A stretch of 64,000 bases of DNA from positions 62,001 to 126,000 of the forward strand of contig CAMCVK010000007.1 in assembly GCA_945881865.1 (NCBI GenBank), in the 5' to 3' direction. Source of the stretch: Fimbriimonas ginsengisoli Gsoil 348. Lineage in GTDB: Bacteria; Armatimonadota; Fimbriimonadia; Fimbriimonadales; Fimbriimonadaceae. The position numbers were made by a program, and so were the translations under genes. Of this stretch, positions 1 through 64,000 are shown piece after piece. Each line of letters begins with the position of its first letter. Within the stretch, counting starts at the first letter, position 1. Under the pieces are notes generated by a model. That model had not been told where the DNA came from, did no database searches, and was given only the letters and a program-made list of their open reading frames with translations.

Positions 1-2629
<2,629 letters not shown>

Positions 2630-2759
2630 AAGATCTCAGGGGGCGGTTCACCGGAGAGTCACCCACATCGAGACATGGCTAACGCACCGAACCCTGGATT
2701 ATACAGGGTTGTCTTAGGGTATTACCACCCCTTTTCAAAAATTCGGTTAGGCCGACGCC

Positions 2760-2792
2760 AAAAAGCCCCTTCCTGATTCCTCAGAAAGGGGC
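2760..2792 (-). terminator. Rho-independent terminator of the PEP-CTERM gene
   Basis: Read on the minus strand, GCCCCTT and AAGGGGC (2765-2771 and 2786-2792) form a 7-bp stem followed directly by TTTTT. It lies 17 bases after the stop codon of the PEP-CTERM gene. Confidence 0.85.
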
Positions 2793-2808
2793 CGAGAGTC
2801 AGAACGCC

Positions 2809-3588
2809 TTAGGCGGACGTCTTCTTTCGTCGCAGAAGCGCAAGCGCGCCCATGCCGAGCGCGACCATTGATGCCGGTTCCGGAACCGGCTGGTATGCCG
2901 CCGAAGCCGCGTCGTTGATGTTGATCAGCGTGTTGTTGTACTTTGCGATTCCACCCGTGTAGGTTCGAACGCCGGTGGTCGTGTTGATCTTGTAGATCTT
3001 GCCGTCGTCGTAGTTCACGCCGAACAGCGCGCCCATGGCGTCAAAGCCGAGCTGAAGCTGACCGGCCGTAGCGCCGAGCGTGGTTGCGCCCGCCGCGAGG
3101 TTGTTCAGGTCGAACGTTTGGGTATTCCCTGCTTCCTGCGACCAAACCTTCCCGTTCTGGTCGATCGCGATGTCGCCAAAGTCGTCCTTTACGCCGTTGA
3201 CAGTGACCGCCGCGCTGGTGATGCCACTGCTGAGGTCGACGTTTCGCAGCTTGTTGGCCGCCGAGACGTAGTAATACTTGCCCTGGTAGAACGACGCGTT
3301 GTCGTTCGAACCGCTGAAGCCGGTCGTCGCGAACAGCGACTCAGCACCGTTATTCTTGTAAAGCTTGGTTCCCTCGTTGTAGAAGAAATTGCCAGCACCG
3401 TCGTAAGCGAGGCCGTTGGTGCCGCCGCGATTATTGTTGATGCGGGTGTTGGCAACCTTGGTCGAGACACCGGTTGCGGTGTCGATCTGGAAGATGCCGC
3501 CCTGCTTAGCAAGACCGTAGATGAAGCTTGCCTGGGCCGAGCTAACACCGAAGGCGAGCAGACCAATGAGAATGATGGATTTTTTCAT
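2809..3588 (-). CDS. PEP-CTERM sorting-domain surface protein
   Basis: This 259-residue exported protein has a classic signal peptide (MKKSIILIGLLAFGVSS, cleaved near AQA). At its C-terminus is a PEP-CTERM signal: a VPEPAS motif, a hydrophobic segment and the basic tail LRRKKTSA. PEP-CTERM proteins are processed by an exosortase and released to or attached at the surface. The middle has WD/beta-propeller-like short repeats (LAYDGAGNFFYN, IAIDQNGKVW, LGFDAMGALFGVN), which suggests a beta-propeller, but the ligand is unknown. It stands alone between rpoC and a divergent pectate-lyase-like gene. The ATG at 3588 has GGAA about eight bases upstream. Confidence 0.85.
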   Translation of the reverse strand: MKKSIILIGLLAFGVSSAQASFIYGLAKQGGIFQIDTATGVSTKVANTRINNNRGGTNGLAYDGAGNFFYNEGTKLYKNNGAESLFATTGFSGSNDNASFYQGKYYYVSAANKLRNVDLSSGITSAAVTVNGVKDDFGDIAIDQNGKVWSQEAGNTQTFDLNNLAAGATTLGATAGQLQLGFDAMGALFGVNYDDGKIYKINTTTGVRTYTGGIAKYNNTLININDAASAAYQPVPEPASMVALGMGALALLRRKKTSA

Positions 3589-3786
3589 GATGGTTTCCAG
3601 CCGGAGTATCTGTAAAGCTGTACTGTCAGTATTCCTTTAGGTGACTTCATTCGCGGGTCGCGCCTTTTCGTGTCCCGTTTTTCCGGTGACTTCAAATGAG
3701 GTCGTTGTCTCCCTCTCCTTCTAAAAACCCAGTAGATTTACTGTCAGGCGAGAGCGCCAAAAGTCAGTCTATTGAGGAGTAAACAC
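3589..3786. promoter_or_regulatory. Divergent intergenic region with two pairs of short direct repeats
   Basis: This region separates the divergent PEP-CTERM and pectate-lyase-like genes. GGTGACTTCA occurs at 3640-3649 and again at 3685-3694; TACTGTCAG occurs at 3621-3629 and 3739-3747. Repeats in such a position could be binding sites of a shared regulator, but there is no other support. GAGGAG at 3774-3779 is the ribosome binding site of the rightward gene. Confidence 0.35.
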
Positions 3787-5634
3787 ATGATCGCCCTTGT
3801 AACCCTCCTCGCATGGCAAGGCTCCCCGGCCGGAGTCGTTTTCCCGCGTGACTCCGCCGTCATCCATGCCAAGTTGGACCTCGGTGCCAAAGGCGACGGG
3901 GTGGCCGACGACACGGATGCCCTTCAGAGGGGCCTCGATCAGAGCTCCGGCATGGACGGTACGACGAAGGTGCTGTACGTTCCGAATGGCACCTACCGCC
4001 TGACGAAAACGCTGGTCGCGAAGAATGCGATCGGTCCGTGGCTGTACGGCCAGTCTCGCGACGGCGTGATCTTTAAGCTGGACGACGGCGTAACGGGCAT
4101 GAACAGCGTGATTCGAACCCATCCGAACGAGAGCGGCCCGACCTCGGCGGACTGGTTTATGCGCACGCTGAAGAACTTCACCGTGAACTCCGGGAACAAC
4201 CCCGCGACCGACGGGATCCGATACTACGCGACGAACACGGGCATCTTGCAAAATGTGCGCGTTTTGGGCAACGGTCCGGTGGGAATCAATGCCGGATTCC
4301 TGGACCAAAGCGGGCCGAATCTGGTTCAAGACGCCACCGTCGAGGGCTTTGAAACCGGCATCCAGAGCCAGTGGATTTGGGGTCAGACGCTTTCGCGCAT
4401 CACGGTTAAGAACTGCCGCAAGGTTGGCGTTTACGTTTCGGCGAACGCCGTTGCCATCGAGAACCTTCGGGTTGAGAACACCCCGCTCGGGCTCTTTGTC
4501 GACTATCCGAACGACTGGACCTGGTGGGGCGGAGTCGTTGCGCTGGTCAACGGAACTTTCACCGGCGGCAGCGCGACCGGACCGGCGATCCGCAACCGGA
4601 ACGTGCTTTACGCCCGCAACGTCACCGCGAACGGGTTCAAATCCGCGATTGAGAGCGAAGGCGAAACGCGCTCGCCCGCGGGCAATGCCGTGAAAGAGTT
4701 CGCCTCGCAAAACCCAAAGGAGTTATTTGAGTCGCCGACGTCTGGCATGGCGCTGCCGATAAAGCCCGAGCCGAAGATCGCCTGGGAAACCGACCCCGCC
4801 AAATGGGTCTGCGCGAACGACTACGGCGCGATTCCCGGCGACAACAAAGACGACTCGGTGGCTTTTCAAGCGGCGATCAACGCGGCGGCGGCGGCAAAGA
4901 AGACGGTTGTTTACTTCCGTGGGACCGGCGGAGGCGACCCGAATTGGTACAACGTGGGCCAGGAAGTTCTGGTCAAGGGCACGGTTCGGCACATCATCGG
5001 CCTCGGGTTTGGCCGTATTTTGGGGGATGGCCCCGGTCGGTTCGTCGTTTCGGACGCCAGCGCGACGGCGGTGAAGTTTGAGAACATCGACGCGTTCGGC
5101 GGCACCGGCGTCATTTTGGAAAATCGGTCCGCCAGCCGCTCGATGCTCGTCGAGTCTTGCGGCGTTCGGATGCTTGGGACCGGCCGCGGGGACATCTTCG
5201 CCACCAACTGCTCGTCGCTGGCCGAGCTGCGCTCGCCCGGCCAAAGCATGTGGGCGCGGCAGTTCAACCCCGAGGGCTCGACGGACGACGCCCTGGTGAA
5301 GAACAACGGCGGAAATCTGTGGGTTTTGGGCCTGAAGAGCGAGGGGCAAGGCACCCGGATTCGCACCGAGAACGCCGGCCGCACCGAGGTTTTTGGAACC
5401 TTTATGTATAGCGGCGGCTTCCCGGACGGCGACACGCGGCCGATGTTCGACGTTCAGAACGCGGCGATGTCGGTGATGGGGCTTCGGGAGATCTCGTTCA
5501 GCTCGACCTACCCTCTGAAGGTGCGCGAGAAGCGCGGCACCGAAACGCGAACCCTTTCGAGCGCGGTGGAACAAGGCTGGATCGGCTGGTCATTGTTCAA
5601 CGCCCGCAGCCCCCGGGTGAAGTTCGGGAAGTAG
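3787..5634 (+). CDS. Pectate-lyase-superfamily beta-helix protein
   Basis: This 615-residue protein has two copies of the Pectate_lyase_3/GH28-type entry motif: LGAKGDGVADDTDALQ near residue 33, and YGAIPGDNKDDSVAFQ near residue 345. Such motifs open right-handed parallel beta-helix domains, so it is probably a two-helix polysaccharide lyase or hydrolase. The first 16 residues form a short signal peptide, so it should be exported. I chose ATG 3787 because GAGGAG stands eight bases upstream; an in-frame TTG at 3772 overlaps that site and is less likely. The substrate cannot be read from the sequence. With the nearby GH4, and the GH5 protein 33 kb away, it fits a plant-polymer-degrading lifestyle. 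Confidence 0.75.
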   Translation: MIALVTLLAWQGSPAGVVFPRDSAVIHAKLDLGAKGDGVADDTDALQRGLDQSSGMDGTTKVLYVPNGTYRLTKTLVAKNAIGPWLYGQSRDGVIFKLDDGVTGMNSVIRTHPNESGPTSADWFMRTLKNFTVNSGNNPATDGIRYYATNTGILQNVRVLGNGPVGINAGFLDQSGPNLVQDATVEGFETGIQSQWIWGQTLSRITVKNCRKVGVYVSANAVAIENLRVENTPLGLFVDYPNDWTWWGGVVALVNGTFTGGSATGPAIRNRNVLYARNVTANGFKSAIESEGETRSPAGNAVKEFASQNPKELFESPTSGMALPIKPEPKIAWETDPAKWVCANDYGAIPGDNKDDSVAFQAAINAAAAAKKTVVYFRGTGGGDPNWYNVGQEVLVKGTVRHIIGLGFGRILGDGPGRFVVSDASATAVKFENIDAFGGTGVILENRSASRSMLVESCGVRMLGTGRGDIFATNCSSLAELRSPGQSMWARQFNPEGSTDDALVKNNGGNLWVLGLKSEGQGTRIRTENAGRTEVFGTFMYSGGFPDGDTRPMFDVQNAAMSVMGLREISFSSTYPLKVREKRGTETRTLSSAVEQGWIGWSLFNARSPRVKFGK

Positions 5635-5650
5635 ATTTCCGCGCGGATGC

Positions 5651-6349
5651 TTATCGATCGGGCTTCGGGCCGGGCGGTTTTCGCCTGACCGTAGTCGTCG
5701 TGGTTCGGCTTAAGGTTAGCTTATTGTTGGCGCTCAGCTTCAGTTTTACGACAGTGGTTTGCCATCCGGCGATGCACACCACTTTCGCCTCGAACCCGGC
5801 GGCGCTTCGCGAAAGCCGAACGTACGACGCGTCTTCAAACTCCCGGAGCCACCCGGTCGGGACGTCGATCCAATCGCGACCGATGACAAAGCTTGCCGAT
5901 TTTGGGCGCCACGCGGTCTCTATGGGCCATTCGTCCGCCACGCCGACGGCGCGCTGTTCGAGGACGAGTTCGAAGTTGCCGCCAAGCGCGGTGGCGGTGA
6001 GCTTTTTCGTCGGCGGCTGATGATTCAGCACCGCGCGCCGCGCGGCGATCTCTTTTCGGGCCATCGGGAGCCCGTTTATGCTGTACCGAACGATCCGGCC
6101 ATCCTCGGCCGAGAACAGGATTCCGAGGTCTTGGCTCTCGACGCCCTCCTTTCCGATGTAGTTTTGCCGCGCGTACCAAAACTCGTCGTCGATCCGGCGC
6201 ACCTCCATTTCCCTATCGTCGAATGGGAAATAGGCGGGGTAGAGGGCCTCGTAATACACCCGGGCCATCGCGGTCGCGAGGTCCTTCCGGTCGAGCAGCG
6301 GCTTGCCCTGCGCAAGCACCAAGAAAACCCCAGCGGAAATCAGCATCAT
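5651..6349 (-). CDS. Exported protein of unknown function
   Basis: I do not recognise this 232-residue protein. Its N-terminus (MMLISAGVFLVLAQG) looks like a short signal peptide. The next segment, with many Asp, Arg, Tyr and Trp residues (DREMEVRRIDDEFWYARQNY), is followed by beta-strand-rich sequence and a basic, threonine-rich C-terminus (TTTTTVRRKPPGPKPDR). The gene faces the beta-helix gene, with 16 bases between the two stop codons. The preceding minus-strand gene encodes an ankyrin-like protein and ends 60 bases upstream. Confidence 0.6.
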   Translation of the reverse strand: MMLISAGVFLVLAQGKPLLDRKDLATAMARVYYEALYPAYFPFDDREMEVRRIDDEFWYARQNYIGKEGVESQDLGILFSAEDGRIVRYSINGLPMARKEIAARRAVLNHQPPTKKLTATALGGNFELVLEQRAVGVADEWPIETAWRPKSASFVIGRDWIDVPTGWLREFEDASYVRLSRSAAGFEAKVVCIAGWQTTVVKLKLSANNKLTLSRTTTTTVRRKPPGPKPDR

Positions 6350-6409
6350 CTTGCATTTGGACGCCCGGCGGGGCGCAAGGTATCGTGCGAACGACCGACC
6401 GTTGCCAAG

Positions 6410-6850
6410 CTAGTGCTTCTTTGGATTCGGCTTTGGCAACTCTGCCAAGAACTGCCGCATCTCTTTCGAATGCGCGTAGCGGCTAATACCGCCAGCCGAA
6501 CATCCAAAATCCTTAGCTCCATACTTGATCAGGATCTCGACGCAAGGGATGCAGTCCGCATTCACCGCCGCGCAAATGGCGGGCTCCGAGCCGTCAAAAA
6601 GCGAATCAGGGTCGACGCCGGTTGACAACAGAGACTTTATTCTGGGGAGATCGCCCTCTTGCGCCGCAATGTACAGCTCTTCCCCACGCACGACCCGAGC
6701 CAAGTGCAAACACGGCATCGTAGCAAGGCAAATGAGCAGAATCAAGATGATCCCCGCCCGTTGTTTGCCTGTAGCTGAATCTCTTTCACGTGCGTAGGAA
6801 CCTAAATTACGGGAGGGAGTGCGAATTCGACTGGCTCTTTGCAGAGTCAC
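6410..6850 (-). CDS. Membrane-anchored ankyrin-repeat protein
   Basis: This 146-residue protein has one membrane segment (IILILLICLATMPCLHLA, about residues 34-51) followed by at least two ankyrin-like units: ELYIAAQEGDLPRIKSLLS, with GVDP, then AICAAVNADCIPCVEILIK, with YGAK. Ankyrin repeats bind proteins, and here they would sit outside the cytoplasmic membrane. The assigned start is GTG 6850, next to AGGAAG, but the basic leader before the membrane segment is long and a later start is possible. No partner is visible next to it. Confidence 0.6.
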   Translation of the reverse strand: MTLQRASRIRTPSRNLGSYARERDSATGKQRAGIILILLICLATMPCLHLARVVRGEELYIAAQEGDLPRIKSLLSTGVDPDSLFDGSEPAICAAVNADCIPCVEILIKYGAKDFGCSAGGISRYAHSKEMRQFLAELPKPNPKKH

Positions 6851-7122
6851 CTTCCTGGAGATATTTGTTACTATATGTTGATTTATAACATTGTTTATAA
6901 AATTTCTGTCTTAGCATTGTGGGCACGAATAAGCAAAACATCCACGGCAGGTATTTTACAAGGCAACCAATTGCCAGGCTGGAAGTTTGACGCTGCCCGC
7001 AACTTCGGGTTTAGATCTTGTTGGCTCATCTCACCGTTTCTGTTGCTGCCTCGGAGTCATGTACCTTCAGCATTCAACTATGCTATTCGCAAGAACGACC
7101 CTTCTTTTGGGTTGTATGCCGA

Positions 7123-7128
7123 TATAAT
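7123..7128 (+). promoter_or_regulatory. TATAAT -10 box six bases before the Trypco2 start
   Basis: A perfect consensus -10 hexamer ends at 7128 and ATG starts at 7135. Transcription would begin at or next to the A of the start codon, giving a leaderless mRNA. No clear -35 box is seen. Confidence 0.6.
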
Positions 7129-7134
7129 AGGTCT

Positions 7135-7434
7135 ATGTCGTCAGTCACCAACGGAGAAAAAAAACGGCTTCCACTTGCTGAGCTCATAAACCTCGTCGGA
7201 GACGAGATCATCAAAGCAAACGCCTATGCAAGCGGCCGGAAGGAAGACGTACTAGTATTTGTCGAGTGCGAAGTCGAAGTTTCCTTCGAAGTCGAATCAG
7301 AAGCAAACGGTAAAGTATCCGTTTTTGCGGTGGAGATCGGCGCAAGGGGCAACCAAACGACAGCTCACAGGCTTAAAGTCAAGTATGAAGCATTTTCAAA
7401 ATCTGCATTTCTTGGAGCAGCTAACGTTGAGTGA
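7135..7434 (+). CDS. Trypco2 (trypsin co-occurring domain 2)-like protein
   Basis: This 99-residue protein resembles the small Trypco2 family: a helix with PLAELINLVGDEIIKA, then alternating strands (VLVFVECEVEVSFEV, VSVFAVEIGARGN) ending in HRLKVKYE. In conflict-system studies, Trypco domains were named for occurring beside or fused to trypsin-like proteases in modular effector systems. Here the neighbour two genes on is a retropepsin-like aspartic protease instead. I chose ATG 7135 because it follows a TATAAT box at leaderless spacing. The longer open frame from 7018 has unconvincing sequence and lacks a promoter. The cassette is clearly AT-richer than the genome, which suggests transfer. 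Family membership rests on pattern recognition by eye. Confidence 0.65.
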   Translation: MSSVTNGEKKRLPLAELINLVGDEIIKANAYASGRKEDVLVFVECEVEVSFEVESEANGKVSVFAVEIGARGNQTTAHRLKVKYEAFSKSAFLGAANVE

Positions 7435-7654
7435 GGGAGTGCGAATATTTTTGGATAACACTCCTCCAGGAGAGATTCGGGCGATGGCGTTAAAGCTAAA
7501 CCCGGAGTTAAAGAGCGGCCAGGCATTCTGGATGGTTATTGGAGAGGAAAGCGTACTTGCAGCGGACGGAGACATTTTTACATTGACATCCAATGGCAAT
7601 ATTTTATTGGAGGAGGTTGCTCTAAAATTTGATTACGGAGACGTGTGGGAGTGA
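7427..7654 (+). CDS. Small protein between Trypco2 and retropepsin genes
   Basis: This protein of about 75 residues has no recognised family. It overlaps the end of the Trypco2 gene and the start of the protease gene, so all three are probably translated as one unit. The proposed TTG start at 7427 has GGAG nine bases upstream; GTG 7439 is an alternative. The sequence looks real: a helix with EIRAMALKLNPEL, then strands FWMVIGEESVLAADGDIF and LLEEVALKFDYGD. It has no signal peptide or membrane segment. It could be an adaptor or an effector of the cassette, which is inference from position only. Confidence 0.55.
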   Translation: MSEGVRIFLDNTPPGEIRAMALKLNPELKSGQAFWMVIGEESVLAADGDIFTLTSNGNILLEEVALKFDYGDVWE

Positions 7655-8043
7655 GACTGACTCTAACTCATCCAAAATTGCACGTCGGACCAAGGTCGAG
7701 ACCAGAAGCTGACATTAAGATTCTAAGCGCAGTCGGTGGGCCTCCGGTCAGCGTCGCCGGAGTGCTTGTCGATTCCGGTGCCGACTACCTAATGCTGCCT
7801 AAACATATCGGCATAGCCGCAGGCTTGCCGATGGGACGCGGAACGCGTGTCACGATCAACGGAGTTTCTGGGTCAGTCGTGGGACGTCTGCTCACGGGCT
7901 GCGTCGTCGAGGTCGAAGGGGTGACGATGACGATTGACATCCTGTTTCATCCATCGAACCGCTCCGCGCCACTTTTAGGGAGAAACGCAATTTTCGGGCT
8001 CAAGTATTTGCTACTCGGCTCGAACGCTTGGTACCGCCCGTAA
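7651..8043 (+). CDS. Retropepsin-like aspartic protease
   Basis: This 130-residue single-domain protein has a retroviral-type aspartic protease active site, VDSGAD at residues 40-45 (catalytic Asp41, with DSG in place of DTG). It ends in the matching PLLGRNAIF motif, which normally forms the hydrophobic core behind the active site. Proteases of this fold work as dimers. There is no signal peptide, so it should act in the cytoplasm. GTG 7651 overlaps the preceding TGA as GTGA and has GGAG ten bases upstream; GTG 7645 is the other possible start. As the last gene of the Trypco2 cassette it is the likely enzymatic component. Confidence 0.75.
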   Translation: MRLTLTHPKLHVGPRSRPEADIKILSAVGGPPVSVAGVLVDSGADYLMLPKHIGIAAGLPMGRGTRVTINGVSGSVVGRLLTGCVVEVEGVTMTIDILFHPSNRSAPLLGRNAIFGLKYLLLGSNAWYRP

Positions 8044-8125
8044 ACATCTGACAATTCAACAATATTTTTATATTATGCTATAAACTTACAGACTGCCATA
8101 TAAATTACGATAAAGAAGTCACCGG

Positions 8126-8341
8126 TCAAGGTTGGTCACCTCGCACGGATGCGATCTTGAGTCCCCGTTGAGTTTTTGAATTGGGACCTCTAAGCGCGCT
8201 GTTGGTATCGAGCAGTTCGGCCGGTAGTGACCATTGCTTGATATCCCAAAAGACTTCCTGTAGGGGCAGGACGTCTGGGATGGTCCCGCCTTGCCAAAGC
8301 TGCTCGACCGCCTCCCAGCATGCTAATTCCGTTCGGGGTGG
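8126..8341 (-). pseudogene. Gene remnant without start codon
   Basis: The 424-base gap between the retropepsin and GH4 genes holds a minus-strand frame of 71 codons ending in TGA at 8126-8128. An in-frame TAG lies immediately upstream and there is no plausible start codon. Its translation looks like real protein (ELACWEAVEQLWQGGTIPDV, then LQEVFWDIKQWSLPAELLD), with many Trp and hydrophobic residues in a helical pattern. I read it as the C-terminal fragment of a lost gene of unknown family. The rest of the gap is AT-rich near 8050-8110 and shows nothing else. Confidence 0.35.
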
Positions 8342-8467
8342 CTAGCCCCTAGTTAGTGACCGGCCGTTAGCAGACTGAATTCTTTTTTGCTTCGGCTCAA
8401 GGAGAGCCGCTTACGGCCAGCCGACGTTGACCTGCCGCCGCCGTTTCGGTTACGCTTGCCTTCGACC

Positions 8468-10015
8468 ATGCCAATCAAAGTGACCGTTATCGGGGCCGGG
8501 AGCGTCGGATTCACCCGCTCTATTTCGCGCGACATCCTCACCGTGCCCGAGCTCCAGGACACCGAGTTTGTTTACACCGACCTGAACGAGCATAACCTGG
8601 ACATGATCACCCAGCTGATGGCGCGGGACATCCAGGCGAGCGGGCTTCCGGCCACCGTCACCGCCACCACCGACCGGCGCCGCGCGCTGGAAGGCGCCGA
8701 CTACGTGCTGTCGTTCGTGCGGGTGGGCGGGCTCGACGCCTTCGTCCACGACGTGGACATCCCGCTGAAGTACGGCATCGACCAATGCGTGGGCGACACG
8801 ATTTGCGCCGGCGGCATCATGTATGCCCAGCGCGGCATTCCGGCCCTGCTCGACTTCTGCACCGACATCCGAGAGGTCGCCGCAAAGGACGCGCTGTTCC
8901 TCAACTATTCCAACCCGATGGCGATGCTCACCTGGGCGTGCAACAAGTACGGCGGCGTGAACACGGTCGGCCTGTGCCACGGCGTTCAGGGTGGACATTC
9001 GCAGATTGCGCGGGCCATTCAGTCGCTGGCGCGCGAAAAGGGCTGGATCTCGCCCGAGGAAACGGTCAGCAAGAAGGACGTCGATATCATCTGCGCCGGA
9101 ATCAACCACCAAACCTGGTTCGTTAAGGTGCTGTGGCGCGGCATCGACATGGTTCCGCACATGCTGGAAGCGTTCGAATCGGTGGAAGACTTCCGCAAAA
9201 CCGAGAAGGTCCGCATCGACATGCTGCGGCGGTTTGGCTACTACAGCACCGAGTCGAACGGCCACCTCAGCGAGTATGTGCCTTGGTACCGCAAGCGCAC
9301 GAGCGAGATTCTGGATTGGATCGACCTCGGCAGCTGGATCAACGGCGAGACCGGCGGCTACCTGCGGGTTTGCACCGAGGGGCGGCGCTGGTTCGACCAC
9401 GACTTTCCGAACTGGATGGCCGGCCCGCCGAACACCTTTGAGCCCGAGAAGCGCGGCGAGGAGCACGGCTCGTACATCATCGAATCGCTTGAGACCGGAC
9501 GCATTTACCGCGGCCACTTCAACCGCGTGAACAACGGCGTGATTACGAACCTGCCGGACGACGCGATCATCGAAGCACCCGGCTACGTGGACCGAAACGG
9601 CATCTCGATGCCGGTCGTGGGCGACCTACCGCTGGGCTGTGCGGCGGTCTGCAACGTGTCGATCTCGGTTCAGCGGCTGGCGGTCGAAGCGGCGGTGCAG
9701 GGCGATTTGAACCTGCTGAAGCAGGCGATGATGATGGATCCGCTGACCGGTGCGGTGTGCAACCCTCCCGAAATCTGGCAAATGACGGACGAGATGGTCG
9801 TCGCACTTGGCGAGTGGCTGCCCCAGTTCGAAATGGAGATTCCAAAGGCGAAGGCACGGCTGGAAAGCGAACCGTCGCTGGCGAAGTTTGCCGATAACAC
9901 CGGCGCGGCGCGGCTGGAAACGAAGTCGCTGGAGCAGATGGCGGAGCGGGCCGCCGAGCAGCGCAAGCTCGCCGCCGAAACGGACAAGGCAAAAGAGCGA
10001 CCGGCCGCCGTATAA
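8468..10015 (+). CDS. Glycoside hydrolase family 4 (alpha-galactosidase/6-phospho-glycosidase type)
   Basis: This 515-residue enzyme belongs to GH4, which cleaves glycosides by an NAD+- and Mn2+-dependent redox mechanism. The NAD-binding turn VIGAGSVGFTR is at the N-terminus. NYSNPMAM, the metal ligands in GLCHGVQGG (Cys) and CAGINHQTWFVK (His), and the length all fit the family. The LCHGVQ context resembles MelA-type alpha-galactosidases and alpha-glucuronidases more than phospho-glucosidases, but the exact substrate is uncertain. ATG 8468 is chosen because VTVIGAGS must lie close to the N-terminus; an upstream in-frame start at 8387 adds non-homologous sequence. It ends at a shared bidirectional hairpin. 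Confidence 0.85.
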   Translation: MPIKVTVIGAGSVGFTRSISRDILTVPELQDTEFVYTDLNEHNLDMITQLMARDIQASGLPATVTATTDRRRALEGADYVLSFVRVGGLDAFVHDVDIPLKYGIDQCVGDTICAGGIMYAQRGIPALLDFCTDIREVAAKDALFLNYSNPMAMLTWACNKYGGVNTVGLCHGVQGGHSQIARAIQSLAREKGWISPEETVSKKDVDIICAGINHQTWFVKVLWRGIDMVPHMLEAFESVEDFRKTEKVRIDMLRRFGYYSTESNGHLSEYVPWYRKRTSEILDWIDLGSWINGETGGYLRVCTEGRRWFDHDFPNWMAGPPNTFEPEKRGEEHGSYIIESLETGRIYRGHFNRVNNGVITNLPDDAIIEAPGYVDRNGISMPVVGDLPLGCAAVCNVSISVQRLAVEAAVQGDLNLLKQAMMMDPLTGAVCNPPEIWQMTDEMVVALGEWLPQFEMEIPKAKARLESEPSLAKFADNTGAARLETKSLEQMAERAAEQRKLAAETDKAKERPAAV

Positions 10016-10016
10016 C

Positions 10017-10048
10017 AAAAAAGCCGCCGAGAGAAATCTCTCGGCGGC
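10017..10048 (-). terminator. Terminator of glnA (shared convergent hairpin)
   Basis: A near-perfect palindrome (GCCGCCGAGAGA facing TCTCTCGGCGGC, 10023-10048) is followed on the minus strand by TTTTTT. It lies between the convergent GH4 and glnA stop codons. The U-tract exists only in the glnA direction. Confidence 0.88.
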
Positions 10049-10063
10049 CTGGACGGGGCCAGA

Positions 10064-11473
10064 TCAGGCGTCGGCGTACAGGTAGAACTCGTACGGATGC
10101 GGGCGCAGGTCCACCGCGTCGCACTCGTGCTCCAACTTGTACTCGATGTAGCTCTCGATGAGCTCCTTCGTGAACACGTCGCCGCGAAGCAGGAACTCGT
10201 GGTCCGTTGCGAGGGCGTGCAGCGTGGCGCGGAGGGAACCCGGAGTCTGCGCGATGCCGGCTCGCTCGATGGCGGGCAGCTCGTACAGGTCCTTGTCGAG
10301 CGGCTTCGGCGGCTCGATTCGGTTCTGAATGCCGTCGAGGCCAGCCATCAGAAGGGCGGCAAACGTCAGGTACGGGTTCGCCATCGGGTCCGGCGCGCGG
10401 AACTCGATTCGCTTCGCCTTCGGCGACTTGCTCACCATCGGGATTCGAACGCAGGCCGAACGGTTTCGGGCCGAGTACATCAGGTTGATCGGTGCTTCGT
10501 AGCCCGGAACCAACCGTCGGTAGGAGTTCGTGGTCGGGGCGGCGAAGGCAAGCAGCGCCGGAGCGTGCTTCAGGATTCCGCCGATGTACCAGCGAGCCGT
10601 CTCGGAGAGGCCGGCGTAGCCGTTCTCGTCGAAGAACGTCGGGTCGCCGTTCTTCCAGATCGACTGGTGGCAGTGCATGCCGGAGCCGTTGTCGCCGTAA
10701 AGCGGCTTGGGCATAAACGTCGCGATGTAGCCGTGCTGATACGCCGTCTGCTTGACGATGTACTTGTACTTCATCAGCTTGTCGGCCATCACGGTCAGCG
10801 AGTCGAACCGCATGTCGATCTCGCACTGACCGGCGGAGGCGACTTCGTGGTGGTGCATTTCCACGTCGATTCCGGTCTCGATCATGTTGAGAACCATCTT
10901 CGTTCGAAGGTCCTGCAGCTTGTCGTTCGGAGCGCACGGGTAGTAGCCGCCCTTCTGCTTCATGGTGAAGCCGTCGGTGTTCTCGTCGCCGCTTTCCCAG
11001 TGGGCTTCCGAGCTACCGATCTTGAAGAACGAGTGCTCCGGCTTGGTGGAGAATGCCAGCTTGTCGAACACAAAGAACTCGGCTTCTGGGCCAAAGAACG
11101 CGGTGTCGCCGATGCCGGTGGACTTCAGATATTCCTCGGCCTTCAGGGCGGTGTAGCGCGGGTCCTTGCCGTACGGCAGTCGCGTGAGCGGGTCTTCGAT
11201 GTTGCAAACGACAACCGCCGTCGGCACGTCCGTGAAGGGGTCCATGAACAGCGTGCTGGCGTCCGGAATCAGAATCATGTCCGATTCGTTGATGGTCTGG
11301 AATCCGCGGATGCTCGATCCGTCGAAGGCCAGGCCGTCTTCAAACTTATCCACGGTGAAGTGATTCGCCGGGATGCTGAAGTGCTGCCAAGTTCCCATCA
11401 GGTCGGTAAACCGAATATCGACGATTGCGGCCTCGTTTTCCGAGACGAAATTTACGGCTTCTTGTGGGGTCAT
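10064..11473 (-). CDS. glnA: Glutamine synthetase type I
   Basis: Glutamine synthetase makes glutamine from glutamate, ammonia and ATP and is the main ammonia-assimilation enzyme. The 469-residue length fits GSI. Visible motifs are the N-terminal beta-grasp DGSSIRGF, the metal-binding FGPEAEFFVFD, the HHHEVA loop, GMHCHQS, NRSACVRIP and EFRAPD. DLYELP near residue 395 corresponds to the adenylylation loop (NLYDLP in GSI-beta enzymes), so control by Tyr adenylylation is likely. I start at ATG 11473 (MTPQEAVNFVSENE); the open frame continues upstream but has unrelated sequence. The upstream stretch of about 150 bases has a small GCAAGC-TC-GCTTGC palindrome and may be an untranslated leader. Confidence 0.95.
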   Translation of the reverse strand: MTPQEAVNFVSENEAAIVDIRFTDLMGTWQHFSIPANHFTVDKFEDGLAFDGSSIRGFQTINESDMILIPDASTLFMDPFTDVPTAVVVCNIEDPLTRLPYGKDPRYTALKAEEYLKSTGIGDTAFFGPEAEFFVFDKLAFSTKPEHSFFKIGSSEAHWESGDENTDGFTMKQKGGYYPCAPNDKLQDLRTKMVLNMIETGIDVEMHHHEVASAGQCEIDMRFDSLTVMADKLMKYKYIVKQTAYQHGYIATFMPKPLYGDNGSGMHCHQSIWKNGDPTFFDENGYAGLSETARWYIGGILKHAPALLAFAAPTTNSYRRLVPGYEAPINLMYSARNRSACVRIPMVSKSPKAKRIEFRAPDPMANPYLTFAALLMAGLDGIQNRIEPPKPLDKDLYELPAIERAGIAQTPGSLRATLHALATDHEFLLRGDVFTKELIESYIEYKLEHECDAVDLRPHPYEFYLYADA

Positions 11474-11724
11474 AGGTGATCCGTCCGAGTCTGGTGCAAG
11501 CGAGCTTGCGAGCTTTCCGCCACGTTGAGGAAGGTTGCGCCCATTATTCACCAAATCTTCTAATGTCTGCCAGAAAACTGGCCTAAGAAACGACAATCGG
11601 CGGCGTGAACAGAATTCTAGCCGTCTATGCCTGAGCCCGCAGTTTACTTGCCGTTTTGCTTCGCCACGTCTTCGCTCATTTTTTTCGCCCTCGCCGGGGT
11701 CAGAACCGTGATTGTCCGCAGGGA

Positions 11725-11730
11725 TAGACT
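11725..11730 (+). promoter_or_regulatory. TAGACT -10-like box six bases before a start codon
   Basis: TAGACT ends at 11730 and the ATG of the aldo/keto reductase is at 11737, the spacing expected for a leaderless transcript. Confidence 0.5.
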
Positions 11731-11736
11731 AGGCGA

Positions 11737-12714
11737 ATGCGAAAGCGTGAGCTCGGAAAGTCCGGCGTGTTTGTTTCGGAGATCAGTTTGGGATGTTGGA
11801 CAATGGGCGGCCTCAACTGGGTCGATGGTCGTCCGAACGGCTGGGCGAACGTCTCGGAAGACGAGATCGTGGATGCCATCAAGGTTGGCATTGACGCCGG
11901 CGTGAACCACTTCGATAACGCCGACGTTTACGGAAACGGCCGCGCCGAGCGCATGCTGCGCCGGGCTTTCGAGAAGCTCGGCCTCAATACGAACGACTTT
12001 GTGGTCGCGACGAAGGTCGGCCACTTCCCCGGCACCGCCGCGCACGCCTATGAGCCCGCGCACGTGCGGCACCAGTGCGAGCAGTCGCTCCTGAATCTCG
12101 GCCGAGACCACATCGACGTTTACTACTTCCACCACGGCAACTTTGGCGAATCGGGCTTTTACCTGGATGACGCCGCCGCGACCATGGATCGCTTGGTCGA
12201 AGAAGGCAAGGTTCGGGTCAAGGGCCAGTCGGCCTATTCTGCCGACGACTTCCTTCGGGTTACGCCGAAGGTCCGGCCTTCCGTTTTGCAGAGTTGGGCC
12301 CACGCCCTGGATGACCAGTTTGTTCGGCCCGGCTCGCCGGTGAGCGAACTCATGGCGGAGACCGGAATGACCTTCGTTGCCTTCAGCCCGCTCGCGCAGG
12401 CGCGACTGCTGGATAAGTACGATCCGGCGAATCCGCCTAGCTTTGAGCCCGGCGACCACCGCCAGAACTCGGCCGCATTCTCAGCCGAGGCGATTGCCGC
12501 GCTGAAGCCAAAACTCGGCGCGCTGAAGGCACGGTTCGGGGATTCGATCTCCGACCTTGCGTCGGTCGCGCTGAACTACGTGCTTGCGCAGCCGCATGTA
12601 GCCTGCGTGATTCCGGGATTTCGAAACGAGCGCCAGGTGCAGGTGAACGTTGGCGCCGCCGGGCGTGATCTATCGGCGGAAGACATTCATTTTGTGCAGG
12701 AAACGCTGAAGTAA
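11737..12714 (+). CDS. Aldo/keto reductase
   Basis: This 325-residue NADPH-dependent oxidoreductase has the (beta/alpha)8 aldo/keto reductase fold. The catalytic tetrad is visible: Asp and Tyr in FDNADVYGNGRAE, Lys in VVATKVG, and His in VYYFHHGN. The C-terminal cofactor segment is PHVACVIPGFRNERQVQVN. It resembles the AKR families that act on sugar-derived or general aldehydes; the substrate cannot be told. It is a single-gene unit, convergent with hflX, with 22 bases between the stops. Confidence 0.9.
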   Translation: MRKRELGKSGVFVSEISLGCWTMGGLNWVDGRPNGWANVSEDEIVDAIKVGIDAGVNHFDNADVYGNGRAERMLRRAFEKLGLNTNDFVVATKVGHFPGTAAHAYEPAHVRHQCEQSLLNLGRDHIDVYYFHHGNFGESGFYLDDAAATMDRLVEEGKVRVKGQSAYSADDFLRVTPKVRPSVLQSWAHALDDQFVRPGSPVSELMAETGMTFVAFSPLAQARLLDKYDPANPPSFEPGDHRQNSAAFSAEAIAALKPKLGALKARFGDSISDLASVALNYVLAQPHVACVIPGFRNERQVQVNVGAAGRDLSAEDIHFVQETLK

Positions 12715-12736
12715 CGCCTCATAAGAACTCGCCTTG

Positions 12737-14005
12737 CTAGCTCCTAACCGAGTGGCGGCGGACCTTCTCGGCGAGTTCGTGAACCAATTCCGCCCGAACG
12801 TAGATGCCTTCCTCGCGATACTCGATCTCTTTCACCCGGCCGTAGTCGTAGCATTCCTGCAAAATCGACTGCTCGTTATAGGGAATGATGATCTCGACCC
12901 CGCCCAGGAGATCCTGGACCTGCCGGACGAGCGCCTTCATCAGGTCGTTCATTCCGGTGCCAAGGCTTGCCGAAATCGCGACCGAGTTCGGCCATTCCGC
13001 CACCAGCCGCCGAGCCGTTGTAGCGTCCGCCAAGCGATCGATCTTGTTAAAGACGATGATCATCGGCTTATCTTCCGCGCCGAGGTGCTTCAGCGTGTCG
13101 TTCACCGCATCCACCTGAATGTCCCAAGCCGGAACCGAGGTATCCACCACGTGAATCAGGAAGTCGGCAAATGTGGCTTCTTCCAAAGTTGACTGAAACG
13201 CCGCAACCAGGTTCGTCGGCAGGTTCCGGATGAAGCCGACGGTGTCCGTGAGGAACAGCGCGTAGCCTTCCGGGAGGTCCACTTTTCGGGTCGTTGGGTC
13301 CAGCGTGGCAAATGGCATCGCGTCGGCCAGCAGCTCGGTGCCGGCCATGCGGTTCATCAAGGTCGATTTTCCGGCGGACGTGTAGCCGACGATGCTGGCA
13401 AACGGAAACGGATGCTTTCGTCGCGAAGCGCGCTGTTGGGCGCGGTGTCGCTTGACTTCCTCGATCTCTTCGCCGAGGCGCGAGATGCGGTCGTTTACCA
13501 TTCGGCGGTCGGTTTCCAGCTTGGTTTCACCCGGACCTCGCATTCCGATACCGCCCTTCTGCCGCTCGAATTTGGTGTAAACGGACATGAGCTTTGGCTT
13601 CATGTAGGTGAGCTGGGCAAGCTCTACCTGGAGCATGCCTTCGCGGGTTTTGGCCCGGCGGGCAAAGATATCCAGGATGAGCTGGGTGCGGTCGATGACC
13701 TTCATCCGGCACTTTTCGGCCAGATTTCTTAGCTGGATTCCGCTGAGTTCGCCGTCGATGATGACGACGTTTGCGCCAGATTCGGCGGCAAGGTTCGCGA
13801 CTTCCTGGGCTTTGCCGGTGCCCACGTAGGTGGACTTATAGGGCCTTTCTAGCCGCTGGCGGATGCCGGCCAGGACTTCCACCTCGGCGGCTTCGCAGAG
13901 GCCAGCGAGTTCCTCTTCAACGACGGTGTCTTCGGACTCGTCCTCGTTAATGTAAACGAGGACGGCTTTTTCGACGAGGGGGGCGAGGGATTCGGTTTTA
14001 GACAT
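12737..14005 (-). CDS. hflX: GTPase HflX
   Basis: HflX is a ribosome-associated GTPase that splits or rescues 70S ribosomes, notably under stress. The 422-residue protein has the N-terminal HflX domain (YVGTGKAQEVANLA, then NVVIIDGELSGIQLRNL), the coiled connector with the signature KGGIGMRGPGETKLETDRR, and a G domain with P-loop GYTSAGKSTLMN, switch DTVGFIRNLP and NKID. A C-terminal domain of about 80 residues completes it. The start ATG 14005 gives MSKTESLAPLVEKAVLVYI, where the folded domain begins after a short leader. No hfq lies near it, unlike in Proteobacteria. Confidence 0.95.
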   Translation of the reverse strand: MSKTESLAPLVEKAVLVYINEDESEDTVVEEELAGLCEAAEVEVLAGIRQRLERPYKSTYVGTGKAQEVANLAAESGANVVIIDGELSGIQLRNLAEKCRMKVIDRTQLILDIFARRAKTREGMLQVELAQLTYMKPKLMSVYTKFERQKGGIGMRGPGETKLETDRRMVNDRISRLGEEIEEVKRHRAQQRASRRKHPFPFASIVGYTSAGKSTLMNRMAGTELLADAMPFATLDPTTRKVDLPEGYALFLTDTVGFIRNLPTNLVAAFQSTLEEATFADFLIHVVDTSVPAWDIQVDAVNDTLKHLGAEDKPMIIVFNKIDRLADATTARRLVAEWPNSVAISASLGTGMNDLMKALVRQVQDLLGGVEIIIPYNEQSILQECYDYGRVKEIEYREEGIYVRAELVHELAEKVRRHSVRS

Positions 14006-14091
14006 AAATGAGGGTTCAGGAGGCGTTGAGATGGGCCAAGTTATCGAATCAGCTTCATCTCTTCACGTCCTGTTTCCCTTGAAAGGCTCGT

Positions 14092-14643
14092 TTAGAAGCC
14101 TTTGATCGCAACGGCCACGCCAAGCGTCAGGCCGTTAAAGTCGATGTCGTCCTTCTTCTGGAAGTAGTTGTAGCGCGCGAAGATGTTGACGGTCTTGCTG
14201 ACGTTCACGCCTAGCTCAGCTCCGGCGGTGAGGCCAAACGTCTTGGCGGACTTTCGCACGCCCGGAGCGACGTTAATCGCATAGTCGTAATACGCCACAC
14301 CGGCAAGGAGTCGAATGTACGGATCGAACTGAACGACCTCAAGGGCTTCCCGCTCTTTGAAGTGCCGCACGTAGGCCGCCGTAACCGGTACCAGGAAGAA
14401 CTTACTTCCGTTCTTGTCGGCACTAATGATTGAGAAGTCGCCGCGCAACCGGTTGGTTGCGGTTTCGTTCTTAAATCCGCCAAGACCGTAGCTCAGAATC
14501 TGCCTGCCAAACACGTTTCGCAGAAGGCCACTGTCGGGATAGAGCGCACCGATCTTGAAACCGATACCGTCGGCGAGAGACTGACCCATCGAAGAGGCGG
14601 CGATGACCGAGACAAATGCCAGAGCGGCAAGACGATACTTCAT
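14092..14643 (-). CDS. Exported beta-barrel-like protein
   Basis: This protein of about 183 residues begins with a signal peptide (MKYRLAALAFVSVIAASS, cleaved near MGQ). The rest is alternating short strands rich in Gly and aromatic residues (FDPYIRLLAGVAYYDYAI, VNIFARYNYFQ), ending in GLTLGVAVAIKGF with a terminal Phe. That is typical of small outer-membrane beta-barrels and indicates an envelope with an outer membrane. ATG 14643 is preferred over the GTG immediately before it. The exact function is unknown. Confidence 0.65.
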   Translation of the reverse strand: MKYRLAALAFVSVIAASSMGQSLADGIGFKIGALYPDSGLLRNVFGRQILSYGLGGFKNETATNRLRGDFSIISADKNGSKFFLVPVTAAYVRHFKEREALEVVQFDPYIRLLAGVAYYDYAINVAPGVRKSAKTFGLTAGAELGVNVSKTVNIFARYNYFQKKDDIDFNGLTLGVAVAIKGF

Positions 14644-14658
14644 CACGTACAGGATGCC

Positions 14659-15318
14659 CTATTTTCGGGACTCTGTAAAGACGTACGGGCCTGCCTGGGA
14701 CCTAATTTGTTCGGTCAAGGTTTGGCAGGCCCGTTCGAACAACTCGCGTCCACCTTCGATGGAGCTTCCGGTTGGATCCCCCGGAAAGCCGTCGGCGCTC
14801 AACTCGTCAGGCAGCGAAATCAGGAACGGCATGGGCGGGACCGGGGCGAGGGCATCGGCCCGCAACAGGCGACCATCCACTTCGTCAGGCGCGATGTACA
14901 AAAGGATGGAGGTGAGAACCAAAGATTCGTCCATGTCGCCTGCGCCAGCTAACTGAGAAACGCTTGCGACGGCGAGCGAAAGGTTTGGATTCGCCAGTTT
15001 GATTTTGGCAAGGGCGGCCACCGCAACCCCGCCGAACGGCTGTGAATCCAGCACGAAGAAGAAACGGCGAAAACCTTCGTGGACCAGGTGGTGAAAGAGC
15101 TCGCCTGGCGCGGCGGAGTGCGGCAAAACTGGCGTTACCAGGATCTGCGATCCAAGTTCCTCATCGGCACGCCCCACCACGGCGTCGACCAAACCCAGGC
15201 CCGCACCCAACGTCAGGTGCGCGCCAAAAGAGCGCACCCCGGCGATAGGAACCGTAACGACCGTTGCGTCGCGGTCTACGCTCTCGAAAGAATCTGGCGT
15301 CTGGTCGGCAAGCTTCAC
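14659..15318 (-). CDS. Creatininase-like protein with degenerate metal site
   Basis: The 219-residue protein looks like a diverged member of the creatininase/FAPy-deformylase amidohydrolase family. The N-terminal core VTVPIAGVRSFGAHLTLG corresponds to the usual P-x-GS-x-EQHGPHLPL. HEGFRRFFFVLDSQPFGG corresponds to the GF-x-x-hhh-x-NGHGGN region, and DGFPGDPTGSSIEGGRELF to the conserved C-terminal GDP segment. The Glu/His metal ligands of the first motif and the NGHGGN motif are absent, so it is probably not a working metal amidohydrolase. It starts at GTG 15318 under a TATCCT box, 18 bases after the dnaA stop. Confidence 0.55.
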   Translation of the reverse strand: MKLADQTPDSFESVDRDATVVTVPIAGVRSFGAHLTLGAGLGLVDAVVGRADEELGSQILVTPVLPHSAAPGELFHHLVHEGFRRFFFVLDSQPFGGVAVAALAKIKLANPNLSLAVASVSQLAGAGDMDESLVLTSILLYIAPDEVDGRLLRADALAPVPPMPFLISLPDELSADGFPGDPTGSSIEGGRELFERACQTLTEQIRSQAGPYVFTESRK

Positions 15319-15324
15319 GATGCT

Positions 15325-15330
15325 AGGATA
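15325..15330 (-). promoter_or_regulatory. TATCCT -10-like box six bases before a GTG start
   Basis: On the minus strand, TATCCT is followed by AGCATC and then the GTG of the creatininase-like gene. It lies in the 18-base gap after dnaA, so this gene need not depend on dnaA transcription. Confidence 0.5.
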
Positions 15331-15336
15331 CGCCGT

Positions 15337-16725
15337 TTAGCCTTCCGGATAGGCGCGGCGGCGAAGAATTTCTACCGTGCCCCGCAATTCGGAATCTTCT
15401 TTCATCGCGGCCATGATCTTCTTGTAGGCGTGCATCATCGAAGAGTGGTCTCGGTCGCCGAATTCACTGGCCACGTGCGTCCAACTATCTCCGGTAATTT
15501 CTCGCACCAAGTAGATGGAGATGTGACGGGCGTGAACGACCGGAGCCTTGCGCGACTTCGAGAAAATCAGATCGGAGGCCACGTTGAAGTAGTCGCCAAC
15601 GAGCGCAACAATCTGCTTCACACTGGGCCGGGTAAGCGCGGCGCGGTAGTACCGCTCCACCATCTCGGCCGCCATATTTACCGACATCTCGGAGCCCGTG
15701 AGACTGGCGTTCATTGCCAGTTTCGTCAGTGAGCCTTCGAGCACCCGAATGTTCCCCGGCACGTTTGCTGCAAGGTAGACCGCGACTTCGTACGGCAGCA
15801 GCAGCTCCTCGTCTTGCGCTTTCCGCAAGAGAATCGCGCAGCGCGTCTCAGTGTCTGGCATTTGGACATCGGCAACAAGTCCGTACTCCAGCCGAGACTT
15901 GAGTCGATCCTCCATCAGCAGCAGATCCTTCGGCGCCTTATCCGACGTGATGACGATCTGGCGGCGCAGTTGGTGCAAGTTGTTGAACGTGTGAAAAATC
16001 TCTTCTTGGGTCTTCTCTTTTCCGCCCACGAACTGGATGTCATCAACAAGCCAGACCATCGCCTTTCGCTGCTCGCGTCGGAACTGGTCCATCCGGTTGG
16101 TTTGGATGGCGATCACGAAGTCCTCGGCGAACTGCTGCGCGCTCACGTACATGATCGACACGTCGGGGGTGTTCGAAAGGATCTCGTTTGCAATAGCATG
16201 CAAGATGTGAGTCTTTCCGAGGCCCGACGGCCCATAAATGACGAGCGGGTTGTACTTGGCGCCCGGGTTGGCGGCGACCGCCTTCGCCCCGGCGACGGCA
16301 AGCCGGTTGCTCTGCCCGACGACGTAGTTGTCGAACCGAAACTTCGGGTTCGGACGGAACATGCCGCGCTCCAACCTGCGTGGGCTGTCGATGACGGCGG
16401 GCGGCGGGGAGGACATCGTGGCGGCGGCTTCAGACCGTGAGCGCGCCTGCGTGCACAGGATCAGCTGTACCGGCTCATCGAGCTCGTCCGACATCAGAGC
16501 TTCTAGCTGATCAAGGTACCTTTCTCTCACCCAATCATATACAAATTGTCCGGGCGCGGCAACTTCAATCCGGCCGTCGTGCCACGACAAAACCTTCAGC
16601 GGATTCAGGAAACGCTCGTAGTGACCCGGCTGCTGGGTGCTGCCGAAAGCGGCAATCACCGTGGTCCAAGCTTGCTGAAGGCGGTGTCCATCGTCCATGG
16701 ACTCGAGGGAAAACAAATCGCTCAT
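15337..16725 (-). CDS. dnaA: Chromosomal replication initiator protein DnaA
   Basis: DnaA binds DnaA boxes and opens the origin. The 462-residue protein has domain I (about 1-85), a short linker, the AAA+ domain with Walker A GPSGLGKTH near residue 157 and Walker B VWLVDDIQF, and the C-terminal DNA-binding domain with the signature GDRDHSSMMHAYKKI. It begins at ATG 16725 (MSDLFSLESMDD). The neighbours are unusual: no dnaN, recF or gyrB follows, and the rpmH-rnpA cluster lies 26 kb away. A perfect palindrome sits 11 bases upstream of the start codon. No TTATCCACA box is visible in the upstream gap. Confidence 0.96.
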   Translation of the reverse strand: MSDLFSLESMDDGHRLQQAWTTVIAAFGSTQQPGHYERFLNPLKVLSWHDGRIEVAAPGQFVYDWVRERYLDQLEALMSDELDEPVQLILCTQARSRSEAAATMSSPPPAVIDSPRRLERGMFRPNPKFRFDNYVVGQSNRLAVAGAKAVAANPGAKYNPLVIYGPSGLGKTHILHAIANEILSNTPDVSIMYVSAQQFAEDFVIAIQTNRMDQFRREQRKAMVWLVDDIQFVGGKEKTQEEIFHTFNNLHQLRRQIVITSDKAPKDLLLMEDRLKSRLEYGLVADVQMPDTETRCAILLRKAQDEELLLPYEVAVYLAANVPGNIRVLEGSLTKLAMNASLTGSEMSVNMAAEMVERYYRAALTRPSVKQIVALVGDYFNVASDLIFSKSRKAPVVHARHISIYLVREITGDSWTHVASEFGDRDHSSMMHAYKKIMAAMKEDSELRGTVEILRRRAYPEG

Positions 16726-16736
16726 TGGAGGAAATC

Positions 16737-16754
16737 ATCACGGTAATCCGTGAT
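16737..16754. promoter_or_regulatory. Perfect palindrome upstream of dnaA
   Basis: ATCACGG-TAAT-CCGTGAT is a perfect 7-bp inverted repeat, 11-29 bases before the dnaA start codon. It could be an operator, or a hairpin in the leader controlling translation. It is not a DnaA box. Confidence 0.5.
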
Positions 16755-16950
16755 CGGAGTGCGAGTATACATGGCAATTTTCTGCGAAAACGGAAATTTT
16801 GGGGTCGTGAAATGGCATGGTTGGCCGTGGAACCGGAGGGAGTCGAGAATGAAGTTCGAATTGTCTCGGAATCCGCAATTTCCGATGTTTTCGCTTTTTT
16901 TTCAGCAGATAGCGCAAATTCGTCTACCCATCAACGTAAACTGTAGCCGG

Positions 16951-17583
16951 ATGTCAGGTTCCTTTGAATACGACGTAATCGGCGTTCTCGCCGGGGATGA
17001 CCTGCCTCTTTCTACGCTTTACTGCTTTTTACAAACTTCTGAATATATCATCGCCGCCGACGGCGCTGCGAACCGTTGCCTTGAAGCCGGAATCCTTCCA
17101 GATCTGATTGTCGGAGACCTCGATTCCCTCCGCGAAGTTCCCGAGCTTCGCGAAATCCCGCGACGAAAAATTGATGACCAAAATACTACCGACGCCGACA
17201 AACTTCTGGCGTCCATGCAAGAGTTTAGCGGTCAAAGGATCGCCATCACCGGTCTAGAGGGCGACCTTCCAGACCACACGTTGGCGGCCTACGCCAGCAT
17301 CTTTGCCTCCCAACTGCGGCCAGAAATCCTTTTTCGTCGGGGCGTGATGTATCCCCTTTCTGGCCCCACGGTGCGGCGAGTTCAAACGATACGAGGCAAC
17401 CGAGTTTCGCTCATCCCGTTCACCGCCTGCCAAGGCGTCACCGTTGATGGCGTCGAATGGCCTCTCACCGCAGCGCGGCTCGCGCCCGGCGTGTCGAACA
17501 GCATATCGAACCGAGCCGTCGCTGACACCATCGGCGTCTCCATCGAAGCCGGAGACGCCCTTCTGTTTATCGGCCGCGATTAG
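16951..17583 (+). CDS. Thiamine pyrophosphokinase
   Basis: This enzyme transfers pyrophosphate from ATP to thiamine to make thiamine diphosphate. The 210-residue protein shows ADGAANR, the Mg/ATP motif VGDLDSL, DQNTTDADK and GLEGDLPDHTLA, all in the order seen in ThiN/TPK proteins, and a C-terminal beta domain ending in [13 protein letters not shown] 16951 is chosen because the folded start (YDVIGVLAGDD) follows closely and TAAACT ends eight bases upstream; the frame is open much further upstream but without homology. The 3' end overlaps the convergent HAD gene by four bases (TTAG). Its product is the cofactor of the transketolase encoded next door. Confidence 0.85.
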   Translation: MSGSFEYDVIGVLAGDDLPLSTLYCFLQTSEYIIAADGAANRCLEAGILPDLIVGDLDSLREVPELREIPRRKIDDQNTTDADKLLASMQEFSGQRIAITGLEGDLPDHTLAAYASIFASQLRPEILFRRGVMYPLSGPTVRRVQTIRGNRVSLIPFTACQGVTVDGVEWPLTAARLAPGVSNSISNRAVADTIGVSIEAGDALLFIGRD

Positions 17584-18245
17584 CGAACAAGCGCCCGGAG
17601 GTCGTGCAGCGTAAGATCGAGGAAGCTCTCGTACCTCGCCCGATGGTGGTCGAAGTCTAGGGCCCGGGTCATCGGGTTCGGAACCACCACCACGGCGATG
17701 CCGGCCGCATGGCCCGCCCGAGCCCCGTTAGGCGAGTCTTCCAAAACCACCGCCTCATCGGCCGCGACTTCCATATCGGTTAGAGCCTTCAAGTACAGAT
17801 CGGGGAACGGCTTGGCGTGCGCCACATCGTCAGCGCAAACGGTGCGCTCGAAAAAGTGATCAAGTCCGAGCCGAGCGAGGTGGCCGTCCACCCAGCGATG
17901 CCGGGAGGAGCTGACGACGGCGAGCCGAATTCCCTCCTCCCTTGCCTGCTCCAGCAGTACGATGATGCCCTCGCGGGGCGGCTGAGCGTTAATCGCGGCC
18001 ATGCGCTTTTCGTTGTATTCGGCCTCAATCACGGCGGGTTCGACCGGTTCCGTCAACTTCTCCAGCAGAAGATCGATGGGTCGCTTCTGAATCTGCTCGG
18101 CGCCGCGGCCAACCGCCCAGGCGAAGTACTCGCGCGGGAACGTGACGCCGTGGTCGTGGAAAACAACCTTCCACTGTTCGACCTCCGGGGTCTCTGTGTC
18201 CAGAATCAATCCGTCAAAGTCGAATAGCAACGCCTTTAGTGCCAT
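17580..18245 (-). CDS. HAD-superfamily hydrolase (beta-phosphoglucomutase-like)
   Basis: This 221-residue phosphatase or phosphomutase has all HAD motifs: [13 protein letters not shown] (motif I with nucleophile Asp), [12 protein letters not shown] (motif II), the Lys of [13 protein letters not shown] (motif III) and [17 protein letters not shown] (motif IV). The alpha-helical C1 cap places it in subfamily IA, with beta-phosphoglucomutase and phosphatases of small sugars. The substrate is unknown. ATG 18245 is preferred over GTG/TTG starts upstream because [12 protein letters not shown] is the normal HAD beginning and TATGCT ends seven bases before it. It is divergent from transketolase. Confidence 0.85.
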
Positions 18246-18294
18246 GCCAACAAGCATAGTCGTTCTGCGCGTCGGCGCGGGTACCCTCGCACCC

Positions 18295-20223
18295 GTGTCC
18301 GTAGCGTTTACCGAACTCGATAACCTTTGCGTGAATGTGATTCGCGGCCTGTCTCTCGACGGAGTCGAAAAGGCAAAAAGCGGTCACGCAGGATTGCCTC
18401 TAGGCGCGGCGCCGATGGCCCACGTGTTGTTCACGCGGCACCTGCGGTTCAACTCCCAGGACCCCAAGTGGTTCAACCGAGACCGGTTCATCCTTTCCGC
18501 CGGTCACGGCTCGATGCTGCAATACTCGCTGCTACACCTCGCCGGATACGACGTTTCGCTGGACGACCTCAAGAACTTTCGCCAGCTCAACAGCAAGACT
18601 CCCGGCCACCCCGAGAACACGCACACGCCGGGCGTCGAGATGGCCACCGGCCCGCTTGGTCAGGGCGTTGCCCACTCGGTTGGATTCGCCATCGCCGAGG
18701 CTTACTTGCACACGAAGTTCCCGAACGTTGACCACCACACCTACGCGATCTGCTCGGACGGCGACCTCATGGAGGGCGTCTCGAACGAGGCCGCCTCGCT
18801 AGCCGGTCATCTCAAGCTGGGCAAGCTGATTTGGCTTTACGACGACAACGGCATCACGATTGACGGAACGACCGCCCTCAGCTTTACCGAGGACGTCGAG
18901 GCCCGGTTCAATGCGCTCGGCTGGCACACCCTAAAGATTGATGGTATGGACCTTGCCGCCGTGGACGCCGCCATCACGGCCGCGAAGGCGGATCCACGGC
19001 CGAGCCTGATCCTTGCTAAGACCGTGATCGGCTTCGGCAGCCCGAAGCTGGCCGGAACGAACAAAGCCCACAGCAACCCGTTTGGCGCCGAAGAGCTTGC
19101 CATCACGAAGGCCGCCCTTGGTTTGCCGTCCGAGCCGTTTTACGTGGCCGAAGACGTCGCCGAGTACTACGCCTCGGTAGCGCGACAGGGCGAAGAAGCG
19201 CACGCCTACTGGCAGACGACGGTGACGCCCGAGTTGCAGCAGATCATCGATGGCGATCTCGGCAGCGAATGGCGCCAGGCGCTTCCTTCGATCGAGGAGA
19301 AGGTCGCAACGCGAAAGGCTTCTGAAACCACGATCAACGCGATCTCGTCGTTCCTCCCGACTTTGCTTGGTGGCAGCGCCGACCTCGCCGAGAGCAACCT
19401 CACCACCCAGAAGGGTCTCGGCGAGTTTTCTGCCGAGAACCACGGCGGCAAGAACATCAACTTTGGCGTGCGCGAGTTCGCCATGGCATGCGTGGTCAAC
19501 GGCATCACGCTGCACGGCGGAGCACGCGCCTTCGGCGGCTCGTTCTTGGTGTTTAGCGACTACGCTCGCCCGGCACTGCGGTTGGCCGCGCTCATGGAGA
19601 TCCCGTCGATCTACGTTTTCACGCACGACAGCGTGGGCGTCGGCGAGGACGGCCCGACTCACGAGCCGGTCGAGCACCTCACTTCCCTTCGCGCCATTCC
19701 GAACTTCAACCTGTTCCGACCCGCCGATGCCAACGAGACAGTGGCCGGTTGGAAGGTCGCTTTGGAAAGCACGCACACACCGACGTTGCTTGCGCTGTCT
19801 CGCCAGGCTCTCCCGCCGCTCTCGCCGACCGACGTTCGCAATCACCCTGCCGAGCGCGGCGGTTATGTAATTCGTGAAGCCAGCGCCGACGCCAAGGTCA
19901 TCTTGGTTGGCACCGGGAGCGAAGTTCAGCACTGCGTTGCGGCGCAGACGGTTTTGGAAGCCGAAGGCATTCCGACGCGAGTGGTTTCGCTCCCGAGTTG
20001 GCTGCTGTTCGAGCGACAGCCGGCCGAGTATCGGGCTTCGGTTTTGCCGAAGGGCGTCCCAACGGTCAGCATTGAAGCTGGTTCCACGCTCGCTTGGCCC
20101 CGCTATGCACACGTGAACCTGGGCATCGACCGGTTTGGCCTTTCGGCCCCCGGCGACGTCGTCATGAAGGAACTTGGCATGACGGCCGACGCCGTTGTTG
20201 CCGCCGCCAAGTCGGCCCTTTAG
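18295..20223 (+). CDS. tkt: Transketolase
   Basis: Transketolase moves two-carbon units between sugar phosphates in the pentose phosphate pathway, using thiamine diphosphate. The 642-residue protein has the N-terminal [36 protein letters not shown], the ThDP motif [18 protein letters not shown], the second-domain [20 protein letters not shown] and [20 protein letters not shown] 18295 gives [20 protein letters not shown], the normal start, and TACCCT ends seven bases before it. Longer frames reach back into the HAD gene and are not homologous. The 3' end overlaps the phoU stop (TTAG). Confidence 0.95.
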
Positions 20224-20864
20224 TCACTGAGGTCGTAGAGCATGCGCAGCCGGCGGGCGATTTCAACCGCCTGGTCTGCGACATGCTCCAGCGAATGAAA
20301 AATCTGGATCGTCCGCATGTGGGTGGCGGCGGCTTCGGGTGTTTCTTGCAAGAGCTGATACACCCGGTGCCGCGCCCGGCTATAGGCTGAATCGACTTCC
20401 CGGTCTCCGCTGATGATCTCGTTCGCCAGCGTCCGGTCATAAGCCGTATACAGCCGAATCGCCGCGCTGAACTGTCGCCGCGCTTGCTCACCCATCTCTT
20501 GAAGCGCAACCTTGAGTTCGTTGGGAAACGCTCCCTGAAGCTTTGCAAGCCGGCGGCACATCTTCACCGCGTGATCGGCCGCCTTCTCGATTTCCGTTAC
20601 CGTTCCCATGGTCGCCACCAGCAGCCGCAGGTCGTTCGCAACCGGAGCTTCTTGCATCACGGCGACCACGCTCTTGATGAAAATGGCGCGCTCCTGCGCG
20701 TCAATCGAGTCGTCTTGCGCAACCACGAGCTCGGCAAGTTGCCCGTCTCCCGATAGCGTCGCTTCCACCGCCGTGCGGATCATATCGAGCGTTTCGTTGC
20801 CCATACGGACAACGTCGGTTCGAATCTCGTCAAGTTTTTCTTGGAAGTGCACGCGCGCCGTCAT
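20220..20864 (-). CDS. phoU: Phosphate-signalling protein PhoU
   Basis: PhoU links the PstSCAB phosphate transporter to the PhoR sensor kinase and keeps the Pho regulon off when phosphate is plentiful. The 214-residue protein has two three-helix PhoU repeats (about 8-95 and 110-205) with the acidic metal-binding patterns [12 protein letters not shown] and [15 protein letters not shown]. Length and helical content are typical. No pst or phoR genes are adjacent, so it is a stand-alone copy here. CATAAT ends nine bases upstream of ATG 20864 on the minus strand. Confidence 0.88.
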
Positions 20865-20910
20865 AACAACGTGATTATGGTTGGCCCAGCGTTGGTATCG
20901 TTAACCATTC

Positions 20911-20925
20911 GGGGCGATTCGCCCC
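20911..20925. other. GC-rich hairpin between phoU and the ABC exporter gene
   Basis: GGGGCG-ATT-CGCCCC forms a 6-bp hairpin that ends nine bases before the exporter start codon. It could modulate translation of the exporter or act as an operator. There is no U-tract, so it is not a terminator. Confidence 0.35.
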
Positions 20926-20934
20926 CGTAACAGA

Positions 20935-22722
20935 ATGGTAGCCGCCGCGCAAGAACAAGCCGAGCCAGAACGTCAGGGCTCACTGAAGGAGATATGGCCC
21001 GAGCTCCGGCCATACCGTCGGCTGATCGTGATCGCCGTCTTCCTGACGGTGCTCCAGACCGTCTTCATTTTCGTCCCGCCGTTGATTCTCGGCGACATCG
21101 TGAACCGGCTTCAGCGCGGCGACAGCATCAACACGCTGCTTTACATGGCCTACATCGTGGGGTTTTCCCTACTGCACGGCGGGCTCGGCTATGCGCTCTC
21201 GATAAACATTAGCCATCTCGGCCAGAGCTTTTTGCTTGGCATCCGCGAGAAGATGCTCGGCCACATGCAATCGCTGCCGCTGGCCTACTTTGAGAAGAAC
21301 CAAACCGGCAAGCTCGTTTCGAACGTGATGAACGACGCCGGAACGGTGAACCAGCTCATCACTTCGAACCTGCCCAGCATCATGGGCGACGCAATGCAGC
21401 TGGTTTTGGTGACGGTCGTTCTGTTTCGAATCGACCCGATCATGGCTTTGCTTAGCTTCAGCATCGCCCCGCTTTACATCTTCAATTTTCGGAAGTTTTA
21501 TCCAAGATTGACCGGTACCAGCAACGAGATCCGGGGCAAACGCGACGCCATGTACGGCCAGATGCAGGAAAAGCTGACCGGCATCGCAACCGTGAAAGGG
21601 TTCGGTCAGGAGCGCTTTGAATCGCGCACGTTTATGAGCACGACCCGCGAGCTGATGGGCCTCAACGTGCGGCAGGGCGTGCTTGGCGGCGGGCTTTGGA
21701 CGGTCGCCGACGCCCTTTGCGGTGTGGCCACCGGGTTGGTGCTCTGGTACGGCGGGCTGAAATGCCTGCGCGGCGAGATGGAAGCCGGCACCCTCGTCAT
21801 GTTTTTGCTGTATGCCGTCGGCTATGTTTATGGCCCGATCGTGCGATTCCTGGTGGTTCTGGACCCCATCGCCCGCGCGCAAGCGGCCCTGGCCCGCATC
21901 TTCCGGACGCTGGGCCAATCCAACAGCATCGTCGACAAGCCGAACGCTTTGGCGATTCCCAAGATCCAGGGCCACGTTCGGTTCGAGAACGTCTGGTTCG
22001 AATATGAGCCCGGCCAGCCGGTCCTTAAGGGAATCGAACTCGACGTCACGCCGGGCGAGACCGTCGCCCTGGTTGGCTTTAGCGGCAGCGGAAAGACCAC
22101 GATGGCGAGCCTTTTGCTCCGCCATTACGACTGCACTTCGGGGCGAATCACCATTGACGGCCACGACCTGCGGGACGTTCAGCTCGCCGACTACCGACGC
22201 CAGGTTGGCGTCGTCGCGCAGGAGAGCATCCTATTCAACACCTCGATTTGGGAGAACATTCGGTACGGAAAGCCGACCGCGACCGATGAGGAGATCATGG
22301 ATGCCGCCCGCGCCGCCAGCATCCACGACACGATTCTGGCCCTGCCGGATGGCTACGAGACGAAGATCGGCGAGGAAGGCATCAAGCTTTCGGTCGGCGA
22401 AAAGCAGCGAATGGCGATTGCACGGGCGTTGCTTGCCGACCCGCGAATCCTGATCCTTGACGAGGCGACGTCCTCGCTCGACAGCCAAACCGAGGCGCTG
22501 CTTCAGGCGGCCCTGGATAACCTGATGCGGGGACGGACGAGCTTCGTGATTGCGCACCGTCTCAGCACCGTCGTGAACGCGACCAAGATCATGGTTTTGG
22601 AACGCGGCGTGGTCACCGAGCTTGGCACCCACTTGGAGCTTCGCGATAGCGGCGGACTTTACTCGCGGCTGTACCACGAGCAATTCCGCGTGGCACTGGA
22701 ACCGGAGACGCAAGATACCTGA
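20935..22722 (+). CDS. ABC transporter, fused permease and ATPase (MsbA type)
   Basis: This 595-residue half-transporter has six membrane segments (about residues 30-320) and a C-terminal ATPase. The ATPase has Walker A GFSGSGKTT, signature LSVGEKQRMAIARA (LSVGE in place of the usual LSGGQ), Walker B ILILDEATSSLD and the switch His in VIAHRLS. Homologues export lipids, drugs or peptides as dimers. Only one half-transporter is encoded here, so a homodimer is likely. The substrate is not predictable. The ATG at 20935 has no clear Shine-Dalgarno sequence. Confidence 0.9.
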   Translation: MVAAAQEQAEPERQGSLKEIWPELRPYRRLIVIAVFLTVLQTVFIFVPPLILGDIVNRLQRGDSINTLLYMAYIVGFSLLHGGLGYALSINISHLGQSFLLGIREKMLGHMQSLPLAYFEKNQTGKLVSNVMNDAGTVNQLITSNLPSIMGDAMQLVLVTVVLFRIDPIMALLSFSIAPLYIFNFRKFYPRLTGTSNEIRGKRDAMYGQMQEKLTGIATVKGFGQERFESRTFMSTTRELMGLNVRQGVLGGGLWTVADALCGVATGLVLWYGGLKCLRGEMEAGTLVMFLLYAVGYVYGPIVRFLVVLDPIARAQAALARIFRTLGQSNSIVDKPNALAIPKIQGHVRFENVWFEYEPGQPVLKGIELDVTPGETVALVGFSGSGKTTMASLLLRHYDCTSGRITIDGHDLRDVQLADYRRQVGVVAQESILFNTSIWENIRYGKPTATDEEIMDAARAASIHDTILALPDGYETKIGEEGIKLSVGEKQRMAIARALLADPRILILDEATSSLDSQTEALLQAALDNLMRGRTSFVIAHRLSTVVNATKIMVLERGVVTELGTHLELRDSGGLYSRLYHEQFRVALEPETQDT

Positions 22723-22831
22723 CGGCGTTCTTCTGCGACGGTCGACGCCAGAAAATCAAACTAGCTGCTGAGAAGATGAACGGGCCGACGGCATCCGTAT
22801 TGATCGCGCCGGACCGCCAAAACAAGCTCAG

Positions 22832-22856
22832 CCCTCATCCGATTAGCGGATAAGGG
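22832..22856. other. Imperfect hairpin between the ABC gene and the DUF2130 operon
   Basis: CCCTCATCCG and CGGATAAGGG form a stem with one mismatch between the convergent ends. It may help terminate transcription from either side, but there is no strong U-tract. Nothing else is evident in 22723-22913. Confidence 0.3.
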
Positions 22857-22913
22857 TTTGCCGATCCCCAAAGATTCGATTCGTGCCTAGCCAATCCATA
22901 AAGCGATGCGCGA

Positions 22914-23549
22914 TCAGAACAACCGATTGTAGTGCTTCACCGTGTCGGAAATTTGGCTTCGCACTGTGGAACGCGACTTTAGTCGGGCAATTGTGCCCTT
23001 CCTAAGATCCAGCCAGAACACTTCATCAGGTGTACGTCCATCCCGCTGTTCCGACACCAATCCTAAAAGCTCTTGTAGAGCGTTGGATTCGGCCTTAGAG
23101 TATTGGGAAGCGTAGATAAACAGGTTCCCCCTACCAAAGCGTGAATGCTCAACGTCCGCATGAGGAGTGACCCTAACTTGCCCACCTCCGATTTGCACCA
23201 AGAATGGCTCACTACGCCGAACGTTCTCGCTGTAGATTCTGGTGAAGACCTTTCGGTTCTTTGCCATAAAGAGGTTGAAACAGCTCGTCATAGTCTGAAT
23301 CATGGACTGCGTGGAGAATCCTGAGTTGTAGCCTTCGAGTTCGCTCAGGAGAGTTGCTTCGCCGCTTCCGGGAATCTCAAGCTCCGAGATAATCGCCTTC
23401 CGAATCGGTAGGTACTCCAGAACGCGGTACTTCTTCTCTTCATCTAGCTCTCGCAGCTTCTTCTCCCATTGGGCAGCAGGTTTGTCGTGCAACTGGCTGA
23501 TTTCCAGAGCTGAAGGAGTTCGTCGATGATTTGATGGTGATGACGCCAC
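22914..23549 (-). CDS. Unknown third protein of the DUF2130/5'-nucleotidase operon
   Basis: I do not recognise this protein of about 211 residues. The likely start is GTG 23549, one base after the 5'-nucleotidase stop, with AGGAG ten bases upstream. The frame is open further back (to 23675), but that part overlaps the nucleotidase. It has a charged helical N-terminal third (QWEKKLRELDEEKKYRVLEY), then a segment with SGFSTQSMIQTMTSCFNLFM, then a C-terminal part rich in strands and positive residues (EVFWLDLRKGTIARLKSR). No membrane segment or catalytic motif is evident. Codon use and GC content are lower than in neighbouring core genes, as for the whole operon. Confidence 0.6.
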   Translation of the reverse strand: MASSPSNHRRTPSALEISQLHDKPAAQWEKKLRELDEEKKYRVLEYLPIRKAIISELEIPGSGEATLLSELEGYNSGFSTQSMIQTMTSCFNLFMAKNRKVFTRIYSENVRRSEPFLVQIGGGQVRVTPHADVEHSRFGRGNLFIYASQYSKAESNALQELLGLVSEQRDGRTPDEVFWLDLRKGTIARLKSRSTVRSQISDTVKHYNRLF

Positions 23550-23550
23550 T

Positions 23551-24510
23551 CTAGCTGGTCTCCTGGCTTCGGTCGGTCGCTTCACCACCAAGGGTTTCGT
23601 TTGCAATTCCGTAAGGCACATGACCCGACGGGGTGGTTCCCATTGCTGGGTTAATGTGTGCCAGCTGATCATCAAAGAAGAAATCAGGTTGAAAAACGTC
23701 CAAGAACGGTCTTTTCTCTAGACCATCTAAGAACAGGGCCTGATCTACTTGAATTCCCCAGTGCAAAAGAGTCCTGAGGGCTCTTTCATGGGCTGGGGCA
23801 CCGCGAGAGGTAATCAGGGCCGTCTTGATCCGGCACTCTGAACCGGCTGGAAGGGTGTTTTGGAGTGAATGGAGCGCGCTCAGAAATGGTTGAAGCGGGC
23901 CCGCTGGCAAAGGAACGGACGCATTTTCAATTTCGTGCGTCTTAAATGCTTCCAACTTCTGCTCCTTGTAGACTCGCTCTGCTTGGTCACTGAAAAGCAC
24001 CGAATCACCGTCAAAAGCGATCCTTAGCTCGTTCGGGTGAAGATCGTTTCCAATTACTCTTGGAAAGACAGTCGCCGCTGGAATGCTCATGTTTAAAGCC
24101 TTTTTCACATCATCACTATTAGCAGAAAGAAATAGCTTAGCCCGGAAGGGTTCGAGATACAAGAATGGATCATCCCCTCGAACAAACGCGCCCCGCGTCA
24201 GGTCCAGATTGTGGTGTTGGGCACTCCGAAACACCCTCGCCCCGCTGATTGGGTCGTTTCTAGAGATCACCACCACCTCGGTTCGCTTGACTCCATCGCC
24301 GTTCATGGAGAGAAGCTTTCGGCAGAGTTGAAATCCTACTGATGGTTCCGCAGGAATCTCCCACCGGTCCTGCTGGAGTTTCATGTACCTTTGCTCACGC
24401 TCCGAGTGGTCGCCGGAACCGTCATCGAAGATCCTGTTTTCCTCCTCAAAGTCAAACAGTGCCCGTGACGTAATAGCCACGACGAGAATGCTTTCAAGAG
24501 ACTTCGCCAT
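23551..24510 (-). CDS. Cytosolic 5'-nucleotidase (HAD fold)
   Basis: This 319-residue enzyme matches the cytosolic 5'-nucleotidase family (Pfam 5-nucleotidase, NT5C1 type), which dephosphorylates nucleoside monophosphates. HAD motif I is AFDGDSVLFSD (Asp167 and Asp169), a later motif is TALITSRGAPAHERALRTL, and the metal-binding Asp pair is in PDFFFDDQLAHI. The segment GHVPYGIANETLGG closes the domain, also as in the family. The ATG directly follows the DUF2130 stop codon (TAA then ATG), so translation is coupled. Placed between a predicted nuclease and an unknown protein, it may alter nucleotide pools in a stress or defence response; that is inference. Confidence 0.8.
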   Translation of the reverse strand: MAKSLESILVVAITSRALFDFEEENRIFDDGSGDHSEREQRYMKLQQDRWEIPAEPSVGFQLCRKLLSMNGDGVKRTEVVVISRNDPISGARVFRSAQHHNLDLTRGAFVRGDDPFLYLEPFRAKLFLSANSDDVKKALNMSIPAATVFPRVIGNDLHPNELRIAFDGDSVLFSDQAERVYKEQKLEAFKTHEIENASVPLPAGPLQPFLSALHSLQNTLPAGSECRIKTALITSRGAPAHERALRTLLHWGIQVDQALFLDGLEKRPFLDVFQPDFFFDDQLAHINPAMGTTPSGHVPYGIANETLGGEATDRSQETS

Positions 24511-25839
24511 TTAGTTCTCCTCCTCGTCGCCGGCAGGCAGAGCCGTCAGTTCAATCTCCTCGAGGGATTTCAGGTCTTGACCGGCAATCCCTTGAAGGTC
24601 CCCAATAATCCCGAAGCACGCCTTCAGCACGGTCTCATGTTGCTTTTCCCTCGTATTGAAGTTCTTCACTGCCGCGCTCTTCTCCTTGATGAGTTTTGAC
24701 TGCATAGTCATAAATGTTTCCACGATGGACCCAAATCGAGATTTAAATTCGTCGCTCATCAAGTACCCGTACACGAGGGTGGCCTTCGTTTCAATCCCTT
24801 CAGCTGCTTTGCGTGCATCCGCCGTCTGAAGGAGACCTTCACGAATCGCTATCGCAAGTGCAACAGCAAACGCGGGCTTCACGATCCAAATGCCTTCGAC
24901 AAAGTCGAACGTTTCAATGCCGCTTGGGGTCGCTTTAGAAACGATGACTGCAACGGTTGCCCTCGATTCCCGCTGATCCCCCTTCAGCTTCTGAACCCAG
25001 TCGCCACCCCAATTTTGTGCCCGTTTGGTCTCCCACAGGATGGTTCCACTTTGATTGCCAAGGCGATCAAACACCAACTGTAGTATGTCGGCCCCGCGTT
25101 GTCCTTTCTTGACCGGACTAAAGTCGTCCAAGGAAAAGGCATTTCGAAGCTTGCATTCAAGGTCCAATTCCAACGCTTCACCCTGAAGTTCTTGAGAAGG
25201 TTTCGCCTTGAGCTTTTGGTTCAGCTCCGCGATTTGATTTCGTGCCCGGTCAAGTTCAAGGTTCTGAACCTGAAGCTTGTCAACGTATTCTTGACCAATT
25301 GATTCCCGTAGGGTCTCTTTTTCAGCATCAATCGCAGCCGAAATGGCTCGTTGCTTCTCAAGCTCGAACCGCCCCCTTTCTGCTTTCAACTCTCTTTGAG
25401 CCTTTTCGAGCGCCGCTTGCTCTATTTGGAGCTTGCTCAGCTCTTCTGACTTCTCCGTGAGTTCTGACTGAAGGCTTAGGACTCGTTGATCGGCTTCAGA
25501 TTTGGCCGTCTCTCTTGCCTTCTTGAGCAAGTCGGGATACTGCGCTGTGAGCTTGGCATTAACCTCCGACTCCACAGCCTCGGCAATGAGCCTAGCTTGG
25601 GCTGCTTGTTGCTCCTTGAGCTTGGCTTCCACTTGATCTAGAGCTTTGGCTCGGCCTTGAATGTCCTTTTCGAACTGGACTTTCCAGCTCTTGAAATCGG
25701 CTTCCGCTTCCTGCCGAAGCTTGGCAAGGATACTATCGCCGACTTCGAATTCAAAGTCGCAACTCGGGCAGGTTACGTTAAGTGAGGAAGAAGCCGCGTC
25801 AGCTGCGGCAAATGGTGAAAGTGTCTTATTTAGTGCCAT
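24511..25839 (-). CDS. DUF2130 protein: Zn-finger remnant, long coiled coil, PD-(D/E)XK-like domain
   Basis: The 442-residue protein has an N-terminal CPSC pair (Cys24, Cys27), a coiled coil spanning about residues 40-215, and a C-terminal domain of the DUF2130 type. That domain reads as a PD-(D/E)XK nuclease core: Asp251 in GADILQLVFDRLG, Glu270 and Lys272 in GTILWETKRAQNW, then WVQKLKGDQRE. The coiled coil suggests an elongated, perhaps DNA-tracking or oligomerising protein. AAGGGG stands eight bases before ATG 25839. It is the first gene of a three-gene operon. DUF2130 has no established function that I know of; nuclease activity is predicted from the motif alone. Confidence 0.75.
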   Translation of the reverse strand: MALNKTLSPFAAADAASSSLNVTCPSCDFEFEVGDSILAKLRQEAEADFKSWKVQFEKDIQGRAKALDQVEAKLKEQQAAQARLIAEAVESEVNAKLTAQYPDLLKKARETAKSEADQRVLSLQSELTEKSEELSKLQIEQAALEKAQRELKAERGRFELEKQRAISAAIDAEKETLRESIGQEYVDKLQVQNLELDRARNQIAELNQKLKAKPSQELQGEALELDLECKLRNAFSLDDFSPVKKGQRGADILQLVFDRLGNQSGTILWETKRAQNWGGDWVQKLKGDQRESRATVAVIVSKATPSGIETFDFVEGIWIVKPAFAVALAIAIREGLLQTADARKAAEGIETKATLVYGYLMSDEFKSRFGSIVETFMTMQSKLIKEKSAAVKNFNTREKQHETVLKACFGIIGDLQGIAGQDLKSLEEIELTALPAGDEEEN

Positions 25840-25908
25840 TTGGATACCCCTTTTAGGTTGCGTCTGGGCATGCCAAGACTTGGATCAAAGCCGCGAAATA
25901 GCCTGCAG

Positions 25909-25927
25909 AGTTTACTTTTCGTAAACT
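25909..25927. promoter_or_regulatory. Perfect inverted repeat between divergent promoters
   Basis: AGTTTAC-TTTTC-GTAAACT is a perfect 7-bp inverted repeat about 70 bases upstream of the DUF2130 operon. It overlaps the -35 box of a rightward promoter, so it is well placed as an operator. Confidence 0.5.
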
Positions 25928-25939
25928 ACCGCCTATAAT
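25911..25939 (+). promoter_or_regulatory. Sigma70-like promoter TTTACT-17-TATAAT pointing right
   Basis: TTTACT (25911-25916) and TATAAT (25934-25939) are separated by 17 bases, one of the best promoter matches in the window. It points into a region with only a 37-codon frame (26006), not towards the DUF2130 operon. A small RNA or small protein is possible. Confidence 0.55.
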
Positions 25940-26005
25940 CGGCGTGCCCACAAGCTTGGCTTGTTGATTTTTGGTCGGGATCTCTACTGCAATTAGAGAA
26001 CAAAA

Positions 26006-26119
26006 ATGAAACTCGAAGCGGCTCGATTTCCGCCTGGTAACGGGTCAAATCGCTTTAGAGTGATTGCCTCGCCTGCCGGCTCTGAGGAGTGCAAGGACTT
26101 CAGTTTGAAAACTTGCTAA
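26006..26119 (+). CDS. Possible 37-residue protein
   Basis: ATG 26006 opens a 37-codon frame about 60 bases after a strong rightward promoter, with AGAGAA as a weak ribosome binding site. The predicted peptide starts MKLEAARFPPGNGSNRF and ends CKDFSLKTC. It has no known relatives and may be a truncated gene or not expressed. The stretch from 26120 to 26256 shows nothing else convincing. Confidence 0.25.
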   Translation: MKLEAARFPPGNGSNRFRVIASPAGSEECKDFSLKTC

Positions 26120-26256
26120 GCCCACAAGTACAAGGAAAGCCAGTATTGGCAGTCGTCGCCCTTCACTGCCAACAAGTGTACCCGCCCCCAATCCTCGTAT
26201 GTCTACGGAAACAAGTTCGTAAAACGCGAATCGATATTCTTGTAGTGAGAGTCCGG

Positions 26257-26580
26257 TCAATCGCCCAACGAAAGAATCGTCCGGAACTCCTCGGGCGCAT
26301 CAAAAATCTGAAGGAGCCGCATTGTCGGCTTGCTTGGCTTTCTCGCGCCCTGCTCCCAACTCTGGAGCGTCTTCACGCTCACCGCCAGCAGGTTGGCGAA
26401 CTGGGCTTGGCTCATTTGACGTCGGTTGCGGATGGCAACAACTTCCGCGCCGGAATACGAACGGCCAGTCGGCACGACCGTTGCAGCAAGGTTCAAATCT
26501 TCTCGCGCGAATTCAATTCCTTCGAGCAGGCCCTTCTTGAGCCGCTGGGCAAGCGGGGTCCGTTTTGTGTTGATGCTCAT
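26257..26580 (-). CDS. HTH regulator of the HigA/Xre antitoxin type (orphan)
   Basis: The 107-residue protein has an extended N-terminal region and a clear Xre-type helix-turn-helix (AIRNRRQMSQAQFANLLAVSVKTLQSWEQGARKPS). This is the layout of HigA/RelB-like antitoxins in which the toxin gene normally precedes the antitoxin gene. No toxin-sized gene lies upstream: only 109 bases separate it from the divergent redoxin gene. It therefore appears orphaned or serves as an ordinary repressor. AGAGAAG precedes ATG 26580. A perfect palindrome in the shared upstream region is its probable operator. Confidence 0.8.
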   Translation of the reverse strand: MSINTKRTPLAQRLKKGLLEGIEFAREDLNLAATVVPTGRSYSGAEVVAIRNRRQMSQAQFANLLAVSVKTLQSWEQGARKPSKPTMRLLQIFDAPEEFRTILSLGD

Positions 26581-26656
26581 TGCTTCTCTCGCGCGACTTT
26601 TGTCTCGTTTTCTCAGCCAAGCTAAGCCGTTGGCGGGCAGGTTCCGCTCACGAGAT

Positions 26657-26675
26657 TATCCTACTTAGTAGGATA
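26657..26675. promoter_or_regulatory. Perfect palindromic operator between HTH and redoxin genes
   Basis: TATCCTAC-TTA-GTAGGATA is a perfect 8-bp inverted repeat. It overlaps GATAAT on the minus strand and the edge of TAGACT (26674-26679) on the plus strand, both plausible -10 boxes. A protein bound here would control both genes. Confidence 0.6.
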
Positions 26676-26689
26676 GACTGTCCGTCGCA

Positions 26690-27271
26690 ATGGAAAACAC
26701 CCCGCCCGCAGATTGGAGTCAGGCACCCGACTGGGCAACCATCCCAGCCCCGATTGACGACGGGGCGGCCAACCGTCTTTTCGGCCTGAGGCTGCCATCG
26801 GTTCCCCTTCCCGCCACCGACGGTTCGGCCTACGACCTCTCCGCCCTCCCGGGCTTGGTCGTCGTTTTCGCGTATCCGCGGACCGGAACGCCCGGCGTGA
26901 ACAATCCGGACGGCTGGGATTTGATTCCCGGCGCGCGTGGCTGCACGCCGCAATCTTGCGCCTTCCGAGACAGCCACGCAGAGCTGAAGGCACTCGGCGT
27001 AGATCACTTGTTCGGGCTTTCGACCCAAAGCACCGCGTATCAGCAGGAAGCGGCGGAGCGACTCCACCTGCCGTTCCCGATCCTATCGGACGCGAACCTT
27101 GAGTTTGCAGGCTCGATCAGTCTCCCGACTTTCGAAGTCGTTGGGATGAAGCTGCTAAAGCGTTGCACCCTCATTATCCGCGACGGCGCCGTCGAGCACG
27201 TCTTCTACCCCGTCTTTCCGCCCGACCAAAGCGCAAAAGACGTCGTGAACTGGCTGACCTCTACGGTCTGA
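26690..27271 (+). CDS. Peroxiredoxin/redoxin-family protein (PrxQ-like)
   Basis: This 193-residue thioredoxin-fold protein resembles bacterioferritin-comigratory peroxiredoxins, which reduce peroxides. The usual YP-x3-TPGCT-x3-C motif is split: YPRTGTPG is followed by a 15-residue insertion and then GCTPQSCAFRD, which holds the presumed peroxidatic and resolving cysteines. The C-terminal half (LPFPILSDANLEFAGSISLP) is typical. It has no signal peptide. TAGACT ends ten bases upstream of ATG 26690 and an operator-like palindrome overlaps it, so the divergent HTH protein may control its expression. Confidence 0.75.
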   Translation: MENTPPADWSQAPDWATIPAPIDDGAANRLFGLRLPSVPLPATDGSAYDLSALPGLVVVFAYPRTGTPGVNNPDGWDLIPGARGCTPQSCAFRDSHAELKALGVDHLFGLSTQSTAYQQEAAERLHLPFPILSDANLEFAGSISLPTFEVVGMKLLKRCTLIIRDGAVEHVFYPVFPPDQSAKDVVNWLTSTV

Positions 27272-27318
27272 ACGAGCGGCGCCTTAGGCACCGCAATCAG
27301 GCGCATAATCGCGTAATC

Positions 27319-27897
27319 ATGACCCCAATCGTCAAGACCTTGTGCGTGGTTGGACTCTCGTGGCTGGCGATGAGCGTCCAGGCCAAGGTCGCCACCATCA
27401 GAATCGGCGAGCTTGCGCGGGAGAGCGATCTCATTTTGGTGGCGGAGGTCCAGCGCGTCGAGGTGAAAGCGGGCGTCAAGATCGCCCGCGTCCGCGTGAT
27501 CCGGTTCGTCAAAGGAGAGGCGGAGTGCTCGATCACCTTCGTTGCGGAGCCAACGTGGAGATGCGACACGAGCGCGGCGGTCCCGGGAGAGCGCGTCCTG
27601 CTCTATCTCGCGGCGGCCGTCGACCCGCAGGAGCGAACTTTGAACGGGAAGAATGTCGATGCCGTGCAGGCATCGTGCAAACGGGAGGGCACGCAACTGG
27701 ATGTCCTTTCTCACAGCGGAAGGGGGCGAATTCCGCTGAGTCTGAATCAGGGCCAGTGGGTGGCCCCGGTTACGCGAGGCGACGGGCGAGGGCCCGGCCT
27801 GAACCTCAATCTCTACATTCCGCGCCCCGTCGCGACGGGGCTCACTTCCCCGGGCCACCGCGCCGTCCCGCTCGCCGAGCTGATCAAGCGAACCTAA
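27319..27897 (+). CDS. Exported protein of unknown function
   Basis: This 192-residue protein starts with a signal peptide (MTPIVKTLCVVGLSWLAMSV, cleaved near QAK). The mature part begins with strands IRIGELARESDLILVAEVQR and KIARVRVIRFVKGE, the pattern seen in small exported proteins that begin with a SDxIVVGxV-type domain. It has two Cys pairs (ECSITF with RCDTS, and SCKREG) that may form disulfides. ATG 27319 is preferred over the frame's earlier start inside the redoxin gene; CATAAT ends nine bases upstream. Confidence 0.55.
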   Translation: MTPIVKTLCVVGLSWLAMSVQAKVATIRIGELARESDLILVAEVQRVEVKAGVKIARVRVIRFVKGEAECSITFVAEPTWRCDTSAAVPGERVLLYLAAAVDPQERTLNGKNVDAVQASCKREGTQLDVLSHSGRGRIPLSLNQGQWVAPVTRGDGRGPGLNLNLYIPRPVATGLTSPGHRAVPLAELIKRT

Positions 27898-27905
27898 ACA
27901 ATTGG

Positions 27906-27934
27906 TTGCAGATATAGCGGATAGGCGCTATAAT
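27906..27934 (+). promoter_or_regulatory. Promoter and palindromic operator of the PIN toxin-antitoxin operon
   Basis: TTGCAG (27906-27911), a 17-base spacer and TATAAT (27929-27934) form a good promoter. TATAGCG-GATAGG-CGCTATA, a perfect inverted repeat at 27913-27932, covers the spacer and part of the -10 box. The antitoxin ATG follows six bases after TATAAT. This is the expected arrangement for autorepression by the antitoxin. Confidence 0.75.
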
Positions 27935-27940
27935 AATCCT

Positions 27941-28408
27941 ATGAGCACCATCAACGAGCACCGAGTCGGTCCATCAGACATCGCTCCGGACGAGCAATTC
28001 GGCTTAGAAAAAATGCTCACCGGCGAGGTTCGCCCCGTGCTGTTGACGAGCGGCGGCGACGTGATCGAGCTACCCAAGGCAATTAACGATCTCTTTGTCT
28101 CCGTGGTTCAGGCGATCAAGCAAAAGCAAGCCGTCTTCCTAATGCACGAGGATGAAGCATTCACGACCCAAGCGGCGGCAAACTTTCTCGGCATGTCCCG
28201 GCAGTTCTTTGTGAGGCTCCTTGACCAGAACGAACTGCCGTTCCACCATGTCGGCACGCATCGAAGAGTGTTCTTCAAAGACCTAGTGAAGTACCAGCAC
28301 GAACGAAGCAAGACTCGCAAGGCAGGGCTGGATAAAATGACCGAGGAGTTGGTAGCTGCCGGACTCTACGACCGATACGTCGATCTCGCTCGGCCCGAGG
28401 GCGAATAG
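27941..28408 (+). CDS. Antitoxin with excisionase-type helix-turn-helix
   Basis: The 155-residue protein has a central excisionase/MerR-like winged helix (FTTQAAANFLGMSRQFFVRLLDQNELPFHHVGTHRRVFF, about residues 70-110), preceded by a flexible N-terminal domain and followed by a helical tail (KAGLDKMTEELVAAGLYD). Antitoxins with this domain are commonly paired with PIN-domain ribonucleases. The PIN gene starts six bases after its stop. It should bind the palindrome over its own promoter and neutralise the toxin. The start lies six bases after TATAAT, so the mRNA is probably leaderless. Confidence 0.82.
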   Translation: MSTINEHRVGPSDIAPDEQFGLEKMLTGEVRPVLLTSGGDVIELPKAINDLFVSVVQAIKQKQAVFLMHEDEAFTTQAAANFLGMSRQFFVRLLDQNELPFHHVGTHRRVFFKDLVKYQHERSKTRKAGLDKMTEELVAAGLYDRYVDLARPEGE

Positions 28409-28414
28409 CCCTAA

Positions 28415-29005
28415 ATGCGGGCAGATTTCCCGGTCGTTCTTGACGCGTGCGTGCTGGCAGAGGCCGCCGTTTCAGACCTCTTCCTTCGGCTCTCCGAAGC
28501 CCCAAGACTTCTCTTGCCAAGGTGGTCCGAAGCAATCTGGGCAGAAACTCGTAGAACATGGGTTGAGAAGTTCGGTTGGGAAGAGAGTCTTGCCGATTCT
28601 CGTATGCTGGCGGCGACTGGCTTCTTTCCAGAAGCGATGATCAAAGGGTTCGAGCACCTCATCCCGCAATGCGAAAACCATCCGAAAGATCGGCACGTCC
28701 TAGCGGCCGCAATCCACTCAAAGACCGACACAATCGTAACGTTCAATGTCAGGGATTTCAAGCAAGAAGCTCTTGCGCCTTGGGAAATCACCGCTGTTCA
28801 CCCCGCCAACTACCTGAAGGTGTTGTTTGACCACGATCAGGCTGCGGTGACCAATGCCCTTCATAGCATGGCGTCAAAGGCAGATCGCTCGGTTCCCGAA
28901 CTCCTTGGCCGCCTCGCTTGGTTCGTCAAGCCATTCTCCGAGTACGTCTCGGCAGAATTTGCCTCAGATCTGCCTGATATATCGCCACGAGCTTGGCGTC
29001 GCTAG
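28415..29005 (+). CDS. PIN-domain toxin (predicted ribonuclease)
   Basis: The 196-residue protein has the PIN-domain acidic residues in order: VLDACVL (Asp), a Glu in AIWAETRRTWVE, KDRHVLAAAI (Asp) and FNVRDFKQE (Asp). PIN toxins are Mg-dependent ribonucleases that cut tRNA, rRNA or mRNA. The C-terminal 60 residues after the PIN core (DHDQAAVTNALHSMASKA and onward) form an extra helical domain seen in longer VapC-like toxins. It is translated from the same mRNA as the HTH antitoxin upstream. Codon use is slightly AT-richer than in core genes. Confidence 0.82.
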   Translation: MRADFPVVLDACVLAEAAVSDLFLRLSEAPRLLLPRWSEAIWAETRRTWVEKFGWEESLADSRMLAATGFFPEAMIKGFEHLIPQCENHPKDRHVLAAAIHSKTDTIVTFNVRDFKQEALAPWEITAVHPANYLKVLFDHDQAAVTNALHSMASKADRSVPELLGRLAWFVKPFSEYVSAEFASDLPDISPRAWRR

Positions 29006-29074
29006 TCGCGGAGCAGTCAAGCATGACGACGCGAAGGCCTCTGCGGCAATCCGCTCTTGGCAGGGTCCGGGGCG

Positions 29075-29728
29075 CTAGATCAGCTGGTTGGCCGGTGGAT
29101 CGATAGTGATGTCGAGCCGACGGGAGTCGATCCAGTTGAATCTGACATCCGTCGGCAAAGGATTCATATGCTCCAGGTGCGGGGAGAGGACGGTAAATCC
29201 TATGCCCGCTACTCGCGCAATCGCCCCGCGCAACGGCTCCTCCAGATTCCCCGGGATCCGCATCATTTCCGTCCAATCACCAGCCAACTCGTAGAGCACA
29301 GGAAAGGTTCCGTGTTTCAAGTTGAAGTCGATCTGGACGTGCTGGCTTCCAGCTTTTTTTGCCTCGGTGAAGATGGCAGTCAACAACCTCGCAACCGGCG
29401 GCTGAGTCATCGTCTCTTGCACAAAATCGGCGGCGATTTCGTATCGGTCGGCCAGTTCCACCACTTTCCGCTGAAGTTCTAGCCCCTCCGGTACGAGCGC
29501 AGATTCCTCGCCGAGTAAGTCCGAGTCGTGGCGGAGGTTTTCGAGGGCGATCTTGAAGGTCAGACTCTTCTCGTCCCTTCTGAGATCGAGAAGGTAGCGC
29601 CCGGCTCGCTTCTGGATGTCAACGCCATATTCCGGACTCCTATAGATTCCCACGGACCTGGCAAACGCCCTCTGGAGGAAAGCGATGATGGCAACCGGGA
29701 TCGAGCGCTTCTCCAGAGGGGGCTTCAT
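29075..29728 (-). CDS. Protein with stand-alone GspE/PilB N2-like domain
   Basis: I do not recognise the whole 217-residue protein. Its C-terminal half resembles the N2 domain of type II secretion/type IV pilus ATPases: AKKAGSQHVQIDFNLKHG aligns with the usual A-x-x-x-GASDIHIEP. It continues with VLYELAGDWTEMMRIP and a P-x3-x8-R-x-x-x-AGI segment like the YRIDG...P...RIK...AGL pattern. There is no Walker A or B, so no ATPase domain follows. The N-terminal 110 residues are basic and helical. It could be an adaptor of the pilus or secretion system, or a decayed ATPase. No other pilus genes are adjacent. Confidence 0.5.
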   Translation of the reverse strand: MKPPLEKRSIPVAIIAFLQRAFARSVGIYRSPEYGVDIQKRAGRYLLDLRRDEKSLTFKIALENLRHDSDLLGEESALVPEGLELQRKVVELADRYEIAADFVQETMTQPPVARLLTAIFTEAKKAGSQHVQIDFNLKHGTFPVLYELAGDWTEMMRIPGNLEEPLRGAIARVAGIGFTVLSPHLEHMNPLPTDVRFNWIDSRRLDITIDPPANQLI

Positions 29729-29768
29729 TTCCAGAAGTATGGTCCGTCAACCAAGGTTGATCAGAACG

Positions 29769-29794
29769 AAAACGGCGGGAAAAGCCACCCGCCG
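29769..29794 (-). terminator. Terminator of the VOC-family gene
   Basis: CGGCGGG (29773-29779) and CCCGCCG (29788-29794) form a 7-bp stem with an 8-base loop, followed on the minus strand by TTTT. It lies 20 bases past the stop codon of the VOC-family gene. Confidence 0.75.
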
Positions 29795-29814
29795 CTACAA
29801 AATCCTACGGGAAG

Positions 29815-30276
29815 CTACGCCTCGTCGTAGGCGCGCTCTAGGGTCGCGACGTCGAGTTTGACCATGGTCATCATGGCGTCCATCACCGCCTTCACCTTCT
29901 TCGGGTCCGGGTCGCGGATGAGTTGCGTGAACCTTTGTGGAACAATCTGCCACGTGATGCCGAACGGATCTTTGATCCAACCGCACGCCGACGGCGTCGC
30001 CCCGGCCTCGATCAGCTTGCCCCAATACTCGTCGACTTCCGCCTGGTCCTCGCAATCCACGTACAGCGAAAAGCCCTCGGAGAACGAGAAATAGGCACCG
30101 CCGTTATAGGCCATGAAGACCTGTCCGCCGACCGTGAACTCGGCCGACGTGACCGGCCCATCGTTGCCGGTTCGGGCGGCGTTACGAACCTCCGAGTTCG
30201 GGAAGGTGGCGGTGTAAAACGCGATCGCCGCATCCAGCTGGTCGTTGAACATGAGAAACGGCGTGACTTTATTCAT
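29815..30276 (-). CDS. VOC-family protein, PhnB-like
   Basis: This 153-residue protein is of the PhnB-like glyoxalase/dioxygenase family (VOC superfamily). It starts with VTPFLMFNDQLDAAIAFYTATFP, contains GQVFMAYNGG and SLYVDCEDQAEVDEYWGKL, and ends with the common segment GWIKDPFGITWQIVPQRF. Such proteins bind a metal or small molecules; many of the family have no known substrate. It is a single-gene unit: AAGGACC lies about six bases upstream of ATG 30276 and there is a terminator after the stop. Confidence 0.85.
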   Translation of the reverse strand: MNKVTPFLMFNDQLDAAIAFYTATFPNSEVRNAARTGNDGPVTSAEFTVGGQVFMAYNGGAYFSFSEGFSLYVDCEDQAEVDEYWGKLIEAGATPSACGWIKDPFGITWQIVPQRFTQLIRDPDPKKVKAVMDAMMTMVKLDVATLERAYDEA

Positions 30277-30340
30277 GGGTGACGGTCCTTGCCCGCCAAA
30301 TATATCACACTAGCCAGACGTTCGGCTAGCGGATCGAACC

Positions 30341-30706
30341 TTAGGGCTTTCTCAGGATCTTGTCCATCTTTCGACCTTTTGCCAGCTCGTCCACCAGCTT
30401 GTCCAGGTACCTCGCCTTTTGGGTTAGGGGGTTCTCGATGGTCTCGACTCGGTAGCCGCAGATGACGCCGGTGATGAGGTGGGCGTTCGGGTTCAGGTTG
30501 GCTTCGGCGAAGAACTGCTCGAAGGTCGAATCGGTTTGCAGGTGGCGCTGCAGGGCGGCTTCATCGAACCCGGTTAGCCACAAGATCACCTCGTGCAGCT
30601 CCTTTACGGTCCGGCCCTTACTTTCTACTTTTTTGACGTAGTGTGGGTAAACGGATCGGAAGACCATCTCGGCAATGCGTTCGTCGTGGCTTTTGGTGGC
30701 TCTCAT
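30341..30706 (-). CDS. DUF2200 family protein
   Basis: The 121-residue protein matches the DUF2200 family closely in length and motifs: FRSVYPHYVKKVESKGRT, ILWLTGFDEAALQ, the FFAEANLNPNAHLITGVICG segment with its invariant GVICG, and the C-terminal YLDKLVDELAKGRKMDKIL. The family is small, cytoplasmic and uncharacterised, and often found as a single accessory gene. TAGACC, a near match to a -10 box, stands six bases before the ATG at 30706. Confidence 0.85.
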   Translation of the reverse strand: MRATKSHDERIAEMVFRSVYPHYVKKVESKGRTVKELHEVILWLTGFDEAALQRHLQTDSTFEQFFAEANLNPNAHLITGVICGYRVETIENPLTQKARYLDKLVDELAKGRKMDKILRKP

Positions 30707-30777
30707 TTCGCTGGTCTATTTTGCCTGCCGGGCGCTTTCAACGTCGTAGGTATGATCCGGAAATAAGGTCCTGCGCA

Positions 30778-31701
30778 ATGACGCCATCTCCTGCCATCTT
30801 CGAAGACGCCACCCCCTTGCTCGCCGATGTTGACGCGCTCCGCGCGAAGGCGGACAAGGACGGCTTTCTGTTCTTTCGGGCGTTGGTTCCGGCCGCGCCG
30901 CTGCTGGAGCTGCGGCGCGACATGGTCAACGTGCTGGACCAGTACGGATGGATCAAACCCGGTTCCGACCCAATGGATGGGCTTCTCCACCAGCCAGCGC
31001 TCGACGCCGTTCCCGATAGCGAAATGCGAACCGACATCGGCGTCACCGCCGCCATGTACGACGACATTCAGAGGCTTCAGTCCTTCCACGCCACGCCCCA
31101 CCATCCCAATCTGGTGGGCGTTATGCGGCAACTGCTGGGCGAAGAAATTCTCGTCCATCCGCGCCACATCGCCCGGATGATCTCCAGCCACCGGACCATC
31201 TCCCCAACCCCGGAGCATCAGGATTTCATCCACGTTCAAGGTACGGCCGAAACCTGGACCTGCTGGCTCCCGCTTAGCGACTGCCCTCGCGAAATGGGCG
31301 GATTGACGGTGTTGCGAGGCTCAAACCATCAGGGCGTCATCGAGCTGGAACCCCGGGAAGGCGCCGGCGGCAAAGGCGTGCAGCTCTGCCCGAACGAAAC
31401 CGACTGGGTTGAAGGTGACTATCAGCTCGGCGACGCCCTCTTCTTCTCCAGCCTGACGGTTCATCGCGCCCTCCGCAGCCAGATGCGCGACCGCATTCGG
31501 TTGTCGCTCGACGTCCGTTACCAAAGCGAGAACGCGGACATCGATAAATCTTCGCTGTTGCCTCATTGCTCGCTGACCTGGGAGGAAGTCTATGCCGGCT
31601 GGCCAACCCCCGAGTTCCAATACTACTGGCGCGATAAGTCGCTGAACCTTTCCGTCTGGCAGGACCAACTCCGTTGGCAACGCCAACGAATCTGCTCTTA
31701 G
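30778..31701 (+). CDS. Phytanoyl-CoA dioxygenase family protein
   Basis: The 307-residue protein belongs to the PhyH family of Fe(II)/2-oxoglutarate dioxygenases. The iron ligands are His and Asp in TPEHQDFIHVQG and a distal His in LTVHRALRSQMRDRIRLSLDVRYQ, with Arg for 2-oxoglutarate. The middle has the WLPLSDCPREMGGLTVLRGS segment common to the family. ATG 30778 fits the conserved DKDGFLFFRALVP start region, and TATGAT lies 21 bases upstream. Substrates of bacterial homologues are mostly unknown, ranging from secondary-metabolite precursors to halogenated compounds. Confidence 0.85.
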   Translation: MTPSPAIFEDATPLLADVDALRAKADKDGFLFFRALVPAAPLLELRRDMVNVLDQYGWIKPGSDPMDGLLHQPALDAVPDSEMRTDIGVTAAMYDDIQRLQSFHATPHHPNLVGVMRQLLGEEILVHPRHIARMISSHRTISPTPEHQDFIHVQGTAETWTCWLPLSDCPREMGGLTVLRGSNHQGVIELEPREGAGGKGVQLCPNETDWVEGDYQLGDALFFSSLTVHRALRSQMRDRIRLSLDVRYQSENADIDKSSLLPHCSLTWEEVYAGWPTPEFQYYWRDKSLNLSVWQDQLRWQRQRICS

Positions 31702-31809
31702 ACGGCCGCGGGTTGGATTGGGAGCCCATTTGATACACGGCTGTGATCTCTGCCGGTGGTGGCATCGACACCGAAAGCAGTCCAGCATTCTGGCTCTTGA
31801 TTGAGATGG

Positions 31810-31815
31810 TATCTT
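31810..31815 (+). promoter_or_regulatory. TATCTT -10-like box six bases before a start codon
   Basis: TATCTT is followed by GCGAAA and then ATG 31822, which supports this ATG over an earlier TTG at 31801. Confidence 0.5.
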
Positions 31816-31821
31816 GCGAAA

Positions 31822-32262
31822 ATGGATGAGCGACAACGAGCGATCAACGAGATTCAGTCGTTGGTCGATGCCGAAACGGAGGCTTGGAACAACCTCGATG
31901 CCGAGGCCCTAGTCGCCCTGTTCCATCCCGATATGGTCTGGGTTTGGCCGCCCGACGCTATATCCCATGATCCTGAGAGTTGGGTTATGCCGATGGGTAG
32001 GTTCAACGCGGCTCGATGGACATCCGATTGGACGCGTTTATTCGACCAGTTCGCTCTTGTCCATAATCGCCGCAACACCGTTCGGATCGAGGTGTCGGAG
32101 CAATTCGACGGGGGATTTGCGGTAGTCGATGTGGATACGCTTTGGGTGAACAAGCAGGACCAGTCTGAATTCCATTGGGCGGGGCGCGCATGCAAAGTTT
32201 ATGTGAAGGTCGATGGTCGGTGGCTCTTCATCCATCAGACTGGACTCCTGCAATACCGTTAG
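31822..32262 (+). CDS. NTF2-like (SnoaL/DUF4440) domain protein
   Basis: The 146-residue protein starts with the helix RQRAINEIQSLVDAETEAWNN followed by LDAEALVALFHPDMVWVWPP, the standard opening of SnoaL/DUF4440-type NTF2 folds. It ends in the strand pair CKVYVKVDGRWLFIHQTGLL. Such cone-shaped domains bind small hydrophobic ligands or act as isomerases, but this one has no assigned activity. It is a single-gene unit. Confidence 0.75.
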   Translation: MDERQRAINEIQSLVDAETEAWNNLDAEALVALFHPDMVWVWPPDAISHDPESWVMPMGRFNAARWTSDWTRLFDQFALVHNRRNTVRIEVSEQFDGGFAVVDVDTLWVNKQDQSEFHWAGRACKVYVKVDGRWLFIHQTGLLQYR

Positions 32263-32309
32263 TTAGTCGGGGCTGGCCGCGGAAAACGGTACCATAGTTC
32301 CCAATCCGC

Positions 32310-32738
32310 ATGTGTAAGTTCCTGTGCTTCGCCATTTCGAGCGACGGGCGGTCAAGTCGCGTACTCTCGGCATTCGCCTCGCAGGGTCTGCCGCTCGAGC
32401 AGCTGGCGGCGCATGCCCGGGCGGCCGACTTCCCCTTCGAAGGCGTGTTCTTTTCGACCGCCGGACATTGCGATTGCGGGACTCCGATCGGAAGCGGTCT
32501 AGTTACTCACTCAACGACACTCAATGCCTACCGATTCGCCATGATTGAAGCCCTCGACAAGTCACAGGCGAGTTCCATCGCGGTCTACCATGCGTGGGGG
32601 GAGTCGTGGGAGAACCCACGGCTTGCCCTCGCGGTCGAAACCATCCAGAGTCCCGACGAGTTCACGATCGACCGTTTGGCGCATCTAGAGCCCAACACGA
32701 TCCTCGTGCTTGCGAACTGGCTCGCCCCGTCCGGCTAA
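32310..32738 (+). CDS. Protein of unknown function with HCDCGT motif
   Basis: I do not recognise this 142-residue protein. It has MCKFLCFAISSDGRS at the start and FFSTAGHCDCGTPIGSG in the middle; the clustered Cys and His (Cys2, Cys6, then HCDC) might bind a metal. The rest is helical (LNAYRFAMIEALDKSQASSI). It has no signal peptide. The following 180 bases up to the next gene show nothing recognisable. Confidence 0.5.
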   Translation: MCKFLCFAISSDGRSSRVLSAFASQGLPLEQLAAHARAADFPFEGVFFSTAGHCDCGTPIGSGLVTHSTTLNAYRFAMIEALDKSQASSIAVYHAWGESWENPRLALAVETIQSPDEFTIDRLAHLEPNTILVLANWLAPSG

Positions 32739-32918
32739 GATCACTCTTTTCGGCCACGGAGATCTAAGGCGGCCGGCGCACGAACAGGGTCAACCGTTAC
32801 CCCTGCATCGTACGCATCGACCAAATCTGCTCGAGCCGCCGTGTTCAGAGCGTCCTCGCCTGGGTCGGGGGACTGTCGCTGGTGGTGAGGTTCTACACTC
32901 CTTCGGAAGAGTCAGATC

Positions 32919-33152
32919 TTAATCCCGACGCGGGGCAAGTTCGAGCCCTTGCTCCCGTAATAGCTTGGCCAAGTTGATCATCTTCTTGAATTCTGTCGCC
33001 CAGACTTCCTCGATGCCGACTCTTCGGCAGAACTCTATGGCGTCCATTCCTGAAAGCTGGTCCGCGTTCTTTAGAACTTGAAAATGAATTGTAACGGCCT
33101 TGCGGCGATCTTTCGTTGCGGCTGCGATCTCACGTGCGATTTCTTCAAGCAT
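32919..33152 (-). CDS. Small helical protein, possibly DNA-binding
   Basis: This 77-residue protein is mostly helical. It starts with LEEIAREIAAATKDRRKAVTIHFQVLKNADQLSG and continues with AIEFCRRVGIEEVWATEFKKMINLAKLLREQGLEL, a layout compatible with a helix-turn-helix. TAGACT ends five bases before the ATG. It stands alone 60 bases upstream of the beta-lactamase gene on the same strand, so the two could be co-transcribed. Confidence 0.5.
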   Translation of the reverse strand: MLEEIAREIAAATKDRRKAVTIHFQVLKNADQLSGMDAIEFCRRVGIEEVWATEFKKMINLAKLLREQGLELAPRRD

Positions 33153-33212
33153 ATAGCAGTCTAGACGGATCGATCTTCGCGCGACGGAAATCCCGTAGGT
33201 AAGCCCATAAGA

Positions 33213-34172
33213 TCAAAGCTTATGGTCCACGAAGGCGGCCTCGGCCACCCGCCGCAAGATCGCGGCTCGACCGTCGTCGTCCAAGGTGGAGTTGCGCAGC
33301 ATCGCCACGATCACCAGCCACTCGCCTTTGGGCCCTCGAACAAAACCCACGTCGTTGGTCGCGCAGGCAACGCCCTTTCGGCTGCCGCTCGTCCCGGTTT
33401 TGTTGCCCAGCGTCCAGCCGCTCGGGACGCCCGCCCGCAGGCGGTCCGGTCCGGTCTCCGTGCGCTCCATTACGCCCATCAAGTACCGCGTTGAGCCTTG
33501 CGAGAGCAGCTTGCCCGTCACCAGCTTCTGCAGCAGCAACGCCATTGCGCCCGTAGTCGTCGTATCGCGCGGATCGGCCTGATATCTCCTATATGCGACG
33601 TCCTTTGCCTCCTCGGAAACGCGCCGGAAAGCCGCGTCGATCTTCGCCTCGTCCACGTACTCCGGCCGCCAGGCGATCCCACCGATCTGGGTCTGGAGGT
33701 CCCGCTCCTGGCGATCGACCGACATGCCGGTGATGCCGCGGCGCCGAAGGAAGGCGTTGACCACCTGGACGCCCCCCATTTTGCGAATCAGAAAATCGCC
33801 GGACGCGCTGCAACTTTGGGTCACCGTGAGCTCGATGCAGTCCGCCACCGAAACCAGAATCGAGTCCCGCTCGCCCAGTCGCTCCACGATGGGCTGGCGC
33901 GAAAGGCTGAGGTCAGAGCGCCGGAAGACGAACTTCTGGTCCAGCTTCCATTTGCCTTGGTCCACTCTATCCAGCGCGGCCATCGAAACAATAAGCTTCA
34001 TCACGCTTTGCAGCGAGAACCGCTCCCCCTTGCGCGAGTAGTGAGCCGATTCTGCGGTAACAATCGCCGCTCCGAGCTTCCCCTTCGATGCCGCTTCGAT
34101 CTCGGCGAAGCGGGCTTGGATGCCGGAAGTTTGGGGCGGACTTAACAGGACTACGAGGGCGATCAGACTCAT
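33213..34172 (-). CDS. Class A beta-lactamase with atypical SDN motif
   Basis: The 319-residue exported enzyme has the serine beta-lactamase layout: Ser56-Val-Met-Lys59 (SxxK), Glu156 in QERDLQT (equivalent to Glu166) and GNKTGTSG (KTG). The SDN loop reads Ser120-Cys-Ser122, with Asp four residues later as in subclass A2 enzymes. A short signal peptide (MSLIALVVLLSPPQTSG) precedes the mature protein. The enzyme should act outside the cytoplasmic membrane. Because Asn132 is replaced, the substrate range is uncertain. The start ATG 34172 has TATCCT ending eight bases upstream. Confidence 0.8.
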   Translation of the reverse strand: MSLIALVVLLSPPQTSGIQARFAEIEAASKGKLGAAIVTAESAHYSRKGERFSLQSVMKLIVSMAALDRVDQGKWKLDQKFVFRRSDLSLSRQPIVERLGERDSILVSVADCIELTVTQSCSASGDFLIRKMGGVQVVNAFLRRRGITGMSVDRQERDLQTQIGGIAWRPEYVDEAKIDAAFRRVSEEAKDVAYRRYQADPRDTTTTGAMALLLQKLVTGKLLSQGSTRYLMGVMERTETGPDRLRAGVPSGWTLGNKTGTSGSRKGVACATNDVGFVRGPKGEWLVIVAMLRNSTLDDDGRAAILRRVAEAAFVDHKL

Positions 34173-34242
34173 CGGCGGTCAGGATACCCACGGGAACTTG
34201 ACGTCCCGGCGGGACAAATTATGCCCAGAGCGGAGCCTTCCC

Positions 34243-35067
34243 TCAGTATCCGGCGACGCCTAGCAGTTCGCGGGTTTCTTGATCCGCGGTTTCCAGCAAA
34301 CGTTTTGTGAGTCCGTTTTCTGGTGGCGTTCCGTCATTAACATTCTTAAGCCAGCAAGAGCTATAGGTAAGCGCTAGCATCCTTCGCAAAGTGGCATTCT
34401 CGCCCGACGCCATGCCGCGGTGCCAGAGATTGTTGTGGATGAAGACGCCTCCGCCGGCCGGGAGCCTCAGAACGACCTGATCCGGCTTATCCTCGAAGTC
34501 GTTCTCCCCCAGGGTCGCGCCTGTTTCCAGATGCGAACCTGGGACAAGTGCGACCGGACCGCTTTCGTCGGTGAGGTCATCGAGATACACGAGCACATCG
34601 AGGCTGTGGGGGAAGACGAAAAGCGGCGGCAACGGTCTGGGAACGGTCCGCTCGTGGAAGTGCCACACCGTCTGCTGGTTCGCCACTCCCGGAAAGGTGA
34701 TTCGTGCCGACAGGCGAGATTGGACCGCTGGGCCCAACACGGCGCGTGCCACCGAAACGGTTGGCGCAAAGTTCAGCAATTCCCAGAATGCCTCATGCTT
34801 GTCGAAGAGATGCCGAAGGAACTGACCGGAGAAACTGGAATTCGACGTGTAATCGCTGTCGGCCGCCCGTTCGCTCGCCGCAACTTCATCGACGGCGGTC
34901 CGAAGTCGGTCCAGGGTCTCGGGAGAGAGCAAGGATTCACGAACCAGATAGCCCTGGTGAACAAGATGATCGATCTCTTCCGGCGTTGCGTGAACTTCTA
35001 CGTTGCGCGCGGGCGCATGGGGGCTGCCGCCGATATGAAAAGTCTGGTTGTAAGTGGAGCTCGACAT
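34243..35067 (-). CDS. Phytanoyl-CoA dioxygenase family protein
   Basis: This 274-residue protein is a second PhyH-family member, not closely similar to the one at 30778. It opens with YLVRESLLSPETLDRLRTAVDEV, then VWHFHERTVPRPLPPLFVFP, HSLDVLVYLDDLTDESGPVALVPGSH, and the distal His in GVFIHNNLWHRGM. The HSLD pattern replaces the usual HxD, as in some subfamilies. Fe(II)/2-oxoglutarate oxygenation of an unknown substrate is the probable activity. The upstream gap 35068-35198 has no recognisable feature. Confidence 0.75.
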   Translation of the reverse strand: MSSSTYNQTFHIGGSPHAPARNVEVHATPEEIDHLVHQGYLVRESLLSPETLDRLRTAVDEVAASERAADSDYTSNSSFSGQFLRHLFDKHEAFWELLNFAPTVSVARAVLGPAVQSRLSARITFPGVANQQTVWHFHERTVPRPLPPLFVFPHSLDVLVYLDDLTDESGPVALVPGSHLETGATLGENDFEDKPDQVVLRLPAGGGVFIHNNLWHRGMASGENATLRRMLALTYSSCWLKNVNDGTPPENGLTKRLLETADQETRELLGVAGY

Positions 35068-35198
35068 CTGGGCACTTTCTCGGTCCGATTCTACAACGCG
35101 GCCACATGCGGCTGGCTCCCTGAGAACGGAAAACCACCGAGGGTGCTATATTTTCCGTCCTTACCTAAGGGAGGTACTAAGCTGCAAAGATAGGACTC

Positions 35199-36143
35199 TC
35201 ACGCGCGACGGCGCATCTGATCCGCCAGGTCCTTGGCCGCTGGCGCCCAGTCCGGAAAATGGAATTTGAAGCCCGCGTCCAGCAACCGGGTCGGCACCAC
35301 GCGGCGACTCTTCATCACCAGCTCAGAGTCGCCGTTCATCACCCATGCACCGATATTGATCATCCAGGGCATGGCCGGAAGGCCAATCGGGATGCCCCAG
35401 GCGCGCCGGAGGTCTTTCGCAAACTGTGCCTGCGGGAGAGGGTTCGGCGCGCATATGTTCACCGGACCGGCCAAATCGCCCTCGATGATGAACTCCATTG
35501 CTCGAACCATGTCTTGCTCGTGCACCCAAGACACAAACTGACGGCCCGAGCCTAGCTGGCCGCCCAGGCCCATCCGCGTCAGCCCCGAGAAGATGTCGAA
35601 CGCGCTTTCCTTGTCGATTCCCATCATGATCGCTGTGCGTAAAGGCACTTTTCGCGTGTTCGGCGTGACGGCTTTTTCGAGTTCGGCTTCCCAGTTTTTC
35701 GCGATCTGGATGCTAAAGTTCCAAACCTTGGGCACGCCGGGTTCCGCGCCACCCAGTTCGCCGGTCGCCTCGTCGTTGGCTTTGCCAAAGGTGTGGGCGT
35801 AGATCGTCGCGGTGCTTGCCTGCAGCCACACGCTCGGCGGGTTGGAACACTCTGCGATCGCCGTTCCCAGGACTTGGGTCGATAGGATGCGGCTGCTCAT
35901 CATCTCTTGCAGGTTTACTTCGTTGTATCGGCAATGAACCCGCCGGCCCGCGAGGTTGATGACGACATCGGCGCCTTCGAGCGCTTCGGTCCAGCGGCCA
36001 AGCGTCTGGCCATCCCACCGGACGTCGTCCGGCGATTTCGGGTTCCGCGTCACGGTGGTGATCCGATACTTTTCCGGGTCCAGGTGCCGTCGAATCGCCG
36101 CCCCCATGTGCCCCGTCCCGCCGAAGATCAGAACCCGCTTCAT
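35199..36143 (-). CDS. NAD-dependent epimerase/dehydratase-like protein (YfcH/SDR39U1 type)
   Basis: The 314-residue protein is of the extended short-chain dehydrogenase type. It has the nucleotide-binding motif FGGTGHMGAAIRRHL at residues 7-21, INLAGR for the second strand, the conserved VWLQASTATIYAH region (Ser and Tyr), and a DUF1731-like C-terminal segment (NGDSELVMKSRRVVPTRLLDAGF). YfcH-type proteins are widespread and of unknown substrate. It probably uses NADP. TAACCT ends six bases before ATG 36143. Confidence 0.85.
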   Translation of the reverse strand: MKRVLIFGGTGHMGAAIRRHLDPEKYRITTVTRNPKSPDDVRWDGQTLGRWTEALEGADVVINLAGRRVHCRYNEVNLQEMMSSRILSTQVLGTAIAECSNPPSVWLQASTATIYAHTFGKANDEATGELGGAEPGVPKVWNFSIQIAKNWEAELEKAVTPNTRKVPLRTAIMMGIDKESAFDIFSGLTRMGLGGQLGSGRQFVSWVHEQDMVRAMEFIIEGDLAGPVNICAPNPLPQAQFAKDLRRAWGIPIGLPAMPWMINIGAWVMNGDSELVMKSRRVVPTRLLDAGFKFHFPDWAPAAKDLADQMRRRA

Positions 36144-36149
36144 GTTCGG

Positions 36150-36155
36150 AGGTTA
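36150..36155 (-). promoter_or_regulatory. TAACCT -10-like box six bases before the epimerase ATG
   Basis: Minus-strand TAACCT, then CCGAAC, then ATG. It is placed eight bases from a REP element (36163-36192), so the REP may affect this promoter. Confidence 0.45.
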
Positions 36156-36162
36156 CCAATTA

Positions 36163-36192
36163 GTGCCACTGGTGAGCCTCGCTCACCAGTGC
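36163..36192. repeat. REP element R1 (short)
   Basis: GTGCCACTGGTGAGC followed by CTCGCTCACCAGTGC gives a near-perfect palindrome. It is the shortest of seven related REPs in this window, lacking the 10-15 base loop of the others. Confidence 0.8.
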
Positions 36193-36257
36193 TAACTATT
36201 ACTCTCGAGATTGAACAAATCGGCCCATGAGATTGTTTCCGAGCCTCGTGCAGGATT

Positions 36258-36641
36258 TTAAGTGTGCTCCGCTGCCTTTGCGATATAGATCTCATAGATC
36301 GCGAATGGAATCACAATCGCCAGTTCTATCGCAAAGTACGCCATGCTCAACGGCGTTGAGGATCGATGCATGAAGGCTCCGGCACTCAGTGACACTACGC
36401 AATACGCGATGTTTAGCAGCCCAATTGTGAGGAGCTGCGTCTCCGATGGGCCGGGCTGAATTCTCCAGCAGCGAAAAGAGTTTATGGCCAAAAGGGATGC
36501 TGCCCCCGCGAAGCTTGCGAAAAATGACTTGGGCAGCCCAGCGATTTCCGTCGATAACACGGTGAGTACTCCTAGGCTAATCATCGAAAACACCGCGCCG
36601 ATTGCGTCGATCAAGCACAGGAGCTTCAGTCGACTTGACAC
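36258..36641 (-). CDS. Four-helix membrane protein of unknown function
   Basis: The 127-residue protein has four hydrophobic segments (about residues 8-30, 37-56, 70-90, 98-120) and short loops. The family is not recognised. GTG 36641 lies six bases after TAGCTT on the minus strand. Confidence 0.55.
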   Translation of the reverse strand: MSSRLKLLCLIDAIGAVFSMISLGVLTVLSTEIAGLPKSFFASFAGAASLLAINSFRCWRIQPGPSETQLLTIGLLNIAYCVVSLSAGAFMHRSSTPLSMAYFAIELAIVIPFAIYEIYIAKAAEHT

Positions 36642-36647
36642 GATTTC

Positions 36648-36653
36648 AAGCTA
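36648..36653 (-). promoter_or_regulatory. TAGCTT -10-like box six bases before a GTG start
   Basis: Minus-strand TAGCTT, then GAAATC, then the GTG of the four-helix membrane protein gene. Confidence 0.45.
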
Positions 36654-36677
36654 CCACGGCGGAGGGACGGGTGGTGA

Positions 36678-36721
36678 GCACTGGCGAGTGAGGCAAAACC
36701 ATCCTTCCTCACCAGTGGCAC
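36678..36721. repeat. REP element R2
   Basis: GCACTGGCGAGTGAGGC on the left and CCTCACCAGTGGCAC on the right form an imperfect palindrome of the same family, in the reverse orientation to R1. R1 and R2 bracket the four-helix membrane protein gene. Confidence 0.7.
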
Positions 36722-36808
36722 CCATTCATTCCAGATCGAACGAGCGAGTCGCAGAAATCTCGTCCGACGCAACCGTCGGCAGCTTCGCTCGTGGTGTCAG
36801 GCAAGGGG

Positions 36809-36814
36809 TAGCAT
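36809..36814 (+). promoter_or_regulatory. TAGCAT -10-like box six bases before a GTG start
   Basis: TAGCAT is followed by CGGGCC and then GTG 36821 of the GH5 gene; the spacing supports that GTG as the true start. Confidence 0.5.
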
Positions 36815-36820
36815 CGGGCC

Positions 36821-37918
36821 GTGTTCCGGCCTCTCCCCACCGCTGCCTTGCTCTGCTTTGCCGCGCTCTTGGTCGCTTGCAGCGTTGGCAAGGTTGCAAC
36901 CGAGTCTGACACCCCCACCGCCAGCGAGACGAACCGCTCGTTAGCAACGGGCTTCAACCTCGGCAATACGTTTGACTACGACATCCACTCGACCAGCCTC
37001 AAGGACGTCTCACCTCTGATCGATCTCTACGCCGCGGCCGGTATGCGGCACGTCCGGATTCCGGTGACCTGGGGCAATCCGATTAAAGGCAATAACCTTT
37101 GCGATGACCAGGGGAAGCTGAACCTGAAGAATTCGCGCATCACAGATTTAGCGCAAGTCGTGGACTACGCCCTCGGAAAGGGCCTTTACGTGATTGTCGA
37201 CACCCATCATGAGCATTGGTTGAAGGATGGCTACGATGGCTCGGCCAAGTACAACGAGAAGTTCACGAATCTCTGGACCGGGATCGCAACCCTCTTCAAG
37301 GACAGCTCGCCAAAGCTGATTCTCGAGATTCTGAACGAGCCGGAAAAGGCATTTGGCGACTGGACCGGCTCGGTGAAACCGTTCGAACCCCGAGCCCTTG
37401 CCCTAACGCGCCAAATCAATGAAATCGGCGTGAAGGCGGTTCGCAAAGTGAGCCCAACCCGAATCATCATGGTCGGCACAAATGGCCAGGGCAACCACTC
37501 GATGCTGGATGAGGTCTATCCCGATGCGCAGAGCTTGCCCGGCGGCGGCAAGGACAAGCACCTCATCGTCACCGTTCACACCTACGACCCTTGGCCCTTC
37601 TGCGGCCAGGATGGCAGCAACGCGAGGTGGCCCGGAGCGGATGCCATTACAGGTCCGATCAAGGCGGTTGCCGCTCACGGTCGCAAGCTCGGTGTGCCAA
37701 TCAACTATGGCGAATTCGGAGTCGGACGGACTGGGGGCAACGAGCGCGATACCGACCTGGTGCGCGGGTACTACCGCTTGGTCCGGAAGACGGCCTTGGC
37801 CGAGGGGATGTCCGTTACGCCTTGGGACGATCGCGGCTGGTTCGGCTTGACGGCTCCTGCGTCGGGCGGCAAATTCCGCTTCGTGGCCGATATCTTGCCT
37901 TCGATGATGAAGGACTAG
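36821..37918 (+). CDS. GH5 cellulase-like lipoprotein
   Basis: The 365-residue protein is a glycoside hydrolase family 5 endoglucanase-like enzyme. Motifs in order: GFNLGNTFDY, HVRIPVTWGNP, VIVDTHHEHW, the acid/base Glu in ILEILNEPE, TVHTYDPWPF, and the nucleophile Glu in INYGEFGVGR. The N-terminus has a lipobox (ALLVAC), so it is a membrane-anchored lipoprotein. It should cleave beta-1,4-glucan or a related polymer outside the cytoplasm. The start is GTG 36821. The region after it (37919-38139) holds no recognisable gene. Confidence 0.88.
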   Translation: MFRPLPTAALLCFAALLVACSVGKVATESDTPTASETNRSLATGFNLGNTFDYDIHSTSLKDVSPLIDLYAAAGMRHVRIPVTWGNPIKGNNLCDDQGKLNLKNSRITDLAQVVDYALGKGLYVIVDTHHEHWLKDGYDGSAKYNEKFTNLWTGIATLFKDSSPKLILEILNEPEKAFGDWTGSVKPFEPRALALTRQINEIGVKAVRKVSPTRIIMVGTNGQGNHSMLDEVYPDAQSLPGGGKDKHLIVTVHTYDPWPFCGQDGSNARWPGADAITGPIKAVAAHGRKLGVPINYGEFGVGRTGGNERDTDLVRGYYRLVRKTALAEGMSVTPWDDRGWFGLTAPASGGKFRFVADILPSMMKD

Positions 37919-38139
37919 GTTTTACGGTGGCTTTCTGTCAGCGCTAGTACGTCGCCGTAAGGGGACTCGCCGATCTTGCCAAGTGGAGCCTTGGGCATAC
38001 TAGGTGGCATGTCGAGTCCTCATCCTCGATAACAGGGGAGAGGTCACAATGCCGAAGGTTACGATTCGTTCGGTGCGTGATGTCGCCAGAGTAAAAGACT
38101 GCGAAGGCAATACGTTTAGTGTAGCGAAGTAATTTTAGA

Positions 38140-38592
38140 ATGATCCTTACCGAACCGAACGAGTATGTCGACTTCCTCGCCCCGTATCCCGAGGGAACCC
38201 AGGAACTTGCGCGTGGGCTACGCAACCGCCTCGTGGATCTGCTGCCGCCGTGCATCGAGACGGTTTGGGATGCCACGAACGCCGTCGGAGTCGCTTATGG
38301 GTTCTCTGAGCTCAACCGCGATCACTTTATTCACCTGCCCGTTTACACCAAGTATGTAAACATTGGCTTTTCGGATGGCGCATCTCTCAGCGATCCCGAG
38401 CAACGCCTTAAAGGGAGCGGGGCGCGCATCCGGCATATCAAACTAACCCGTGTCGACGACCTTGATGATCCGTATCTGCATGGCCTGATCGCGCAAGCCT
38501 GCCAGTTGGCAAAACAGCCGAGTTCACCCATCACACCTCAAACGATTATTCGCGTGATGGACGGCCCCAAACGCAGACCGAAGCCAGTGTAA
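38140..38592 (+). CDS. DUF1801 (YdhG-like) family protein
   Basis: The 150-residue protein resembles the DUF1801 family: LAPYPEGTQELARGLRNRLVDLLPPCIETVWDATN, then NAVGVAYGFSE and a HFIHLPVYTKYVNIGFSDGASL strand. The family is small, soluble and of unknown function, with a fold similar to frataxin-related and phage proteins. There is no obvious partner gene. Confidence 0.65.
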   Translation: MILTEPNEYVDFLAPYPEGTQELARGLRNRLVDLLPPCIETVWDATNAVGVAYGFSELNRDHFIHLPVYTKYVNIGFSDGASLSDPEQRLKGSGARIRHIKLTRVDDLDDPYLHGLIAQACQLAKQPSSPITPQTIIRVMDGPKRRPKPV

Positions 38593-38735
38593 TGACGGCC
38601 ACGGAGGTAAGTGGATCAGGTCGGAATACCTCCGAGTTGCAGCTCCGGCTGTTTGAGGAAGTGTCACCAATCCATCGGGTTTGGGGCGTTCGCACTACCT
38701 TCGGCGTCACCGAGGCTAGGTAGCCTTCCGGTCAC

Positions 38736-39128
38736 ATGAGAACGAGCGCGGAACTGGCGGGAATGCATGTCCAGAATATTGGTAAGCCAATTGAACAGCA
38801 GGATTTGAGCACCTACTCACCGAACATCACCGTGACGTTTCCGTTTGCGCCGGAGGGACACACGCTATCTTTGCAGGGGGTTGAGGCTGCCTCAAAGTTC
38901 TCAGCCGCGATCGGCGAGTTCACGGCCGGGCACACCGTGGAGGGGTTGGTGATCTTGGCGGATGATGATCGACTTACCGTGAGCTACACGGAGAGCTCGG
39001 TCTTCAAGTCGACCGGATGCAATTACCGCTCGGAGATCGTCTGGACGGGAACGGTTGAAGGCGAGCTGATTTCTTCGCTCACGGAATACTACAACCCGCT
39101 TGCAGTTTTAGCCGCCCTGGGCGAGTGA
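38736..39128 (+). CDS. NTF2-like domain protein
   Basis: This 130-residue protein begins MRTSAELAGMHVQNI and then has YSPNITVTFPFAPEGHTLSLQG, typical of a nuclear transport factor 2 (SnoaL-like) fold. It closes with SEIVWTGTVEGELISSLTEYYNP, a common SnoaL ending. TAGCCT ends nine bases before the ATG. It lies immediately upstream of the REP cluster and is not related to the RAYT. Confidence 0.6.
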   Translation: MRTSAELAGMHVQNIGKPIEQQDLSTYSPNITVTFPFAPEGHTLSLQGVEAASKFSAAIGEFTAGHTVEGLVILADDDRLTVSYTESSVFKSTGCNYRSEIVWTGTVEGELISSLTEYYNPLAVLAALGE

Positions 39129-39138
39129 GATTTGGTCC

Positions 39139-39182
39139 GTGCCACTGGTGCGCGAGGATGCTCGTGCCTCGATCACCAGTGC
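39139..39182. repeat. REP element R3
   Basis: GTGCCACTGGTGCGCGAGG, a loop, then CCTCGATCACCAGTGC. Same orientation as R4, which follows after 21 bases. Confidence 0.8.
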
Positions 39183-39203
39183 TCGTAGTCTTCACCCAAC
39201 TTG

Positions 39204-39247
39204 GTGCCACTGGTGTGCGAGGGTGTTTGTGGCTCGCTCAACAGTGC
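39204..39247. repeat. REP element R4
   Basis: GTGCCACTGGTGTGCGAGG, a loop, then GGCTCGCTCAACAGTGC. It lies 30 bases upstream of the RAYT gene. Confidence 0.78.
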
Positions 39248-39277
39248 CACAGACAACCGAGATAAAATCGAATCGTC

Positions 39278-39829
39278 GTGGAGCACCGAAAGACAAGAGT
39301 AGCTTGGAACACTCCGGGGCAAGCTCATTCTCTGACCGTCTCGACTTACCAGCGTCGACCTACCTTGCTTCACTCCGGAGCTGCCGAGCTATTCCTGCAG
39401 CGACTTGATGCATCCCGGAAGCTTCTTGGGTTCGAGCTCTGGGCTTACGTTATCATGCCAGAACACGTGCACCTGGTCATTAACCCGGTCCACGAAGGGT
39501 ATTCGATCTCCGAGATTTTGAAGTCGCTCAAGGGTCCATGCGCCAAAGAGATCCTCCGCCTACACCCAGAACTGAAGGAAAGTTGCCGTCATCAAAGGAC
39601 CAATGGCAGCCAGGAGTACCGGTTTTGGCAGGTCGGTGGAGGCTTTGATCGCAATCTCGCGACTACCCAAGCTACTTGGACCGCGATCCAGTACGTTCAC
39701 CAAAACCCGGTGAAGCGGGGCCTTTGCGAATCACCGGCCGACTGGCCGTGGTCAAGCTTCCTGGCTTATTCCGAGTCGGAAGCGCATCCTCCGATTCCGG
39801 TCGACTTGTGCCGTATTGGGACCGACTAG
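39278..39829 (+). CDS. REP-associated tyrosine transposase (RAYT)
   Basis: The 183-residue protein is a Y1/HUH transposase of the TnpA_REP type: the metal-binding HUH motif is EHVHLVINP, and the catalytic Tyr lies in IQYVHQNPVKRGL. RAYTs cut and move REP sequences, and here three REPs of one family sit around the gene (two upstream, one downstream in inverted orientation). It starts at GTG 39278, nine bases after TAAAAT. The coding sequence ends at 39829, 33 bases before REP R5. The length and motifs look complete, so the copy may be active. Confidence 0.9.
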   Translation: MEHRKTRVAWNTPGQAHSLTVSTYQRRPTLLHSGAAELFLQRLDASRKLLGFELWAYVIMPEHVHLVINPVHEGYSISEILKSLKGPCAKEILRLHPELKESCRHQRTNGSQEYRFWQVGGGFDRNLATTQATWTAIQYVHQNPVKRGLCESPADWPWSSFLAYSESEAHPPIPVDLCRIGTD

Positions 39830-39861
39830 AACTCACTGTCCTCAGTTGAGTGGACCGGTTA

Positions 39862-39905
39862 GCACTGGTGAGCGAGGCAAAGACCTCCTCGCTCACCAGT
39901 GGCAC
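39862..39905. repeat. REP element R5
   Basis: GCACTGGTGAGCGAGGC, a loop, then CCTCGCTCACCAGTGGCAC, in inverted orientation to R4. It closes the RAYT unit on its right. Confidence 0.85.
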
Positions 39906-40051
39906 CCGTGGTCTAGAGGTTGAACTCCCGTCCGGTTGACCCTCTAGCAAACAACAATACAAAATCAGTAGTTACTACTTTGCGCGAATGAAATTCTGCC
40001 GTCGATCCCAGGTACCCGATCCAATTCGAGGATTCCGCCGGTTCGAATTAG

Positions 40052-40095
40052 GTGCCACTGGTGTGCGAGGATGTTCTTGCCTCGCTCACCAGTGC
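40052..40095. repeat. REP element R6
   Basis: GTGCCACTGGTGTGCGAGG, loop ATGTTCTTG, then CCTCGCTCACCAGTGC. R7 is its exact reverse complement. Confidence 0.88.
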
Positions 40096-40259
40096 CTCGA
40101 AGTCCAGAAGAATCGGATCTTCGTGGACCACCAATTGAGTGGCCGAGGTCAAGCTCTGTAGAGCATTCCAAGTCGGACGGCTATCCGCCGACTACGATCG
40201 GCGCCTGTCGAATTGGGATTGACTGGAACTGACCTTCGTCGACTGGGGCGAGTTTCGGA
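40096..40259 (+). pseudogene. Internally deleted copy of the RAYT unit
   Basis: The sequence between R6 and R7 matches both ends of the RAYT unit but lacks its middle. GAATCGGATCTTCGTGGACCACC resembles the RAYT start region around 39269-39288. TGGCCGAGGTCAAGCT, TTCCAAGTCGGA, and GAATTGGGATTGACTGGAAC resemble the 3' end of the transposase (39745-39840: TGGCCGTGGTCAAGCT, TTCCGAGTCGGA, TATTGGGACCGACTAGAAC). About 450 bases of the coding region are missing. The product could not be functional, so this is a non-autonomous derivative. Confidence 0.7.
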
Positions 40260-40303
40260 GCACTGGTGAGCGAGGCAAGAACATCCTCGCACACCAGTGG
40301 CAC
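40260..40303. repeat. REP element R7
   Basis: Exact reverse complement of R6 over 44 bases. R6, the deleted RAYT and R7 together form a BIME-like unit of 252 bases. Confidence 0.88.
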
Positions 40304-40359
40304 CCTAGATCTGAGGGTGGAGCGTTAGCGGCCGATAACGTCATTCCGCTGACCCAACC

Positions 40360-40593
40360 TTATGCTTTAAGCGAATATGTCTTGGAATCCTCGTGATACT
40401 GAACGCGCCCTTCTTCTATTAAATGCCCAAGAACGGTCCAAACAAGATAGCCGTGTTGACCGCCCCTTCTACTGTTTTGAAGACCGAGGTAGTTGCCACT
40501 ATCCGAGTTCTTACAACCCGGATGCAATTCCAAGTATTCAAGCACCGACTCCTTCAGTAGTTGGAGGCCTCGAACTGCTTTTTCTGAACTCAT
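40360..40593 (-). CDS. Small winged-helix-like protein
   Basis: The 77-residue protein (ATG 40593; GTG 40629 also possible) has ESVLEYLELHPGCKNSDSGN, a long helix-turn, GYLVWTVLGHLIEEGRVQYH and a C-terminal strand, a layout like small winged-helix DNA-binding proteins. It lies downstream of tRNA-Thr on the same strand and may be in the tRNA transcript. Its function is unknown. Confidence 0.5.
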   Translation of the reverse strand: MSSEKAVRGLQLLKESVLEYLELHPGCKNSDSGNYLGLQNSRRGGQHGYLVWTVLGHLIEEGRVQYHEDSKTYSLKA

Positions 40594-40675
40594 GTCAACA
40601 CGCGAATCCTGGAAGAAGTGAACCGACACAGGTCATCCCTCCGTCGGCCAGAGGGCTGACCAAAACCCTCCGAAA

Positions 40676-40750
40676 TGGAGCCTCCGACGAGATTCGAACC
40701 CGTGACCTCTTCTTTACCAAAGAAGTGCTCTGCCCCTGAGCTACGGAGGC
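40676..40750 (-). tRNA. tRNA-Thr (GGT)
   Basis: Reading from 40750 on the minus strand, GCCTCCG pairs with CGGAGGC, followed by discriminator T and an encoded CCA. The anticodon stem CTTCT/AGAAG holds loop TTGGTAA with anticodon GGT. The T arm has GGTTCGAAT. The length is 75 with CCA. Confidence 0.93.
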
Positions 40751-40764
40751 GCAAACATCAAGCG

Positions 40765-40850
40765 TGGTGGGTAGAGCAGGATTCGAACCTGCGTAGGCTC
40801 TCGCCGACAGATTTACAGTCTGTTCCCATTGGCCACTCGGGCATCTACCC
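40765..40850 (-). tRNA. tRNA-Tyr (GTA), class II with long variable arm
   Basis: GGGTAGA pairs with TCTACCC, then A and an encoded CCA. Anticodon loop CTGTAAA gives anticodon GTA. The variable arm (TCGGCGAGAGCC region) is long, as in bacterial tRNA-Tyr. It precedes tRNA-Thr by 14 bases, so both are likely cut from one transcript. Confidence 0.93.
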
Positions 40851-40912
40851 GCTTGAACGCGAGAGTTATACCCCACGCAGGACCGGTCCGACCGCGCCGC
40901 CTCGATATCCCG

Positions 40913-40918
40913 TAAACT
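40913..40918 (+). promoter_or_regulatory. TAAACT -10-like box six bases before the leuC ATG
   Basis: TAAACT, then AGGGCC, then ATG 40925. It would drive a leaderless mRNA for the leuC to yidD chain. Confidence 0.55.
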
Positions 40919-40924
40919 AGGGCC

Positions 40925-42310
40925 ATGGCGAAGACGCTTTTCGAGAAGATTTGGCACAAACACCACGTAGCCGACCTTCCCGGCGGCGGCTCGCTGCTGT
41001 TCATCGACCGGCACCTGGTGCACGAGGTCACTTCGCCGCAGGCGTTCGACGGCCTTCGGCTGCACCACCGAAAGGTTCGCCGCCCGGACCTCACCTTCGC
41101 GACGGTGGACCACAACGTTCCGACCGACGGCCGCGCGATCGACCCGGAATCGCTGAGCGGCAAGCAGCTCGCCGCGCTGAAGGAAAACTGCGCCGAGTTC
41201 GGTGTTCCGCTCTTCGGCTACGGCGAAAGCCGCCAGGGCATCGTGCACGTCATCGGCCCGGAACTTGGCATCACGCTGCCTGGTCTCACGATTGTGTGCG
41301 GCGATAGCCATACCTCCACCCACGGCGCGTTCGGCGCGCTCGCCTTCGGAATCGGCACCAGCGAGGTCGAGCACGTTTTGGCGACGCAAACCCTTCGGAG
41401 CCCGTCGCGACCGAAGAGCCTGGGCATCGAGCTGACCGGTTCGCTCGGCGGCGGAGTCTCGGCGAAGGACCTCATCTTGGCGGTCATCCGGCAGCTCGGC
41501 GCGAGCGGCGGAACCGGCTACGTTGCCGAATACTACGGCGACGCGATTTCGCGGCTCGGCATGAGCGGCCGCATGACGGTTTGCAACATGAGCATCGAGA
41601 TGGGTGCGCGCGCCGGACTGATCGCTCCCGACGAAACCACGTTTGCCTACCTAAGTGACGGTGAACGCCCGTACGCTCCGAAGGGTTCGGCGTTTGACGA
41701 ACTTGTGGAGTCCTCGCGCGATCTGAAGACCGACGACGTGGCCGCTTTCGACCGGTCCGTCTCGGTGCAGGTCGATCAGCTCGCGCCGCAGGTCACTTGG
41801 GGCACGACGCCGGCGATGACGATCGACATCAACGCGGCCATTCCGGAGCCAAGAGACGAATCCGAGGCGCGGGCGCTTCGCTACATGGGGCTGCACGTGG
41901 GAGACTCCATGGCGGATCAGGCGGTTCAAACGGTGTTCATCGGCTCCTGCACCAACTCGCGCATTGAGGATCTGCGTGAAGCGGCAGCGGTCGTTCGCGG
42001 CCACAAGGTCGCCAGCGGCGTGAGGGCGTTGGTCGTTCCCGGCAGCGCAAAGGTCCGCACGCAGGCCATGCAAGAAGGCCTGCACACCGCCTTTACGGAC
42101 GCTGGATTCGAGTGGCACATGGCTGGCTGCTCGATGTGCCTCGGCATGAACGGCGACATTTTGCGACCGCAAGAGCGCAGCGCCAGCACCAGCAATCGGC
42201 CCTACGAGGGACGCCAGGGACCGGGATCAAGGACCCATTTGGTCTCACCGATGACGGCGGCCGCCACCGCCCTGCGGGGTAAATTTACAGATCCGAGGGA
42301 GTATCTATGA
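40925..42310 (+). CDS. leuC: 3-isopropylmalate dehydratase large subunit
   Basis: LeuC with LeuD isomerises 2-isopropylmalate to 3-isopropylmalate in leucine biosynthesis. The 461-residue protein has the normal start [32 protein letters not shown], the three [4Fe-4S] cysteines (the first in [14 protein letters not shown] context, the others in FIGSCTNSR and GCSMCLGMN) and the C-terminal [17 protein letters not shown]. The leuD gene is not adjacent; instead the ATGA overlap leads into a secreted protein and then rpmH-rnpA. Close relatives (homoaconitase, dimethylmalate dehydratase) cannot be wholly excluded, but the match to LeuC is strong. Confidence 0.93.
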
Positions 42311-42747
42311 CCCGAATTTTCGCCCTAACCGCCTTGCTCGCCTGCACTGCTCTGGCCTCCGCCCAGCAACTGGATGGCGCCAAAATGATGGCAAACCTGC
42401 AAGGCTTGATGAAAAAGGCCGAGCCTGCTGTGCAAAGCACGGTGAAGGCTGCCCGGTCAGCGGCCGTCACATCAGAAAAGAACCTCCAGGCCGCCGCAAA
42501 AGCGATTCAAAAAGAGGCCGCAGACCCGCGCTGGCAAAGCCGAAAGAAGGTGGCGACGGAGCTTTGGCGCGTCCGAGATCAGATCAACTGGTGGGCGCTA
42601 ATGGATCCAGAAAACATGGACGCGTTCGCGGAATACACCGGAATTCCAACCAAGGAACTGCGCGAAGTTGTGGTGCTCCCAAAGATTCGGGTCAGCAAGC
42701 AAATCGGTTCGGGTATTCTGCTTGGTTCTAATCAAGGGCCGAAATGA
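42307..42747 (+). CDS. Exported protein of unknown function
   Basis: The 146-residue protein has a signal peptide ([20 protein letters not shown]), then a helical, Ala- and Lys-rich region ([20 protein letters not shown]) and a C-terminal part with [19 protein letters not shown]. The family is not recognised. The ATG overlaps the leuC stop (ATGA) and its stop overlaps the rpmH start (ATGA), so its translation is coupled to both neighbours. GAGGGAG provides a ribosome binding site. Confidence 0.65.
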
Positions 42748-42878
42748 AAAGAACGTACCAACCCAATAACCGACACCGACAGACCACCCACGGCTTTCGG
42801 GTACGCATGCGCTCGACCGACGGTCAGAACGTGTTGAAGCGCCGCCGACTGAAGGGCCGACACAAGATATCCGCCTGA
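42744..42878 (+). CDS. rpmH: 50S ribosomal protein L34
   Basis: This 44-residue protein is L34: [19 protein letters not shown], then [20 protein letters not shown], the conserved pattern of the family. Its ATG overlaps the previous stop (ATGA) and its TGA overlaps the proposed rnpA start (CTGA). rpmH and rnpA are adjacent in most bacteria. It was too short for simple ORF calling but is unmistakable. Confidence 0.97.
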
Positions 42879-43249
42879 AGGGTCCAAACAAGTCCCGTTT
42901 CGAAGAGATCTTTCAGCGAGGCCAGCGGGTGTTCCCGCCGGCCGGTTCTCTTCCTGGCACCTGCCGACTGATTTTTCTTCCCGGGGCCGGGCTGATTGGA
43001 ATAGCGACTTCGAAGAAAATCGGCGGTAAGCCCGCCCGAAACACCCAGAAGCGACGGTTTCGCGAGATTCTTCGACAGCATCCCGCTTGGCTCAACCCGA
43101 ATGTCGATAGTGTCGTAGTTCTTTCCGAGAGAGTTGCCGCGCGGTCGTTCGAGGAATTGACGGCGGAAGCAGAGCAACTTTTCCAAGCACTGCAAGCGAA
43201 ATGGAGCCAGGAAAACCCGAGCGGGACCGATTCGATACCACCGGCCTAA
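42875..43249 (+). CDS. rnpA: Ribonuclease P protein component
   Basis: RnpA is the protein subunit of RNase P, which trims the 5' ends of tRNAs. The RNA-binding core [26 protein letters not shown] is intact (residues about 47-72). The conserved N-terminal RF-x-x-hF-x-x-G segment is [14 protein letters not shown] and lies before the first GTG (42929). No ATG, GTG or TTG is in frame between the upstream stop (42767-42769) and that segment. The only plausible start is CTG 42875, overlapping the rpmH TGA as CTGA. This gives 124 residues, a normal length. A GTG 42929 start would remove the conserved segment. Confidence 0.88.
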
Positions 43250-43461
43250 GCCCGGGGCGAAAGTTTGGCGTCTTCATGATTCGCGCCTACAAGATCGGCT
43301 TTTCTTGGATGCCGCCTAGTTGCCGGTACACCCCAAGCTGCTCTGAATACACCCGACAGGCCATCGTTAAGTACGGCCTTCTCAAGGGCTCATGGCTCGG
43401 CCTGAGGCGCATCGGCCGATGCCATCCCTTTCGCCCCGGTGGCCACGACCCGGTTCCTTAG
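43201..43461 (+). CDS. yidD: Membrane protein insertion efficiency factor YidD
   Basis: YidD is a small membrane-associated protein that helps YidC insert proteins. The signature [18 protein letters not shown] and the end [28 protein letters not shown] are complete. ATG 43201 gives 86 residues with a charged leader overlapping rnpA by 49 bases. ATG 43276 would give a 61-residue form starting [11 protein letters not shown], which aligns well with YidD starts. Either is possible. It is the usual neighbour between rnpA and yidC. Confidence 0.9.
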
Positions 43462-43546
43462 GTCTCATTTCGCTTCGCATGATGGCCCGCACCCGGTACC
43501 CTATGGCGAAGATCGATGAACCGATCTGAAAAGCACGATTTCCCCA

Positions 43547-44983
43547 ATGGCAAAGCCCGCATCCAAGAATAATTTCGTCCAATCCCTTCTGCTCTTCGCG
43601 ATGGTTTTCCTTGGGTTTCAGCTTCTGTTCCCGCCGAAGCCCAACACAGCCACGTTCCAAGGGAAGACGCTTGTCACCTCGGCAGACGTAATGGGCAGCC
43701 TGCGCGACGCCAATGAGCGCTTGCTCGACGTCACGGCTATGGAGCTGAACAACAACTTCGGCAGCATGGTGGACAACGAGGTCTCGGCGAAGAAGATTAC
43801 CGCCCCCGAAGCCGAAGCCCAGAAGCTCGTTGCAATATTGCTTGTGGCGGACACCCAGCTTAAGGCCGGAATCGCGCGCAACGACACCACGCGCATCCGA
43901 ACCGCCTATCAGACGTTGATAGGCCCCCACAAGAAATATCTGGGTAGCCCGATGTGGGTGAACGAGGTCCCGGTCACGGACACGACGCAGGACAAACGGT
44001 TCGGCTGGAAGGCTTGGTCGGGCGAGAAGCTTTACAACAAGACAATCGAAGCGATCAGCGAGCGGAGCAAGAATGACCTCATTTGGGGCGTGATCCCCGG
44101 TGGGTATGCGTTGCTCGACTTCCTGGTGAAGATGACGGGCTCGCACCCAGCCTTCAGCTACGCGTTTGCGGCGCTCATGCTGGCGCTTGTGGTGCGCGCG
44201 GCGGTCTATCCGCTTGCGCAGAAGCAGTTGATGTTTGGCCGTCAAATGAGTCGCCTCGGGCCACTCATCGCGGAGATCAAGAACAGCTATCCGGACGATC
44301 CGCAGACGCAGCAGAAGAAAACAATGGACCTGTACCGCGAGTACGGGGTGAATCCGGCCGCCGGGTGTCTTCCAGCGCTGGTTCAGATTCCGTTGTTCCT
44401 CACGGTCTACCAGTGTATGACGCTGTACCAGTTCGAGTTCACGAAGGGCACGTTCCTATGGATCAACCCTTCGACCTCGAAGCTGCTTCCGCCTGGAGTT
44501 CTGGCCCCGAATCTTGGTGAGCTGGACTCGATTCTCATCGTGCTGTACGGCGTGATGATGGTCGTCTCTACGCTTCTAACGCCGGTTAACGACCCTAGCC
44601 AGGCTAAGCAGCAGAGGCTGATGGGAATCGGCGTTTCGGTGTTCTTCACCGTAACCATGTTCTTCGGTTGGTTCCCGGTCCCCGGCGCGTTCGTTCTGTA
44701 CTGGATCTTCCTGTTGATCCTTTCCACCATCCAGTCGTTGCTGGCATACCGCCTGCCGCTGCCCCCTTTGGAAAAAGTGAGCACGGTGACCGGCGGCGTG
44801 GTGCCAAAGGGAATCGGCGGAAAGTGGGCGCAGAAGATGCAGGACCTGATGTCGATGGCCGAAGACGAGAGGAGCAAGGGCAACGGTGCTCCGAAAAAGC
44901 CCGCGTCTGGCGACGGCTCGATCCAAACCGGCACCACAAAGACTGGCACTCCGGCGAAGCACAAGCCAAAGAAACGAAAATAA
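43547..44983 (+). CDS. yidC: Membrane protein insertase YidC
   Basis: YidC inserts membrane proteins, alone or with SecYEG. The 478-residue protein has an N-terminal membrane anchor (QSLLLFAMVFLGFQLLFPPK), a periplasmic domain of about 180 residues (longer than in Gram-positive YidC but shorter than in E. coli), and the conserved core of five membrane segments: YAFAALMLALVVRAAVYPLAQKQ with the functional Arg, NPAAGCLPALVQIPLFLTVYQ, and later segments. The tail is basic and Lys-rich (TPAKHKPKKRK), fitting ribosome binding. Confidence 0.93.
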   Translation: MAKPASKNNFVQSLLLFAMVFLGFQLLFPPKPNTATFQGKTLVTSADVMGSLRDANERLLDVTAMELNNNFGSMVDNEVSAKKITAPEAEAQKLVAILLVADTQLKAGIARNDTTRIRTAYQTLIGPHKKYLGSPMWVNEVPVTDTTQDKRFGWKAWSGEKLYNKTIEAISERSKNDLIWGVIPGGYALLDFLVKMTGSHPAFSYAFAALMLALVVRAAVYPLAQKQLMFGRQMSRLGPLIAEIKNSYPDDPQTQQKKTMDLYREYGVNPAAGCLPALVQIPLFLTVYQCMTLYQFEFTKGTFLWINPSTSKLLPPGVLAPNLGELDSILIVLYGVMMVVSTLLTPVNDPSQAKQQRLMGIGVSVFFTVTMFFGWFPVPGAFVLYWIFLLILSTIQSLLAYRLPLPPLEKVSTVTGGVVPKGIGGKWAQKMQDLMSMAEDERSKGNGAPKKPASGDGSIQTGTTKTGTPAKHKPKKRK

Positions 44984-45014
44984 ACGTGCCGTCCACGGTA
45001 CAGTAAGAGGATTC

Positions 45015-45848
45015 ATGTCTGCAATTGAACTTAGCGCCAAGAGCCTGGAGGAGGCCAAAAAGTCCGCCGCCGAGAAACTGGGAGTCTCGGTCGACCAAGT
45101 CGAAGTGAAAGTCCTCGAAGAAGTGAAAGGCCTCTTCGGAAAGACTTCCTTCCGCGTTTCGGCGCACGTCATTCCGTCTGCCCCGGTGGAAGCGCCCGCA
45201 GTAGCGGAACCTGCCCCGACGGAAGCGGCAGCTGTCGCGGCTCCCGCCGTGGAAGCAGAAGTTGCTCCGAAGGCGGCCAAAGGCGGACGCGGTCGCGGCA
45301 AGAAAGCACCGGCCGAAGAGGTCGTTTCTGAAGCTCCAGCCGACGACGCCACTGCCGAAGAAGGCAGCGAGACCGAAGCCGAGGTCGTTGCGACCGAAGA
45401 AGACGCGGCCAATGTGCTGGGTCTGGTCCACAGCTTCCTAGAAGCTTCTGACCTCGAAGTCACCGCCGTTGTCGGCTCCGTCCAAGGTCGCTACGTCAAC
45501 GTGACGATCGACGGAAAGGACGCCAGCTACCTGGTTGGTAAGCACGGCGAAGTTATTAACGCCCTCCAGTACCTGGTCAACATCGTTTCGAACCGACGGT
45601 TCCGCAACGGAATCCGCGCTACGATCGAGTGTAACGACTATCGACGCAAGCGTGAGGAGCAGCTGATCGGTCTGGCGAAGCAGATCTCGGCCCAGGTCAT
45701 CGAGCGTAACGAAGAATGCGTTCTGGATGCGCTTCCCGCGTTCGAGCGACGCATCGTTCACCGCGCCCTCCAAGAAATCGAAGGCGTTTCGACCTACAGC
45801 GAAGGCGAAGAGCCGAACCGCCGGGTCGTAATCGCTCCGGCCGAATAG
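45015..45848 (+). CDS. jag: RNA-binding protein Jag/KhpB (Jag-N, KH and R3H domains)
   Basis: The 277-residue protein has the Jag-N domain (SAIELSAKSLEEAKKSAAEK and LFGKTSFRVSAH), an Ala-, Pro- and Glu-rich linker of about 80 residues, a KH domain (YLVGKHGEVINALQYLVNIV) and an R3H domain (ERRIVHRALQE with the R-x3-H pattern). Jag/KhpB binds RNA and influences cell division and elongation. ATG 45015 has AGAGGA upstream and gives the conserved start; longer frames overlap yidC. It is the last gene of the conserved rpmH-jag cluster. Confidence 0.92.
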   Translation: MSAIELSAKSLEEAKKSAAEKLGVSVDQVEVKVLEEVKGLFGKTSFRVSAHVIPSAPVEAPAVAEPAPTEAAAVAAPAVEAEVAPKAAKGGRGRGKKAPAEEVVSEAPADDATAEEGSETEAEVVATEEDAANVLGLVHSFLEASDLEVTAVVGSVQGRYVNVTIDGKDASYLVGKHGEVINALQYLVNIVSNRRFRNGIRATIECNDYRRKREEQLIGLAKQISAQVIERNEECVLDALPAFERRIVHRALQEIEGVSTYSEGEEPNRRVVIAPAE

Positions 45849-45880
45849 TCCATCCGAACTACTTCCTGGGTCACACGTCG

Positions 45881-45886
45881 TAAAAT
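45881..45886 (+). promoter_or_regulatory. TAAAAT -10-like box six bases before a GTG start
   Basis: TAAAAT, then GGCGGC, then GTG 45893, the start of the gene interrupted at 46214. Confidence 0.5.
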
Positions 45887-45892
45887 GGCGGC

Positions 45893-46597
45893 GTGACTCG
45901 GGAAGAGACGTTAGATTTCCTCAAGAAGGAAGAGATCACCCGGCGAAAAAGATCGCGGGTGTTCATTTGGATCGCGATCGTGCTGCTCGCGATTCAGTCC
46001 GGGACGCTGGGCTACGGCATCGCAACGAAGCAAAGTAACCTAATGGACACGGTGATCTATATGGCACCGTTGCTTTGCTTTTTTGGCTTTGCCGCCGGCA
46101 TGACCCCGCAAGCTAAAAATGCGCTCGATAGTCTGCTCGAAACAAACGATCCCGCCCTCATTGGTCACCTGTTCGAGGCGACCGCGTTCTACGGTGAAGG
46201 AACCATCCCGACGTGAATCCGCCAATGCTTACTGACGGTGCTGCCCAAGGCAGACGAGACTTCGCTCACGCTGGATGGAGTGCAGCATTCGGCGATGATT
46301 GCGGCCGTAGCCAACATTCAGCTAGCGAAGGACGATGAGTTTCTTGTAGGGATCGTACGCGCGCTTCCCTTTATCGGACGAAAGGAAACCGTTTCCACGC
46401 TCGAAAGGTTGGCCGCCGAAGGCGCAAAAGTGAGCCCGGCCGTTCGAAATGCCGCGATTGCGGCCCTCCCAGAGCTCCGGATGCGGATCGCGAAAGGCAT
46501 CATCGAGCGAGCCAGCCTGGAAGCCGACACCCGCCGCGCTGAGATTGAGGAGCGGCTCAATAACTCAGCCGCCGAACCGCTTCGGGTCGAAGCTTAA
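45893..46597 (+). pseudogene. Membrane protein with HEAT-like tail, interrupted by an in-frame TGA
   Basis: Two frames in the same phase form one continuous protein of about 234 residues, broken by TGA at 46214-46216. The first part has two membrane segments (VFIWIAIVLLAIQSG and TVIYMAPLLCFFGFAA) and ends GEGTIPT. After the stop it continues IRQCLLTVLPKADETSLTLD into a helical repeat region (VGIVRALPFIGRKETVSTLE). TGG in place of TGA would give IPTWIRQCLLTVLP, a natural helix. A nonsense mutation is the simplest reading. A GTG at 46238 could start a separate 119-residue protein if the second part is still made. Confidence 0.7.
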
Positions 46598-46665
46598 CGG
46601 AACCATCGCGATTTTCCGCGAGTCCCTACCCTGGGTCAAACATATTCGTTTGGCCACGAGGGACT

Positions 46666-47373
46666 ATGAAAATTACATTGTTTGTGCTCGCAATCGCCGC
46701 GGTAACCACCGCCCCGTCTTTATCGCTCGCCCAGACCGCCACCACCAAAGGCACGTTCCGGAACGAAGCGGCCGCCCTCACCTGGATCTTGCGCCGACTG
46801 GATGTCACCCAAGCCAAGGAAGTGGTCGGTGCCCTGATGAATCTGGAAACCAAGCAGGTGACGGGGGATGGTAGCCGAAGCTACGGCATGGAGAACACGA
46901 TGCGTCTAATCGTTGCAAACTCGAACAACCAAAGCGAGATGCGCGGAATCTGGAACCAAATGGCCTCATTTGATCGCGAGTCGCTTTCGATTCTAGCCCG
47001 TGACGCGTACTTCAACGGCCTGGAAGAGAATGGTCAAAAAGCCGACTGGCTGGCTGATTTCGCCAACGGAGCCATGCCGTTTGGCCAAGGCGAGACTCCG
47101 GAGATGGCTATCCTATCGAGCGTCGTCGGGTTGTTCGATAACGAGAACGGTGCCGCCCTCCGGAAGGCAATCCTCAAGCTGGACGCCGAGGGCAAGCAAG
47201 CCAAGTACGCAAACTACGGCTACATCAACGCCGAGAAGATGCTCGTCGGAGCCCTGGACGAGAGCAACCGCGGCGCGTTCGTCGCCGCCTGGAAGAACTT
47301 GAAGTACAGCGAGCGCGAAGGCGTTTGCACTCTTGTTCGCGACGCCGCCCTTGGCGGACTCGGCGACCTCTGA
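46666..47373 (+). CDS. Exported protein of unknown function
   Basis: The 235-residue protein has a signal peptide (MKITLFVLAIAAVTTAPSLS, cleaved near LAQ). The mature part is mostly helical with recurring units such as ALTWILRRLDVTQAKEVVGAL and NEN-GAALRKAILKLDAEGKQAK, perhaps a tetratricopeptide- or HEAT-like array. GAGGG stands seven bases before ATG 46666. I do not recognise the family. Confidence 0.6.
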   Translation: MKITLFVLAIAAVTTAPSLSLAQTATTKGTFRNEAAALTWILRRLDVTQAKEVVGALMNLETKQVTGDGSRSYGMENTMRLIVANSNNQSEMRGIWNQMASFDRESLSILARDAYFNGLEENGQKADWLADFANGAMPFGQGETPEMAILSSVVGLFDNENGAALRKAILKLDAEGKQAKYANYGYINAEKMLVGALDESNRGAFVAAWKNLKYSEREGVCTLVRDAALGGLGDL

Positions 47374-47411
47374 CCTGACGCCAAAGCCGGGGCGACTTCG
47401 TCTTTTCTCCT

Positions 47412-48326
47412 ATGAAACCTAAGGCGCTTCGGCGCGGCGACACGATTGCCCTTGTGTCGCCCGCTTCCCCTGTCTCGAAAGAAAATCTGGAGCTGGCGCT
47501 TTCGTTCCTGGAAGGAGCCGGATTCAACGTTTGGCAATCGCCCGGAGTGAACCGGCTAGGCAAGTATTTGGCTGGCACCGACGGCGAGCGTGCGGCGGAC
47601 CTCATGGAAGCTTTCACTAGGCCAGGGATCGATGCCGTGCTTTGCTCGCGCGGCGGCTACGGCTGTGCGCGACTCTTCCCTTTCCTGGACCTGGACATCA
47701 TCGCCGCCTCGGGCAGGATTCTGGCTGGCTTTAGCGACATCACGACCCTTCACCTGGCGCTTAACCGCCGCGGGACTCCCACCTTGCACGCACCCATGGC
47801 CCTAACCCTCAGCAACCAGAAGGCTCCCTGGGTCTACGAGTCCCTGTTGACTGGCCTTACCGGCGGAACGGCGGTTCCCACCGAAGCCCCAACCGGCAAC
47901 TGTGTCGTCGCGGGCTCCGCCGAAGGCGAAACGGTAGGAGGTTGCCTTTGTCTTCTATGCGACAGCATCGGAACGCCAAATGCCCTCGAGACCCAAGGCA
48001 AACTTCTCTTCATTGAAGACGTCGACGAAAACCCCCACCGCGTCGATGCCATGCTCACGCACCTCCGAAACTCCGGTTTGGCGGCCAAAGCGTCCGGTAT
48101 CGTAATCGGAGAGATGACCCGCACCGACGAACGTGTCGATGCCGGAATCGGCGGCTCGCCTTGGCGAGACATTGTTCGCGACCGCCTTGCCGACCTGAGA
48201 ATTCCCGTCATGACGGACTACCCTTTTGGCCATGTGAAAGACATGCTGACGATTCCGTTGGGCGTGCGCGCGCGGATGGACGCCGAAGCCGGAACGGTGG
48301 AGTTCCTGGAGCCCGCGTGTATTTAG
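47412..48326 (+). CDS. LD-carboxypeptidase (muramoyltetrapeptide carboxypeptidase)
   Basis: The 304-residue enzyme belongs to the LdcA/S66 serine peptidases, which remove the terminal D-Ala from peptidoglycan tetrapeptides during recycling. Motifs in order: GDTIALVSPASPVSKE, the nucleophile Ser region AVLCSRGGYGCARLF, LAGFSDITTLHLAL, FIEDVDENPHRVDAMLTHL (catalytic Glu) and GHVKDMLTIPLGVRARMD (catalytic His). There is no signal peptide, in line with the cytoplasmic location of LdcA. The last ten bases overlap the next gene. Confidence 0.88.
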   Translation: MKPKALRRGDTIALVSPASPVSKENLELALSFLEGAGFNVWQSPGVNRLGKYLAGTDGERAADLMEAFTRPGIDAVLCSRGGYGCARLFPFLDLDIIAASGRILAGFSDITTLHLALNRRGTPTLHAPMALTLSNQKAPWVYESLLTGLTGGTAVPTEAPTGNCVVAGSAEGETVGGCLCLLCDSIGTPNALETQGKLLFIEDVDENPHRVDAMLTHLRNSGLAAKASGIVIGEMTRTDERVDAGIGGSPWRDIVRDRLADLRIPVMTDYPFGHVKDMLTIPLGVRARMDAEAGTVEFLEPACI

Positions 48327-50035
48327 CCATTTTTGCGGCGATAGCGTTCGGCCAAGTTGCGTCGCCGGTAATCCTGCCGAAAGCCGCCCCGGCGGCGCAA
48401 ACCGTGCGAAGCTGGGAGAAAGTCATCGTTCCCGGCACGACGTACCGGGCAATCATGGATCCAAAGGGTCCACTGCAGATTCACGCGCTGCGCGTGCATC
48501 CCGGCGGCGGAATTCGCCCGGAGGTTGCCTTGCCCGGCAAGACGGTTTTCGACGACACCATGACCGGTGGACGCGGTAGCACTACAAAAATTGCTCTCGA
48601 TAACGGAGCCTTTGCCGCCATCAACGGCGACTTCTTCCCGATCAACTCCGGACGCAGCAGCGGCGACCCGCTGGGATGCATGATCCACAACGGCGAACTC
48701 GTCAGCACCCCAACGAAGTCTCGAGCCGCGATGGGTTGGGGCAACGGCAACTCGGCAATCGGCTACCTAAATTTTTCGGCGTCCTTTCGGCCGTTCGGCG
48801 GGACGGCTCTCGTGGTCAACGGGGTGAATGAGCCGATTGGCAAGAACGAGACCGCGCTCTTCACGCCGACCGCGGGGTACGCGATGGGTGCCGATCCGGT
48901 CGCGATGGCCGTGCTTATCCCGGACCGGATGAAGCTCACCGCGGAGGGCTCGATGGAGGTCACGATCGAGCGCGTCCTGCCGGATGCGAACCGATTCCCG
49001 ATTCCGACGGACCGCTACGTGATTGCCGGGCAGGGCGCCGACGCCGCGCTGATTCAGGCGCTGAAACCGGGAACGCGGGCCACCCTAGAGTGGAAGACGA
49101 CCGGCTTCGACTGGAAAACGATCGACAACGTTATCGGCGGTGGCCCAACGCTGGTGAAGGCGGGAGCCGCCAACGTCACCTCGACCGCAGAAGGCTTTGG
49201 CCCCGAGTTTGCGGACAAGCGGCATCCGCGCACGGCGGTTGGCCGAACCGCTGCCGGCGATCTTTGGTTCGTGGTCGTTGACGGAAGAAACGATCTGTCG
49301 GTCGGCGTGACGCTCCCTGAACTGGCAAAGATCATGCTGGACCTCCGATGCGTGGAGGCGATCAATTTGGACGGCGGCGGAAGCTCCGCGCTCTCGCTGT
49401 TTGGTCGAGCCGTGAACATCCCTAGTGACGGCAAGGAGCGCCTGGTGGCCAATGGCGTGGCGTTCATTGGCAACGTTCCCAGCCGCCCCATTCCGGGCGC
49501 CAGAATTCAACTCCTGCGCGAAGGCGATGTCGTTCGCGCCGAAGTCTGGGACAAGGGGAATCAGCCGGTTACGGACGTTCCGATTCTATGGACCGCCGAG
49601 GGTGGCGCGATCGACCAGAACGGAACCTTCGCAAAAGCACCCGACAAAGGAACCGTTTGGGCCACGCTGAATGGCGTGACCCTTACAAGGGCGTGGACGA
49701 TGCCGCCTACTTCTTCAGTGCGTCCAGCCGCTCGAACGACTGGCCAAGCACCACCGCCGAGTCTCCGCCCATCCATCCGTCCAGCGTCGTTGCGTAAACG
49801 CTCCGGAAGTCCACTCCAAACGGAACGTCCCCGTTCTCCAAGTTATCAAAGTCCGCCATCGGCCCGTACAGCCCGCCCTTTACGCGAGACCCAACCAGGA
49901 ACATCGGCCCGGCCGAGCCGTGATCCGTCCCTTGAGAAGCGTTCTCCTCGACCCGGCGTCCGAACTCCGAGAAAGCCAAAACGATCACCTTATCGGCCTT
50001 CCCAATCGCCTCCATCTCGCCCTGGAACGCGGTAA
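48317..50035 (+). CDS. Phosphodiester glycosidase (NAGPA-domain) family protein
   Basis: The protein has the NAGPA-type domain: VFAAINGDFFP-like segment NGAFAAINGDFFPINSGR, VIGGGPTLVKAG, RHPRTAVGRTA and the typical NLDGGGSSALSLFG (about residue 350). Such enzymes cleave sugar phosphodiesters, for example in capsule or cell-wall polymers. GTG 48317 overlaps the LdcA stop and gives a signal peptide (MYLAIFAAIAFGQVAS). The frame continues to 50035, but after about 49700 the sequence is Pro-, Ser- and Arg-rich and lies antisense to the DUF1501 gene. The natural end is probably near 49700, so a frameshift or a real 329-base overlap should be considered. Confidence 0.8.
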   Translation: MYLAIFAAIAFGQVASPVILPKAAPAAQTVRSWEKVIVPGTTYRAIMDPKGPLQIHALRVHPGGGIRPEVALPGKTVFDDTMTGGRGSTTKIALDNGAFAAINGDFFPINSGRSSGDPLGCMIHNGELVSTPTKSRAAMGWGNGNSAIGYLNFSASFRPFGGTALVVNGVNEPIGKNETALFTPTAGYAMGADPVAMAVLIPDRMKLTAEGSMEVTIERVLPDANRFPIPTDRYVIAGQGADAALIQALKPGTRATLEWKTTGFDWKTIDNVIGGGPTLVKAGAANVTSTAEGFGPEFADKRHPRTAVGRTAAGDLWFVVVDGRNDLSVGVTLPELAKIMLDLRCVEAINLDGGGSSALSLFGRAVNIPSDGKERLVANGVAFIGNVPSRPIPGARIQLLREGDVVRAEVWDKGNQPVTDVPILWTAEGGAIDQNGTFAKAPDKGTVWATLNGVTLTRAWTMPPTSSVRPAARTTGQAPPPSLRPSIRPASLRKRSGSPLQTERPRSPSYQSPPSARTARPLRETQPGTSARPSRDPSLEKRSPRPGVRTPRKPKRSPYRPSQSPPSRPGTR

Positions 50036-50942
50036 CCGCGTCCGAGAAGCCTTTCAGGAGCTTCTGGTGCTGGTCGGCTTGCTTCGAGTGCGTGTCGAAG
50101 CCACCTGCCGAGAAGTAAACAACCCGCGTTGCGGGTGACGTTGCGATGAGCTGGGCAATCTGCTTGAAACCGTTGCCGAAGTCGTCGTTCGCGTAGGCTC
50201 CTTTCGGCGTGTAGGTCGAGACTTTCGCCTTCAATTCGCTCATCGCGTCCAGCGCCGTTTTCGAAGCCTGTTGCACGACGCGCGTGGCGGATCCGGTCAT
50301 GGCATCCATTCCCTGGATCTGCCGGAGCATCTTTTCCGTGTCGGGATCGCCGAGCAGGTTCTGAACGTCGGCTAGCGAAGCAAAGCATGGAATGCTGGCG
50401 ACCTTGCCCACGAGTGCCTTTGGCTTCTCTGTCGACAGCCCGAGGGCGACGACCGGATTCAGCGGTCCTATTGCCGCCTCGGCGTCAAAATGGCGCCCAA
50501 GCCAGCCATATTTCTGGTTGAAGTCCACCGAGCCGAGCTGCCAGATATCCATGCTGCGGAAGTGCGAACGGCTGGAGTTTGGGTAGCCGACGTTCTGGAT
50601 GACCGCCACCTTGCCGGCTTTGAAGAGGCCGTGCAGACCCGTCATGCCGGGGTGCAAGGCAACCTTTTCGTTGAGCTTGAGGACCGCATCTTCCTTGAGG
50701 CCAAGGGTCGGACGGAAGGTGTAGTACTTCTTGTCCGCGTACGGAACCACCGTGTTCAGGCCGTCGTTTCCGCCCGAGAGTTGGCAGACGACCAAAATCG
50801 TGTCGCTCGTTGGCTTTCCGCCGTGGGCCGTGCGAACCATGTCGGCATGAGCGATGCTTGAAAGCCACTTTGGGGCCACAAGCCCGATCGCGATCATACT
50901 CCCGCCTTTGAGAATTTCCCGTCGTGTTAAAAAGTCGCTCAT
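49707..50942 (-). CDS. DUF1501 family protein with Tat-like signal
   Basis: The 411-residue protein belongs to the DUF1501 family, related to sulfatases and alkaline phosphatases. It has a twin-arginine-like leader (FLTRREILKGGSMIAIGLVAP), then VVCQLSGGNDGLNTVVPY, SRSHFRSMDIWQLG, the segment VIVLAFSEFGRRVEENASQGTDHGSAGPMFLVG with the conserved Asp-His-Gly, and a typical C-terminus (VDFRSVYATTLDGWMGGD). It is likely exported in folded form. The catalytic activity of the family is not established. The 3' end overlaps the convergent NAGPA frame. Confidence 0.85.
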   Translation of the reverse strand: MSDFLTRREILKGGSMIAIGLVAPKWLSSIAHADMVRTAHGGKPTSDTILVVCQLSGGNDGLNTVVPYADKKYYTFRPTLGLKEDAVLKLNEKVALHPGMTGLHGLFKAGKVAVIQNVGYPNSSRSHFRSMDIWQLGSVDFNQKYGWLGRHFDAEAAIGPLNPVVALGLSTEKPKALVGKVASIPCFASLADVQNLLGDPDTEKMLRQIQGMDAMTGSATRVVQQASKTALDAMSELKAKVSTYTPKGAYANDDFGNGFKQIAQLIATSPATRVVYFSAGGFDTHSKQADQHQKLLKGFSDAVTAFQGEMEAIGKADKVIVLAFSEFGRRVEENASQGTDHGSAGPMFLVGSRVKGGLYGPMADFDNLENGDVPFGVDFRSVYATTLDGWMGGDSAVVLGQSFERLDALKK

Positions 50943-51039
50943 ACGCTTGTTCCATTATCCGCCGTAATCGGCATATATGGAAGCAGACGTGCGGTATCGG
51001 CTTTCGTTCACCGCAGATTTGCGAGACGGCCTAGGCCTA

Positions 51040-51113
51040 TTGCCCTCCTCCGCAATGGGGCGGTACAATTTTGCGTAAGAAAGACGTGAGCCTATAAGGC
51101 TCAAATCATTTGA
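51040..51113 (+). promoter_or_regulatory. dnaK promoter and leader hairpins
   Basis: TTGCCC (51040-51045) and TACAAT (51064-51069) with an 18-base spacer form a promoter. In the leader, GAGCC-TATAA-GGCTC (51088-51102) and TCAAA-TCA-TTTGA (51101-51113) are two small hairpins next to each other. No CIRCE element (TTAGCACTC-N9-GAGTGCTAA) is present, so HrcA control is not suggested. Confidence 0.45.
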
Positions 51114-51121
51114 GTAAAAAG

Positions 51122-53023
51122 ATGGGAAAGATCGTAGGAATCGACTTAGGAACGACCAACTCGGTGGTCGCGGTGATGGAAGGCGGCGAAGCCACCGTAA
51201 TTACAACGGCGGAAGGCAACCGAACCGTCCCCAGCGTGGTCGGATTTAAGCAGAACGGCGAGAAGCTGGTTGGCGTGACCGCGAAGCGGCAGTCGGTCGT
51301 GAACCCAGACAATACGATCTACTCGATCAAGCGGTTCATGGGCCACGGACTAAGCGAAGTTCGAGACGAAGCAAGCCGCGTGGGCTACAAGGTCGTCGCC
51401 GGCAAAACCGGCCAAGTGGAAGCCGTCATCCCCGCCCTCGGCAGAAACTTGACCCCCGAGGAAGTTTCCTCGATGATCCTTCAGAAGCTGAAGGCCGACG
51501 CCGAAGCCTATCTCGGCACGACGGTCGACCAGGCCGTCATCACCGTTCCGGCCTACTTTAACGACGCGCAGCGTACCGCTACGAAGAATGCGGGCGAAAT
51601 TGCCGGCCTCAAGGTTCTTCGCATCATCAACGAGCCAACCGCCGCGGCACTGGCCTATGGCCTCGACAAGAAGGCAAACGAGACGATCCTCGTCTTCGAC
51701 CTTGGCGGCGGAACCTTTGACGTTTCGGTCCTGGACGTGGGCGAAGGCGTTTTCGAAGTGAAATCCACCGCCGGCGACAGCCACCTGGGCGGCGACGACT
51801 TCGACAACAAGGTTGTGGATTGGCTAGTTTCTGAGTTCCGAAAGGATCAGGGCATCGACCTCACGAAGGACCGCGCGGCGGTTCAGCGACTCAAGGAAAC
51901 TGCCGAGCGCGCCAAGGTCGAGCTCAGCACCCAGATGACGACCAACATCAACCTGCCGTACATCACGGCCGACCAAGACGGTCCGAAGCACTTGGACTAC
52001 CAACTGACCCGGGCGAAGTTCGAAGAGCTGACCAAGGACCTGATGGAGCGCGTTCAGAAGCCGTTCAAGCAGGCGCTTGAAGACGCAAAGCTGGACGCCG
52101 GAGACATCAATGAAGTCATCCTCGTTGGTGGCTCGTCGCGTATGCCACAGGTTCAGGAGTTGGTGCGAAAGCTCACCGGAAAGGAGCCGAACCGATCGGT
52201 GAACCCGGACGAAGTCGTGGCCATGGGTGCCGCGATCCAGGGCGGAATCCTCGGCGGCGAAGTCATGGACATCGTGCTCCTCGACGTCACCCCGCTCTCG
52301 CTGGGGGTTGAGACTCAGGGCGGCATCTTCGACAAGCTGATCGACCGAAACACGACGATTCCGACGAAGAAGAGCCGCGTGTACACGACGGCCGTCGACA
52401 ACCAGCCGGAAGTCGAGATTCACATCTTGCAGGGCGAGCGACCGATGGCGAAGGATAACAAGACGCTGGGCCGCTTCCACCTCGCCGGCATCCCGGCCGC
52501 TCCCGCGCGGATTCCGCAGATCGAGGTGACCTTCGACATCGACGCGAACGGCATTGTGAACGTGAGCGCGCTTGAGAAGGGCACCGGAACCCGACAGTCG
52601 ATCGCCATCACCGGCTCGGGCAACCTGAACCGCGACGAAATTGAGCGAATGGTTCGCGAAGCCGAGATGAACGCCGAGGCCGACAAGCGACACCAGGAGC
52701 TCATCGAGATCAAGAACAAGAGCGAGGCGCTTATCTACAGCACCGAGAAAACGCTCCGCGAGGCCGGCGACAAGGTCGATGAAGCCACGCGGTCTTCGGT
52801 GAACGAGAAGATCGAAGCTCTGCGTAAAGCCCTCACCGGCGACAACGCGACGGAGATTGAGCAGGCGTTTGGCCAGCTCGAAGGTGAAAGCCACCGAGTT
52901 GCAGAGATTCTTTACAAGAGCGTCTCGGAGCAAGCGAATCAGAGCGAAGCCGAACCAGCCGCCGACAACAAGGCGACTTCCGACGGCGACGTTCAAGACG
53001 GCGAGTTCAAAGAGAAGAAGTAA
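51122..53023 (+). CDS. dnaK: Chaperone protein DnaK
   Basis: DnaK is the Hsp70 chaperone. The 633-residue protein starts [18 protein letters not shown] and has the ATPase phosphate motifs ([17 protein letters not shown]-like [14 protein letters not shown]), [11 protein letters not shown], the linker [13 protein letters not shown] and a full substrate-binding domain with lid. I take ATG 51122 as the start; TTG 51110 is in frame but less likely. grpE and dnaJ are not adjacent. The tail ends in EFKEKK, without the EEVD-like ending of eukaryotic forms, as is normal for bacteria. Confidence 0.97.
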
Positions 53024-53029
53024 CGCCTG

Positions 53030-53050
53030 AGGGGCGGATGAGAGGCCCCT
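53030..53050 (+). terminator. Possible dnaK terminator
   Basis: AGGGGC (53030-53035) and GCCCCT (53045-53050) form a short stem just after the dnaK stop, followed only by TAAATGTT. The U-tract is weak. Confidence 0.35.
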
Positions 53051-53070
53051 TAAATGTTGCATTCTTCCAA

Positions 53071-53156
53071 AGCCCGAAGGGCTGTAGCCGACGCCTCTGT
53101 GGCGTCGCTTCCAAGATTAAGCCCAGCCACGGAGGCTGGGGCTACACGCTTCGCGT
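53071..53156. repeat. Cluster of nested hairpins
   Basis: This 86-base stretch holds AGCCC-GAA-GGGCT, CGACGCC-TCTGT-GGCGTCG, CCCAGCC-ACGGA-GGCTGGG and ACGC-TTC-GCGT. An outer pair, TGTAGCC (53083-53089) and GGCTACA (53140-53146), encloses the two central hairpins. It looks like a structured interspersed element. No second copy is in this window. Confidence 0.5.
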
Positions 53157-53250
53157 AGGCTGGCTCTTGTCCGCATCGCAAGCAGATGTGGACGCTCTCC
53201 AAAACAACCTTCGCAACCCGCCGATGCGCCTGAAAAGGTAAAAGGTTCGC

Positions 53251-54603
53251 TTGAAACGACTGGCCCTTTTGCCCTTGGCGGCGACCATCTACTTCTGCGT
53301 GAGCGGCGGGCCGCACGGCCTCGAGCCGCTCATGCAGTCTGGCGCGGGGCTGGGCATTCTCCTCGTCCTCATCGTGCCGATCATCTGGGCTCTCCCGGCC
53401 GCCCTGATGACCGCCGAGCTGGCCAGCGCCATCCCAAGCGAAGGCGGCTACTACGTCTGGGTTAAGCGTGCCCTCGGCCCGTTTTGGGCGGCCTGCGCCG
53501 GGTGGTGCACGTGGATCTACAGCTGGGTCGACGTCGCCATCTACCCAGGGCTTTTTGCCTTCTACACCGCGCGGCTGCTGGGCGCGATGGGCTACGGACT
53601 GGCGCTAGACGAGAACCCAATGTTGAAATGGGGCATCGGGCTCATCATCATCATTCCGCTTACCTACCTGAACCTGCGGGGCGCGAATTCAGTAGGCCAG
53701 GCCGCCAAATTGTTCGGCATTGTTCTGTTTTTGCCATTCGCCGTCATGGTGTGCCTCGGCCTGCCGCAACTCATGAACAACCCGAGCGTGCTCACCACGC
53801 CGTTCATTGCGCAAGACCAAACCCTGACCGGCGCCCTCAGCACCGGCCTTTTCGTCGTGATGTGGAACTACCTTGGCTGGGACTCTCTCTCGACCATCGC
53901 CGGTGAGGTCGAGAACCCAAAGCGCAACTTCCCGCGCGCAATCTTCATCGCCCTGCCGATCGTCATCCTGTCCTACCTACTGCCCGTTGCCGTGGGCCTC
54001 GCCTATGGGCCGAGCCTCCCGGAGTGGACGGAAGGCTTCTGGCCCGAACTTGGAAGGCGCATCGGTGGCCGTCCACTCGAAATCTGGATCGCCATCACCG
54101 GAATGGTGGGCACGGGCGGACTGTTTGCCGCGACGCTCCTCGCTGGCTCACGCATTCCGTTTGTGCTGGCGGAGGACAGGTTGTTGCCCAAGTTCCTGAC
54201 CGAGAAGCACCCAAAATTCGGCACGCCGGTGATGGCGATCCTCGTGAGCGCGGCCTTCTACACCTTCTTCAGCTACAGCTCGTTTGAATGGCTCGCGGTT
54301 TGCGACGTCATTCTTTACTCGGCCGCGCTAATGCTCGAGTTCGTCGCCCTCGCCGTCCTGCGGGTGAAGGAGCCAAACCTACCGCGTCCGTTTCGCATCC
54401 CCGGCGGGTGGCCGGTCATCGCCCTGGTGATCCTCTCTCCGGCCGCCATCATAGCCTTTGCCATTTGGAGCCAAATCAAGGAAGAGGGCATGACTGCCAT
54501 CTATCTCTCGCTCATCGGAATCGCCATCGGGCCGATCGCCTATCTGATTGCAAAGACGGTTAACTTCAAAAAGGCGAGTGCAGAACCACGCGCTCCAGAG
54601 TAG
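53251..54603 (+). CDS. APC-family amino acid permease
   Basis: The 450-residue membrane protein has about 12 membrane segments and the APC-family opening (YFCVSGGPHGLEPLMQSGAGL, then ALPAALMTAELASAIPSEGGYYVWVKRALG), a strong family mark. It probably imports amino acids or polyamines with protons or sodium. The start is TTG 53251, with AAAAGG about six bases upstream; no nearby ATG preserves the first helix. The 3' end overlaps the convergent acpS gene by 38 bases. Confidence 0.9.
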   Translation: MKRLALLPLAATIYFCVSGGPHGLEPLMQSGAGLGILLVLIVPIIWALPAALMTAELASAIPSEGGYYVWVKRALGPFWAACAGWCTWIYSWVDVAIYPGLFAFYTARLLGAMGYGLALDENPMLKWGIGLIIIIPLTYLNLRGANSVGQAAKLFGIVLFLPFAVMVCLGLPQLMNNPSVLTTPFIAQDQTLTGALSTGLFVVMWNYLGWDSLSTIAGEVENPKRNFPRAIFIALPIVILSYLLPVAVGLAYGPSLPEWTEGFWPELGRRIGGRPLEIWIAITGMVGTGGLFAATLLAGSRIPFVLAEDRLLPKFLTEKHPKFGTPVMAILVSAAFYTFFSYSSFEWLAVCDVILYSAALMLEFVALAVLRVKEPNLPRPFRIPGGWPVIALVILSPAAIIAFAIWSQIKEEGMTAIYLSLIGIAIGPIAYLIAKTVNFKKASAEPRAPE

Positions 54604-54922
54604 CCACCGCAACGGCGTGCTTGCGTTCGTGGCTTATCGACACCTTGAGCCTCAGCCGCTTGAGGTCGAAATCTGGTGATTGGATCCGCACAAACGGAAC
54701 GCCGACTTCGTCCGGCAGTACCTCGATGTGTTGAAACTGTAGCGGCAACCCGACCGCCTTATACACCGCCTCTTTTGCCGCCCAGCGCCCGGCGACCTGC
54801 GTGGCATTCCGGCAGTACTCCCGCTCCGCTGGGGTGAGAATCCGCTCCAAGAAGCGCGGATTCTCCATCGCGCGCTTGATCCGCTCAACCTCCACGATGT
54901 CGATTCCCAGCCCGATAATCAC
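54566..54922 (-). CDS. acpS: Holo-[acyl-carrier-protein] synthase
   Basis: AcpS transfers 4'-phosphopantetheine from CoA to acyl carrier protein. The 118-residue protein has the two signatures IGLGIDIVEVERI (Mg-binding Asp) and FLERILTPAERE followed by AGRWAAKEAVYKAVG, then the C-terminal VSISHERKHAVAVATLE. GTG 54922 overlaps the stop of the upstream oxidoreductase gene as GTGA, so the two are translationally coupled. Confidence 0.92.
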   Translation of the reverse strand: MIIGLGIDIVEVERIKRAMENPRFLERILTPAEREYCRNATQVAGRWAAKEAVYKAVGLPLQFQHIEVLPDEVGVPFVRIQSPDFDLKRLRLKVSISHERKHAVAVATLERVVLHSPF

Positions 54923-56955
54923 TTCTGGTTGGCCTCCTGCAGAAGCTCGGCAAGGTCGACTAATCGCATCGGCTTCTCCGTCACCTGCGGAATCGCGGCG
55001 TCCAGCATGATGCGGCAGAATGGGCAACCCATGGCCACCGTATCGGCCCCGGTGGCAACCAGTTCCTCGGCACGAGCGTTTGAGGGCCGCTCGTTCGGAG
55101 GTTCCTCCATCCACATCCGCCCCCCGCCCGCCCCACAGCACCGGGTTTTAGCGCTGTGGTTCGGCGGGTTCTTCATGCCCGGAATCGTGCGGCGCGGCGC
55201 CCCGGCTTCGTCGTTCACCCGCCCCAGGTAGCAGGGGTCGTGGAACACGACGTTCGGCGACTCGGCTGTTTTCAGCCGACCCGCATCCACCAAGTCGCCC
55301 AGCAACTGCGTGTGATGGAAGACCTCCATCGTCGCGCCAAAGTCGCCGTATTCGTTTTTGAGGCTGTTAAAGCAGTGCGGGCAGGCGGTGACCACCTTCT
55401 TTACGCTGTATTTCTGGAAGACGCCAACGTTCTGCTCCGCCTTTTCTTGGAACAGGAACTCCTCGCCGGTGCGGCGCGCGGGGTCGCCGGTGCACGCTTC
55501 TTCCCTTCCCAAGCAGGCAAACGAGATTCCCGCTTTCGTCAGCAATTCGGCCACGGCGCGGGTCGTTTTCATCGCCGCCGGGTCGGTTGCGCCCGCGCAC
55601 CCCACCCAGAAGAGGTACTCGAAGGAGCCGCCATCGCGGCAGAGGGGAACTTCCAGACCGGCCATCCACTTCTCCCGCTCGTTCGCCGGCGCGCCCCAAG
55701 CGTTGCCGGTGGAGGCGGTTTGGCGCAGCATGGTCGCGGCGGGACCCGAAAGCGCGCCTTCGCTAACCAGATTCCGACGGACGTCAACGATGAGGTCGAC
55801 GTGCCGGATCAGCACCGGGCAGGCCTCAACGCAGGCGTGGCACGTGGTGCATTGCCACAACGCTTCTTCGGTGAGTTTCGGGGCCAGGTCTTCCCCGCTT
55901 TCCATCGCCGCCCTGGCATCTTGAACCAGCTGCTTCGGGTTGAGGACTTTTCCGACGTTCCACGCCGGGCAAACCTCGGTGCAGCGCCCGCATTCCATGC
56001 AAGCGTCCAGCGACATGAGATGCCAGCGGGAGTAGTCCTTCGCGGTCTTCACGCCGACCTGCTCGGTCTGCTCGACCTCCTCCATCGGGATGGTTCGAAG
56101 CTTGCCCATCGGGAGATTCGGTTTTCCGGCGGTGGCAAAGATCGCCAGGACGATGTGCCGAATGCGGAGCTTCGGCAGCACCGCAAAGAACACCAATACG
56201 AGCAAGATGTGGAACCACCAGATCGCCTTATACGCCTCGGGCGAGATCGTCCCCATGGACCGGGCGATGGCATGACCAACCCAACTCCAACTGTCCCACG
56301 GCTTTGGGTTCGCCGAAATCCGGGCCGCTTCCAGCCAGTAGCCGTTCAGGGTGAGGACAAGAAGCATGCCGAGCGCGAGCCAGTCGGCGGGGGCGTGCGA
56401 GACTGGATACCGTCGCTGGTCGATCTTTTGGTTCTCAAAAAGCGTCGCAGCGGCGACGGGGGCACCTTGCTTCACGGCGATGAGCCGACGGCCGATGGCC
56501 CACACCAACCCGACCAGCAAGAGTAGCCCAAGCGTGTCGAACGTCGCCTCGTACAGCAGGTAGTAGTTGCCCTGGTGGAACTTGATGGGGCTGTACGTGT
56601 TGATGCCCAGCAGGGTCGTGGCGATAAACAGCGACACGAACCCATAGAAAATCAGCAGGTGCATCGGCGCGCCGGACTTCTTCCGGCTGCTGCGCACCTT
56701 CTTCTGGGCCAGCACGTAAACCAGGAGGTTCTGCCACCACTGGCTTGCCGACTCGCGCGTGGGCAACCAATACTTCCAGCCTTCGCGCAGGGGGGCAGTC
56801 GGGCGGCCGGTTTGCCACAGCTTCACGCGCGCCCAAACTTGTTGCGCGGCATAGCCAAGGGCAAGGAACGTGAGGACGTAGAACAGCAGCTTCTCGGGCA
56901 GCGAGAAGTAGAGGAATTCTTCCCGAGTTGGCACTAGGGACTCGTTTGGATTCAA
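54919..56955 (-). CDS. Membrane Fe-S oxidoreductase with NarI-like, ferredoxin and CCG domains
   Basis: The 678-residue protein has an N-terminal membrane domain of about five helices resembling NarI (residues about 25-280), two [4Fe-4S] motifs (CMECGRCTEVCPAW and CTTCHACVEACPVL) and two cysteine-rich CCG domains (ending TACPHCFNSL and TRCCGAGGGR). This is the layout of HdrDE-like proteins and of EtfD, the membrane ETF:menaquinone oxidoreductase that takes electrons from fatty-acid oxidation. That role is a likely inference; no etfAB is nearby. The start is TTG 56955 with GAGG upstream; GTG 56934 is an alternative. It is coupled to acpS. Confidence 0.82.
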   Translation of the reverse strand: MNPNESLVPTREEFLYFSLPEKLLFYVLTFLALGYAAQQVWARVKLWQTGRPTAPLREGWKYWLPTRESASQWWQNLLVYVLAQKKVRSSRKKSGAPMHLLIFYGFVSLFIATTLLGINTYSPIKFHQGNYYLLYEATFDTLGLLLLVGLVWAIGRRLIAVKQGAPVAAATLFENQKIDQRRYPVSHAPADWLALGMLLVLTLNGYWLEAARISANPKPWDSWSWVGHAIARSMGTISPEAYKAIWWFHILLVLVFFAVLPKLRIRHIVLAIFATAGKPNLPMGKLRTIPMEEVEQTEQVGVKTAKDYSRWHLMSLDACMECGRCTEVCPAWNVGKVLNPKQLVQDARAAMESGEDLAPKLTEEALWQCTTCHACVEACPVLIRHVDLIVDVRRNLVSEGALSGPAATMLRQTASTGNAWGAPANEREKWMAGLEVPLCRDGGSFEYLFWVGCAGATDPAAMKTTRAVAELLTKAGISFACLGREEACTGDPARRTGEEFLFQEKAEQNVGVFQKYSVKKVVTACPHCFNSLKNEYGDFGATMEVFHHTQLLGDLVDAGRLKTAESPNVVFHDPCYLGRVNDEAGAPRRTIPGMKNPPNHSAKTRCCGAGGGRMWMEEPPNERPSNARAEELVATGADTVAMGCPFCRIMLDAAIPQVTEKPMRLVDLAELLQEANQK

Positions 56956-57063
56956 CGAGCGAACCTCGCGGCGTTGCGACGGCGGTAGACAACCATACCC
57001 ATGGTCCTACGAGGTTACACCGAAGCCGGGTCGCGGCGGGTTTACCGGCTAAAATAGGTCACC

Positions 57064-57693
57064 GTGGCTCAACAAGAACAGTTCTACCGCGAGGAAGACG
57101 CGCAGGAGATATTGCGTTTGGCCGCGCGCCAGCAGTCCGGAGTCGACGAGAACGGAGAGCCTCGGATCTCCGCCGTTGAACTTGAGCGTTCGGCCAGTGA
57201 AATCGGGATCTCGCCGGAGGCCCTGCGACTCGCAAAGGAAGAACACGCGCACCAGCGGGAAACCGATCTACTGCGGCAACAGTTCATCCGGTCCAACCGA
57301 GAGGGTTTTCAGGGGCACCTCCTCATCTATGTTTTGGTGAACCTTTTCCTGGCATTCCTCAGCCTTTCGAAGGGACAGTACTGGTTCCTTTTCTCGGTTT
57401 TTGGCTGGGGTATCCCAATCGCCATCCAGGCCTACCATGCTCTCCGAACCAGCGGTCCGGGCTTTGAGACAGCTTTCCAAAACTGGCGCGATGCCCTGAA
57501 CGCACGACCGACCGATACCACCCATGACGAAATGCTTCGCAAGTACTGCGACGAGCTGGCTTTGTCGGGGGCGTTCATTAAAAAAGTGGAGACAATCCGC
57601 TGGTTCCGCGAGAAGACCGGGCTGCCGCTGAAAGATTCTGTCGACGTAGTGGACAGCTTCGCGCGCCGGAACCCCGGATACTTCATTCTCTAG
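57064..57693 (+). CDS. 2TM-domain protein with L7/L12-like tail
   Basis: The 209-residue protein has an N-terminal helical region (EEDAQEILRLAARQQSG and ISPEALRLAKEEHAHQ), a 2TM domain (two membrane segments about residues 86-118), and a C-terminal segment KKVETIRWFREKTGLPLKDSVDVVDS that resembles the ribosomal L7/L12 C-terminal fold (VRE-x-TGLGLKEAKDLVD). The combination suggests a membrane protein with a small protein-binding domain; function unknown. GTG 57064 lies eight bases after TAAAAT. Confidence 0.65.
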   Translation: MAQQEQFYREEDAQEILRLAARQQSGVDENGEPRISAVELERSASEIGISPEALRLAKEEHAHQRETDLLRQQFIRSNREGFQGHLLIYVLVNLFLAFLSLSKGQYWFLFSVFGWGIPIAIQAYHALRTSGPGFETAFQNWRDALNARPTDTTHDEMLRKYCDELALSGAFIKKVETIRWFREKTGLPLKDSVDVVDSFARRNPGYFIL

Positions 57694-57695
57694 CC

Positions 57696-57869
57696 GCCGG
57701 TTGGTTTTTACCGGTGCCGGGGCAGGCAGGACTTACCGGGAGAAAAGCGGCGGCAGAGCCGCACGCACTCCTAAACCGGATTCCGTAGACGCCGGTTGGT
57801 TTTTACCGGCGAAAGGCAGGTAGCGCCTGCCCGGAGAGAAGCGGCGGCAGGGCCGCACGCACTCCAAAA
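57696..57869. repeat. Two tandem copies of an about 78-base repeat
   Basis: Copy A (57696-57774) and copy B (57791-57869) share GCCGGTTGGTTTTTACCGG at the start and GCGGCGGCAG(A/G)GCCGCACGCACTCC at the end. The middle parts differ but each contains a GGCAGG-type hairpin. The copies lie directly between two convergent genes. Each begins with a CCGG-TTGGTTTTTA-CCGG hairpin. This is an interspersed repeat or a pair of terminator-like structures. Confidence 0.7.
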
Positions 57870-57889
57870 TCCAGACGACTCGCTGCTAC

Positions 57890-58957
57890 CTACGCCTGCT
57901 TCAACTCCGTGCGCGTCATCGCCAGAATTGACGACTGCTGCGCGACTTTGCCCGCGATGCGCTGGAACGCGCCCGCCTGCGGCGTGCCCGGATGCATGAT
58001 CACGCTTGGAACGCCCGCGTCGCCGCTCTGGCTGATCTCCGGGTCGAACGGAATGCTGCCCAGGAATGGAACCTTGAGGTCTTTGGCAAGCTCATCCCCG
58101 GAAGCGCCGTAGAACATCTGCCGTCGCTCACCGGAAACCGGGTCGGTGTAAGCCCCCATGTTCTCCACCACGCCCAAAATCGGCGAATTGAGCCGCCGGA
58201 ACAACTGGACCGCCTTTCCCGCGATGTTCGACGCCACATTGTGCGGCGTCGACACGATGACGACGCCCGTAAGGGGCACAAGCTGCGCCAAAGACATCGG
58301 CGCGTCGCCGGTTCCCGGGGGAAGGTCCGCCAAAAGGTAGTCAAGGTCGCCCCAATCGACGTCGGCCAAGAGCTGACGCACGGTTCCGGCCACCATCGGT
58401 CCGCGCCACATCACCGCGTTGCCTTCTTCAAGCAGAAATCCCAGCGACATCATTTTCACGCCGTAACGCTGAATCGGGATGATCTTGTTCGCCTGGGTGA
58501 ACGGCTTTTCGTCCTTCGCGCCCATCATCAACGGGATGCATGGGCCGTAAACATCGGCATCCAACAGGCCAACTTTTGCGCCGGTCTGAGCCAGCGCAAC
58601 CGCCAAATTCACCGTCACCGTGCTTTTGCCGACGCCGCCCTTTCCGGAGGCGATGGCGATGATGTGCTTAACGCCGGGCACCAACTCGCTGTCTGGCCCG
58701 CTCTTCTTTCGAACCTGCGCGGTCATCTCGATGCGGATTTCGGTCGCCGGCGTCAGGTCGCGAATCGCGTTTTCGCAAGCGGCCTGCAACTCCTCGCGAA
58801 CCGGGCAGGCGGGAGTCGTCAGTTCGACGACGACGTGGACGGACGATCCCTCGATGCTGATCGCCTTTACGAAGCCGAGGAAGACGATGTCGCGGTGGAG
58901 ATCGGGGTCTTGAACCTGGCGCAGGGCGTCGCGCACGGCATCTTCGGTGAGGGTCAT
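57890..58957 (-). CDS. Mrp/ApbC-type Fe-S cluster carrier ATPase
   Basis: The 355-residue protein has an N-terminal MIP18/DUF59 domain (about 1-90: LTEDAVRDALRQVQDPDL, then VHVVVELTTPACPVREELQ) and a P-loop ATPase with the deviant Walker A IASGKGGVGKSTVTVNLA, DADVYGPCIP and LPPGTGDAPMSL. Such proteins carry Fe-S clusters to apoproteins. The C-terminal CxxC that holds the cluster is absent: the usual NMSYFxCPxC region reads VENMGAYTDPVSGER. ATG 58957 is chosen because CATAAT stands six bases before it. Confidence 0.85.
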   Translation of the reverse strand: MTLTEDAVRDALRQVQDPDLHRDIVFLGFVKAISIEGSSVHVVVELTTPACPVREELQAACENAIRDLTPATEIRIEMTAQVRKKSGPDSELVPGVKHIIAIASGKGGVGKSTVTVNLAVALAQTGAKVGLLDADVYGPCIPLMMGAKDEKPFTQANKIIPIQRYGVKMMSLGFLLEEGNAVMWRGPMVAGTVRQLLADVDWGDLDYLLADLPPGTGDAPMSLAQLVPLTGVVIVSTPHNVASNIAGKAVQLFRRLNSPILGVVENMGAYTDPVSGERRQMFYGASGDELAKDLKVPFLGSIPFDPEISQSGDAGVPSVIMHPGTPQAGAFQRIAGKVAQQSSILAMTRTELKQA

Positions 58958-58959
58958 GC

Positions 58960-59298
58960 CTAGATTATGGGCGTCTCTTCCGGAATCCATCGAAAACGCG
59001 CCATATCGACCCGCCCTTCGACGGTTTCGATGCCCTCCGAGGCGAGCCGCTCACGCTGAATGTCTTCCAGCCGAGGATCTTTCTTCCAAACCGGAAGCCG
59101 ACCGTCCCGCGCGACGACTCGCCACCAGGGAACTTCATCCGGGCAGCCGGCCAGAATTCGGCCGACGAAATAGCCCGAGAGGGGAGGGTCGATAACGTGC
59201 CCTATGTCGCCGTAAGCGCTAACTCGGCCAGGCGGAATCTTTTGGACCCACGCAAAGACTTCTGGACTTCGCGTGGGCCAGCCGTTCGCGGAGGGCAA
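58960..59298 (-). CDS. Alkyltransferase-like protein (ATL)
   Basis: The 112-residue protein belongs to the MGMT family but carries Trp in place of the reactive Cys: PWWRVV instead of PCHRV. Alkyltransferase-like proteins bind O6-alkylguanine and hand the damage to nucleotide excision repair. The segments IPPGRVSAYGDIG and RRILA-like VGRILAGCPDEV fit the DNA-binding domain. The start TTG 59298 follows the sepF stop directly. It ends two bases before the mrp start, so it closes the upp-yggS-sepF-ATL series. Confidence 0.85.
   Translation of the reverse strand: MPSANGWPTRSPEVFAWVQKIPPGRVSAYGDIGHVIDPPLSGYFVGRILAGCPDEVPWWRVVARDGRLPVWKKDPRLEDIQRERLASEGIETVEGRVDMARFRWIPEETPII
58964..58969 (-). promoter_or_regulatory. 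CATAAT -10-like box six bases before the mrp ATG
   Basis: Minus-strand CATAAT, then CTAGGC, then ATG 58957. It lies within the last codons of the ATL gene. Confidence 0.4.
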
Positions 59299-59778
59299 TT
59301 ACTCGCCGACGCCGACGCCAAGGTTTCCGGCCGGAACACCCGAGGTGTTCGGCGGGGTTTCAACGTTGACAGTCGAGGGAGCGATGAGGAGAACGCCGTC
59401 GCTTACCTGCTCCATGTGGCCGCCGGCCATTTCGCAACAACCCAGCAGGTAGTAGTACACCTCTTCCTGGTGGTCAGATGGCGTCTTGTTCAGATCAACG
59501 ATCTGCGTCATTCCTTCGCGCAGGCCGCTCATGACCCACTTGGCATCCTTCGAGTTCATTACGGCCTTCCGCACGTTAATGCTGTGGTGGTAAACGCCTT
59601 GGTGTCGCTCGAGGTTCTGAGACCCGGTGATGGGTGCCGGTGCCATCTCTTCTTCTTCGGCCGCTACGTCTCGCTTGCGCCAGAAAAAAATGATGTCCAG
59701 AAACCTAGAAAACCAGGTTTGCTCTTCCTGGTGAATATCCTCTACTTCGTCCGTGATTTGTTGTTGATTTTTAACCAT
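59299..59778 (-). CDS. sepF: Cell division protein SepF
   Basis: SepF anchors FtsZ to the membrane through an N-terminal amphipathic helix and polymerises into rings. The 159-residue protein has the amphipathic region TWFSRFLDIIFFWRK (about 21-35), an acidic linker, and the SepF core SINVRKAVMNSKDAKWVMSG, IVDLNKTPSDHQEEVYYYLLG and ISDGVLLIAPSTVNVE-like VSDGVLLIAPSTVNVE. yggS is the usual upstream partner and starts six bases before this gene begins, which supports the call. Confidence 0.88.
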   Translation of the reverse strand: MVKNQQQITDEVEDIHQEEQTWFSRFLDIIFFWRKRDVAAEEEEMAPAPITGSQNLERHQGVYHHSINVRKAVMNSKDAKWVMSGLREGMTQIVDLNKTPSDHQEEVYYYLLGCCEMAGGHMEQVSDGVLLIAPSTVNVETPPNTSGVPAGNLGVGVGE

Positions 59779-59784
59779 AGTGGT

Positions 59785-60441
59785 CTATCCCCTCGCTCCG
59801 AACAGAGCCGTTCCAACTCGGATATGGGTGGAGCCTTCTTGGATCGCCACGTCAAAATCCGAGCTCATTCCCATGCTCAGCCAGTCGCCCCGTAACTCTG
59901 CATTCCGCTGGGCAAGCTCCCGATAATACGGGCGCATGCCTTCCGGATCGCATTGTACGGGACCGATCGTCATGAGTCCACGAAATGAGATTCTCTTGCA
60001 TTCTATAAGAGATTCGTGAAAAGAGGCAAGGTTTTCAGGCGCAATACCGCCTTTTTGTGCCTCTTTTCCGACATTCACCTCGATGAAGACGTCCCGGACG
60101 GGGGAAAAGTCGGAGGAAATTGCGTCCCGCTGCCTCAGGTTCTCGAATACGTGTACGACCTGGAAGACGGAAAGGACGCGCCGAACCTTGTTTGACTGCA
60201 AGTGGCCAATGTAGTGCCAGCAGATATCGGTTGGCAAGGCCGAGATCTTTGGCTCGGCTTCTTGCAGCTTGTTCTCCCCGAAGTCGCGAACGCCGAGATC
60301 GTAGAACTCGCGAATCTGCTCCGCCGAATGCGTTTTCGAGACGGCAATAAGCGTGATCGTTGCCGGGTCGCGACCAACCGAATCGGCGGCGCGTTGAACA
60401 CGTTCACGAATCTCAGCGAGGCGGTGAGCCGGGCCGCTCAA
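59785..60441 (-). CDS. YggS-family PLP homeostasis protein
   Basis: The 218-residue protein binds pyridoxal 5'-phosphate and buffers its level. The PLP-binding Lys is in TITLIAVSKTHSAEQI; GENKLQEAEPKISALP, CWHYIGHLQSNKVRRV and SMGMSSDFDVAIQEGSTHIRVGTALFGARG are typical. TTG 60441 overlaps the upp stop as TTGA. The gene precedes sepF, the conserved order seen in many bacteria, and belongs to the same transcript. Confidence 0.92.
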   Translation of the reverse strand: MSGPAHRLAEIRERVQRAADSVGRDPATITLIAVSKTHSAEQIREFYDLGVRDFGENKLQEAEPKISALPTDICWHYIGHLQSNKVRRVLSVFQVVHVFENLRQRDAISSDFSPVRDVFIEVNVGKEAQKGGIAPENLASFHESLIECKRISFRGLMTIGPVQCDPEGMRPYYRELAQRNAELRGDWLSMGMSSDFDVAIQEGSTHIRVGTALFGARG

Positions 60442-61058
60442 AACGTTCCGAAAAGGCGATCACCGAAGTCGCCAAGGCCGGGGACGATGTACTTTCGGTC
60501 GTCCAACCCTTCATCAAGCGCGGCGGTAAAGATCTCTACGTCTGGGTGCCAGCTGTTCAAATGGGCAACACCTTCCGGCGCGGCCACGATCGAAACCATC
60601 TTGATGTTCGTTGCCCCGGCATCCTTCATCAGGCCGATCGCCCGGACGGCTGAGCCGCCGGTTGCGAGCATAGGGTCCAGGCATAGGCAAAACTTACCGG
60701 CCAACGAAGGAAGCTTTTTGTAATAGGTCTCGGCGGCGGCGGTTTGTTCGTTCCGTTCCAAGCCGATATATCCCACGGCGACCTCGGGAAACAGTTGAAG
60801 GAACGGTGCGACCATCCCGAGACCGGCGCGCAGAACCGGAACAACCACGAGCGGGCAGGCGAGGTTACGACCCTCCGTCTCGGCGATTGGCGTGGTTACC
60901 GTCGTCGCCACAACCGGGAAGTTTCGGGTGGCTTCCAAGGCAAGGATCGTGCCCAGGGCTTCTGAGTTCTGCCGAAATTCGCGCGGCCCGGTAGCGGCGT
61001 TGCGCAAACTCGCCAAAAGGCTTTCGGCAAGCGGATGCGAGACGATGTGGATTTGCAC
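60438..61058 (-). CDS. upp: Uracil phosphoribosyltransferase
   Basis: UPRT makes UMP from uracil and PRPP in the salvage pathway. The 206-residue protein has GTILALEATRNF, CPLVVVPVLRAGLGMV, the PRPP loop CLCLDPMLATGGSAVRAI and the C-terminal uracil-binding KYIVPGLGDFGDRLFGT. GTG 61058 gives MQIHIVSHPLAESLLASLR, the normal beginning; the frame is open upstream but that part is not homologous. CATAAT ends seven bases upstream. It is the first gene of the upp-yggS-sepF-ATL series. Confidence 0.93.
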   Translation of the reverse strand: MQIHIVSHPLAESLLASLRNAATGPREFRQNSEALGTILALEATRNFPVVATTVTTPIAETEGRNLACPLVVVPVLRAGLGMVAPFLQLFPEVAVGYIGLERNEQTAAAETYYKKLPSLAGKFCLCLDPMLATGGSAVRAIGLMKDAGATNIKMVSIVAAPEGVAHLNSWHPDVEIFTAALDEGLDDRKYIVPGLGDFGDRLFGTF

Positions 61059-61146
61059 GTATATGATTATGCGGTCGTTCTGGCCGGCCGATGTTGTGAT
61101 CGATTCGTCGGACGGGCCACAATGAACCGTTCCGGAATTCATCCCT

Positions 61147-62538
61147 ATGAGCAAAAGTTCGGTTGCTGGCATCATTCTCGCCGCGGGCAAGGGCACCCGC
61201 ATGAAGAGCGACCTGCCCAAAGTGCTTCACGAAGTGTGTGGGGAGACGATGGTTGGCCTCGCCGCCCGTGCCCTGCACGATGCCGGGGTTGAAAAGATCG
61301 TGATCGTCATTGGTCATGGCGCCGAGCTGGTTCGCGAGCGGATGGGCGAGGGTTATGACTACGCGGTGCAGGATCCGCCACAAGGGACCGGTGACGCCGC
61401 GCGAGTTGGCCTTGAGATGCTGAAGGACTGGGAAGGCCCGATTCTGATCACCGCCGGTGACACCCCGATTTTGAACGGCGAGGTTTTGCGCCAACTCGTC
61501 GACCGTCAATTCGACACGGAGTCGGATTGCGTCATCGCCACGATCGAGCTCGAGGACCCGACCGGCTACGGCCGCATTCTCTGGGAAAACGGTGAGTTCT
61601 CCGGAATCGTCGAAGAAAAGGACGCCACCCCCGAACAGAAAAAGCTTAAGGAGACTTGCGTTTCGGTCTACAGCTTCTCCGGACCGGCGCTTGCCGACGC
61701 CGTAGCCCGATTGACCCCAGCAAATGCCCAGGGGGAGTACTACTTAACCGACGCCCCCTTGCTGATTTCCCAGGCTGGCGGCAAGGTCATCACCGAGAAG
61801 TTTGCTGACCCAGAACTCTTTATGGGCTGCAACGACCGCGTGCACCTTTCGGACGCCGAGCGAATTCTTCGACGCCGCATCAATCTGAGGCACATGCGAA
61901 ACGGCGTCACAATGCAGAATCCGGATGCCACCTATATCGGGCTCGACGTCGAGATCGGCTCGGACACCTACATTCTTGCCAACACGCACATTGAAGGTCG
62001 CACCAAAATTGGCCGAAACGCCGAAATCGGGCCCAACTCGCTGGTTCGAAACTCTGTCGTCGGCGATGGTGCCCACGTCCACTTCAGTTCCGTCAAGGAC
62101 TCGGTCATCGGCGAAGGCTGCAAGGTCGGGCCTTATGCCACCCTCCGCGCTCAGGCACATCTTTCGGCCGGCGTGAAGATTGGTAACTACGTCGAAGTGA
62201 AGAACTCTCACATTGGCGAGAAGGCCAGCGCCGCGCACCTCACGTATCTTGGCGACGCCACGATTGGCGCGAAGACGAACATCGGCGCGGGAACGATCAC
62301 GGCCAACTACGACGGGTTCAACAAGCACCGAACCTCCATCGGAACCGGCGCGTTCATCGGCACGAACTCTACTTTGGTAGCACCCGTGGAGATTGGAGAC
62401 GGGGCATTCGTAGTTGCGGGTAGCGTTATTACGCAGAACGTTCCGGATAACGCCGGTGCGTTCGGCAGAGCAAGGCAGGAAGTAAAGGAAGAATGGGCAT
62501 CACGATGGCGGACCAGGAAACAGGACACGAAGTCGTAG
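61147..62538 (+). CDS. glmU: Bifunctional UDP-GlcNAc pyrophosphorylase / GlcN-1-P acetyltransferase
   Basis: GlmU makes UDP-GlcNAc for peptidoglycan and other glycans. The 463-residue protein has the N-terminal uridyltransferase motif LAAGKGTRMKSDLPKVLH, DPPQGTGDAARVGL and the left-handed beta-helix acetyltransferase (NTHIEGRTKIGRNAEIGPNS, then GTITANYDGFNKHRTSIG). ATG 61147 fits the start of the first motif. It overlaps the prs gene by 34-46 bases, so the two are co-translated. glmU followed by prs is a common order. Confidence 0.95.
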   Translation: MSKSSVAGIILAAGKGTRMKSDLPKVLHEVCGETMVGLAARALHDAGVEKIVIVIGHGAELVRERMGEGYDYAVQDPPQGTGDAARVGLEMLKDWEGPILITAGDTPILNGEVLRQLVDRQFDTESDCVIATIELEDPTGYGRILWENGEFSGIVEEKDATPEQKKLKETCVSVYSFSGPALADAVARLTPANAQGEYYLTDAPLLISQAGGKVITEKFADPELFMGCNDRVHLSDAERILRRRINLRHMRNGVTMQNPDATYIGLDVEIGSDTYILANTHIEGRTKIGRNAEIGPNSLVRNSVVGDGAHVHFSSVKDSVIGEGCKVGPYATLRAQAHLSAGVKIGNYVEVKNSHIGEKASAAHLTYLGDATIGAKTNIGAGTITANYDGFNKHRTSIGTGAFIGTNSTLVAPVEIGDGAFVVAGSVITQNVPDNAGAFGRARQEVKEEWASRWRTRKQDTKS

Positions 62539-63503
62539 ATGGCTCCGCGCTTACCGGAATGAAACTATTTGCCGGGAACGCCAACCCAGAACTGGCCCGG
62601 CGGGTGGCCGACGCCCTCGGTATCGAAGTGGGACGCCTCACTTCCACGAAGTTTGCGGATGGCGAAATCCGCATCATGGTGGAAGAAAGTGCGCGTGGAA
62701 ACGACATTTTCATCCTGCAGCCGACTTGCGCCCCGGCGAACGACAACGCGATGGAGCTGTTCATCATGCTCGATGCGTTTCGGCGGGCAAGCGCGCGAAA
62801 CATTACCGTCGTCATGCCGTACTACGGCTACGGCCGCCAAGACAAGAAGATCAAGCCGCGCGAACCGATTACGGCCCGCCTGATCGCCGACATCATCCAG
62901 AACTCGGGAGCAACGCGCGTGGTGGCGATTGACCTTCACGCCGAGCAGATCCAGGGTTTCTTTAACATTCCGGTGGACCATCTCTATGGCTTTCCCATCC
63001 TCGGCCAGTACTTCATCGATAAGGGCTTTCGTGAACTCGAAGACGTTACGGTCGTTAGCCCGGACGTTGCCGGTGTCGGCCGTGCCTCAGCCCTGGCGAA
63101 GATGATGAACGCGTCGCTCGTCGTCATCAACAAACGCCGGCCAAAGCCGAACGAGGTCGAAGTCGTCGAGATCGTCGGTGACTTCGTCGGCAAGCGGTGC
63201 GTGATGATCGATGACATGATTGACACCGGCGGGAGCATCATCCACGGTGCAAACGCCCTGATGGACCGCGGCGCGCGAGAAGTCATCGCGTGCTGTACAC
63301 ATCCGGTCTTCAGCCGAAACGCAACCCACCGGATCCAAGACTCCTGCATTTCGGAACTCGTCTGCCTCGACACAATTCCGATCGCGGCCGAAGCCATCGT
63401 GCCGAAGCTTCGCATCCTGCCGAGTGCCCCTCTGATTGCCGACGCGATTCGCCGCATCCACTGTAACGAGTCGGTCAGCGAGCTTTTCGGCGACTGGCGG
63501 TAG
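62493..63503 (+). CDS. prs: Ribose-phosphate pyrophosphokinase
   Basis: This enzyme makes PRPP from ribose 5-phosphate and ATP. The 336-residue protein (ATG 62493; ATG 62505 also possible) has GNANPELARRVADALG, the FIDGEI-like TKFADGEIRIMVEESARGND, YYGYGRQDKKIKPREPITARLIAD, the PRPP-binding loop VMIDDMIDTGGSI and a class I C-terminus (IADAIRRIHCNESVSELF). PRPP is the substrate of the UPRT encoded 1.5 kb away. Confidence 0.95.
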   Translation: MGITMADQETGHEVVDGSALTGMKLFAGNANPELARRVADALGIEVGRLTSTKFADGEIRIMVEESARGNDIFILQPTCAPANDNAMELFIMLDAFRRASARNITVVMPYYGYGRQDKKIKPREPITARLIADIIQNSGATRVVAIDLHAEQIQGFFNIPVDHLYGFPILGQYFIDKGFRELEDVTVVSPDVAGVGRASALAKMMNASLVVINKRRPKPNEVEVVEIVGDFVGKRCVMIDDMIDTGGSIIHGANALMDRGAREVIACCTHPVFSRNATHRIQDSCISELVCLDTIPIAAEAIVPKLRILPSAPLIADAIRRIHCNESVSELFGDWR

Positions 63504-63506
63504 GCG

Positions 63507-63944
63507 ATGCCGGAAGGGGACCCGCAGGTCATCGAGTGGCAAATTCGGGTCGCCGACCGACGCCCCGGCGCGATTTGGGTGATCGGCGGGGTTGCCGTCG
63601 TGGTGTTGTTTGTCGGATCCTCCATCGGCGGAATCGCGTTGGGAGCGATTGGAGCCACATTGATCCTGCTTGCAACCGCCGAGTATTGGGTTGGCCGGAA
63701 GTTTAAGCTGGACGAGCAGGAGGCCAGCGCGGGAGTTGGCCCCAGCGTGAACGTGTTGGCGTGGGACAAGATTCAGCGTGTGATCATCCAAAAGGATTCG
63801 GTGGTCCTCACGGCGCTGGCAAAAGAAAGCAAGCTCGACAACATTCGGGGCGTGCATTTGAGAACGTTGCCCGAGAATCATGAGGCCGTGATCGGCTATA
63901 TTCGTAGCCACTGCAACACGGATGTCAGATTTTTGGGAGAATGA
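63507..63944 (+). CDS. Membrane protein of unknown function
   Basis: The 145-residue protein has two membrane segments (GAIWVIGGVAVVVLFVGSS and GIALGAIGATLILLATAEY, about residues 20-58) followed by a soluble domain with WDKIQRVIIQKDSVVLTAL and KLDNIRGVHLRTLPEN, like the PH-like domain of small membrane proteins. It starts three bases after the prs stop. The final bases overlap the next gene by 23 bases. Confidence 0.6.
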   Translation: MPEGDPQVIEWQIRVADRRPGAIWVIGGVAVVVLFVGSSIGGIALGAIGATLILLATAEYWVGRKFKLDEQEASAGVGPSVNVLAWDKIQRVIIQKDSVVLTALAKESKLDNIRGVHLRTLPENHEAVIGYIRSHCNTDVRFLGE

Positions 63945-64000
63945 GTTAACGGAAGAAGAGCAGGAAGCCCTGCTCGAAAAAGCGGCCAACCAGGTTCGGA
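63922..64000 (+). CDS. N-terminal fragment of the next gene
   Basis: ATG 63922 opens a frame that runs to the right edge (MSDFWENELTEEEQEALLEK, then AANQVR). It is acidic and helical. It overlaps the end of the membrane protein gene, as expected for a coupled operon. The function cannot be told from 26 residues. Confidence 0.5.
   Translation, partial: MSDFWENELTEEEQEALLEKAANQVR

Follow-up and report, generated by a model that had tools for sequence, protein, structure and literature searches.

A putative remnant of a RAYT gene unit between mirror-image REPs in a Fimbriimonas genome, and deleted RAYT units amplified in a congener

RAYTs are usually described as single-copy genes that are unable to move themselves. 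In a stretch of 64,000 nucleotides from the Fimbriimonas ginsengisoli Gsoil 348 genome (contig CAMCVK010000007.1; hereafter the window), a unit of 252 nt at 40052-40303 consists of a 164-nt spacer between two exactly inverted REPs, and adjoins an intact RAYT unit at a distance of 146 bp. What this unit is, how its arms came to be identical and whether it can move are questions that bear on the origin of REPINs and on whether RAYTs move units bigger than a REP doublet.

The intact unit occupies 39204-39905. Its gene (39278-39829, plus strand) encodes a Y1 HUH transposase of 183 aa from a GTG start, with the motifs HVH and YVHQNP; it scored 96.9 bits against NF047646 (REP_Tyr_transpos, cut-off 80) and matched Pfam Y1_Tnp (1.9e-8), and these profile matches make its predicted assignment to the RAYT family clear. 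The gene is flanked by an inverted pair of REPs, 84% alike: R4 (39204-39247, plus strand), which by REP profile and fold has a weakened stem and three private bases, and R5 (39862-39905, minus strand), located by REP profile. A gene between inverted repeats is also the design of REPtrons and TIRtrons (PMC3733652, PMC6006769), and TIR-flanked RAYTs and TIR families of moderate abundance are already known (PMC3733652). In contrast to these, the 252-nt unit has no functional gene, and the REPs of the window, each a head followed by a 40-nt hairpin, have the head GTGC instead of GT(A/G)G.

Further upstream in the window lie R1 (36163-36192, plus strand; REP profile, nhmmer E 2.1e-5), a REP of 30 nt with a shortened centre, R2 (36678-36721, minus strand; nhmmer E 5.7e-14) and R3 (39139-39182, plus strand; nhmmer E 9.7e-15). 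A glycosyl hydrolase family 5 (cellulase) gene is located at 36821-37918, between R2 and the RAYT region. REPs of the window type are not abundant genome-wide, as the cognate REPs of a RAYT would be expected to be; there are about a dozen, in two clusters only, one in the window and one on contig C4. Confinement of REPs to the vicinity of rayt genes has a precedent (PMC2817692). The cluster on C4 (L066, ~3250-3360, 7430-7540, 8005-8115 and 9630-9732) is made up of REPIN-like doublets of ~106 nt, with a GTGGCACGGGTGA...TCACCCGTG hairpin and an inverted GTGCCACTGGTCAGC hairpin, and no RAYT or RAYT remnant was detected near it.

The original prediction held that the spacer matches both ends of the RAYT with about 450 bases removed. 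Alignment bore this out and set the exact figure at 448 bp: with 39288-39735 taken out of the R4-R5 unit, the two units are collinear from end to end (254 versus 252 nt), and 116 of the 158 aligned bases of the spacer (73%) are identical (z = 13, 2000 shuffles). The 5′ part of the spacer (40111-40132, plus strand; alignment and blastn) is a residue of the RAYT 5′ end (39266-39287), including the former GTG start, with 19 of 22 bases identical, a score reached by 0 of 1000 shuffles. The 3′ part (40137-40233, plus strand; blastn and alignment) is a residue of the RAYT 3′ end (39740-39836), 71% identical over 97 nt, and gave E = 1.4e-8 with blastn on its own. The deletion junction falls by alignment at 40132/40133, and in the intact unit both ends of the missing segment carry CACC(G), at 39284-39288 and 39732-39736. 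The deleted length cannot be divided by three, and the reading frame is lost. Judged from its sequence, the 252-nt unit is a shrunken RAYT gene unit that has kept both ends and its mirror-image REPs; like a MITE, it combines the termini of an autonomous element with an internal deletion and lacks a functional transposase.

Changes in the spacer are distributed 8/8/11 over the three codon positions. The stop codon TAG is now TGG, and W158 and D176, which are present in 39 and 36 of 45 RAYTs, respectively, are both lost. The tail RIG.D and S165/S167 are common to the spacer and the adjacent RAYT, and few other RAYTs have them. Because this unusual tail is shared and the stop codon and conserved residues are gone, the spacer must stem from a RAYT closely related to the adjacent one, and it degenerated once function was lost.

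The reading that we favour, with a probability of about 0.58, is that the unit is the relic of a REP-bounded RAYT duplication which lost its core and whose arms were homogenised by inverted-repeat template switching or by RAYT action. A second RAYT unit (REP-rayt-REP), related to the adjacent intact one, would have been copied with its boundaries at or very near the REPs; the core would then have been lost through the 448-bp deletion between CACC microhomologies; and the dead spacer would have drifted to its present identity, the REP arms being kept or made identical afterwards. A likely route for the last step would be inverted-repeat conversion, in which replication switches templates from one 44-bp arm to the other, and the neighbouring RAYT might have helped by acting in trans on the REPs. 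Support for a relic comes from internally deleted, REP-flanked RAYT units that recur in a congener, and from other partial RAYT units in relatives, both described below.

The outer flanks of the 252-nt unit and of the parent unit showed no significant similarity outside the REPs, and a tandem duplication including the outer flanks was rejected on this ground. The spacer, at 73%, was easily detected and outer similarity was not, which speaks for a copied segment that ended at the REPs or close to them. Outward from R5 and R7, nevertheless, a weak likeness extends for up to ~18 nt (12/18 by eye), which leaves doubt about the REP as the copy boundary and counts against the favoured reading.

A search of the 3.2-Mb genome for further copies of the 252-nt unit found none, and a DNA search of 60 relatives found no related unit; the non-self matches among these relatives were short RAYT matches in genomes of the same order, none of them in the genus. 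Recent transposition, which had been offered as one explanation of the perfect arms, is therefore not supported: only one copy exists, it lies close to the intact unit, and 27% divergence and the loss of the stop codon and of conserved residues mark its spacer as decayed.

Dispersed copies were found in G003, a congeneric genome with several RAYTs. A 421-bp query was taken from an apparent RAYT fragment in G003, and its matches were aligned to an intact RAYT unit of the same genome (G003:C15:7595-8366). In fifteen copies the same 349 bp are missing (unit positions 244-592), and three others share the absence of 420 bp (positions 208-627). The family thus counts at least 18 dispersed copies, on about 12 contigs (L231-L245: C8, C10, C15, C18, C22, C25, C30, C44, C45, C48, C51, C53, C55). 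The copies are 78-96% alike and retain the inverted REPs as well as the 5′ part of the gene and its 3′ end, stop region included, with outer inverted repeats of 19 nt (CGACAAGTCACTGTGTGAG / CGGCGAGCCACTGCGTGGG, 14/19); a few are truncated on one side or cut at a contig end. Their flanks contain other repeats at varying offsets, with no homology across the ends of the copies. Since dispersed copies have their deletion endpoints in common, the sequences point to one deletion followed by amplification. The copies thus form a MITE-like family of RAYT origin, and the dispersed copies expected of a MITE occur in this family but not in the window's genome. That RAYT-derived non-autonomous elements exist, as the original prediction proposed, is strongly supported by this multi-copy family, which carries more interest than the window unit itself. 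The 421-bp query had no match in the window's genome; without DNA homology between the family and the 252-nt unit, internal deletion of RAYT units therefore recurs in the genus. In another congener, G010, a search for such a mini family gave REPs only, with no coding ends.

The G003 family bears on the possibility that the 252-nt unit is a MITE-like element with present or recent activity, which the RAYT would excise and paste as a single-stranded hairpin of 252 nt, with only units of matching arms being able to move. The unit shares the design of this family, whose 15 + 3 shared-deletion copies keep RAYT ends and inverted REPs between non-homologous flanks, and it adjoins an intact RAYT. Nevertheless, a single copy with an old and decayed spacer, 146 bp from the RAYT, is not what such activity would be expected to leave, and the extra outer inverted repeats of the G003 element are not seen at the 252-nt unit; we therefore regard an active element as unlikely. 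The unit may in principle be a substrate of the neighbouring RAYT and its mobility in trans is possible, yet in this genome it would be a single-copy relic.

The left arm, R6 (40052-40095, plus strand), forms a hairpin with a T-T mismatch (-16.0 kcal/mol) and is the exact reverse complement of the right arm, R7 (40260-40303, minus strand). The match over 44 bases given in the original prediction, with neighbouring REPs that differ from each other, was confirmed in its coordinates and in all 44 of 44 nt, or 45 with the outer G/C pair, and a longer arm of 51 nt is 96% complementary. When folded as single-stranded DNA, the unit has a perfect terminal stem of 44 bp (-92.7 kcal/mol, z -15.5). R6/R7 differ from R2, R3, R4 and R5 at 7, 4, 5 and 4 of 44 positions, respectively, and R2-R5 differ among themselves at 7-10. 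R6/R7 have no private base, R2-R5 have 2-5 each, and a single position separates R6/R7 from the 3-of-4 majority of R2-R5. The lack of any private base in these REPs indicates that, once the gene was dead, its flanking arms underwent homogenisation or replacement or were kept conserved.

Exact inverted REPs also surround related RAYTs (26/26, 30/30, 37/37, 29/29 and 28/28 nt at L090, L095, L096, L132 and L154, respectively). As exact or near-exact inverted REPs are common there, the perfection of R6/R7 is normal for a RAYT unit, and perfect arms alone are not distinctive of the 252-nt unit. The unusual point is that the perfection of the arms persists around a dead spacer. Arm correction, the other explanation given in the original prediction, is plausible and compatible with arms that are unusually alike. 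It is established in other systems that template switching homogenises the arms of inverted repeats (PMC8604942, PMC7202029). The arms of the 252-nt unit are, however, 164 nt apart, and the template-switched repeats of PMC8604942 had shorter spacers, which counts against the relic with homogenised arms.

Identity could also have arisen without conversion, if R6 and R7 were slow-changing REPs in which the ancestral sequence was retained by chance or by selection on the hairpin, for example for transcription termination. The missing private bases and the single difference from the majority agree with this, and closeness to the cluster consensus weakens the favoured reading to the extent that the identity may partly be retained ancestry. 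On the other hand, if all REPs had aged alike, two independent unmutated copies would be expected with a probability of ~0.0015 (simple Poisson, the other REPs having 3.25 private changes on average), which rises to ~0.04 if conversion makes R6 and R7 effectively one sequence. Furthermore, the 9-nt loop is identical in R6 and R7 although it is unpaired in the single-REP fold, and so is the T-T mismatch; neither is required by hairpin selection. Retention without conversion therefore seems distinctly improbable. That assembly made or equalised the arms is very improbable: the genome is a draft of 26 contigs and inverted repeats may tangle short-read graphs, but reads are long compared with arms of 44 nt, the spacer sequence occurs only once, a contig of 173 kb encloses the unit, and a collinear deletion with decayed homology cannot come from assembly.

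The 252-nt unit, most probably a relic as set out above, is a non-autonomous, REPIN/MITE-like derivative. The proposed source of REPINs is REPs that lay on either side of an IS200-like element, RAYTs being described as single-copy and not self-mobile (Bertels and Rainey 2011, PMC3116915). Like a REPIN, the unit has two inverted REPs around a spacer, forms one hairpin through its 44-bp terminal stem and occurs in a genome with a RAYT; unlike a REPIN, it has a longer spacer that is recognisable as RAYT from both gene ends, has arms that are 44-nt imperfect palindromes, and is single-copy instead of a repeated unit dispersed in the genome. Incorporation of 3′ rayt ends is known from four BIMEs (Nunvar 2010, PMC2817692), and there too the RAYT 3′ end with its downstream REP makes up the inter-REP segment; those BIMEs hold the 3′ end only, whereas the 252-nt unit and the G003 family keep both ends, joined by an internal deletion. 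The haloarchaeal PATEs (Haloquadratum) are core-deleted, terminal-only IS605 elements (PMC3119063), comparable as non-coding derivatives of Y1-transposase elements that lost the core via repeats and of which some are dispersed; PATEs, however, derive from archaeal IS605 and have no terminal inverted repeats, whereas the 252-nt unit derives from a RAYT and has exact inverted REPs. The original statement that MITE-like RAYT derivatives with transposase ends are rarely described is fair, although the BIMEs, the PATEs and the proposed REPIN origin are precedents; in the part of the literature covered, we found no account of a RAYT derivative that had been amplified with both ends of the gene retained.

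RAYT units that have lost their middle but keep both ends, of which the window's genome has one and the congener an amplified set with common deletion endpoints, are predicted intermediates of REPIN origin and a concrete substrate on which trans-mobilisation can be tested. These shrunken units suggest a missing link between RAYT genes and the tiny repeats that they spread. A more tentative idea, which we hold to be doubtful, is that the RAYTs of the genus still mobilise REP-bounded units in trans and that both-ended deleted units amplify as MITEs, the window unit being a freshly formed or dying member and thus a directly observed RAYT-to-REPIN intermediate.

RAYTs at 28-47% amino acid identity were found at 17 loci, mostly in Phycisphaerae MAGs, and RAYTs were present in 40/291 genomes of the window's phylum, the best at 49%. 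Around related RAYTs, 20 regions of 10-19 kb were inspected, and none held a deletion with both ends retained. Partial units were a 3′ RAYT fragment with a REP in L092 and an emptied unit with one hybrid REP hairpin in L147/L171 (G046 contig C6; 380-600 of L147). In L147, the flanks from both sides of the RAYT recur 1 kb upstream and are joined at the hybrid hairpin, as if a RAYT had been deleted between its REPs. Tandem RAYTs were found in L167 and L170. Two RAYT units of 712 bp in L167 (G130; 8345-9056 and 10142-10853) are identical, one of them ending exactly at the contig end; they either are a genuine duplicate or result from an overlap in the assembly. In L091, two REP-like stretches at 3330-3400 lie within the RAYT coding region and match the hairpins that flank the gene.
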